From Pirellula staleyi DSM 6068 (GTDB lineage: Bacteria; Planctomycetota; Planctomycetia; Pirellulales; Pirellulaceae), in the NCBI GenBank assembly GCA_945900945.1, contig CAMDKL010000045.1, positions 1 to 37,532 on the forward strand: DNA of 37,532 bases. The letters run 5' to 3'. The stretch's first letter is position 1, and each line of letters starts with the position of its first letter. Both the position numbers and the translations under genes were made by a program. A model generated the notes under the pieces. The model was given only the letters and a program-made list of their open reading frames with translations, was not told the DNA's origin and did no database searches. Of the stretch, positions 1-37,532 are shown piece by piece.

Positions 1-303
1 CTTGACGCCATCTTTCGAGGATGTCGGGTCGATCCATTTGGGGTTCTTGGTGGGATCGAGTTTGATTGTTCCTTTGGCACTGGTTCCGATTTTGGACACG
101 TCAGGAAAGACGAAATCGCTGCCACGGATCGTAATCAAAGTGTTTTTCGCTTCCTCTTCGGAAACTTTCTTCCCGTCACGCTCCCCGGATACTAACGCCC
201 ATGTACCTTGCATCTTGGATAAGTCTTTCTTCGTGGCGTCGTCTTGGGCAAGCACGACGTTGGCGAAAAGAAGGCCAAGCACTGCAACAATCGAACTTCG
301 CAT
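1..303 (-). CDS. TIGR03067-type secreted protein, 5' part (runs off the window)
   Basis: The minus-strand frame opens with ATG at 301-303 and stays open to base 1, giving 101 residues of a gene whose 3' end lies outside the window. Residues 1-19 form a signal peptide ending in VVLAQ. The mature part starts with DLSKMQGTWALVSGERDGK, which matches the LQGTW-xxVS-xExDGK opening of the planctomycete TIGR03067 family. A later segment, GTIKLDPTKNPKWID, also fits that family. The molecular role of these small exported proteins is unknown; they are highly duplicated in planctomycetes. The family call comes from recognised motifs and the rest is not visible. Confidence 0.8.
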   Translation of the reverse strand, partial: MRSSIVAVLGLLFANVVLAQDDATKKDLSKMQGTWALVSGERDGKKVSEEEAKNTLITIRGSDFVFPDVSKIGTSAKGTIKLDPTKNPKWIDPTSSKDGVK

Positions 304-757
304 AATTGTACTCCTGATTTTCTGGGTCAAGTTGGCGACATTCAAAGTTTCGCAAAGCGAGCTTTCATGTATACACGGTAGCTTAGCGGGGCTTCGACAA
401 GACGACTACTCACTTCGCTGAAATTAGCCGAAAAAGTCTGCTCGCCGGTCGGCCACCGGTAAGTCGTGTTGAACGCCGCGAACGGATGCGCGGCGTTTTC
501 TCGTTTGGTCGCGACATTTGCCACCGGTCGCATCCTGTTCGAACACCACGCCCAATAATGCGACCTCGAAGCCGACGCGACACAAACACGGAGACAAGAA
601 CATGAATCTCGACACCCTGAGCGATCCATTGTGCAAGCGTCCAATTCGCTTTAAGACTCTCCTGCCATTTACACAATACCGGATCGGCCTAGGCAACCCG
701 TTTCTGCCGCTATCACAGGTTGGGCTGAGGCGGGATTTCGGCCAGCTCATCAACTGA
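304..757. other. Intergenic region, no convincing gene
   Basis: No frame in this stretch gives a protein I recognise. Several overlapping open frames exist on both strands, but their compositions look like chance translation. The only structure seen is the GC-rich hairpin listed separately at 473-496. Confidence 0.5.
473..499 (+). terminator. Possible Rho-independent terminator hairpin
   Basis: Perfect 8-bp inverted repeat, acgccgcg at 473-480 and cgcggcgt at 489-496, with an 8-nt loop. It is followed on the plus strand by a T-rich tail (tttt, then tcgttt). No plus-strand gene ends just upstream, so its function is doubtful. Confidence 0.3.
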
Positions 758-947
758 CTATCCACGACCACCTTCGCAAAAAGTTTCGCAAATCCGGTGG
801 AACCTGGAGCATTGAAACTTCGCGCGGATCTCAATCAGCGATCCGCCACAGGCAGGACAAGCGGGTTCGCACTGCTATTCGGGCTTCTCGTCTTTCGTCT
901 CCGAGGTGTTTCCGCCTCGATCGTCCTGATTCCGGAATTCTTTAGGT
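758..947 (-). pseudogene. Degenerate small zinc-ribbon ORF
   Basis: The minus frame reads CPACGGSLIEIRAK, then FQCSRFHRICETFCEGGRG and a stop at 758-760. It resembles a small planctomycete Cys-rich protein that I remember with the form CxxC...CSRCHxICETCCEGG. Here the second Cys of the second CxxC is Phe and a neighbouring Cys is also Phe, which would break zinc binding. A TAG stop at 875-877 separates this segment from an in-frame upstream part (EFRNQDDRGGNTSETKDEKPE). Both changes point to decay. The family assignment is from memory and moderate at best. Confidence 0.4.
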
Positions 948-1647
948 TGCGGCCGATGCTTCGATGTTCGTTCGATTGGAAGAAGTACGAGTATACAACT
1001 TCCGTCGTCGAAAACGCTGAGGGAGGGCTATCTTCCTGTTGTAGTTTTAGCTAGTCGACTTTCCGCCGGACATTTTCGTCAAAAAGTCTCTGTTCCTCAT
1101 AACCCAGAAACAAGCTACACGAAAAACTGTGGAGTTATGATCGATTAGAGACCTTGATCCTAGACCCGGATTTTTCGCCATCAGAGAGTCGAGAGACTTT
1201 GGGCAAAAATTGGCTTTTTTGGCCCCGAGATGGCTTTCGGCTGTGACCGTCAGGTTATGGGGGAGAGAGACCGAACGAGAGTGGAGCGGAAAGGGACAAA
1301 TAACGAATAGACTGGTGGGAAAACGAAAGAAGGCTGGGGTCATTACAGCACCAGCGTTTTCGTTTACTCGTGGGTAGAAATCTGTTCGCTACCACTCGTC
1401 AAACCTCACGAGACGGATTTGAACAGCCTACCTCCAGGTTATGAGCTTTTTTCGTCTTTGAGGTCGGTTTCTGTAAATTTTGGCGTAATTCTATTCATTA
1501 AGTCAATCGCACGGGACAATTCAAAACTATTTTGGGCGGAACTGTCGAATTTGGACTGGGCGTGTCCCGCGAAGGTGTGACTTGTGTTAGAACGTGTCGA
1601 CTCCCGTTAACTTCAAGATCCAACTTAATCCTCGCGAGAAATTCTAA
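948..1647. other. Long non-coding stretch upstream of the 7TM/EF-hand/cNMP gene
   Basis: About 700 bases with no frame that looks like a protein and no RNA gene I can recognise. It presumably holds the promoter of the gene starting at 1648, but no clear -35/-10 pair was found. Confidence 0.5.
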
Positions 1648-3801
1648 ATGAATGTGACAAACCTGAAGGTGATGATCCTGGGCGCAGTCATGATGGCGAT
1701 CTCAATACCCGTCTTTCTAATTCTTGCACGGAATGGAGAACAGTCGCCAAGCCAGGGTGCTTGGTTGCTAGTGACGATATCCGCGATTGCCAACATCGTA
1801 GTGATTCTCTTCCACTACACGGTTCCGCCTCACCCGAAGTTTCTGATGGTGCCTTGGCGTAAACGCGTGTTGCTCGCTCACATCATTTCCGGTTCTATTG
1901 AGCTTGTGGCTGGTCTTGTGGCCTGCTTCGGTAGCGGCCCGGCGGTCCCCGTCGCGGCGGTGATAATGGGACTCGCGTCACTGGTTCATGCCTCTTCGGC
2001 CCTTGCACAGACTCCGATCGTTTTTGGCAGTAAAGCGGTGATGGTGCCTGCCTATTTGTTATGCATCGTTATGCACGCATTCTGCGGCGTTATGCTGATT
2101 GCCGATCCGACAAATTTAATGTGGGCAATCAAAACCTTTTTAGTGTTTAACATCTATGTTTGGTGTCGGGTTTATTACTATGCGTTCGATGGGCTCAAAC
2201 TCTTCGGCAACCAGAAATATTCGGTCTCGATTCTGGCTGCGGGAGCCACCATGATTCCGGCTTTGTTCGGAATAAACGGAATCATGCTCTTGGTAATCTT
2301 CGTCGCCGTATACATCGCGTTCTACCGGCTCTTGTTCATTCGTTCTCGCGAGGATTACAACGATTTCGTGCGTGAGCGGGGGCGAGATTCCATCATCGAT
2401 CGCGATGTAGCCAACCTCTGGCTCGGTAGCGACGATGGGGCGGACGAACGTACCGCAAGAGAATTTTTTAACAACCTCGACGGCGACCACGATGGCCGCC
2501 TCACGCGGGATGAACTCATGCTAGCTTTATCCTCGTGGGGGTTTCCGAACTCGATCAGCAAGTCATTCGCCGAGAAGACATTTAAAGATAAAGTGCTCGA
2601 CTTCGAACACTTCAAGGCACATGTGTGGTCTGTGGGAGCTGTTCGCCAACGTACGGCAAACATCGGTGGACTGAATCACCTAACGTCTGAGAGAGAAAAA
2701 GCCGAGTTCGTGTTCAAACAGATCGACATTGACGGTGACGGCATGATAGGCTTGCTCGAGTTGGAGTTGCTGCTCCTCGAGTGGGGATTGCCGTCTAGCG
2801 AGGCTGAACTGTACATGAAAATCGCTGATACCGATGGCGACGGCAAGCTCTCTCCTGACGACTTCTTGAAGCGAATGCGGCCTGTCTGGCGCTACATCTA
2901 CTTTGACATTCTGACAGCGGATGCTTCACGCAAGGATACCGAAATGATCGGCCGGTCGGTGTCGGCATTCAAGGACGCAAGAAAGTCAGACTCGTTGCGC
3001 CACAAAGTGAAGACCCAGCTGCTCTCAAATGTGCCATTCTTGGAGGGGGCGACCGACGAACTCCTGTCAGACCTCTCGACTTCGCTCATTTCCCAATCGT
3101 TGGAGGATGGCGTAATCGTGTTCGCCGAGGGGAGCCGTGGCGATCGTTTCTATTTGGTTGGATCAGGTATCGCCCGCGTCAGCAAAGGTGGGGAAAAGAT
3201 TTCAGACCTCGGCCCAGGCGCTTGCATCGGCGAAGGGGCACTGCTGTCCGACGACCCACGGGCAGCAACGGTTGCTGCATCGCATTCCCTGACAATGTAC
3301 TCTTTATCCCGTTCGAGCTTCGAATTCCTGACCGAAAAATACCCGAAGATCCGCGAACAGCTTCGCGTTTTGCACCAAGCGAGACGCGTAGGGGACATTG
3401 CACGAACCATCGAGCACGAACTCATCGAACGTGTTCCGTTCCTTCAGGGTGCCTCGGCAGAACTCATTGCCGACCTCGCAAAATCACTTGTGCCGGAACA
3501 TTTCAATGCTGGCTCACTGATATTTGCCGAGGGAGAATTCGGGGATCGCTTCTTCCTGATCCAAAGCGGGACTGTTAGCTTTAGCAAGGGCGGTATGGCA
3601 GTCGCAGAACTAGGCAAGGGTGGATGCTTTGGCGAAGGTGCCTTACTCTCGAGCGAGGTCCGGTGGGCGGCTACTATTGCCACCGACGAGTGCCGATTGC
3701 TGTCTCTCAGCAAACAGGCCTTTTCAACGATTCTTGATCGCTACGAAGGGGTGAAACAATCGATCTTCGAACTTCATAACAAGCGCCTAGCCCAATCGTG
3801 A
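1648..3801 (+). CDS. Membrane protein with 7-8 TM helices, EF-hands and two cyclic-nucleotide-binding domains
   Basis: 717 residues. The N-terminal third is hydrophobic, with likely helices near 5-27, 38-57, 74-94, 99-120, 129-152, 158-180, 191-208 and 211-230. Next come EF-hand loops. Loop 278-289 (D278, D280, D282, G283, E289) is canonical and is followed by a degenerate partner near 313-322. Loops 360-371 (D360, D362, D364, G365, E371) and 394-405 (D394, D396, D398, G399, with Asp at position 12) form a second pair. The C-terminal half holds two CNB domains at about 460-575 and 595-710. Their phosphate-binding cassettes are GEGALLSDDPRAATV (from 528) and GEGALLSSEVRWAATI (from 662); both keep Glu and Arg. 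This suggests a membrane receptor whose cytosolic part senses Ca2+ and cAMP/cGMP. No catalytic output domain is visible. The gene stands alone. Domain calls are strong; the function is inferred. Confidence 0.88.
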   Translation: MNVTNLKVMILGAVMMAISIPVFLILARNGEQSPSQGAWLLVTISAIANIVVILFHYTVPPHPKFLMVPWRKRVLLAHIISGSIELVAGLVACFGSGPAVPVAAVIMGLASLVHASSALAQTPIVFGSKAVMVPAYLLCIVMHAFCGVMLIADPTNLMWAIKTFLVFNIYVWCRVYYYAFDGLKLFGNQKYSVSILAAGATMIPALFGINGIMLLVIFVAVYIAFYRLLFIRSREDYNDFVRERGRDSIIDRDVANLWLGSDDGADERTAREFFNNLDGDHDGRLTRDELMLALSSWGFPNSISKSFAEKTFKDKVLDFEHFKAHVWSVGAVRQRTANIGGLNHLTSEREKAEFVFKQIDIDGDGMIGLLELELLLLEWGLPSSEAELYMKIADTDGDGKLSPDDFLKRMRPVWRYIYFDILTADASRKDTEMIGRSVSAFKDARKSDSLRHKVKTQLLSNVPFLEGATDELLSDLSTSLISQSLEDGVIVFAEGSRGDRFYLVGSGIARVSKGGEKISDLGPGACIGEGALLSDDPRAATVAASHSLTMYSLSRSSFEFLTEKYPKIREQLRVLHQARRVGDIARTIEHELIERVPFLQGASAELIADLAKSLVPEHFNAGSLIFAEGEFGDRFFLIQSGTVSFSKGGMAVAELGKGGCFGEGALLSSEVRWAATIATDECRLLSLSKQAFSTILDRYEGVKQSIFELHNKRLAQS

Positions 3802-3943
3802 GTGCGGCCCGCAGCTCGAACGAAGATTGATAATGCATCGGATACTGTCAGGGAGCAGAACTTTTTGACTCGATCGCGACCTTTGGGATACGGCAAAGCC
3901 ATGGGCTACGCACCCAGGGTTGGTCAATTCTACATACTGCACA

Positions 3944-4009
3944 AATTAGCCGATGGCCGTTAGGCCCGGTTTTTATACGGAAACCGGAGCTAACGCTCGA
4001 CGGCTAATT
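3944..4009. repeat. Imperfect extragenic palindrome (REP-like)
   Basis: Outer arms aattagccg (3944-3952) and cggctaatt (4001-4009) are perfect reverse complements. Inner arms at 3958-3972 and 3981-3995 pair at 12 of 15 positions around a short AT-rich loop. The whole 66-base unit could fold into one long hairpin. It lies between the 7TM/EF-hand/cNMP gene and a DUF1501 fragment. A related-looking structure sits at 30419-30488, so it may belong to a dispersed family. Confidence 0.6.
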
Positions 4010-4144
4010 CACCAACGTGAAACAATGACTTGCCCTGAGCGGTGATCCTGGCGTCAGCGATTCCCGGCGAGTCGCTTGTTTATGAGTTTTGGTATTGAAT
4101 GGAACGATTGTGGCCTTTGCTAAGTACGCTTCACTGGTTTCGGA

Positions 4145-4969
4145 CTGACACTGTCCTATGGTCTTGGGACTGAAAATGAAAATCTCCCAGCTTTTGTCGT
4201 GATGGTATCGCGGCCAACAGGTATGGTTAATTCTCAACCGTTGCATGAACGCATGTGGGGCACAGGGTTCCTCCCAGCAAAGCACCAAGGCGTACGGTTC
4301 ACGCCGACGAAGGCCCCTGTGCTCTACCTCACCAACCCGCCTGGAATAACTTCCGAAAGACGGCGAGCGATGCTCGACGATCTTGGCGAACTGAATCGCT
4401 TCACGCTTTCAGAATACCACGATCCGGAGACGCAGAACCGAATCGATCAATTTGAGATCGCGTATCGTATGCAATCAAGTGTCCCTGAACTGGCGGACAC
4501 AAGTCAGGAAACATCGAACACATTTGACCTATACGGCCCAGAGTCTCGCGTTCCAGGTAGCTATGCTGCAAACTGTTTATTAACGCGTCGGTTGGCGGAA
4601 CGAGGGGTACGATTTATCCAACTCTACCATCGTGGCTGGGATCAACATACGAATCTCCCTAGTGAAATTCGCAGCCAATGCTACGACACCGACCAAGCCA
4701 CGGCGGCCCTTTTGATCGATTTGAAACAGCGCGGTCTGCTGAACGATACGCTCGTTATTTGGGGAGGCGAGTTTGGTCGCACCGTCTATTCGCAGGGCAC
4801 ACTGACCCATAAAAATTATGGTCGCGACCATCACCCTCGATGCTTTAGCGTCTGGCTGGCCGGTGCCGGCATCAAGCATGGGCACGTTCACGGCGAAACC
4901 GACGACTTTAGCTACAACATCGTCAAGGACCCCGTACATGTCCATGATCTCAATGCTACTTTGCGATGA
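4145..4969 (+). pseudogene. DUF1501 protein, internal fragment
   Basis: DUF1501 proteins are Tat-exported, sulfatase-fold-like planctomycete proteins of about 430-490 residues; an intact one lies at 34475-35947. Here similarity starts at about 4154 with [16 protein letters not shown] and runs in one frame through [30 protein letters not shown] and [17 protein letters not shown]. It ends at HDLNATLR with a stop at 4967-4969. The whole N-terminal half is missing, since a TAA lies upstream in frame at 4121-4123. The usual C-terminal segment (LHLLGLDH...GRNFRLTDVAG) is also gone. It overlaps the next ORF by ATGA. An apparent GTG start at 4199 is probably not a real start. Confidence 0.8.
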
Positions 4970-5637
4970 AATCGTATGTAACACTGTTGCTCATATGTTT
5001 TGTTCAGTCGCCGCTTTTCGCCGACGATAGCGAAAGGCTCGCCGGTATGCTCGCATCGGCGACTGGAAATGGTGGCTTGGTAACGATTCCACCAGGGGAC
5101 TACTACCTCGACGGGATCGCTCCCTTAAAAATTAATTCCAACTCTGCCGTATCCGCATACGGCGCTCGATTTCATCTACCTAAGACACTTAGGGACAAGG
5201 CGCGGGTGGTCGCATTTGCAGGGGAGAACGTTAGTGATTTTCGCTGGTCCGGCGGTCATTTCATCGGGCATGTCTTCGATCCAGCAAAGTCCTCGAATTC
5301 ATGGGAGCCGAATGCGAATACGCGAGGCATCTTCATTACAACGCCCCCCGACGGTCGATCAGAGAATCTAACTTTTCGCGACATCACTTCAACTGGTCTG
5401 GCGGGAGCGGCAATCACTGTGCTTGGAGCCGAAAAAAAAGGAAGTGATCGCGAAATAGAAAGGTTCGCAAGAAACGTGACTGTCGAAAACTGCACGCTAG
5501 AACGAAGCGGTAAGTTCATTTTGTCAGTGAGGATGAATGAAACGCAACCGCAAAACTGCAAACGTGCTCTCGGCAATATTGGTGGTTGCGTCATGCTTCG
5601 CTGCATGGATCGGATTTACCTTTTTGCCAATTTTTAA
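4966..5637 (+). pseudogene. Secreted beta-helix (pectate-lyase-like) protein, truncated at the 3' end
   Basis: The frame starts with a signal peptide ([21 protein letters not shown]) followed by GGLVTIPPGDYYLDG, the typical start of right-handed beta-helix polysaccharide-active proteins. Further helix-like segments are ENLTFRDITSTGLAGAAI and FARNVTVENCTLERSGKF. The family-like sequence stops at about 5516. The rest (ILSVRMNETQPQ onward) is translated in a frame overlapping the next small gene and looks random. Normal relatives are, to my knowledge, about twice this length. The 5' end abuts the cut end of the DUF1501 fragment, so both probably result from the same rearrangement. The substrate is unknown and the product is likely non-functional. 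Confidence 0.65.
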
Positions 5638-5800
5638 GGAACGGCTATCTGTAACTCTGATATGCCTTGGGTTAGGAAACATCTTAGCCGGAGTGGTATT
5701 TGCAATCACTACGAGGCTGCCAGACAAAAGATGCGTGAGTATAACGATTTTTTCACTGCTTGGAGTGCTTGCGAATCAATTGGCTTGTACCGAGAAATGA
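5537..5800 (+). CDS. Small hydrophobic membrane protein, unknown
   Basis: 87 residues beginning MKRNRKTANVLSAILVV, with a basic N-terminus. Three hydrophobic stretches lie at about 8-30, 37-57 and 68-82, so it is probably a small integral membrane protein. A weak purine-rich site (gtgagg) precedes the ATG. It overlaps the tail of the truncated beta-helix ORF in another frame and is probably the real reading there. I do not recognise the family. Confidence 0.5.
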   Translation: MKRNRKTANVLSAILVVASCFAAWIGFTFLPIFKERLSVTLICLGLGNILAGVVFAITTRLPDKRCVSITIFSLLGVLANQLACTEK

Positions 5801-5809
5801 ATTATTCCG

Positions 5810-6190
5810 ATGATTGCACCTAAACGTGTCCAGCGATCCTACGACCATCGGCTTCGGCAATTTATCTGCACGACCGGTGACACGGCACATGCCTTGAGAA
5901 TTGGCGTGCCTCGCTCAACTGCCAACGGCTGGCTCGAACCAAGAGTACAACCGGTCATATCGCTATCGCAATTTAGCCTGCATGTAGAATCGCAGGAAAC
6001 TGAGGTGGCTAGATTGCAATTTCAAGTCGCAAAACTCCGCCACCTTCTTCGGCTCTTGTTTCTTATCCTCAGGCTATCAGGTTTCTCTTTTCCAAACTGC
6101 TGCATTCCCAATTCCAGCGACAAGTCCAAACGAATAAAGCCGATTAACCATGCGGCCAATGTCATTCCGCTCGGACGGCTGCTCAATGCC
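5810..6190 (+). pseudogene. Transposase N-terminal fragment (helix-turn-helix type)
   Basis: The frame opens MIAPKRVQRSYDHRLRQF and continues with IGVPRSTANGWL and LLRLLFLILRLSGFSFP. This matches the N-terminus of planctomycete integrase-core transposases as I remember them (helix-turn-helix plus leucine-rich segment). No DDE catalytic core follows: the sequence changes at about 6190 into a different transposase fragment. It is therefore an inactive remnant. The exact IS family is uncertain. Confidence 0.6.
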
Positions 6191-6199
6191 ATCGGACCG

Positions 6200-6307
6200 C
6201 CCTCCTGCTCGTTGTCGCCAAAGCGACCAACAAAGAATTGGCCCGATACGTCAGCGTCCTCAAAACGGAGAACCAAATCCTGCGTGCTCGGTTGCCCGAG
6301 CGGCTGA
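6200..6307 (+). pseudogene. Second transposase fragment, internal
   Basis: In the frame one base off the preceding fragment the sequence reads VVAKATNKELARYVSVLK, then TENQILRARLPERLT. This is the coiled-coil/HTH linker typical of another integrase-core transposase family common in planctomycetes (LxRQIxYLKxENxILRxRLPxRIT). Only about 35 codons remain. At about 6308 it joins directly to a copy of the beta-helix gene in opposite orientation. Confidence 0.5.
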
Positions 6308-6643
6308 CGTTGTCTGGTCGAGACTCATCAGGCCTAACGCATTGTGGAGGGCACCTCCGCCAGCATCGGCTGCCCCAGCGGCCCTCAGCGCGCGGTTCCT
6401 CGTGAACAGACAGCAGTCGATCTCTGTCATACTCCCCGACTTATCCACGGTCCCGGGCCGCGTAGCGATCGCTCCACCGAACGCTTTTTCATTGGCATCG
6501 CTTCCACGGGCGGTGTTGTCGTCGAACACGCAATGGATGACAGTCCGTTGGCTGCGTCCTAAATTTCCGATCGCTCTGCTGTAACTCGTTCCGCGCGAGG
6601 TCACCTCATTACCGATAAACAGCACATTCGGTCGGTTCGCGGC
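6308..6643 (-). pseudogene. Partial, internally deleted copy of the neighbouring beta-helix gene
   Basis: The minus-strand translation (FIGNEVTSRGTSY ... FDDNTARGSDANEKAFGG ... DAGGGALHNALGLMSLDQTT) repeats parts of the 443-aa protein at 6749-8080. Bases 6443-6505 are identical to 7244-7306 over 63 positions. The copy jumps from the DAGGGAL-N repeat straight to GLMSL-QTT, skipping about 75 residues that lie between two similar GGGALxN repeats in the full gene. Recombination between repeats explains this. No signal peptide or proper ends remain. Confidence 0.85.
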
Positions 6644-6663
6644 GTGCAGGACGCCGAAGGAGC

Positions 6664-6723
6664 GGGTGCGTGGGTGCGTGGGTCATGTGAGGGGAGGTAG
6701 GAGAGGGGAGGTAGGAGAGGGGG
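6664..6723. repeat. G-rich tandem repeats
   Basis: The plus strand holds two copies of gggtgcgt and then two copies of the 14-mer aggggaggtaggag, ending in ggggg. At least six runs of three or more G occur within 60 bases, enough in principle for a G-quadruplex on the plus strand. The repeats lie just past the 3' end of the minus-strand beta-helix gene and next to its partial copy. Confidence 0.7.
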
Positions 6724-6748
6724 TTGACGATGTTTTTTCAAAGGGCGA

Positions 6749-8080
6749 TTATTCAATCACCAAGCCAAACACGTCGTCGAAACTAGTTGAGGCCATATTT
6801 TCCACGATCCTCCGACTTGTTTTCTGGTCGGCGGTAGCGGTCCCCAGATTGTAAAGACCACCGCCGATGCCCTGGCCGTCGTTACCACCGTCAGCAAGAT
6901 TGTGATTAATCGTTGTCTGGGTAAGACTCATCAACCCGAACGTATTGTGGAGGGCACCGCCGGCAGCTAGACCACCGGTTCCGGCCTGAGCCATGTTGCC
7001 GGTGAAGTGACAGCGATTGATTTCCGTGAAGGGCTCGTCGTCATCTATGCCCGTTGCGAAGATTGCACCACCGGAAGCGTTTCCTCCCACCGCCTCATTA
7101 CGAAGGAAGGAACTCCATTCGACCAAAAGCGTCGATCGTTCGTTATAGAGTGCACCTCCGCCAGCATCGGGTTCCCCAGCGGCACTCAGCGCACGATTGC
7201 TCCTGAACCGACAGTTGTCGATCTCGGTCAAGCTCCCAGTCGAATCCACGGTCCCGGGCCGCGTAGCGATCGCTCCACCGAACGCTTTTTCATTGGCATC
7301 GCTTCCGCAGGCGGTGTTGTCGTCGAACACGCATTTGATGACATCCAGTTGGCTGCCTCCGAAATTTCCAATCGCGCCGCCGTAACTCGTACCGCCCGAG
7401 GTCACCTCATTACCGATGAACGTACAGTTCTCGATCGTAGCCAACGAGTTCGTGACGCTACCAATCGCGCCGCCGAACGCGTAATTACTCCCGCCGCTGG
7501 CAACATTATCGACGAACAGGCAGTTGGTCGCCACAAGCGTGGCAAAGCCACTGTTGACGACCGCGCCGCCACCGACGACGGTCGATTGAGATATGTCAAT
7601 TGTTCGGTTGTTACGCATTGTTACGCGAGTCAGTCGCAATGTCCCCCCGTCGTTGAGGATCGCACCACCGCGCGTGGCGGTGATGGCGCCAAGATTATCT
7701 TTAATCTTATTGCACGCATCAGCAATCGTTACGTTGCTGATGGATACGTTCGGTGTCTGTACCGAATTCTTTACCAGATTGAAGATACGACTAGCGTTGT
7801 TCCCGCTGAACTTGATTCGCGACGCGCCCGACCCGTCGATCATCAACTCACCGGTGATGTCTATCGGACCGCTGGTGAAAGTGATGGTACCTGAAAGATT
7901 CTTTTTAAAACAAATTATATCAGGCTGAGAATTCCCGTTCGCGCTGGTGATGGCCTCCCGCAGTGACCCTGGTCCAGAGTCGGCGAGATTAGTGACCATA
8001 ATGGTTCGTGCCATTGCGTGTGACGCGAAGCACAGCACACATGCCATAGTAAGGGACAGGCCCAACGAATAGTTCTTCAC
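6749..8080 (-). CDS. Secreted parallel beta-helix protein (choice-of-anchor/Pmp-like repeats)
   Basis: 443 residues. Residues 1-24 are a signal peptide ending in SHAMA. The mature protein begins TIMVTNLADSGPGSLREAI, the usual start of bacterial repeat proteins with GGA(I/L) beta-helix turns. About nine turns follow, recognisable as GGAILNDGGTLRL, GGAVVNSG, FGGAIGSV, YGGAIGNFGGS, GGGALYNE, SGGAIFATG, GGALHNTFG and GGGLYNLG, alternating with N-CxFxxN strands. It is probably exported and surface-exposed or released; I see no enzyme motif. The C-terminal region lacks a sorting signal that I can name. It lies next to a decayed partial copy of itself. Confidence 0.85.
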   Translation of the reverse strand: MKNYSLGLSLTMACVLCFASHAMARTIMVTNLADSGPGSLREAITSANGNSQPDIICFKKNLSGTITFTSGPIDITGELMIDGSGASRIKFSGNNASRIFNLVKNSVQTPNVSISNVTIADACNKIKDNLGAITATRGGAILNDGGTLRLTRVTMRNNRTIDISQSTVVGGGAVVNSGFATLVATNCLFVDNVASGGSNYAFGGAIGSVTNSLATIENCTFIGNEVTSGGTSYGGAIGNFGGSQLDVIKCVFDDNTACGSDANEKAFGGAIATRPGTVDSTGSLTEIDNCRFRSNRALSAAGEPDAGGGALYNERSTLLVEWSSFLRNEAVGGNASGGAIFATGIDDDEPFTEINRCHFTGNMAQAGTGGLAAGGALHNTFGLMSLTQTTINHNLADGGNDGQGIGGGLYNLGTATADQKTSRRIVENMASTSFDDVFGLVIE

Positions 8081-8190
8081 AATACGCTTATCTTTAATTG
8101 ATGGTGGGAGGCAATGCTGTGAATACCCTGCATGAACTGCTGGCCTAACCCGACATGTGGGTCACGAATTGCTGCGAACGCTCCCTGAAT

Positions 8191-8275
8191 CGCGCACAGC
8201 ATCACCACCTATGTAGCGCTATTTTGCTATGTAGCGCTATTTTGAAATTTTAGCATAAAGTGTACCATAACTCAA
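8191..8275 (+). repeat. Dispersed short repeat, copy 1 (IS end or MITE-like)
   Basis: The sequence from cgcgcacagcatcaccacc through agcataaag and ccataactcaa recurs at 19597-19664 with few differences. This copy also carries a tandem duplication of ctatgtagcgctatttt (17 bases). The gene fragment that follows is cut at its right edge, suggesting that this is the end of an insertion element or a recombination point. Confidence 0.75.
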
Positions 8276-8280
8276 GGATA

Positions 8281-8745
8281 TCGGTAACCGGTCGCCACCA
8301 TACACCTTACAGGGCGTTGATTTTGGGAGCCGTTCTTGGTTTCCTGTGTGCTTTGGCCATTGAATTCACGAAAGATGACGATGGCAAAAACAGCCTGTTT
8401 GGCGCGGCGTTGCTCAATATGGCTGTGTTGGGCGCCGTGATTTCTTATTTCCTGATGATGGTCAGCTTCATTCAATTGCGTTTGCGACGTCCCGACCTGA
8501 AGCGTCCCTATCGCAGTCCACTGGGCATTCCCGGCGCTGCTGTGGGAGCCGTCTTTTCTCTAATTGCCTTGGCCGCGACTTTCATGGTGTCAGATTACCG
8601 CCCCGCCGTATGGGGCGTGGCGTTGTTTCTCGTGATTGGAATCCTCTATTTTGTGTTCTACAGTCGCCATCGGCTGGTCGCTGATGCACCAGAGGAAGAA
8701 AACGCACTGATTGCTGAAGCCGAACAAGAGCTCTCTCACACGTGA
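8281..8745 (+). pseudogene. APC-family amine/amino-acid permease, C-terminal fragment
   Basis: The translation from about 8290 (TPYRALILGAVLGFLCALAI) runs through LLNMAVLGAVISYFLMMVSF, RPYRSPLGIPGA and a final helix before SRHRLVADAPEEEN. This is the last third of an APC-superfamily permease and looks most like the ethanolamine-permease branch. The first 300 or so residues are absent: the fragment starts right at the edge of the dispersed repeat. A GTG at 8260 would open the frame but lies in the repeat. It precedes a kinase and phospholyase, so it was probably once the transporter of that module. Confidence 0.75.
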
Positions 8746-9072
8746 TCCTCGGAAACCGTTGGCGATGCGCTGATTGAAAGTCTGTGTGTCCAGGCTGCGT
8801 TCTTTGGCCTGGAGACGCTCCTCGTTTGTGGTTGGCCGTGCGTTCGCCGTCGGCGATGAATCGCAACGGCCTGCGTGCCCCCGAGGATAGCGACCGGCAT
8901 CATGGAGTGACAGACATCTGCTGAAATGTAGATAAACTGGTGCCTGATGATGAAAGGGGAAGATTGATGTTGGCGGTTTGACATCTGGATGCCCGGACAT
9001 ACTACAATGCCGCAGCCAAATATCAATCGACCGTTCGAATGACGAATCGGTTCAGTGTGGGAGCGTAATTCT
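8746..9072. other. Intergenic region upstream of the kinase-phospholyase pair
   Basis: 327 bases with no recognisable gene. The only candidate signal is the promoter-like sequence at 8978-9008. Confidence 0.5.
8978..9008 (+). promoter_or_regulatory. Possible sigma-70 promoter for the kinase-phospholyase pair
   Basis: TTGACA at 8978-8983 and TACAAT at 9003-9008 on the plus strand, with a 19-base spacer that is longer than ideal. It lies 65 bases upstream of the kinase start. The -35 match is perfect but the spacing weakens the call. Confidence 0.3.
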
Positions 9073-10065
9073 ATGACGGGACTTTATGACGATGCGTTTG
9101 TAGAGGAACTGCGCGCAGGTGCTCAGGACCTCGTTGCCGAATGGGGTTTGTCGCCGCGGAGCGTGGTTAGTCTGCTTCATCTCTCTGAGAACGCAACCTT
9201 CTGTGCCGACGACCCGGAGACAGGTGCGAGGGTCGTCCTGCGCGTCCACCGTCCGGGTTATCACAATTGCCAGGAGATCGAATCCGAACTGGCCTGGCTT
9301 GCAGACCTGATCGACCGTGGCATCGTCAACGCGCCCCGCCCGCACCAGACACGCAGCGGCGGCCACATCGCCGAGTTTAAAAACAGCGGAGAGTCTCGGC
9401 ATGTGGTTGGCTTTGCGTTCATGCCGGGTCGCGAGCCCTCGCCCGCGGATGACCTGTCCGATAGTTTTCGTAGGCTTGGCACCATCACCGCTCGGCTTCA
9501 CGATCATGCAAAGCATTGGAGATTCCCTGCAGGCTTTACCCGTAAGACTTGGAACTTCGATACCACCATTGGTCGCACGTCCTACTGGGGCGACTGGCGA
9601 GACGGCTTGGGGCTGACGAGAGCAGGCAAAGGAGTGCTCCAACGTACCGCCGAAGCACTTGAGACCAAGCTCAACATCTGGGGGACCGGGCCCGAGCGGT
9701 TTGGCCTGATCCATGCTGATCTCCGCCTTGCCAATCTCCTGATCGAGGATCAGCAAATTGCGGTGATCGATTTCGACGATTGTGGCTTCGGTTGGTTCGG
9801 CTTTGATTTCGCTGCTGCCATAAGTTTCATCGAGACCGACGACTCGATACCCGATCTGCAAACGGCCTGGATCGAAGGCTACCGTTGCTGTGCCGAATTC
9901 ACGGGTGACGATGTGGCGATGCTCCCTGTATTCGTGATGCTCCGCCGTTTACAACTGACCGCATGGATCGCCAGCCATGCTGAGACTCCGACCGCCCAGG
10001 CGATGGGGGTGCTCTATACCGAGGGCACCATCGAACTGGCGGAGCATTTCATGAGTACGACTTGA
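9073..10065 (+). CDS. APH/choline-kinase-fold small-molecule kinase (hydroxylysine/ethanolamine kinase-like)
   Basis: 330 residues from ATG 9073, preceded by GGGAG about 10 bases upstream; a GTG at 9055 would add six residues and is less likely. The catalytic loop HADLRLAN has H214, D216 and N221, and the Mg-binding motif IDFDDCG has D233, as in aminoglycoside phosphotransferase-fold kinases. The gene is followed after 22 bases by a phospholyase-type class III aminotransferase. In animals the same pair (HYKK with PHYKPL) degrades 5-hydroxylysine by phosphorylation then elimination; ethanolamine kinase with ETNPPL acts similarly. An amino-alcohol substrate is therefore likely. Which one cannot be read from sequence alone. 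Confidence 0.82.
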   Translation: MTGLYDDAFVEELRAGAQDLVAEWGLSPRSVVSLLHLSENATFCADDPETGARVVLRVHRPGYHNCQEIESELAWLADLIDRGIVNAPRPHQTRSGGHIAEFKNSGESRHVVGFAFMPGREPSPADDLSDSFRRLGTITARLHDHAKHWRFPAGFTRKTWNFDTTIGRTSYWGDWRDGLGLTRAGKGVLQRTAEALETKLNIWGTGPERFGLIHADLRLANLLIEDQQIAVIDFDDCGFGWFGFDFAAAISFIETDDSIPDLQTAWIEGYRCCAEFTGDDVAMLPVFVMLRRLQLTAWIASHAETPTAQAMGVLYTEGTIELAEHFMSTT

Positions 10066-10087
10066 TGACAGGCAGAGGCTCATCGAT

Positions 10088-11410
10088 ATGTCGCTGAAGT
10101 TCCGCCCAATCCTCGACATGAACGCTTTCAACGCAGCAGCGGATAGCGGTCGCGACCCGCTGCTCGACCGTCGGCTTAAGAATTGCGGCGCCGCCTCAGT
10201 GCTATTCTACCGCCGCCCGATCGAGATGGTGCGCGCCCAAGGTGTCTGGATGGAAGCCGCCGACGGCAGCCGTTATCTCGACTTCTACAATAATGTGTCG
10301 TCCGTCGGACACTGTCATCCTCGAGTGGTCTCCGCCATTTCCGCTCAGGCGGCTGAACTCAACACGAACACGCGCTACCTCGACCGACGTGTGGAGGCTT
10401 ATCTGGAGCGTCTGAAGGCAACGCTCCCTACGGAACTGTCCAACGTGGTGATGTGCTGTACGGGCTCGGAGGCCAACGATTTGGCACTCCGCGTTGCGTT
10501 CAAAGCGACTGGCCGCAGCGGTGTGATCGTCACGGAAACCGCTTATCACGGCAATACCCTTGCGGTGACGGAGATCTCACCCGCCTCCTATAGACAAGGC
10601 GAACCGCCCGAACACGTGCATACCATCCCGGCACCGAGCCGAGTCGCTTACGGTCAGGAGATCGAGGCAGGCTTCGCACAGGCCGTGCAACGCGCCGCGC
10701 AGACTCTGAGAAGGCGAGGCCATCCGCCGGCAGTCTTCATCTGCGATTCGATCTTCTCGTCAGACGGAGTGTTTACCAATCCCGCAAAATTTCTCACAAC
10801 CGCAGTCGCCGCCGCGCGAAATGCCGGTTGTCTTTACATCGCTGACGAGGTCCAGCCTGGTTTTGCTCGTACCGGCGACACCTTTTGGGGCTTCGAGCGA
10901 CAAGGTGTTGTTCCGGACGTTGTCACGATGGGGAAACCGATGGGGAACGGCTTCCCCATGGCCGCCCTGGTAACGCGTCCAGAACTGCTCGCTATCTTCT
11001 GCCACGATGTCGGCTATTTCAACACATTCGCTGGCAATGCATTGGCCGCTGCCGCCGGCATGGCGGTCCTTGACGTGATCGAAAGTGAGGGTTTGCAGCA
11101 GAACTCCGCCCGCGTTGGCGCTCATCTGCTGGCTCGCCTTGGGAAGATCGTGACCGAGGATTCCCGCGTTGCTGAAGTCCGCGGCGCAGGTCTCTTTCTC
11201 GGCATCGATCTCTGCCAACCCGATGATCCTGGCAGTCCAAACCCCGCCCTGGCCGCTGAGTTGATCAATGCTCTGCGAGACCGCCATGTGCTGATCGGAG
11301 CCACAGGCTGTTACGGCCAGACCCTCAAGGTTCGCCCACCACTCTGCCTGACCACGACTGAGGCTGATCTTTTTGTCGACGCCCTCAGCGACTCCCTTGC
11401 TGTCACCTGA
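10088..11410 (+). CDS. Class III PLP enzyme, ethanolamine-phosphate/phosphohydroxylysine phospholyase-like
   Basis: 440 residues. The PLP-binding lysine is K283 in TMGKPMGNGFPM. GSEANDLAL (126-134) binds the cofactor phosphate, YHGNT is conserved, and DEVQPGFARTG supplies the Asp that contacts the pyridine nitrogen. The segments GKPMGNG, YFNTFAGN and LKVRPPLCLTTTEAD resemble the ETNPPL/PHYKPL subgroup, which eliminates phosphate and ammonia from O-phosphorylated amino alcohols, more than ordinary transaminases. It is probably co-transcribed with the kinase upstream (22-base gap with a purine-rich aggcagagg). Predicted products are an aldehyde, ammonia and phosphate. General transamination is the alternative. 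Confidence 0.82.
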   Translation: MSLKFRPILDMNAFNAAADSGRDPLLDRRLKNCGAASVLFYRRPIEMVRAQGVWMEAADGSRYLDFYNNVSSVGHCHPRVVSAISAQAAELNTNTRYLDRRVEAYLERLKATLPTELSNVVMCCTGSEANDLALRVAFKATGRSGVIVTETAYHGNTLAVTEISPASYRQGEPPEHVHTIPAPSRVAYGQEIEAGFAQAVQRAAQTLRRRGHPPAVFICDSIFSSDGVFTNPAKFLTTAVAAARNAGCLYIADEVQPGFARTGDTFWGFERQGVVPDVVTMGKPMGNGFPMAALVTRPELLAIFCHDVGYFNTFAGNALAAAAGMAVLDVIESEGLQQNSARVGAHLLARLGKIVTEDSRVAEVRGAGLFLGIDLCQPDDPGSPNPALAAELINALRDRHVLIGATGCYGQTLKVRPPLCLTTTEADLFVDALSDSLAVT

Positions 11411-11655
11411 AGTCCCCGCTTAGTAAGCGGTCGGCTCGAGCACTATTTTCTGAGAGTGGCAACTAGCACAGGCCTGTGTTGTCCGTAAAATAAGTCGCGT
11501 CATCAGAGCCAGAGGCAAGGTCCGCTGATTTCAGTCAATTGGCCTGGAACCGGACGGGGCAGTCGGTGCTGGGAGTCTGCGACAGGAGCCAGCCCTGCCG
11601 GGCCAGATTGATCCCGCCCTCGCTATTCGCAATCGAATTTGTTATCGTAACGAAA

Positions 11656-13143
11656 ATGAACCACCAACAAAACGACGACCGTCTCGCTCTTGAAAAACTG
11701 GGCTACCAACAGGAACTGCTTCGACGCATGGGTGGGTTCTCCAACTATGCTGTTTCGCTCTCTATCATTTGCATTCTTGCCGGTGGAATCACATCGTTTC
11801 ATCTAGCGTTCTGCGCCACAGGAGGAGCTGGAGTCGTCCTTGGCTGGCTGTTCATGAGCCTGATCACATTGGGATTCGCTTCGACCATGGGGCAGCTAGC
11901 CTCAGCATTTCCGACTGCAGGAGGCCTGTATCACTGGGCGACGATTCTCGGAGGAAGAGGCTGGGGTTGGATCACGGCATGGTTCAATCTCATGGGCTTG
12001 ATGACCATCCTCGCCGCAATCAATGTTGGGACCTTTGAGTTTTGCTGGGGTACTATTGGTACACTCACCGAAATTCGTCTACCCATTGAGCACTTATCGT
12101 ACTGGCAGTTGGGCGCCGTGTTCGTCATCACGTCCACGCAGGCGGCACTCAACCACCGGAGCATCCACGCGGTAACGTTACTCACGGATCTTAGTGGATA
12201 TTTGATTCTCCTATTTTCGTTGGCTCTCACAATATCTTTGCTGGTATATGCACCGGGATACGAATGGCAGCGCCTGATCACTTTGACAAACTACAGCGGT
12301 TTTCCCAGCGAAAGCGAGGCTGTTTGGCCTCGCAGCGAGAGTCTGCTGTGGATGTTTGGCCTCGGGCTCCTCCTGCCTGCCTATACGATTACGGGCTACG
12401 ATGCAAGCGCACACACCTCTGAAGAAACCGTTGACCCTGGACGCGTCGTACCACGAAGTATTCTCCAGGCAGTTTTGGTCTCTTCGTTATTCGGCTGGTT
12501 CATGCTAATCGCGATCGTACTTGCAATTCCGAATATGGATGACGCGGCTCACGAGGGCAGAAATGTCGTTTACTGGACAATCTCGAAGGTGCTCCCCAAG
12601 CCGACTGCAATTGTCATTTGTATTGGAATTTTTATCGCGCAATACATCTGCGGACTGGCTGCCATGACAAGTACTTCGCGAATGATGTATGCTTTCGCGA
12701 GAGATGGTGGCCTCCCGGCATCCGATTGGTTGAAATGGGTGTGCAAAACGAGTCGAACACCCGTTTTAGCGATCTGGACTGTCGCGGTCTTCTCATTCCT
12801 ATTCACCATTTTCGCGCCAGTTTACTCAACGATGACCACAACAAGCGTCATTTTTCTCTATATTTCTTATCTTTTGCCAACCTATCTCGGGCTGCGCACG
12901 TATGGCAAGAGCTGGACGGCGATGGGACCATGGACACTAGGGTGGGCTTATCGGCCACTGTCAGTATTGTGTGTAGTGGGTGGAGGTGCAGTAATCGTGA
13001 TTGGCGTCCAGCCCCCAAACGGCATTGCTTTCTGGATCACACTATTCACCAGCCTCCTGCTAGCCGCAATATGGCTTTTGTATTCGCGCCGCACCTTTAT
13101 CGGACCGCCAAAGCTGAACCGCAACATTTTGGAGAGTTTGTAG
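11656..13143 (+). CDS. APC-superfamily amino acid/amine permease (ACT family-like)
   Basis: 495 residues from ATG 11656; the frame is open from 11539 but the N-terminus before MNHQQNDDRLALEKLGYQQ looks untranslated. The segment LGYQQELLRRMGGFSNYAVS is the typical opening of amino acid/choline/GABA permeases. About 12 hydrophobic helices follow. GITSFHLAF in helix 1, SAFPTAGGLYHWA, GYDASAHTSEET and SRMMYAFARDGGLPAS are hallmark APC motifs. It probably imports the amine or amino acid used by the kinase and phospholyase upstream and may replace the truncated permease at 8281. The gap from the phospholyase is 245 bases, so it may have its own promoter. Confidence 0.88.
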   Translation: MNHQQNDDRLALEKLGYQQELLRRMGGFSNYAVSLSIICILAGGITSFHLAFCATGGAGVVLGWLFMSLITLGFASTMGQLASAFPTAGGLYHWATILGGRGWGWITAWFNLMGLMTILAAINVGTFEFCWGTIGTLTEIRLPIEHLSYWQLGAVFVITSTQAALNHRSIHAVTLLTDLSGYLILLFSLALTISLLVYAPGYEWQRLITLTNYSGFPSESEAVWPRSESLLWMFGLGLLLPAYTITGYDASAHTSEETVDPGRVVPRSILQAVLVSSLFGWFMLIAIVLAIPNMDDAAHEGRNVVYWTISKVLPKPTAIVICIGIFIAQYICGLAAMTSTSRMMYAFARDGGLPASDWLKWVCKTSRTPVLAIWTVAVFSFLFTIFAPVYSTMTTTSVIFLYISYLLPTYLGLRTYGKSWTAMGPWTLGWAYRPLSVLCVVGGGAVIVIGVQPPNGIAFWITLFTSLLLAAIWLLYSRRTFIGPPKLNRNILESL

Positions 13144-13164
13144 TTTTAAATAATGTCCGAAATC

Positions 13165-13875
13165 ACACCGTGTCGTGGTGACGTCGAGCACCTCCGTGAA
13201 CCCGTACTCGGTCACTTCGGACAGCGATTAGGGCAGCAGATCGATCATGTTCTGGAGGGCGGCCACCGCCTCTGGGCTATCGAATCGCGTGGTGAGCGTC
13301 TTGTTCTTCTTGCTGCCACTAGTCAGTTGCCCGCTCATTGTGATGAAACGGGCATACCAGTCGACTAAGAAGTTCGACATGTCGTTCGCGCCGACCATCG
13401 CGCTGCCGGCAACATCACCCGATGTCAGCGCCTTGGCAGCCGCGAGGTATTCGGCCCAGGTGGTGGGCACTGTGGGCTGGCCGATGCCGCCCAGCAGATC
13501 CTTGCGGTAGAAAAGGATGCAGGATCCGCTTTCGATACCGGGGAGCAAATACAGCGTGTCGCCACCGAACTCTCCGGTCTGCACGTCGCGTACCCCCAGA
13601 TCATCCCGCTCACGGTCGACTAGCAAGATGCGCACCGTCTGACCGGCATACTTCTTAGGATCGAAGCTTTCAGTCCCAGCGGCTTTGGCACTGAGCGAGG
13701 ATGCGTTCGTCTTGGTGTTGCCAGTAAGCGTGCCGCCTGAATCAACTTGAGCTGTGCGTCCTGATCCATGCGTCGACACTCCACAATGCGGAGCACGCCC
13801 AGCATACCGCGAGTATGCGACACCTAGTGATGCAGTATCAACAGACGTTTTTCCTCTGTGTCGTTCAAAGACCAA
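13165..13875 (-). pseudogene. ABC-transporter solute-binding protein (family 1), decayed
   Basis: Minus-strand segments FDPKKYAGQTVRILLVDRE, LPGIESGSCILFYRKDLLGG, PTTWAEYLAAAKALTSGDVA and FDSPEAVAALQNMIDLLP are typical of sugar-binding lipoproteins of about 430 residues. The piece between the first two is much too short, so about 100 residues are missing. A TAA follows IDLLP at 13228-13230, yet the same frame continues with SVTEYGFTEVLD-like sequence (actual LSEVTEYGFTEVLD), so this is a premature stop. The sequence ends at about 13165 without a C-terminus, and there is no intact lipoprotein signal. This is a dead gene with at least three lesions. Confidence 0.75.
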
Positions 13876-14015
13876 AAGATAAAAGTAGCCCCATCAATGT
13901 CAATTCCTCGCTCGTCTAAAGGTTCACGAGCCATCGATCAGTTAAGGTCAAGCTCCGAACCTACTCGCCCTATTACAAAGACGCAACATCTAATCCTCTA
14001 TCTATTCGCTTTCTT

Positions 14016-14495
14016 TCATTTTCGATGCTGTTCGTCTATCAGCGGTTTGAGTTTCGCCGCATACACGTCGTATCCGGCTGGTGAGAGATGTATGTTGTCC
14101 GACGTGAACAACTCTTGTTTCAACGTGCCGTCAGGTTTAACGAAATCTCCCCACAGTTTCAAAACTCCCGCATTCGGTGTATTGCCGAGATTGAGTGTAT
14201 CAAGTGCCGCATGCGTTTTCTTGATGTCGTCATAGAAGCGATTTCCCGGTGCGTGAGCAGGCAAAACTTCAGTCACAATGATTTGTGAGTTGGGAAATTT
14301 GCGTCGAAGATTCTCAGAACATATTTTGAGTCCTTTTGCAGCAGCATCGGCACCGAAGTGCCCTGCGGTCGGGATAAGCGGCCAACCTGACTTTTGGGGC
14401 TCCGCAGTAAAATACGGGTATTTCAAGACGGAATCATCCGCCAATATTGCGGATCAACTGAGTAAAGCGAGCAGGGTGATAAGTTGTCGGTTCAT
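14016..14495 (-). pseudogene. SGNH/GDSL hydrolase, signal peptide interrupted and catalytic block lost
   Basis: ATG at 14493-14495 opens MNRQLITLLALLS, followed by an in-frame TGA at codon 14. The reading then resumes in the same frame as SAILADDSVLKYPYF, so a stop lies inside the signal peptide. Downstream blocks fit planctomycete SGNH hydrolases: IIVTEVLPAHAPGNRFYDDI and DNIHLSPAGYDVYAAKLKP (block V with the catalytic Asp and His). The GDS nucleophile block and the G-N block expected between AGHFG and DAAAKGL are missing, about 90-100 residues short of relatives. Translation could only start at an internal TTG (14444). The product would be inactive. Confidence 0.75.
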
Positions 14496-14768
14496 GTTGT
14501 CTTCTCGGGTAGGCGAACTTGCTTTTATCCCGGTTTAGGACGGTAATCCCTAAAGTTTGGGGAGTTATCTCTGATCTGTCAACTTGGCTGTTACTGATTC
14601 AGGCGTAGTCATGTTCACAGTTGATGAGCTGACCGCTGCATCCTGCCGAATCTGGGAAGCTAGCCGATAGGCACATCCTTGTAGAAATCGCAGACGCGTG
14701 TTGGAGGGAAGCGGACGCTTGCATAATGGAGTTGAGCGTAGCCCTAATTGCAAGAGAAACGTGCAGCA

Positions 14769-16109
14769 TCAGTCGAGTCCGAATCCTTTACGATAAGTCT
14801 TTCGAATCAGTTCCTCTGCTTCAGGAGCGTTTGTGGCATTCATCGTGATTGCATCCCATTCAATCTTTTTTCCGAGCCGAATGGGAAGCACACCGATTAA
14901 TAGTGATTCCGTGAAGGGTGCCGAATACCAAAATCCAGCCTTCGCATCTTCGGGTTTATTAGCGATACAGGCATCAACCCATTCCTGTCGGTGACCAACA
15001 CTTCGAGGAATAGTCGGTTTGGGTGGCTCGAAGTTGAGCATCTTCGATTCAGGAACCAAACGTGGTGCACCCGACCAGCCGCCGCAGAGAATGACTCCTT
15101 TGGAACCGACAAAATAGATGCCGTTATCGTCCAGTTTTTGATCCGACTCCGACCCAGGCGGTAACGGCGGTTTCTTGCCGCCGTCATACCAAATCACTGT
15201 GATCGGACCATGCTTTCCTTTGGCTTGGAAATGCCATTTGACAATACTCCATTCGGGGAAAGTATCGGGATTCGTTGGTCCCGTTTCCGCTTCGACCGAC
15301 TTCGGCGAACCAAGATCCAAAGCGTACCATGCCGGATCGGCATTATGTACCATCATGTCCCCCACCGCCCCACATCCAAAATCGTAAAACCCTCTCCATT
15401 GTTTGGGCGCATAATTTGAATGGTATGCTCGATCAGAAGCGGGACCGAGCCACATATTCCAGTCGAGAGTTTTTGGAACAGGTTGAGGCTCAGACGGACG
15501 CAGCTTGCCTTGAGTCTGCCAGAATTTCCCGGGACGATCCGACCAAGTGTGGACTTCGGTCACTTGCCCGATGACTCCAGCATCGATCCATTCTTTTGTC
15601 TGTCGCAAGCCTTCGCCAGCGTGACCAGCATTTCCCATTTGCGTAACGGCTTTTGTTTCTGCGGCGACCTTTTTTAGGAGTCTCGCCTCTTCAATCGTGT
15701 GCGTCAGGGGCTTCTCGCAATAGACGTGCTTCCCCATGCGCATCGCAGCAAGCGCAATCGGTGCATGCCAATGATCGGGAGTCCCGATGATAACGGCATC
15801 AATTCCCTTTACCTTTTCTAGCATGACGCGATAGTCCTGAAAGAAAGGACGGTCCGGATATTCCTTTGCCATTCTTGCTTCATGTGCCCGCTGGACATCG
15901 CACAACGCGACGATGTTGACATTTGGCAGTTTCGAAAGATCGCGAGTCACCCCACCGCCTTGCCCCCCGATTCCGATACCGGCAATATTGAGCGTATCCG
16001 ATGGGGCCAATTCTCCGGCAGATCCGCAAACGTGCCGTGGTAAAATCGAAAACGCAACGGTCGCACTTGCTGACGTTGCTATAAAACGGCGACGATTTTT
16101 TGGGCTCAT
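14769..16109 (-). CDS. Gfo/Idh/MocA family oxidoreductase with Tat signal
   Basis: 446 residues. The N-terminus has a twin-arginine motif (NRRRFIATSAS) and then an AFSILPRHVCGSA cleavage region, so it is likely exported folded with its cofactor. The Rossmann fold starts at IAGIGIGGQGGG, and the family motif EKPLTH (about residues 132-137) carries the conserved Lys. DHWHAP and GDMMVHNADPAWYALDL are typical of the planctomycete subgroup. It probably oxidises or reduces a sugar or inositol derivative with NAD(P); the substrate is unknown. It reads on the same strand as the MFS gene upstream (200-base gap), which could supply or export a related sugar acid. Confidence 0.9.
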   Translation of the reverse strand: MSPKNRRRFIATSASATVAFSILPRHVCGSAGELAPSDTLNIAGIGIGGQGGGVTRDLSKLPNVNIVALCDVQRAHEARMAKEYPDRPFFQDYRVMLEKVKGIDAVIIGTPDHWHAPIALAAMRMGKHVYCEKPLTHTIEEARLLKKVAAETKAVTQMGNAGHAGEGLRQTKEWIDAGVIGQVTEVHTWSDRPGKFWQTQGKLRPSEPQPVPKTLDWNMWLGPASDRAYHSNYAPKQWRGFYDFGCGAVGDMMVHNADPAWYALDLGSPKSVEAETGPTNPDTFPEWSIVKWHFQAKGKHGPITVIWYDGGKKPPLPPGSESDQKLDDNGIYFVGSKGVILCGGWSGAPRLVPESKMLNFEPPKPTIPRSVGHRQEWVDACIANKPEDAKAGFWYSAPFTESLLIGVLPIRLGKKIEWDAITMNATNAPEAEELIRKTYRKGFGLD

Positions 16110-16309
16110 TTATTCCTTCTTTCAAATCAAAATTCAAGCAGTTGTAGATATTATTGCGCCTCGTGTAATCCGGGCTTGCAACGACGATCGGACCTGATTG
16201 TAGCAGCGGGACGCCCTACGTCTGAATATGGACGAAGCTTATCGGAATCCAAGACACTTTTACAGGCGTGCGAGTTCTCGCCACTTTCTGTCGTTAGGGC
16301 GGGGCTTCT

Positions 16310-17602
16310 TCATGAGTTGGTGCGTTCGCCCTCAGCTCCGCTCTCGAATACGGCTCGCCGAGGGTCGATGAACAACCAGCACACCGCGCCGATCCCGAAT
16401 AGGCCGCTCAACAACAAGAGAGGGAAATTCCAGTCATTGAACCATTCCACCGATTTCGCCACCAAGATAGGGCTGATCACCGCTCCAATTTGGCCGGCTG
16501 TGTTCATCGTGGCCCCAACCACCGCCGAATGCTCGCGCCCGATGTCCAGCACCGTGCCCCAGGCCGGCGCCGTGCTCAGCATGCAGGAGGCCGCCGCCAG
16601 CGCGATGAACAAAGCCGCCATCCGTGGCTCAGTCGAATAGACAGTCATCACGACGAATACCGCCGCTAGCGAGTAGCCCAGCATTGCTGGCACCCGACGG
16701 CCCGCCGCCAAACCGTATCGCGCCGCAATCCAGTCTGAGAGCCAGCCACCCAGGAATTGCGTGCCCACGCTGAGGAACAATGGCAGCGCCGCCAGAAAAC
16801 CAATCTCAGATTTCTCCGCGTGGTGATGCTCCTTTAGATAGGTCGGCAGCCAGGTAATACAAAAATAGAACGTCACGGCATTTGGCACATACATCAAGCA
16901 CAGCAAGATCATGTTCCGCTGGCTGAGCAACCGCGACCAGTACGGCCAACCTCGCAGCAACTGGGCATCCACCTGCCGGTCCGCCAGGATTAGGTCCCGC
17001 TCCTCCTCGCTCACCGCTGGATGCTCCGTCGGCTCGTCGCGGAACCAACGATAAAACAAGTACGCCCAGACAAACCCGATCGATCCAAAGCCGACAAGAA
17101 TAGTCCTCCACGATAGGTGCCAGTCATTCATCAGATGCACCACCAGTACCGGTGTGACCGATCCCGACGCGTAAGCCCCGGCAAAGAAGATGCCCTTGAT
17201 CGTGCCTCGCTCTCGATGCGGCAGCCAGCGTGAAAAAACCCTTGCCATACAGGGCCACGCGCCCGCCTCACCAGCCCCGAACATGAAACGCGTCACCAGG
17301 ATGGAGGTGTAGTTGAAAGCCCCAGCGGTGGCCATGGTGAAGACCGACCACCACAACACGATCCGCGTCAACACGGTGCGCGCACCGTGCCGGTCCGCCC
17401 ACCACGCCGTGGGAATCTCGAAGCCGGCATAGGCCAAAGAAAACGCCGCAAACACATAGCCCATCTGCGATTTTGTCAATCCCAGGTCGCGCTGGATCGC
17501 CTCGCTCATCACGCCGATGCAGGCACGGTCGAGATAGGTGACCATGGCGAGTGTTACCATGAAAAACACGACGATGTAGCGGGTCTTGCTGAAGAAAGGC
17601 AT
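16310..17602 (-). CDS. MFS transporter, anion:cation symporter (ACS) family
   Basis: 430 residues with about 12 hydrophobic helices. YLDRACIGVM in helix 1 and the loop 2-3 signature WWADRHGARTVL mark the MFS; the DR-x-C/N pattern and the motif FMFGAGEAGAWPCMARVFSRW are typical of the hexuronate/glucarate/phthalate ACS branch. C-terminal helices include ISPILVAKSVEWFNDWNFPLLL. It probably moves an organic acid such as a sugar acid with protons. It lies upstream of the Gfo/Idh gene in the same direction. The specific substrate is not determinable here. Confidence 0.9.
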   Translation of the reverse strand: MPFFSKTRYIVVFFMVTLAMVTYLDRACIGVMSEAIQRDLGLTKSQMGYVFAAFSLAYAGFEIPTAWWADRHGARTVLTRIVLWWSVFTMATAGAFNYTSILVTRFMFGAGEAGAWPCMARVFSRWLPHRERGTIKGIFFAGAYASGSVTPVLVVHLMNDWHLSWRTILVGFGSIGFVWAYLFYRWFRDEPTEHPAVSEEERDLILADRQVDAQLLRGWPYWSRLLSQRNMILLCLMYVPNAVTFYFCITWLPTYLKEHHHAEKSEIGFLAALPLFLSVGTQFLGGWLSDWIAARYGLAAGRRVPAMLGYSLAAVFVVMTVYSTEPRMAALFIALAAASCMLSTAPAWGTVLDIGREHSAVVGATMNTAGQIGAVISPILVAKSVEWFNDWNFPLLLLSGLFGIGAVCWLFIDPRRAVFESGAEGERTNS

Positions 17603-17766
17603 GGGGTTGAAATTAGAACTTAGAAGTGATTGGCAAGAACATCTATTTCAACCCTTACCCTACCATATCGACTTTCTATTTGTCGCGACATTCGCGTACG
17701 AGAACTCGTCAACCTGGAATTTTCAACCTAATTTCTCTGGTGGGATCGAAAGTCTATTGCCATTTC

Positions 17767-17997
17767 CTAATCCTCCCCCACCGCCGGAAAAGCCTTTGAC
17801 GGACAGGCATCCCAGCCACACTTGATGGCTTTGAGGCAAGTGTAAGAGCGGTATCGCTTACTCCCCCGACTAGACATCGTGTGGACCATGGCTTTGTCGC
17901 AGGCGCCGCAGTTGAGTAAGCCTTTGAGCAGGACGCCGTATTTATTATTGACGCCAATCCCCCTTGCCCGCAAAGCGCGTGCATTTCGTTTTCCAAC
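17767..17997 (-). pseudogene. Large serine recombinase relic (zinc beta-ribbon domain)
   Basis: The minus frame reads VNNKYGVLLKGLLNCGACDKAM, then HTMSSRGSKRYRSYTCLKA and GWDACPS. This matches the recombinase zinc beta-ribbon domain with its CxxC...C...C ligands. No resolvase catalytic domain or recombinase core is present: an in-frame TAG lies just upstream, and the sequence ends soon after SKAFPAVGED. Only about 75 residues of a protein normally near 500 remain. It suggests that an integrative element once sat here. Confidence 0.75.
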
Positions 17998-18318
17998 TTG
18001 ATGCTACGGCACTATCGAGATCATCGAAAAAGTGGTCAAAAAATTCAAAAAATCGGTCATCTCTTTCCCGTCCGTCTTTTCGCTTGTCGACCGCTGATTC
18101 GCTAAAAAGTTGCCAACAGTTTCTCCACATGACACAAATCCCCGATGACCAAACGTGTCCACCCTATCGCGATAGGATAAGACCTGCTGCCAGAGCCTAG
18201 TTCGCGAATGCAAAAGTCCTGAATATGATGACTCGAAGTAGGGAGCGGAGCCTTTGGAAGTAGTCATGGAGGGAGCATGGGCGGATGCCCGCGAGCGTGG
18301 ACTCGAATCGGTGACCAG
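17998..18318. other. Gap between recombinase relic and FAD oxidoreductase
   Basis: 321 bases. A minus frame reads DDRFFEFFDHFFDDLDSAVAS, an acidic and aromatic stretch, but I do not recognise it and it has no good start. It may be more debris of the lost element. Confidence 0.4.
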
Positions 18319-19557
18319 CTACAAATCAGGGCTTGTCGGTGCGAGAGCGTAATAGTTACCGTAGAAATCCAGAGCATTTTCCCTAAGCCACCGGCTATCC
18401 CGCGCTGTGGCGCCGAAACGCTCCTGTTTAAATTCCGACAATTCGGCAGGAATCTTACCGGTGACGATGGTTTCCGCCAGCCATTTGCCAACGGCTGCGG
18501 AGCCTGCGATTCCCAGAGCGGCACATCCTGTCGCAAGGTGCAGCCCTTCCACACCCGGAACTGAACCAATCACGTACCGGCCATCGGGCGCAAATGTCGT
18601 TATCCCCTGAATTCGCTTCGAAACTCTGAGTTTACCAAGAATTGGAAAGACATCAGAAAGTCGCCGTTGTGCCTCGTTCATTGTCTCAACCGCATCCGGA
18701 ATATCAGCGGTACGAAAGTCGGGTGGTTTGTTAGTCAGATCAATTGCCGTTGGATTGGGCTCAAAGAAGCCATAAAGATACCCGCCATGCTCGGGACGAA
18801 CATAGCAACTTACATCGGTCACACGCACAACGGGGTGGTGAGCAGGAATTCCATGCACCGGTTCGGTGACAACACGCTGATGCCTAATGGTTTGCACAGG
18901 GAGTTGACAGCCAGCGTGCTGCGCCAGTATCCCCGTCCACGGTCCGGCGGTCACAACGACATGATCTGCGGTAATGATCCCGTGTTGGGTATCGATGCCA
19001 CGAACTCGTCCATTGCCTAAACGCAGTCCATGGACGCGTGTTGAGAACCTAACCGTAACGCCCAGGTCTTGAGCCGCCGCGGCGAAGGCGAGGGCACATT
19101 GACGAGGGTCTAAATACCCGTCACCGACAATAAAATAGCCACCAGCAAGTCGAGAGACATTTAGACCGGGCGACAGTCTCTGCATTTCAGTGTGCGTGAC
19201 AAAATGCGCATCGACCCCGTTTTCGCTGGCCCTGTGCAACTGCCCTCTGTACGCCTCCATACGTTCGTCCGTCATTGCAACCAATAGGCTGCCGGTCCGA
19301 TGTAAGCCTGGATCAAAACCTGTCTGCTGTTTGAAGTTGGACAGCAGATCCAACGCATACTGAATTGCGCGGCACATCACGGACGATGTTCGAATCTGCC
19401 CAATAAGTCCTGCGGCACGCGGGGTCGTTTCTAACGCGGCCTCAGCATTTTGTTCGACAACAGTGACGTCCTTAACGCCCAGCTTTGCAAGATGAAGTGC
19501 CGTGCTAAACCCCCAGATGCCGCCACCGACAACGACCACGGATTGATTTGTGTTCAT
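18319..19557 (-). CDS. FAD-dependent amine oxidoreductase (DAO family, sarcosine/dimethylglycine dehydrogenase-like)
   Basis: 412 residues. The N-terminal dinucleotide-binding motif VVVGGGIWGFSTALHL has G11, G13 and G16, and VTVVEQ supplies the acidic residue for the ribose. The C-terminal segment TTFAPDGRYVIGSVPGVEGLHLATG is the second FAD-binding motif of the DAO family, and the ending SEFKQERF is typical. Such enzymes oxidise secondary or tertiary amines (sarcosine, dimethylglycine, D-amino acids) to imines. The start at 19557 has an AAGGCGAG site upstream. It is divergent from a choline/ethanolamine-kinase-like gene at 19741, with a dispersed repeat between them. This fits an amine-catabolism region. 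The exact substrate is unknown. Confidence 0.88.
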   Translation of the reverse strand: MNTNQSVVVVGGGIWGFSTALHLAKLGVKDVTVVEQNAEAALETTPRAAGLIGQIRTSSVMCRAIQYALDLLSNFKQQTGFDPGLHRTGSLLVAMTDERMEAYRGQLHRASENGVDAHFVTHTEMQRLSPGLNVSRLAGGYFIVGDGYLDPRQCALAFAAAAQDLGVTVRFSTRVHGLRLGNGRVRGIDTQHGIITADHVVVTAGPWTGILAQHAGCQLPVQTIRHQRVVTEPVHGIPAHHPVVRVTDVSCYVRPEHGGYLYGFFEPNPTAIDLTNKPPDFRTADIPDAVETMNEAQRRLSDVFPILGKLRVSKRIQGITTFAPDGRYVIGSVPGVEGLHLATGCAALGIAGSAAVGKWLAETIVTGKIPAELSEFKQERFGATARDSRWLRENALDFYGNYYALAPTSPDL

Positions 19558-19596
19558 TTGTCGCTCGCCTTATCTACACAGTTCTGCTCGGTGATG

Positions 19597-19664
19597 CGCG
19601 CACACCATCACCACCTATGTCACGCTATTTTGAAATTCCAGCATAAAGTTGTACCATACCTCAA
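19597..19664 (+). repeat. Dispersed short repeat, copy 2
   Basis: Closely matches 8191-8275: cgcgcacaccatcaccacc, cgctattttgaaatt, agcataaag and ccatacctcaa all recur in the same order. It lacks the 17-base tandem duplication seen in copy 1. It lies in the 183-base gap between divergent genes and may carry part of their promoters. Confidence 0.75.
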
Positions 19665-19740
19665 TGCGTCGAGTTGACTGACGTTCACCAGTCTGCTCAG
19701 TTCAATCGTTGGCCATCACAACATTGACGGACTTGCGGCT

Positions 19741-20625
19741 ATGAAAAAAACCATGATCGATCGTATCGCTGCACTAAAATGCTGGCGGGGTTCTATCACA
19801 CTTGAGCCCCTGTCTGGCGGCATGACGAACCTGAATTTTATTGTACTAGACGGCGAGACACGGTTTGTCGCGAGAATCTGCGAGGATCGCCACTTTCTTG
19901 GAATTGACCGCACCAATGAGTCACACTGCCAAACCGCTGCTCACCATATTGGTGTAGCGCCATCTGTTGCCCATTTGGAAGATGGAATTATGGTCCTTCC
20001 CTTCATCGACGGAAAGACTTTGTCAAATCCCGACTTTCAGAACACCCAAATCCTGCGGCGAGTCGCGTCCACCTTGCGACTGCTTCATGATTCGCGGGAC
20101 CGACTGACCAAGGAAATGCTGTTCTTTTGTCCGTTTCAAACGGTACGAACCTACACTGAAACAGCACGCTCTCTTGGAGCCAATCTGCCACCGTCAATCG
20201 ACGGTTGGGTCAACGACTCAAGATTTCTTCAGCATAGGATTCAGGCGTTCCACCCAACGCTATGCCACAATGACTTGTTGGCATCCAACATTATGGATGA
20301 TGGACACCAATTGTGGATCGTGGACTGGGAATACGCGGGCATCGGCAATCCAATCTTCGATCTAGCAAGCGTTTCAACCAACAGCGGGCTTTCAGACGAA
20401 TTAGAAATCGAATTCCTCCATGCGTATTACGGACGGAAGAACCATGAAGCGTTTATCGAACTCCAAATTCTAAAAACCGTTTCAATTTTGAGGGAGGCAT
20501 TGTGGGCCGTCATTCAAACCGTCATGTCTAAAATCAGTTTCGACTACACTTCGTATGCTGCTGAAAACTTTTCTGCATATGAACGAGCAAGCTACGAAAT
20601 AAATCAGCTGCTAAAAGTACGCTGA
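19741..20625 (+). CDS. Choline/ethanolamine kinase-like phosphotransferase (LicA-like)
   Basis: 294 residues. The P-loop-like opening LSGGMTNLNF (about 24-33) is characteristic of choline kinases. The Brenner motif HNDLLASN has H176, D178 and N183, and IVDWEYAGIGNPIFDLA carries the Mg-binding D195; the DWEYAG form is typical of choline/ethanolamine kinases and LicA rather than drug phosphotransferases. It probably phosphorylates choline, ethanolamine or a related amino alcohol. A start at 19753 (MIDRI) is also possible; no strong ribosome site decides it. It is divergent from the FAD amine oxidoreductase. Confidence 0.85.
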   Translation: MKKTMIDRIAALKCWRGSITLEPLSGGMTNLNFIVLDGETRFVARICEDRHFLGIDRTNESHCQTAAHHIGVAPSVAHLEDGIMVLPFIDGKTLSNPDFQNTQILRRVASTLRLLHDSRDRLTKEMLFFCPFQTVRTYTETARSLGANLPPSIDGWVNDSRFLQHRIQAFHPTLCHNDLLASNIMDDGHQLWIVDWEYAGIGNPIFDLASVSTNSGLSDELEIEFLHAYYGRKNHEAFIELQILKTVSILREALWAVIQTVMSKISFDYTSYAAENFSAYERASYEINQLLKVR

Positions 20626-20647
20626 AAAAGTCTGAACGCAGCCGATG

Positions 20648-21124
20648 TTACGGGACTCTGAACTGGCGCTGGCCTATTCGGACGGGGCTTTCGAGGCCCT
20701 GCTGCAGCGGCACGGCGAGTCCGTTGTGTTTGAACCCTACGATCCCCAACCCCTGTTCGGCCAACAATAAACCGGCGGTCATACTCCTGAAAGTGCGAGA
20801 CAAATTCGTTTCTTCTTTTGTCCAGAAACAACACAATGTCACGGTCCCTGGTTGCCCGAACAGCTCGACAGGACCTGCCGAAAGATACTTCTGAATAGCA
20901 GCTAAATTCACGGTCGGATGAAAGCCCTGGGCGAAGTGCCAGGTGTGTCCGTTCGACATCTGTGGCTTGCCGCTGGCGTTAGCCGAAATGACGCCAATCC
21001 GAAGGATTTTCTCGGGAGGTGAGGTTTCCTGCGCCGCCCCGTCGACAGAAGCCAAGGTAGCCGCAGCAGCCACGCCAGCGGCAGTTAGTATTTTACGTCG
21101 GTTGGAGTGCAACGGATCGTTCAT
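20648..21124 (-). pseudogene. Gfo/Idh/MocA oxidoreductase, N-terminal fragment
   Basis: The frame starts with a Tat signal (SNRRKILTAAGVAAAAT) and continues ILRIGVISANASGKPQMSNG and HTWHFAQGFHPTVNLAAIQK, the recognised start of a planctomycete Gfo/Idh subgroup. After GPVELF (about 20855) the resemblance ends; the remaining residues look like out-of-frame translation. The full family has about 400 residues. Another strand-opposed frame in the tail, 20645-20770, reads LALAYSDGAFEALLQRHGE and ends PYDPQPLFGQQ; it may be the real coding remnant there. It does not match a family I know. Confidence 0.7.
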
Positions 21125-21245
21125 TGGATAGGGACTCTTTCGCTATATTGGCCCGCTGGTGTCGCAATGTTATCACTATCCTCGTTTCACTCGTCGTCTC
21201 GGGCTTGGATCGCTTGTGTTGACAGAACCAATCTATTTACTTTGA

Positions 21246-22634
21246 TCACTTATTAATGCTAACTTCTCGAACCAATAGATGCACCGAAGCCGAGATTCGA
21301 TCTTCGATTTCGCCTGACCAACGGAGGGCGGGTCGTCCATATTCGAATAGGTTCGAACCGCCTTCGTATCCGCCTTCTTCCCAAACGCGGCGCGATGGGA
21401 TGTAGGAAATCATGTCGTCCACATAACCACATACCCACGTCCCCGCACCGAAATCCTTCTTGAATCTCAAGGCATAGTCGACGACCGTTTCGGCACCCGT
21501 TCCGATGACCAGCATTTCCTTGCCAAGCCTCCAAGCATGGATCGGATACGGATACGTCGGAGAAAATACTTCGCCCCTATCCAGATGCTTCGACAATCGA
21601 GCGGCCCAGCGTGCCTTAATCGGACTGGGGTCTAGCAAAAGGGACTGCAGTTGGCCACGATCAACGACTTGCAAATAGGGCAATTCAACATATTCAAATG
21701 CCGATACTATTCCGGCGGACACCGGTTGCATCGGTTGTTTTAAAGCCTCCTCGACACCGGTTGCAAGCATGTGCCCGTAGCGTTCACATAGTTCGACGGT
21801 TCGTCTTGGAAGTGGATTCTGGTCGCCACCGCACGTATTGACAAACATCGCCATCGACCCAGGATGATTCGCTTCGATCTCCAATTGCGCAAATCCAGGA
21901 TAGTCGCCGCACCAGGTCTTAAAGCTGAGCGTCGTGGGATGGCATGCGTAACCAAAGAGGACGGCAGCGACTTGGCCGTTTGCTCGAGTTACTTTCAGGA
22001 CTGGCACGGAATGATCGACCGGGCCAATAAGTGGGATTCCATCGGCAATCATTTGCGGTATTTCGGCTTCGCGATTGTTCCTTCGATTGACTGCGAACGT
22101 GGCCTTACCATCCCCTTGTTCCAGCCGAGCAGCAGATAAATCAGCGATCGACTTGCCGATAACATCCACCATTTTGATCACCATGCGATCCGTGTACTCT
22201 CGCACCAGTACTTCTTGATCTGCTTCGACAGGATAGTAATCGATCAGATCGTCTCCCAATCGTGGGCCGCAATGATTGTGTGAGAATGTGATCATCAATT
22301 GACGACGTTCAAGACCAAATCGAACTTTGACTTGCTCGAAGACACGATCACTCATGCTCTTGGGGACTCCTTGAAAGTCGCTGGTTACCAGCACGACGCG
22401 ATTTTCTTTAGGATCCTCAAGGGCCAAGGCCTTCATCCAAAGGTCGTGTAGCTTGCCGTCTGGAGGACGTTTTGATCCGTACCCGGCTAGCCAAACTTGA
22501 GTTTCTGGAGTGATGATGCCTTTTGCGACACCCGCCTTCCAACCTTGAGCGCTCGCTCGATTTCCGAGTCCAAATGACACAAAGAGACCGAACGCAAGAG
22601 CACAACTCGCAAGTGTTCGTGAATATAGACGCAT
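21246..22634 (-). CDS. Neutral/alkaline ceramidase-family secreted protein
   Basis: 462 residues. Residues 1-29 are a signal peptide (ends NRASA|Q). The mature part begins WKAGVAKGIITPETQVWLAG, the usual start of the neutral/alkaline non-lysosomal ceramidase N-terminal domain. Conserved blocks follow: LMITFSHNHCGPRLG (SHxHxGP-type metal-site motif), LFGYACHPTTLSF and FVNTCGGDQNP (the region of the catalytic Ser in true ceramidases, here GGDQNP). Planctomycetes carry many such proteins, and it is doubtful that they act on ceramide; they may hydrolyse other amides. It is transcribed divergently from the riboswitch-controlled cluster. Confidence 0.88.
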   Translation of the reverse strand: MRLYSRTLASCALAFGLFVSFGLGNRASAQGWKAGVAKGIITPETQVWLAGYGSKRPPDGKLHDLWMKALALEDPKENRVVLVTSDFQGVPKSMSDRVFEQVKVRFGLERRQLMITFSHNHCGPRLGDDLIDYYPVEADQEVLVREYTDRMVIKMVDVIGKSIADLSAARLEQGDGKATFAVNRRNNREAEIPQMIADGIPLIGPVDHSVPVLKVTRANGQVAAVLFGYACHPTTLSFKTWCGDYPGFAQLEIEANHPGSMAMFVNTCGGDQNPLPRRTVELCERYGHMLATGVEEALKQPMQPVSAGIVSAFEYVELPYLQVVDRGQLQSLLLDPSPIKARWAARLSKHLDRGEVFSPTYPYPIHAWRLGKEMLVIGTGAETVVDYALRFKKDFGAGTWVCGYVDDMISYIPSRRVWEEGGYEGGSNLFEYGRPALRWSGEIEDRISASVHLLVREVSINK

Positions 22635-22837
22635 CCTGTTTAGCCTTGAAATAGAAATCGCATAAATACTTAGTCTATCCTTTGAACCGAGAAAATCATC
22701 CGTGCGAGCATTAAGTAGCTAAGACTACTGCTTAAGTATTCTAAAGTAAGCGGCAATTCAAAACTACCGTCGCTGGTTTGCGATTGACGAATCTATGGGA
22801 ATGGTGACACTCGAGACCAGTCACTCGGTGGCATGCT

Positions 22838-23044
22838 TGCGGTGTTTATGACTCGGGCATGTAAAACAGGGAACTTCGGTGCAATTCCGCGACGGCCCAG
22901 CCGCTGTAACCAATCGTTCGATCGCAAGGTCGTTCACCTCAAGCTTGCTCTTTTGCCATTGCCTCGTCGGTTCCCTATCTTAGGGAATCCGCGAGACGAG
23001 AAGGCTTAGCTGGGGTTTTATTGGAAGTCAGAAGACCTACCGAG
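22838..23044 (+). promoter_or_regulatory. Cobalamin (B12) riboswitch
   Basis: The conserved core cagggaacttcggtgcaatt followed by ccgcgacggcccagccgctgtaac (22867-22910) fits the B12-riboswitch consensus GGGAA..GGTG..aTTCC..GaC-GCCC-GCC-CTGTaac. A 3' element ggaagtcagaagacc then taccg (23023-23042) matches GAAGxCAGxAGACCTxCC. CGGT at 22840-22843 can pair with ACCG at 23039-23042 to close P1. It lies directly in front of the ExbB-like gene, so adenosylcobalamin probably represses the cluster by translation or transcription control; the switching structure was not resolved. Confidence 0.9.
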
Positions 23045-23125
23045 CGATTAGGTCATCGATGCATTCTCTTGGGTGGAATGGTTGGCCAAGGTCCTGTTTC
23101 CATCTCTATACTATCGATACAAACG

Positions 23126-23587
23126 ATGCCACTTGAGAGTGTCTTGTTTTCCATTTCCCAAGGTTTCCTCTGGCCAGTTACGTTGCTGGTATTGGCGGCG
23201 TTCGCCTTTTCGCTTTTGAGCCTCGGCGGTTTTGTAGTTGAATGGTACAGGCGAGCAAAAGCGCCAGGCAAACTTTTGATCCTTCCACTGGCCCCCACCC
23301 GTTCCATCGAGTCACTCGAGTTGCTTATTTTAAGGGAGTTAGAGGGATTGCGTCTATGCAGTCGAATTGCCCCCATGCTCGGCCTTGTCGCAACAATGAT
23401 CCCGATGGGACCCGCACTCATTTCCGCATCGTCGGGCGCATCGCAGGGTGTGGCCCAAAATTTGGCTCCCGCCTTTGCCGCAGTCATTATCGCGCTTGTT
23501 TCTGCTTCCATCACATTCTGGATTCATACAGTTCGAAGACGTTGGCTGTTGACCGAGTTGCATCAACTGCTTGAACAACGATCATGA
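23126..23587 (+). CDS. MotA/TolQ/ExbB-like proton channel protein
   Basis: 153 residues from ATG 23126 (MPLESVLFSISQGFLWPV), the start that fits relatives; ATG 23078 is an alternative adding 16 residues, and a TTG at 23021 lies in the riboswitch. Helix 1 is at about 7-35. The segment RIAPMLGLVATMIPMGPAL, then NLAPAFAAVIIALVSASITF, carries the ExbB/TolQ signature: the G-LGT-type turn appears as MLGLVATMIPMGPA, and LAPAFAAVIIALV forms helix 3. Family members use proton flow to energise outer-membrane or periplasmic work. The gene overlaps DUF2149 by ATGA and is the first gene behind the riboswitch, so it probably serves the CobN-like protein downstream. Confidence 0.82.
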   Translation: MPLESVLFSISQGFLWPVTLLVLAAFAFSLLSLGGFVVEWYRRAKAPGKLLILPLAPTRSIESLELLILRELEGLRLCSRIAPMLGLVATMIPMGPALISASSGASQGVAQNLAPAFAAVIIALVSASITFWIHTVRRRWLLTELHQLLEQRS

Positions 23588-23952
23588 ACCACCCTCCCCC
23601 TACCAATGACATTTCGCCTCGTGTTCGGATGCGTCGTTCGTCCATTCTTGACGGTGACGACGAAGACCCCATGCTATCGACCATCAACCTCGTCGACGTC
23701 TTCCTCGTAGTGGTAGGCGTTTTGTTAATCGTCGTGATTCAAGATCCATTGCGACCGTTCGTAGACGACAGCATCACGATCATTCGCAACGAGGGAAAAC
23801 CAAACATGGAGATCATTGTCAAAGAAGGACAAAAAATCACTAAATTTCAATCCGTGGGTGCTTCTGTCAAAGGCGACGGCGAAAAAGCCGGAACCGCCTA
23901 CCGACTGAAAGATGGCAGCATGGTCTACGTCCCGGCCACAACAGAAGAATAA
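23584..23952 (+). CDS. DUF2149 protein, membrane-anchored partner of ExbB-like protein
   Basis: 122 residues. The family features are present: EDPMLSTINLVDVFLVVVGV at about 27-46, the single transmembrane helix to about 52, and the C-terminal domain GKPNMEIIVKEGQKI, then KGDGEKAGTAYRLKDGSMVY. This ExbD-like topology (one TM helix, extracytoplasmic domain) suggests that it pairs with the ExbB-like protein. The start overlaps the previous stop as ATGA, so translation is coupled. Genes of this family recur beside CobN-like proteins in corrinoid or heme uptake loci. Its stop is one base from the ATG of the CobN-like gene. Confidence 0.85.
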   Translation: MNHPPPTNDISPRVRMRRSSILDGDDEDPMLSTINLVDVFLVVVGVLLIVVIQDPLRPFVDDSITIIRNEGKPNMEIIVKEGQKITKFQSVGASVKGDGEKAGTAYRLKDGSMVYVPATTEE

Positions 23953-23953
23953 C

Positions 23954-26900
23954 ATGGAAAACAAAACTCAAATCGCCAGAGATACCGTAGCAACGATGCT
24001 ATTCGTGCTTGGACTTTGGCAAATGCCAAGTGCCTGCGTTGCAGCTCAAAAAGACTCCGAAGCGAGAGTGGTCGTTCTTTCCACGTACCTAGTATCTCCA
24101 GCGAGGAATGCAAGGCTCGAACAAGCGGCCAAGGACGCAAACCTCAGCATCGCCATTCTTGCCGTAGAGCCATTGACTCCAGAAGAGCTTGAGCAGGCAC
24201 TTCAAAACTGCCGAATGCTGTTGCTCGACACGCCACACATCAGTGTTGCCAAGAGCATTGCGGCTCGATTGGGAGAAACGATCATTCAATCGGCACCAAA
24301 ATATGTCGTGATCGGCGAGTTTGGGCTCGTCGCAAAAAATGAGGCAACGGCGGTAGAACCCCTCAAGTCGGAAGCCGGAGTCCCTGCAGCTTGGGCGCAG
24401 CGTCTACGCGAGTATTGGCGATTCGGTGGCGATGAAAATACGCGGCTGGCAATGCAAGCTCTCCAAGCGGATTTTTCGGAGGTAGGTTTGCCTCCAGCCA
24501 TCTCCATGCCGCTTCAAGGTTACTACCATCCTCGTTGGCCCAAACTGGTGACCGATTCGACCGACGTTGTCAACAGACTGCGGGGCGATCCATCCAAGCA
24601 AAACCCGCCCACCAACTCCCTGGCAGCAAACGCGACCAAAACAGCCTCAGGCGGTGTCGTTGCCATCGTGGTCAACAGCGCAGTCTTTACTTCCGACGAT
24701 ACGAACTGGCTAGACCACATGATTGAAGCCCTTGAAAAACGGGGCATGCAGGCCTTCGCCTTCTTTGGACCCAGGCAAAACGCCAACCTGGTTTACGACA
24801 TGACTCGGAATCCAAACGAACCCAATCGATCGATAGCCAGCGTGCTCATCAATGCGGCGCTGGTTTTCAAGCCGAACGAACGCAAAGCAGAGTTGGACCG
24901 AATCGGAATTCCTGTTTTGCAAACGCTCCCGTCGCTTGCGATGAATCAAGAGCAATGGCAAGCCAGCGCCGAAGGCTTAGCGCTGTCCGATATTTCCTAT
25001 TACTACACTTCGAGCGAATTAGCGGGCATGATTGATCCTTTGCTGATATCCGCGCGAGACTCCAAGTCAGGTAGCCTCCAACCGATAGACTCTCAAATAG
25101 ATGCGGTCGCAGCCAAAGCAGTTTCCTTATTTCAAATGCAACACTCGCCTCCCGCCGATCGCCAACTCGCCGTGATGGTTTACAACTACCCTCAAGGTGA
25201 GAACAACTTCGGTGCATCATTTCTTAACGTCCCAAAAAGTCTTCAGAATATTTTCTCTGCGTTAAAGAGCTCTGGCTACGAAACCGATACGGTGGACGCA
25301 GACTCGATTACCATTCAGTTGAGGCAGACGCTCCGTGCCTTTTACCGGCCTGATTCGATGAGTTCGCTGCTGGAACAGGATCTTGCGGCGACTTTTCCCT
25401 TGGCCAAGTACCTCGCATGGTTTCGGCAACTTCCCCGTGAGACTCAAGAACGAATTGAAGCGTATTGGGGTCCCCCAGAAGCTTCGTCGTTTTCGAACCG
25501 AGAATTGCAGCCAAGTCAGACTGACGATGCCATGCAATTTGTTGTTCCGCGGGTTGTATTTGGCAGGGTGGTGGTAATGCCGCAACCACTGCGGCACCCA
25601 GTCAACGCTAGCGTCGATTCGGAAAAAAAGAAAATCCGAATACAACACAAATCCAAAGTTCCGCTGAGCCACCAGTACCTCGCCACCTATCTCTGGATTC
25701 GCAATGAGTGGCATGCTCATGCGGTAATTCATCTTGGTACACACGGAACGTTGGAATGGAGTCCGGGCAAGGAACGGGGGTTGGCTACGCTCGACGATCC
25801 CTATCTCGCCTTGGGCGATCTACCTAATATCTACCCATACATCATGGATAATCTAGGGGAAGCAATCACTGCCAAGCGCCGCGGTCGCGCAACCATTTTG
25901 AGCCATTTGACTCCGATGTTTTCACCTGCTGGGTTTCGACCTGGATTACACGAAATGCATGATCTCATGCACGATTGGGAAACGGTCGCACCAGGGCCCG
26001 TTCGAAAAGAAGTGGAGTCGCGATTGCTGGCCTATTTCGTAGAACACCAACTCCATCGAGATTTGAATTGGACCGAATCTGAAATTGCCTCCAACTTCGA
26101 GGGCTTCCTAGAACTTTTGCACCCATATCTCGATGATATCGCGCAATCCGCCCAGCCTCAAGGTCTGGCGGCCTTCGGTGAAGTGCCTAGTCCAGAGAGA
26201 CGTTTCGGCATGATCATGCAAATGCTTCGCAAACCCATGATTGAAGCCCTGGGTGAAGACATCGATGAAGTCTTTCTGTTGGATGCCGAGAAAGTGATGA
26301 AGTCGCGTCCGGCACGTTGGCTTCAAGTTGCATTGCAGGATTCTGTTGCAGCCAGCAAACTGGATCTCCGCAAGCAGGATGTGTTGAACAACTCGAGCAA
26401 GTCTTCGGTCCCAAACCGCGCAGAGGCAAAGGTCTTAGATCCTGACGTTTTACTCTCGCTTGCGAAACGCGCACAACAACTCGAAATCTCCCTATCGAAA
26501 AACGACGAGCTTGAAAGTCTAATGGCGGCTTTGAACGGTCAACACATCGCTTCCAGTTATGGAGGAGATCCCGTGCGTAATCCGGAGAGCCTACCTACCG
26601 GCAAAAATCTCTATGGCTTTGATCCTAGCCGAGTTCCAACCCGTCAAGCATGGGATATCGGCGTTGCGGCTTTTGATGCATGGGTCAAGGAGTACAAGGA
26701 ATCGCACGAGGACAAGTGGCCTGAGAAAATTGCCTACTCACTTTGGGCAGGTGAGACCATGCGGCACCAGGGCATCATGGAGGCTCAAGTACTCTTCGCG
26801 ATGGGAATCAAACCGACTTGGGATGACAGCGGACGAGTCAACGGCCTGGAAACCCTTACGAGCAACGATCTCGGGCGACCTCGCGTGGATGTGCTCCTCA

Positions 26901-28135
26901 GTGTCACGGGTTCGTATCGAGATCAATTCCCATTGGTTATGCAGTGGATAGATCAAGCTGTTCAGCAAACGGCTAGGCTTGAGGAATCCGAAAACTTTGT
27001 CGCTAGCCACACCAAGGTATTAGAGGAGTCTTTCCGATCGCAAGGAATGTCCGAGAGCGATGCGAAAAAATTCGCCACCGTTCGCGTTTTTTCGAATGAG
27101 GCAGGCGGATACGGAACTGGATTGAGTGATGCGACTTTAGCAACGGATGTTTGGCAGAATGACTCCAAGCAGGACGCGGCCCAAGAAATGTCACAGTTGT
27201 TTGTCCAACGGATGGGACATGCGTTTGGGACCGGTCTCAATGGCGTTGCGGCGGGCCAAGTATTTGCTGAGCACTTGAAGCAAGTAGATGCGGCAATACT
27301 GTCTCGTACTTCGCATACCTATGGTGTTCTCACCAGCGATGATCCGTTCCAGTACCTCGGTGGCTTGTCCCTTGCGATAAGGGAGTTGACAGGAAAAGCA
27401 CCCTCGCTGTTCGTCCAAAATCTGCGGGACGAAAGCGAAGTATCGACCGATCGTGCAAGTGTTTCGCTCGCAAAGGAAGTCAACTCTCGCTACCTGCATC
27501 CTCAGTGGATCAAAGCCCAACAAGCAGAGGGATATAGCGGTACTTTACAAGTCCTCAAGTCCGTGCAGTTCCTTTGGGGATGGCAGGTAACTGCACCGGA
27601 GACCATTCGCCAAGATCAATGGCAATCGTTCCATGATGTCTACTTGCGGGACCGGTATGGATTAGGAACACAAAAATGGATGCGAGAGAACAATGAGGCG
27701 GCCCTGGCACAAATGCTAGAACGCATGCTCGATGCCGTCCGTTTGGACTATTGGCAACCGGATGCGGAAACGCGTCAAGAACTGGTTCGTACTTATCGCG
27801 AAGCTGCGAATCGCTCCAATCTCATTGAACGCAATATAGCAGTAACGCGATTCGCGGAAATGGAGTCAATCAAGTGGACGGCGGATGCGAAATCAAGTGA
27901 CACTTTCACCCAAAGTATGCCCGAATCCTCGGCTTCCATGGAGGCATTCATTCCCTCGCTGACGAAATTTACTGCGGAGGATCCCCAATCTGCGACCCGT
28001 GTGTCTGGCCTCAAGTTGGAAGTCGCCCCTCAGAACAGGCTCAATTTCAACTTGAGATACCAGTGGTTGCCATGGGGAATCATTCCGTTGTTCCTCCTAA
28101 TGGGTGCTTGGCGGGCCGCGCGACGTATTCGTTGA
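23954..28135 (+). CDS. Exported CobN/Mg-chelatase-like protein (HmuS-like), B12-regulated
   Basis: 1393 residues from ATG 23954; the frame is open from 23912, but this start gives a clear signal peptide (MLFVLGLWQMPSACVAA, cleavage near 31). The large chelatase-subunit fold is shown by VIHLGTHGTLEWSPGKERGL (H593, H597, E601), YPYIMDNLGEAITAKRRGRA and ESLPTGKNLYGFDP. Near the C-terminus WGIIPLFLLMGAW (about 1374-1386) is a TM helix followed by RAARRIR, so the protein should be anchored with its bulk outside the cytoplasm. Cytoplasmic CobN inserts cobalt with CobST, and no CobS or CobT is here. The Bacteroidetes HmuS, also CobN-like and linked to ExbB and DUF2149 genes, removes metal from heme. 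B12 control suggests a role in corrinoid uptake, cobalt removal or cobalt capture. Confidence 0.88.
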   Translation: MENKTQIARDTVATMLFVLGLWQMPSACVAAQKDSEARVVVLSTYLVSPARNARLEQAAKDANLSIAILAVEPLTPEELEQALQNCRMLLLDTPHISVAKSIAARLGETIIQSAPKYVVIGEFGLVAKNEATAVEPLKSEAGVPAAWAQRLREYWRFGGDENTRLAMQALQADFSEVGLPPAISMPLQGYYHPRWPKLVTDSTDVVNRLRGDPSKQNPPTNSLAANATKTASGGVVAIVVNSAVFTSDDTNWLDHMIEALEKRGMQAFAFFGPRQNANLVYDMTRNPNEPNRSIASVLINAALVFKPNERKAELDRIGIPVLQTLPSLAMNQEQWQASAEGLALSDISYYYTSSELAGMIDPLLISARDSKSGSLQPIDSQIDAVAAKAVSLFQMQHSPPADRQLAVMVYNYPQGENNFGASFLNVPKSLQNIFSALKSSGYETDTVDADSITIQLRQTLRAFYRPDSMSSLLEQDLAATFPLAKYLAWFRQLPRETQERIEAYWGPPEASSFSNRELQPSQTDDAMQFVVPRVVFGRVVVMPQPLRHPVNASVDSEKKKIRIQHKSKVPLSHQYLATYLWIRNEWHAHAVIHLGTHGTLEWSPGKERGLATLDDPYLALGDLPNIYPYIMDNLGEAITAKRRGRATILSHLTPMFSPAGFRPGLHEMHDLMHDWETVAPGPVRKEVESRLLAYFVEHQLHRDLNWTESEIASNFEGFLELLHPYLDDIAQSAQPQGLAAFGEVPSPERRFGMIMQMLRKPMIEALGEDIDEVFLLDAEKVMKSRPARWLQVALQDSVAASKLDLRKQDVLNNSSKSSVPNRAEAKVLDPDVLLSLAKRAQQLEISLSKNDELESLMAALNGQHIASSYGGDPVRNPESLPTGKNLYGFDPSRVPTRQAWDIGVAAFDAWVKEYKESHEDKWPEKIAYSLWAGETMRHQGIMEAQVLFAMGIKPTWDDSGRVNGLETLTSNDLGRPRVDVLLSVTGSYRDQFPLVMQWIDQAVQQTARLEESENFVASHTKVLEESFRSQGMSESDAKKFATVRVFSNEAGGYGTGLSDATLATDVWQNDSKQDAAQEMSQLFVQRMGHAFGTGLNGVAAGQVFAEHLKQVDAAILSRTSHTYGVLTSDDPFQYLGGLSLAIRELTGKAPSLFVQNLRDESEVSTDRASVSLAKEVNSRYLHPQWIKAQQAEGYSGTLQVLKSVQFLWGWQVTAPETIRQDQWQSFHDVYLRDRYGLGTQKWMRENNEAALAQMLERMLDAVRLDYWQPDAETRQELVRTYREAANRSNLIERNIAVTRFAEMESIKWTADAKSSDTFTQSMPESSASMEAFIPSLTKFTAEDPQSATRVSGLKLEVAPQNRLNFNLRYQWLPWGIIPLFLLMGAWRAARRIR

Positions 28136-28165
28136 TAGGTGAGTGGTAGCCCGATAGCTTGTCGT

Positions 28166-28413
28166 TTACTTACCAGGCGAAGCGACTTTGCTACTAGCTG
28201 CTCGCTCCTCATATTCGTCCGGATGCCTAGCTACCTCATCAACTGTGGAAATGTCGTACTCCTGCAGGATCGGACTAGCCAGCAACCTAGCAGAGACCAC
28301 TTCCACAGGTTGGACTAAGGCGGGATTCTGGGCTAGCACATCAACTGTGAATAGGTCGTCGACTGCAGGAGAACGTGCTAACGATAAAAGTCGATCCAGT
28401 GTACCGTAATCGA
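28166..28413 (-). pseudogene. Coding-like minus frame without a start, unrecognised
   Basis: The minus frame from 28413 to the stop at 28166-28168 is open for about 82 codons and reads FKIDYGTLDRLLSLARSPA, then DDLFTVDVLAQNPALVQPVE, LLASPILQEYDISTVDEVA and RHPDEYEERAASSKVASPGK. The acidic, leucine-rich composition looks like a real protein. Two related units (LFTVDVLAQNP and YDISTVDEVARHP) suggest a repeat. There is no ATG, and the 5' end overlaps the last codons of the gene at 28378-28896 in another frame. It may be the 3' end of a lost gene. No family recognised. Confidence 0.35.
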
Positions 28414-28896
28414 TTTTGAATTATCCTCGAGAAATACTGTCGGCAAATCCATTTCGAAGTATCCATCCTTAAGCGGAATGGACTTGGCTGGCTTTCGATC
28501 ACTGCCAATCATTCGAATCTCCATCCCGTAGGGACTTTTAGCGTCTAGCGGCAACTCTTCCTTGCCGTTCTTCCACAATCGCACCTTGCTGTCCTGACTC
28601 GAAACGGAAGCTTCGAGTTTCATTTTGTCGTTCGTGACCTGGAAGTTCTCCAGGCCTTTTAGATGCAGTCGTAGCACCACAGTGTCTGGCCACTTTGCTT
28701 TCATCCGCTCGATGACCGCTTGGCTAACCCCGAATGGACTTTGAACCGAAATCACCACTTTGTCCTTTTCGGCTTTCACCACAACTTTGTCGTTTTCCCG
28801 CTTCGTCGTGATCTTGAACGGTGGCGTATCATCGGCAGTGGTGATCGTCACTACAACGGACAGAACCAGCAAACCGGAAATAATCAAATGCTGCAT
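28378..28896 (-). CDS. Secreted planctomycete protein of unknown function
   Basis: 172 residues with a signal peptide (MQHLIISGLLVLSVVVTITTA|DD). The body is a single beta-rich domain: FKITTKRENDKVVVKAEKDK, VISVQSPFGVSQAVIERM, and an ending VFLEDNSKSITVHWIDFYR. The NSKSIT-hWIDFYR ending recurs in a planctomycete family of small exported proteins, as I remember it, which supports this stop as the true end. No catalytic or metal motif is seen. It converges with the CobN-like gene, 242 bases apart. Confidence 0.75.
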   Translation of the reverse strand: MQHLIISGLLVLSVVVTITTADDTPPFKITTKRENDKVVVKAEKDKVVISVQSPFGVSQAVIERMKAKWPDTVVLRLHLKGLENFQVTNDKMKLEASVSSQDSKVRLWKNGKEELPLDAKSPYGMEIRMIGSDRKPAKSIPLKDGYFEMDLPTVFLEDNSKSITVHWIDFYR

Positions 28897-29306
28897 GATT
28901 ACCTATTAATGATCCGCCGGAAAGTCAAATTGATCCGCTCAGCGATGTTCATATCGGTCTTCGGAACTTCATGTTGCGAGAAATGTTGCTTCGTTCCAGC
29001 CATGATGATCAGTGTTCCACTGCAAGCCGGAAATGTTCTGGTTTCATCATGACCCCAACGAAGTTACCAGCCATTTTTAAAATTCTTTCTCAAATTTCTT
29101 GCGTCGTGACTGCAATGATGGTAAAAACAACCTTAATGCTACCTTTCGTGATGCGAATTCCCTGTAATGCGTGTCCGTCTTAATTCATATCAACTTTTGA
29201 TTCGTATTTAGTAATCTATTTTTGGCGACCCAAAAAAACGTCTACTTATTTCCAATTAGCTTCTTAACTTCGTGCTTTTCAAATTTCAAAAAGGGAGAAT
29301 TAAAGG
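28897..29306 (+). other. Intergenic region upstream of the DUF1559 gene
   Basis: 410 bases, increasingly AT-rich towards 29306, with no credible gene. It should hold divergent promoters for the minus-strand secreted gene and the DUF1559 gene. The purine-rich aaagggag about 11 bases before ATG 29307 and aaagg directly before it are candidate ribosome sites. Confidence 0.5.
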
Positions 29307-30374
29307 ATGCGATCGAATCGTGAATCCGGTTTTACACTTGTCGAACTCTTGGTCGTAATTGCGATCATCGGAATTTTAGTCGGGTTGTTATTGCCCGCTG
29401 TTCAGGCTGCTCGCGAGGCGGCACGGCGTATGCAGTGTACCAACAACCTGAAACAACTCGGAATTGCAATGCATAATCACCATGACACTCTCAAACGCCT
29501 GCCGCAATTGAACGAGACAAATGGAGCCAATCGAAACGCCAATCCAGACGGAAACGAGAACCGAAATAGCGGTTTGATGCGCATCTTGCCTTATATGGAA
29601 CAAAGCGCGATTTACAATATTTTGTCCCAGCCGGGAACTTACCTTCAGGGAACGACAGTTAAAAACACCTTGCCATTCGGACCCGTTCGGGATCGCAACT
29701 ATGCTCCTTACCGAGCCCAAGTCCCAGGCTTTCTATGTCCCTCCAATCCTCCTGGAACATTCATTTGGAATGATGATGGGAAGCGCAGCTACGCCTGCTC
29801 CGTCGGAGACTCCATCACGAACAACCATTCGAACGCAGAGAATCGCGGACCGTTTGGCAGATCGATCAAAACCGGTCTGAGTTCGCTTACCGATGGTACG
29901 AGCAACACGATCCTCATGGCCGAACGTGCCATTGGCTCGGGCGATAAACGAAGTGCCAAAGGCTACTTTGCTAACAACGTCGCTGGCCTCAATGTTTCGC
30001 CGATTAACTGCTTAGTCAAGGCCAGCGCAGGCAGATATTTTCCGACTGCGTCCGTCATGGAGGCCAGGGCTGTTGGAGTTCAATGGTACGACGGATATCC
30101 TGCATTCACCGGTGTATGTACGATTTTGCCACCCAATAGCGCCTCTTGCAGCAATGAGAACTGGGGGGATGCATGGGGTGTTTTTAGCGCTAGCAGTTTT
30201 CATACAGGCGGGGTTAATATTCTAATGGCTGATGGCTCGGTGCACTTCGTTAGCGACTCAATCGATACTGGCAACCTGACAGTTGCACCACCGACTAGCG
30301 GTGTCAGCCCCTATGGGGTTTGGGGAGCATTGGGATCTATGGGTGGTGGCGAAGTCGCCTCACTTCCTAACTAA
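29307..30374 (+). CDS. DUF1559 prepilin-like protein (type II secretion/pilin N-terminus)
   Basis: 355 residues. The N-terminus RESGFTLVELLVVIAIIGIL is a class III prepilin signal with cleavage between G and F and a Glu at +5, followed by a single hydrophobic helix. AVQAAREAARRMQCTNNLKQ and LGIAMHNHHD are the standard DUF1559 continuation, and FHTGGVNILMADGSVHFVSD near residue 300 is the H-x9-DG C-terminal motif. These proteins are abundant in planctomycetes and are thought to be pseudopilins or surface proteins. It is followed by a lipoprotein gene typical of such loci. Confidence 0.95.
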   Translation: MRSNRESGFTLVELLVVIAIIGILVGLLLPAVQAAREAARRMQCTNNLKQLGIAMHNHHDTLKRLPQLNETNGANRNANPDGNENRNSGLMRILPYMEQSAIYNILSQPGTYLQGTTVKNTLPFGPVRDRNYAPYRAQVPGFLCPSNPPGTFIWNDDGKRSYACSVGDSITNNHSNAENRGPFGRSIKTGLSSLTDGTSNTILMAERAIGSGDKRSAKGYFANNVAGLNVSPINCLVKASAGRYFPTASVMEARAVGVQWYDGYPAFTGVCTILPPNSASCSNENWGDAWGVFSASSFHTGGVNILMADGSVHFVSDSIDTGNLTVAPPTSGVSPYGVWGALGSMGGGEVASLPN

Positions 30375-30418
30375 TTGGATGCAGAATTAGTTCTGTGGCG
30401 TTCACTTTGAACCCTAGA

Positions 30419-30488
30419 CGCTAGCCTCGGGCTTCGTACCAAGCGACATAACTAGCGAATTCAGGCCCGGGGTTAGCGCCCACCGGTT
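30419..30488. repeat. Extragenic inverted repeat downstream of the DUF1559 gene
   Basis: Arms cgctagcctcgggc (30419-30432) and gcccggggttagcg (30475-30488) pair over 14 positions, two of them G-U in RNA. The CG-YTAG-C core with a CGG run resembles the arms of the palindrome at 3944-4009. It may terminate or stabilise the DUF1559 transcript, or be a dispersed repeat. Confidence 0.5.
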
Positions 30489-30617
30489 CACGAAATCGCA
30501 AAAAGAGCAGCATTGGGTTATCGCCGTGCCGCTAACGAATCTCAATCTTATCGCCTGACATGACCGCACAGGTTGCTTGCGGAGATGTTATCCCCACCTT
30601 TTTACCGAAAGAGTCTC

Positions 30618-31148
30618 ATGATTTGCAAGGTCCCTCTTATCCGTTTGGCCCTTCTATATCTCACCACCTGTCTGATCGGTCTGATGGCGTTGACCGGCTG
30701 TGGTGCCAGTAAGGTTTCGACTGTCTCCGCAACCGGCACCGTGATGCATAAAGGAAATCCCCTCGAAGGTGCCTCCGTTACGCTTAGCCGAGGAGGGCGG
30801 GATATAACCACAGGAGAGATTGCCATCGGTAAGACCGACGTTGAGGGACGCTTTTCGTTGACTACTTACATTGGTCCGCAGACAGAGTTAAAGGGTGCCG
30901 TGATTGGAAAGTACGATGTAACCATCTCGAAATACATTATTCCACCCGGAATGACAGAAGCCCAATACAAGGCATTGGTCGCTGAAGTTGATAAAATTTC
31001 CGCATCCGGTGCCATGATGCCTCCCGGCCAACAATTACCCGATTTGGTCGAGATGCTTCCCACCAAGTACTCTGGCATCGGAAAGAGTGAACTATCGGCT
31101 GAAGTCACAGCCAAAGGACCGAACGACTTCCCGTTCGACTTAAAGTAA
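30618..31148 (+). CDS. Lipoprotein with carboxypeptidase-regulatory-like fold
   Basis: 176 residues from ATG 30618; the frame is open from 30573, but the lipoprotein signal MICKVPLIRLALLYLTTCLIG then LMALTGC makes this the better start. LTGC is the lipobox. The mature part SATGTVMHKGNPLEGASVTLSR resembles the small beta-sandwich (transthyretin-like) domain that planctomycetes place beside DUF1559 genes. It is probably anchored in a membrane facing the periplasm. It ends 14 bases before the PSD1 gene, so the two may share a transcript. The role is unknown. Confidence 0.85.
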   Translation: MICKVPLIRLALLYLTTCLIGLMALTGCGASKVSTVSATGTVMHKGNPLEGASVTLSRGGRDITTGEIAIGKTDVEGRFSLTTYIGPQTELKGAVIGKYDVTISKYIIPPGMTEAQYKALVAEVDKISASGAMMPPGQQLPDLVEMLPTKYSGIGKSELSAEVTAKGPNDFPFDLK

Positions 31149-31162
31149 GCGTTCCGCCTCCT

Positions 31163-34100
31163 ATGATTTTGTCTACTTCGACTGCGATACGACCCAATGT
31201 CCTTGTCTCCCGATCAGCGATATTCTTCGTTCTGATGTGTTTGCATTGGATGGATTCACCGTTTGCGATCGCAGACGACCCAGATCGAAAAGCACTTGAG
31301 TTTTTTGAATCCAAGATCCGTCCTGTTTTGGTACAAGAGTGCTACGGTTGCCACTCGCAAGAAGCTGACAAGAAAGGGAAGCTACGCGGTTCGTTGCTTC
31401 TGGATTCTCGCGATGGGGCAAAGAAAGGCGGAGATACCGGGCCAGCGGTTGTACCCAGCGAAGTCGACAAGAGCCTAATGATCAGCGCAATCCGTCATCA
31501 AGACTTTGAGATGCCGCCCAAAGGCAAGCTATCGGATGCAATCATTGCGGACTTCGAGAAATGGATTGCAAGCGGGGCTGTCGATCCACGCGAAAGCAAA
31601 GCGGTTGCGCCAGCTCGAGTGATCGATTGGGAACAAGGAAGAACGCACTGGGCATTTCAACCCCTTTTAAAGCAAGTTCCACTCCCTAAATTAGTTCATA
31701 CAGCACTTTCCAATCCCATCGATCAATTCATTCGTCGAGAACAAGTTGCCAAGGGATTAAACCAAAATGCAATCGCCGATAAGCGCACGCTGATTCGTCG
31801 GGCCTGGATCGATCTGCTTGGTTTGCCTCCCTCGCCCGATGAAATGGCGACCTGGATGACTCGCTTGACACCTAGTGGCGATTCAACCTATGCGGGCGTC
31901 GACCAGCGTGCATGGTGGCAGTTGATCGACCACCTACTCGATAGTCCTCGCTATGGAGAACGCTGGGCAAGGCACTGGATGGATGTTGCTCGCTTTGCCG
32001 AATCGCACGGGTACGAACAAGACTACGATCGCCCCAACGCATATTACTATCGGGATTTTCTCATTCGCGCTTTTAATTCCGACATGCCTTACGACCAATT
32101 CGTTCGTTGGCAGTTGGCTGGCGACGAACTGGCACCGGAGGATCCGTTGGCTTGGATGGCGACCGGCTTTCTCGGCGCTGGAGCGTTTCCGACTCAGCTC
32201 ACCGAAACGGAATTCGAGTCAGCCCGCTACGATGAATTGGATGATATGGTCGCGACGACAGGAGTTACCTTTCTTGGATTATCGGTCGGCTGTGCCCGAT
32301 GTCATGACCATAAATTCGATCCGATTACATCGAAGGAATACTATGGCCTTGTGTCGACGTTCGCATCGGTAATCCGCTGCGAAAAAGCGTTCGATCTCTC
32401 CCCAGATTCCAATCGTGCGATTCGCAATTCTCATGAAGAATCCCTTGCTGACCTGCGGCGACAATTGAACGAACTGGATAACGGTTTGCCCCGGCGATTG
32501 GTAGATTGGATCAAAACCGTTCGCGATGAATCGGAATGGCGAAATGAGTGGTCGACGCTGTCAGGAAAGTTGGAGTCGATCGGTAAAACGAAATTTGTCC
32601 CTCAGTCAGATGGTAGCTTTCTCGCGACAGGAAGGCCGCCAGCCATGGACAAGGTCACTGTCCTCGTTGAGATGAAAGATACGCTTCAGTTCGCAGGCAT
32701 TCGAGTCGAAGCACTTAGCGATGAATCGCTACCGAACCGTGGGCCAGGTCGAGCGGACAATGGGAACTTTGTACTCAGCAACATCGAAGTGTTCGTTGAC
32801 ACTCCCGAAAAACCCGATTCGGTGCCGATTCCATTGGTAAAGGCGATCGCGACGCATCAGCAGAATGAAGCGTCTCTATCCGTTCAATCGTCGATCGATT
32901 CGGATCCAATCAGCGGATGGGCCGTCGATGGCCAGATTGGGCGAGATCAGGCGGCAGCCTTCTTTTCGGACCAAGTGAGATCGATCGAGAAGGGCAGCAA
33001 ACTCCGTTGTGTCTTGTCCTTCCAGCATTCCAACCCAAAACATGCAATTGGAAAATTCCGATTGTCTTTGACATCCAACTCCGATGCACGTGTCCAGGTT
33101 GGACTCTCTGGACCGTCACCGGAGTTGGTGAAGCGACTGGGGCAGTTGCGCGAGAGGGTAATGCAATTGCCACAGGGGGAATCGGGGTCCGTCACCGCAT
33201 TGATTCAAAAAATTGGCGAATCACCCGAGGATTGGAAGGAAACGATTCTTTGGTTTAGTCAGAAGCAGTCCGATTGGCGTGAGTTGATGGAGAAGATAGA
33301 AAAGAATGAAAAGGCTGGCCCGCCGGTCAAGCTGACGACGATCCAAATTGCAAGCGAAGGATTACGGCCGATGAAGCATCATGCGGACGACCGGGGCTAT
33401 CCTCATTTTTATCCGCAGGTCCACGTTCTCAGGCGAGGCGATGTCCATCAAAAAGGCGATGTCGCTTCTTCCGGACCGCTCATCGTGCTGGCCTCCAAAA
33501 GTCAGCCAATCGATTGGGCCCCAAAAGATGCGGATCGTAAGGCCTCGGTGCCTTCGTTTCGACGATCGCGATTAGCCGACTGGATCACCGATCCTGACCA
33601 AGGATCGGGTGCCTTGACGGCGCGTGTTATGCTAAATCGCCTTTGGCAGCATCATTTTGGTCGAGGCATCGTCGGTACGCCGAACGACTTCGGCACTTCT
33701 GGAGACAGACCATCCCATCCTGAACTGCTCGAATGGCTCGCCAAAGAACTGATCGATGGTGATTGGAAACTCAAGAGGATGCATCGCTTGATCATGACGA
33801 GTAACACGTATATGCAATCGAGTGCCGCGACACGCCCCGAAGCGGAACCGGTAAATGCGAACCCACAACTTATTGATCCAGAGAATCGAACATGGTGGCG
33901 GCGTTATCCTCGTCGATTAGAAGCCGAAGCGCTTCGCGATGCGCTGTTGTCTACCTCGGGGTTGTTGGATGTCTCAATGTATGGTCCGGGAACTTTGGAT
34001 GAAAACATGCGACGGCGCAGTGTCTACTTCTTTATCAAGCGGAGCCAGTTGATCCCATCGATGATGCTGTTCGATTGGCCGGAGCATCTGGTCAGTATTG

Positions 34101-34459
34101 GCCAGCGCTCGTCGACGACCATCGCTCCACAGGCTTTAATGTTGATGAATGGGAAATTGGGCAGGCAGTCGGCCGAAGCGATCGCTGCAAAAATGGTTTC
34201 TCAGACTTCGGCTATCGACATCGATGTGCGTTCTGCAATTACCAAGGCTTACCAAATTGCATACCAGCGAGACGCATCCCCTATCGAGCACCACGTTGGA
34301 GAGCAGTTTCTAGGCCAGTTTGTGATCACCCGTTCTACAACTCCATCGAACCCTGGCGAGCCAACGGGTCCGATGAAGGCGTCGGATATACCGCTTGATT
34401 GCTGGGCTGATTACTGCCAGGCCCTATTGAGCGCCAACGAATTTATCTTTGTTGATTGA
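31163..34459 (+). CDS. PSD1/DUF1549-DUF1553 protein with planctomycete cytochrome-c-like domain
   Basis: 1098 residues. After a signal peptide (to about 38, FAIADD) comes a PSCyt1-type domain with C60YGCH64. DUF1549 follows (RRAWIDLLGLPPSPDEM, then YGERWARHWMDVARFAESHG) and contains a second CxxCH at 377-381 (CARCHDHKFDPI). The C-terminal DUF1553 has LADWITDPDQGSGALTARVM, RLWQHHFGRGIVGTPNDFG and RRSVYFFIKRSQLIPSMM. Two CxxCH motifs suggest heme c and periplasmic redox work. In planctomycetes this family is nearly always followed by DUF1501, as here after 15 bases. The biochemical reaction is unknown; links to polysaccharide degradation have been suggested. No ribosome site is evident at 31163. 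Confidence 0.92.
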   Translation: MILSTSTAIRPNVLVSRSAIFFVLMCLHWMDSPFAIADDPDRKALEFFESKIRPVLVQECYGCHSQEADKKGKLRGSLLLDSRDGAKKGGDTGPAVVPSEVDKSLMISAIRHQDFEMPPKGKLSDAIIADFEKWIASGAVDPRESKAVAPARVIDWEQGRTHWAFQPLLKQVPLPKLVHTALSNPIDQFIRREQVAKGLNQNAIADKRTLIRRAWIDLLGLPPSPDEMATWMTRLTPSGDSTYAGVDQRAWWQLIDHLLDSPRYGERWARHWMDVARFAESHGYEQDYDRPNAYYYRDFLIRAFNSDMPYDQFVRWQLAGDELAPEDPLAWMATGFLGAGAFPTQLTETEFESARYDELDDMVATTGVTFLGLSVGCARCHDHKFDPITSKEYYGLVSTFASVIRCEKAFDLSPDSNRAIRNSHEESLADLRRQLNELDNGLPRRLVDWIKTVRDESEWRNEWSTLSGKLESIGKTKFVPQSDGSFLATGRPPAMDKVTVLVEMKDTLQFAGIRVEALSDESLPNRGPGRADNGNFVLSNIEVFVDTPEKPDSVPIPLVKAIATHQQNEASLSVQSSIDSDPISGWAVDGQIGRDQAAAFFSDQVRSIEKGSKLRCVLSFQHSNPKHAIGKFRLSLTSNSDARVQVGLSGPSPELVKRLGQLRERVMQLPQGESGSVTALIQKIGESPEDWKETILWFSQKQSDWRELMEKIEKNEKAGPPVKLTTIQIASEGLRPMKHHADDRGYPHFYPQVHVLRRGDVHQKGDVASSGPLIVLASKSQPIDWAPKDADRKASVPSFRRSRLADWITDPDQGSGALTARVMLNRLWQHHFGRGIVGTPNDFGTSGDRPSHPELLEWLAKELIDGDWKLKRMHRLIMTSNTYMQSSAATRPEAEPVNANPQLIDPENRTWWRRYPRRLEAEALRDALLSTSGLLDVSMYGPGTLDENMRRRSVYFFIKRSQLIPSMMLFDWPEHLVSIGQRSSTTIAPQALMLMNGKLGRQSAEAIAAKMVSQTSAIDIDVRSAITKAYQIAYQRDASPIEHHVGEQFLGQFVITRSTTPSNPGEPTGPMKASDIPLDCWADYCQALLSANEFIFVD

Positions 34460-34474
34460 TTAGGAGAACGAATC

Positions 34475-35947
34475 ATGTTTACACGACGTGCGATGCTGAG
34501 GCAGGCGGGCGGTGGTTTCGGAATGATTGGCTTGCTCAATTTGCTCCACGACCAGGGGCTGATCATCCCCGAGTCGATTGCTGGCGCAAGCGAACAGAGT
34601 GGGCTGGGCGAGCGAGCACTCAATCCCCTTGCGGCTCAACCATCGCATTTCCAGCCAAAAGCTAAGCGTGTGATTTGGATTTTTGTAAACGGTGGTCCAA
34701 GTCAAGTTGATACGTGGGACTACAAACCGGCTCTCACGCAGTATCACGACAAGAGCATCAAGGAGTTTGCACCCGATTTTACGAACACGACCGGCTTTTT
34801 TAAGAACGCAGTCGGCAACCTGATGAAATCACCTTTCCATTTTACCCCTCGCGGAGAATGCGGGAAAATGGTGTCGTCCATTTTTCCGAAGCTTGGCGAG
34901 CATGTGGACAAGATGACATTTATACATTCGGGGTATACCGAATCCAATAATCACTCACCAGCGCTTTTTGCTATGAATACGGGAATGGCACGCATGGGGT
35001 TTCCATGTGCTGGATCTTGGGTCACGTATGGTTTAGGGAGTGAAAATCGCAATTTGCCTGGCTTTGTGGTGATGAGCGATCCTAAGGGGCGTGGACTACC
35101 CAAAGGCCATGCCGCAAACTGGAGCGCTGGTTTCTTGCCGGGTGTCTATCAAGGAACCTATCTGAGGCCGACCGGACAAGCGATCGATAATCTCGTGCCA
35201 CCATCAAACTTGAATGAGCGAGTTCAACGAACACAGCTTGATTTACTCAAGCAACTTAACAATGCGCACTTGCTACTGCACCCTCATGAAAACGACATGG
35301 CATCTCGAATCGAATCGTTTGAATTGGCTTATCGTATGCAGTCGGTTGCACCAGAAATACTGGATGTGGAGAAAGAATCGGCATCGATTCAGCAGCTCTA
35401 CGGAATCGGGCAAGAGCGTTGCGACCATTTTGCAAGACAGTGTTTGATGGCTCGGCGTCTAGTGGAATCTGGAGTCCGGTTTGTCCAAATCTACTCGGGA
35501 GGAATGGAAAACCAACGGTCATGGGATGGGCATAACGATATCGAAGGCAACCACCAACAGTTTGCGGATGAGACCGACCAGCCGGTAGCGGGCTTACTTA
35601 CGGATTTGGCTCAAAGAGGCTTACTATCCGATACGTTGGTAATTTGGTGCGGCGAGTTCGGGCGATTGCCGATCGCACAAACGGGCGCAAAGCCAGGAAG
35701 AGACCACAATCCACACTGTTTTTCGGCATGGATGGCAGGTGGTGGAGTGAAGGGGGGCTTTACCTATGGAGAGTCCGATGAAATAGGATACAAAGCCGCG
35801 ATCGATCGAATGCATTTGAACGATTTTCATGCGACCATTTTGCACCTTCTAGGACTGGACCACACCAAACTCACTTACCGTTACAACGGGCGTAATTTCC
35901 GATTGACCGACGTTGCTGGCGACGTCATTCACAAGATTATTGTTTAG
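34475..35947 (+). CDS. DUF1501 protein, Tat-exported
   Basis: 490 residues, start preceded by AGGAG eight bases upstream. The N-terminus FTRRAMLRQAGGGFGMIG is a twin-arginine signal. Family blocks in order: VIWIFVNGGPSQVDTWDYKP, HSGYTESNNHSPALFAMNTG, GSWVTYGLGSENRNLPGFVV, FELAYRMQSVAPEILD, SGVRFVQIYSGG, DTLVIWCGEFGRLP, GRDHNPHCFSAWMAGGGVKG and HLLGLDHTKLTYRYNGRNF. The fold is related to alkaline phosphatases/sulfatases. It is almost certainly a partner of the PSD1 gene just upstream, as in other planctomycetes. It also gives the template showing how much is missing from the fragment at 4145-4969. Confidence 0.95.
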   Translation: MFTRRAMLRQAGGGFGMIGLLNLLHDQGLIIPESIAGASEQSGLGERALNPLAAQPSHFQPKAKRVIWIFVNGGPSQVDTWDYKPALTQYHDKSIKEFAPDFTNTTGFFKNAVGNLMKSPFHFTPRGECGKMVSSIFPKLGEHVDKMTFIHSGYTESNNHSPALFAMNTGMARMGFPCAGSWVTYGLGSENRNLPGFVVMSDPKGRGLPKGHAANWSAGFLPGVYQGTYLRPTGQAIDNLVPPSNLNERVQRTQLDLLKQLNNAHLLLHPHENDMASRIESFELAYRMQSVAPEILDVEKESASIQQLYGIGQERCDHFARQCLMARRLVESGVRFVQIYSGGMENQRSWDGHNDIEGNHQQFADETDQPVAGLLTDLAQRGLLSDTLVIWCGEFGRLPIAQTGAKPGRDHNPHCFSAWMAGGGVKGGFTYGESDEIGYKAAIDRMHLNDFHATILHLLGLDHTKLTYRYNGRNFRLTDVAGDVIHKIIV

Positions 35948-36102
35948 TGTTGGTAATAGCGATAGCGACAACTGTCTCTCCCCGCCTGGCGGCAAGTACA
36001 AATCCCCAGCCACATGAAAACGCTAGCTTTATATTCAACTGAATTCTGCGATAACTAGAATTCCCCAGATCTGTTCGGCCTAAGCTCTCAAAGCGTATAC
36101 CG

Positions 36103-36425
36103 AATGCAACCGCTACGAACGGACGAGTTCCTGTCAAGGGCCGAGAACATCCTGATGTTCGGCAGGCCAGGCTCGGGAAGACATTATTGTGGAGCGCATT
36201 GGGGGAACAACTCGTTCGCCAAGGCCACACGGTATGCTTCGCTCCGTGCGTGAAACTAGTCCAGCACTTGCTACTGGCCAAGCGAGACCTGAGACTGCCT
36301 CAGTTGCTTACGAAACTTGGTCGATTCTTAGCATTGATTATCGACGACTTGGGCTATGTTCAGCAGAGCCGGGAGGAGATGGAAGTGCTCTTCACGTTGA
36401 TCGCGGAGTGGCCTGAAGGACATCA
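36103..36425 (+). pseudogene. IstB-like ATP-binding protein (IS21 helper), frameshifted fragment
   Basis: The frame from 36103 reads RTDEFLSRAENILMFGRPGSG and then breaks in the Walker A motif. The family reading continues one base away: KTLLWSALGEQLVRQG, LLLAKRDLRLPQLLTKL, then ALIIDDLGYVQQSREEMEV and LFTLIAEW. A single missing G in ggctcgggaagaca explains the shift. Walker B (LIIDDLG) survives. The first 90 residues and the C-terminal third are gone, and no partner istA transposase is present. Inactive. Confidence 0.8.
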
Positions 36426-36458
36426 ATCACAAACCTCTCAAACAATAGAGTATACCGA

Positions 36459-36758
36459 CTACTTCCAGCAGCCCATGGGACAGAAACGGTCTTGACCCTG
36501 TTCGAGGCACTTCACTCGCGGAACTTTGGCGATAAGAATCGTTTTGAATTGGCACGAATCCAAATGACGCCAACGACGCTCTTCTCCATGATCAAAACAA
36601 GACAGGGAGCAGCCACATTCAGGACAGTAAAACTTGACGCCACGAGGGTGCTCGACAGACACTCGGATCTCACCCTCTTTCAAATCCAACTTTACGTCTG
36701 CGACCTGCCAAGGTGTATCAAGGCACAGAATTGTCTGGTAAAGTTCTTTGTCTTGCAT
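36459..36758 (-). pseudogene. ISL3-family transposase, N-terminal fragment
   Basis: The minus frame starts MQDKELYQTILCLDTPWQVA and runs VEHPRGVKFYCPECGCSLSC, then HGEERRWRHLDSCQFKTIL and ARVPRVK-like sequence (actual AKVPRVKCLEQG). This is the zinc-binding N-terminal domain of ISL3 transposases, with CxxC and downstream Cys residues. The reading stops after 99 residues, whereas the full protein has about 400 and needs a DDE core. The break meets the end of the IstB fragment, so one element was cut by the other or by a later deletion. Confidence 0.85.
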
Positions 36759-36833
36759 TCCGAAATTTCCAAAACCAGGATTCTACCAAATCCACGGTAA
36801 AGCCGGATGGACCATTTTGTCGCCCTTTATAGC

Positions 36834-37298
36834 CTATGCATGAAGGAGCCTCGAGACGACTTGTCGCTCCCAATAACTCTTGCGGCCGATTCGAGTCTTA
36901 TCAACGTTTTCGAGCGCCAGCCAAGCCAAGGACCTTAGTTTGCTAACTTCTACGTCGAATCCTCTATAGTTATCGGCGACGAAGAGCCATTTATGGTGGT
37001 AGATGTACGGATCCTGGAGCTGTTTCCTTTTCTTGATGGTTCCATCGTTCTTTACTATGAACAAGTCACCGACAATGGGTTCGTCTGCGAAGTCGAAATC
37101 GGGAGAGTCAATAAATGAGCTTGTTTGTGTCGCCATCATGTACTTTACGATTGCATATTTGAAATCGGCTGGAATTTGCAATTTGGCTCTAGAAACCGCA
37201 TACGGCAGCACGTCTTGATAGTCGCGATGCACGTAAATCGCTCCTCCGATTTCCTTGCCTACTCCAAATTTTCTAGATCGTTTCGGCAAACTAGCCAT
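36834..37298 (-). CDS. Hypothetical protein, 154 aa
   Basis: The frame begins MASLPKRSRKFGVGKEIGGA and includes GAIYVHRDYQDVLP, QSS-FIDSPDFDFADEPIVGD (actual QTSSFIDSPDFDFADE), DPYIYHHKWLFVADNYRG and RIGRKSYWERQVV. It looks like an intact cytoplasmic protein: no signal, no TM helix, a conserved aromatic and basic composition and an evenly coding pattern. I have an impression of similar proteins in other bacteria but no function to offer. It is the first gene beyond the IS fragments and is not linked to a neighbour in the window. Confidence 0.6.
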   Translation of the reverse strand: MASLPKRSRKFGVGKEIGGAIYVHRDYQDVLPYAVSRAKLQIPADFKYAIVKYMMATQTSSFIDSPDFDFADEPIVGDLFIVKNDGTIKKRKQLQDPYIYHHKWLFVADNYRGFDVEVSKLRSLAWLALENVDKTRIGRKSYWERQVVSRLLHA

Positions 37299-37532
37299 TG
37301 AGGTGATTCCTAACTTGTGTCCTGAAACGGCAGTCTACTAGAAAACACTGCTTGCGTTTACTAAAGCGAAATCCAGAGGAGCAATGCCCCGGCAACAATC
37401 GAAGTTCGGACGGCACTTGAGATTATCAACATAACCACCTAGACTGAACGAGCTAGGAAATAATGCCACGATGCGTATGTTAAGCTTTTAGGGCAGGATC
37501 CGGAAGTCTCGGGTCAAGGTATCGATTTTCAC

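Follow-up and report, generated by a model that had tools for sequence, protein, structure and literature searches.

A riboswitch-led ExbB/DUF2149/CobN-like gene trio in Pirellula staleyi DSM 6068 and its probable place in corrinoid salvage

The window considered here, which is the whole stretch of 37,532 nucleotides analysed from contig CAMDKL010000045.1 (assembly GCA_945900945.1), encodes a CobN-like protein beside an ExbB-like and a DUF2149 protein, all behind a cobalamin riboswitch, and thus raises the question of where such a chelatase homologue works, on which substrate and with which partner. The features concerned are listed below; papers are cited throughout by PMC number, from excerpts of their text.

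22816-23058, + strand: cobalamin riboswitch RF00174, operon leader (cmscan 58.8 bits, E 3e-12, gathering score 31.5)
23126-23587, + strand: ExbB/MotA/TolQ-family membrane protein, 153 aa (PF01618 23.9 bits, cut-off 22.9)
23584-23952, + strand: DUF2149 protein, 122 aa (PF09919 90.2 bits)
23954-28135, + strand: CobN-like class I chelatase, 1393 aa (PF02514 958.6 bits; NF004644 1310 bits, cut-off 1248)

The initial annotation had proposed a cobalamin riboswitch at 22838-23044 followed by three tightly packed genes. Rfam recovers the element above its gathering score and slightly wider than first drawn, and both details of the packing are found, the ATG of the DUF2149 gene overlapping the ExbB-like stop codon (ATGA) and the CobN-like gene following the DUF2149 stop after 1 base. 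The ExbB-like protein scores barely above the PF01618 cut-off and its longest frame opens at TTG 23021 (alternative starts 23078 and 23021); 23126-23587 is the likely gene, because homologues start near the residue encoded by ATG 23126. The CobN-like protein contains the CobN domain over its full length (PF02514 positions 2-1089 of 1090), and NCBIfam NF004644 names it cobaltochelatase subunit CobN. The trio is a riboswitch-led, receptor-free variant of known CobN-like/ExbB/DUF2149 systems, and is probably expressed when vitamin B12 is short, on release by the riboswitch. Contamination of the contig was rejected as an explanation, since planctomycete-type families (DUF1549/1553, PSCyt1, DUF1501 and DUF1559) are present.

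The host genome (G000; 6.47 Mb in 313 contigs, 99.96% complete) encodes one CobN family protein, one DUF2149 protein and two cobalamin riboswitches. Genome-wide searches give 0 matches for CobT, 0 for CbiC, the ring-synthesis gene tested, and 0 for the TonB-receptor plug domain, so that the absence of CobT and of a TonB-dependent receptor, first claimed for the surroundings of the trio, holds for the operon and extends to the genome. One B12-binding domain lies above the cut-off, in a frame of 1236 aa whose size fits MetH, and a second lies below the cut-off. As CobT, CbiC and the receptor plug are all without match, the host probably scavenges corrinoids and looks like a corrinoid salvager.

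The second host riboswitch (contig C194, locus L004) leads DUF1559, CobQ, CobO, CobU, BtuF-, BtuC-, BtuD- and CbiB-like genes and a CobD/BluB-like fusion, where CobQ, CobO and CobU are identified by NCBIfam and the others by Pfam (host copy or G380 homologue) and gene order. G360 and G380, two genomes from the family of the host, each contain a single riboswitch-led operon of 12 genes, DUF1559-CobQ-CobO-CobU-BtuFCD-CbiB-CobD/BluB-ExbB-DUF2149-CobN, in which the first nine genes are 45-83% identical to those of the host in the same order, the trio follows directly, and the riboswitch lies 9.6-9.7 kb upstream of the trio. In the host this 12-gene set is split into two parts, each led by its own riboswitch. 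A third line comes from a Comamonadaceae (betaproteobacterial) plasmid, CP099607.1, which carries riboswitch-ExbB-DUF2149-CobN alone (its riboswitch scores 40.2 bits and precedes ExbB by 89 bases); its CobN is the nearest outside the host family among the compared sequences (54.9% identity over 1380 aa), with a GC content of 75% against 52%. The module has thus crossed phyla together with its switch. The corrinoid role suspected at first is supported by the operon context in the two relatives and by the riboswitch-led plasmid copy, and the trio, as judged from gene order, very probably belongs to corrinoid salvage, the corrinoid link being strong. None of the outcomes that the initial annotation had named as refuting it came about. 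A widespread gene set, mostly annotated as ‘CobN’, is in this way tied to salvage through operon evidence. It also bears on how B12 may be acquired where TonB-receptor plug domains go undetected, as in this bacterium, whose salvage operon begins with a gene for a pilin-like DUF1559 protein.

As to where the protein works, the initial annotation had assigned it a signal peptide and a C-terminal membrane anchor. Hydropathy finds hydrophobic ends, a signal-peptide-like N-terminus and a C-terminal hydrophobic segment with a positive tail, which makes export likely. The C-terminal value is weak, as the score of 1.31 lies just past a threshold of 1.3 set after the fact and is followed among exported-type rows by 1.76, though none of the six rows of cytoplasmic type exceeds 0.51; the N-terminal score is non-discriminating, two of those six rows passing as well. 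The protein is accordingly listed as a predicted exported, membrane-anchored chelatase homologue. In a tree of 92 rows, 83 exported-type rows are separated from nine cytoplasmic CobN/BchH rows by a branch with support 100, and the window falls on the exported side, clustering with L252, L236 and L237 (support 100); this is a FastTree tree with local supports, in which long branches are flagged for BchH and for S. meliloti with Halorussus CobN, and uneven letter composition for 48 rows (L252, L256 and L257 among those named). The tree retains 92 of 99 rows, those left out being L101, L109, L110, L127 and L129 (archaeal, out of register in the CobN alignment), L085 and L094. That an ordinary cytoplasmic CobN has been misread as exported would suit the NCBIfam name and the weak C-terminal score, but is made highly improbable by the position in the tree, by the hydrophobic ends and by the lack of CobT and CbiC matches in the genome.

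The solved structure that comes closest by E-value is that of HmuS (9d26), whose active site contains His-538 and His-1209, the latter in the motif LSLDHxxEFMGG, and which also has a methionine-rich insertion and a heme site at Met-79/His-254 (PMC12583661). In the window protein, HLGTHG (residues 593-598) represents the motif HFG(T/A)HG, and H597 aligns with His-538, the histidine found superfamily-wide. The region LTSDDPFQYLGG (residues 1126-1137) stands where HmuS has LSLDHxxEFMGG and lacks that motif, with D1130 at the position of His-1209 and glutamine in place of Glu-1212. This second active-site motif reads TSDDPFQ in the window, DSDDYFQ (7c6o) and DSDDYYQ (9uk9) in cytoplasmic CobN, and SLDHVYE in HmuS. 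The close functional analogy to HmuS drawn in the initial annotation is therefore not supported, as the HmuS-specific motif is absent and the window belongs to a different class in the tree. An HmuS-like dechelatase, removing cobalt or some other metal from extracytoplasmic tetrapyrroles, would account for the nearest structure and for the ExbB/DUF2149 pair, which a hmu operon also has. It is nevertheless unlikely, since His-1209 and Glu-1212 are replaced by Asp and Gln, and since destruction of corrinoids would be wasteful under B12 shortage in a cell that gave no match for the ring-synthesis gene tested; motif and tree together lowered it as the main reading.

Across the 92 rows, the second motif falls into classes DD (35, two of them cytoplasmic CobN), LDH (27), NKY (12), NHH (10), VDH (6) and other (2), which largely track clades in the tree; the row beside the window clade, Azospirillum L256, has STDHPF and is not DD, although a riboswitch lies just downstream of its trio. 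A usable CobN row was available for 61 of 70 examined loci, the other nine being dropped as duplicates, fragments or CobN-less. With riboswitch-led status assigned from coordinates, 16 of 21 DD-type loci are riboswitch-led against 0 of 40 non-DD loci (Fisher, P 1e-10), or 7 of 11 against 0 of 40 once the Brocadiaceae are collapsed to one (P 2.9e-6), all P values of this comparison being descriptive because the rows share ancestry and the motif classes were defined once the alignment had been seen. Adding L080 and L081, two DD-type loci whose genomes hold a riboswitch on another contig only, gives 16 of 23 against 0 of 40; counting L256 as riboswitch-linked too changes the second figure to 1 of 40 (P 1e-8), and collapsing the Brocadiaceae then leaves 7 of 13 against 1 of 40 (P 8e-5), likewise descriptive. 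None of the 16 riboswitch-led loci in the count falls outside the DD type, and DD-type loci without a leading riboswitch number 5 of 21 (7 of 23 with L080 and L081). The active-site mark may separate heme-type from corrin/cobalt-type exported chelatases. The DD motif is no proof of a corrin substrate, because it also occurs in Runella, where the homologous trio, of DD type, lies inside a hyp nickel-hydrogenase cluster.

That cluster, together with the trio of Azospirillum L256, which lies near nikR, would fit handling of another metal such as nickel or zinc, or of a metal chelate, with B12 control being secondary, as would the Zur regulation of CobN-like and DUF2149 genes that share an operon in P. 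aeruginosa (PMC9431628, PMC4542158). Against this, a riboswitch leads the genes in the window, on the plasmid and in both relatives from the family, and the operon of the relatives contains corrinoid genes plus DUF1559; such a role is very unlikely here.

Among 199 planctomycete genomes, every one of the 20 with DUF2149 is also one of the 27 that have a CobN family protein (hypergeometric P 6e-22, descriptive because the genomes are related). CobN stands alongside in 18 of the 20 fetched planctomycete DUF2149 loci, the other two being at contig ends of genome G049. Among the best 80 of 476 named DUF2149 loci, ExbB adjoins DUF2149 in 79, archaea included, and CobN lies within 3 kb (≤3 kb) in 63, or in 37 of the 43 that have 6 kb on both sides. 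The six of these 43 without CobN are four archaeal and two acidobacterial loci, and in two of the archaeal ones NosD-like beta-helix proteins adjoin DUF2149. Within the same best 80 of 476, CobN occurs in 15 of 23 archaeal loci and a TonB-receptor match in 0 of 23, whereas 28 of 56 bacterial loci have a TonB receptor, one further locus being of unknown domain. From these archaeal and bacterial counts, CobN-ExbB-DUF2149 is taken as the usual core and the receptor as optional.

Arrangements around this core vary. Ten Brocadiaceae loci (a count that includes group f44, taken as Brocadiaceae) have riboswitch-TonB receptor-CobN-ExbB-DUF2149, the riboswitch being placed from coordinates. Plasmid pGLOV01 (pSZ77) of T. 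lovleyi has tandem riboswitches followed by TonB receptor-DUF2162-ExbB-DUF2149-CobN-ExbB-ExbD-TonB-receptor, and so holds a separate ExbB-ExbD-TonB set beside ExbB-DUF2149. No riboswitch is found within the fetched order-level stretches of 20 loci, a stretch-level negative that is misleading for L236 and L237, whose riboswitch lies 9.6-9.7 kb upstream and outside the stretch, as may likewise be the case for the other 18; in L138 almost no upstream sequence is available, and its negative means little. In cytoplasmic-type loci, an AAA+ partner adjoins the chelatase gene in four of six (L058 by NCBIfam, three by BLAST cluster), and the riboswitch-led locus L160 also holds AAA+-type chelatase subunits (BLAST cluster).

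The ExbB-like proteins of these loci, compared as a set with canonical ExbB, give an hhalign probability of 95.5%. DUF2149 is predicted to have one transmembrane helix containing Asp38, followed by a small extracytoplasmic beta domain; a low-confidence model (pTM 0.25) has a helix at residues 29-53 and five strands, and matches no solved fold in the PDB at E 0.001. Asp38 is invariant in 38 of 38 aligned rows and is Glu in Runella L255 (in another alignment), while the comparison of DUF2149 with the ExbD profile detects no homology (hhalign 0.2%). A pair of threonines in the last helix of ExbB is absent from all seven aligned window-clade ExbBs (e.g. AAV for TTV) and is kept in six of seven other DUF2149-type rows; the missing pair makes proton flow in the window-clade ExbBs unsure.

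Because ExbB and DUF2149 adjoin in 79 of the best 80 of 476 loci, archaea included, the pair probably serves the CobN-like protein and not a receptor. Energising of a TonB receptor as its main role was lowered by the archaeal loci and by the separate ExbB-ExbD-TonB of T. lovleyi. Since the usual core is CobN-ExbB-DUF2149, and the cytoplasmic-type chelatase adjoins an AAA+ partner, it is conceivable, and offered here tentatively, that ExbB/DUF2149 is a proton-motive-force motor of extracytoplasmic class I tetrapyrrole chelatases, replacing CobST/ChlID, that HmuU/HmuV drive HmuS and not the receptor, and that the window contains the cobalt/corrin version, which would insert cobalt into scavenged rings at the outer face of the inner membrane. 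Among the matches listed in the open-licence literature, the accessible text of no paper gives ExbB/DUF2149 as a chelatase motor; HmuUV are described as powering the receptor (PMC12583661, PMC10100974). In favour of a motor, recombinant HmuS alone performs only 1-2 turnovers, for which its authors suggest instability, missing cofactors or product inhibition (PMC12583661), and in P. gingivalis the inner-membrane fraction is reported to be stimulatory and a role of HmuT/U/V is not excluded (PMC13227078). Against it, HmuS needs no ATP in vitro (PMC12583661), so a motor may be unnecessary for catalysis. The idea enables a sharp test of what HmuU/HmuV-like pairs drive.

The same genes could also form an uptake device without catalysis, in which ExbB/DUF2149 energises the passage of corrinoids to BtuF, with the CobN-like protein serving in the periplasm as a carrier for corrinoids whose chelatase fold is kept and whose chelatase reaction is lost. 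The trio does share one operon with BtuFCD in two relatives, and the absence of a plug match in the host genome calls for another outer-membrane route. Retention of H597 and of the CobN-type DD motif, however, argues against a mere carrier, as does the presence of the trio core in archaea, which generally lack an outer membrane, and we consider this role rather unlikely.

The reading preferred here, to which we give a probability of about 0.5, is that of a corrinoid chelatase acting outside the cytoplasm, with ExbB/DUF2149 standing in for CobST, and forming a module of a B12-salvage operon. When cellular B12 drops, the riboswitch would release expression of the trio, and the CobN-like protein, exported and tethered through its C-terminal helix to the outer face of the inner membrane, would act on scavenged corrin rings ahead of BtuFCD import. 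The most likely reaction would be cobalt insertion into, or metal exchange of, an a,c-diamide-stage ring that is still incomplete, which is favoured because the other operon products (CobO, CobQ, CbiB/CobD, CobU and BluB) carry out steps that follow cobalt insertion in the cobalamin pathway, and because expression is expected under B12 shortage in a cell missing the tested ring-synthesis gene. ExbB/DUF2149 may then substitute for the CobST/ChlID motor, with the proton gradient resetting the chelatase, since ATP is not known to be available outside the cytoplasm. Points that weigh against this reading are the lost threonine pair of the window-clade ExbBs, the missing ExbD homology and poor model of DUF2149, the DD-type loci without a leading riboswitch (one of them in the nickel-hydrogenase cluster), the non-DD Azospirillum L256 with its downstream riboswitch, the AAA+-type subunits at L160 and the six DUF2149 loci without CobN. 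Gene content and context, taken together, suggest that rings of the B12 type are handled outside the interior of the cell.

Among known systems, CobNST, the aerobic cobaltochelatase, shares with the window the full-length CobN domain and the SDD-type motif, but the window protein is predicted to be exported, adjoins ExbB/DUF2149, lies on a separate branch and comes from a genome without CobT and CbiC matches. The ExbB/ExbD energiser resembles the window in its ExbB-family subunit (PF01618; hhalign as above). The P. aeruginosa operon PA1922-PA1925, likened by annotation alone, combines CobN-like, proton-channel-family and DUF2149 genes (PMC4542158, PMC9431628), but differs in its zinc (Zur) control (PMC4542158, PMC9431628, PMC8531726) and its TonB receptor. 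HmuS of the Bacteroidota hmuYRSTUV operon is likewise CobN-like and exported, is accompanied by ExbB-like and DUF2149 proteins and has the shared His-538; in contrast to that six-gene operon, the window has only ExbB and DUF2149, with no HmuY, HmuR or HmuT, is riboswitch-led, lacks the His-1209/Glu-1212 motif and belongs to another tree class. In excerpts of the literature, BtuS is a third CobN type, credited to Rodionov 2003 (PMC6460266), and is found in Methanosarcina barkeri (PMC10846266), riboswitch-led hmu-like operons occur in Bacteroides (PMC10100974), and the pSZ77 CobN, without CobST, is linked to cobalamin metabolism (PMC3403914); no paper describing the planctomycete 12-gene operon was found in the accessible text of the open-licence matches listed. 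The BtuS/hmu-like riboswitch clusters of B. fragilis (PMC10100974) and T. lovleyi pSZ77 share with the window a CobN-like protein, ExbB-type genes and B12 control, but they contain TonB receptors, whereas the window has none in its operon and no plug match in its genome, and the trio is tied to a salvage operon in the relatives. Riboswitch-led hmu-like/BtuS loci are therefore already in print; what is new is the form without a receptor, the link to a salvage operon and the split at the active site.

Among the 20 cobalamin riboswitch loci examined in the class of the window (Planctomycetia), which, like those from the rest of the phylum, were picked among high-scoring matches and are thus a non-random sample, 13 have a pilin-like DUF1559 gene led by the riboswitch. 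These are L004 (1020-2078), the window genome's other riboswitch locus, together with L169-L172, L176, L178, L179 and L260-L264, where L260 and L261 were fetched because the riboswitch leads the ExbB-like/DUF2149/CobN-like trio there, and where the assignment in L260 and L262-L264 is by BLAST only, the match in L262 spanning 65 aa. DUF1559 is the first riboswitch-led gene in none of the 27 loci from the rest of the phylum (two of which are too short to tell) and is the third or fourth gene in two, while a TonB receptor is the first gene in 11 of the 27. BtuB may be replaced by DUF1559; a search of the open-licence literature found no paper treating DUF1559 and cobalamin together. At three loci of class relatives (L174, L175 and L177), the gene led by the cobalamin riboswitch encodes a secreted-looking protein that ends in a PEP-CTERM-like motif, recognised by eye.

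DUF1559 also occurs near the trio itself. Downstream of the operon, the window contains:
29307-30374, DUF1559 gene encoding a pilin-type methylation motif
31163-35947, DUF1549/DUF1553 cytochrome-type protein and DUF1501 protein, a typical planctomycete pair
DUF1559 is present in 13 of the 20 order-level DUF2149 loci, 12 of these 13 having a CobN match.

The ExbB/DUF2149 pair may have clients besides CobN, and loci of CobN-less archaeal pairs contain a NosD-like beta-helix protein family (L122, L154 and L159, assigned by Pfam on members; L123, L128 and L164, by BLAST cluster). On a Runella plasmid (L255, 749-15007), the set TonB receptor-(urease accessory)-ExbB-DUF2149-CobN is placed within a HypABF/HypCDE cluster, which suggests a nickel version of the system.

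A separate class of exported CobN, comprising 12 rows of the alignment (L098, L102, L118, L134, L233, L235, L244, L251 and four others), has NKY (or NRY) where HmuS carries its second active-site residue, His-1209, and DUF1559 is found in 8 of its 12 loci. Its sister is the NHH class (10 rows), and both classes belong neither to the HmuS type nor to the CobN type.
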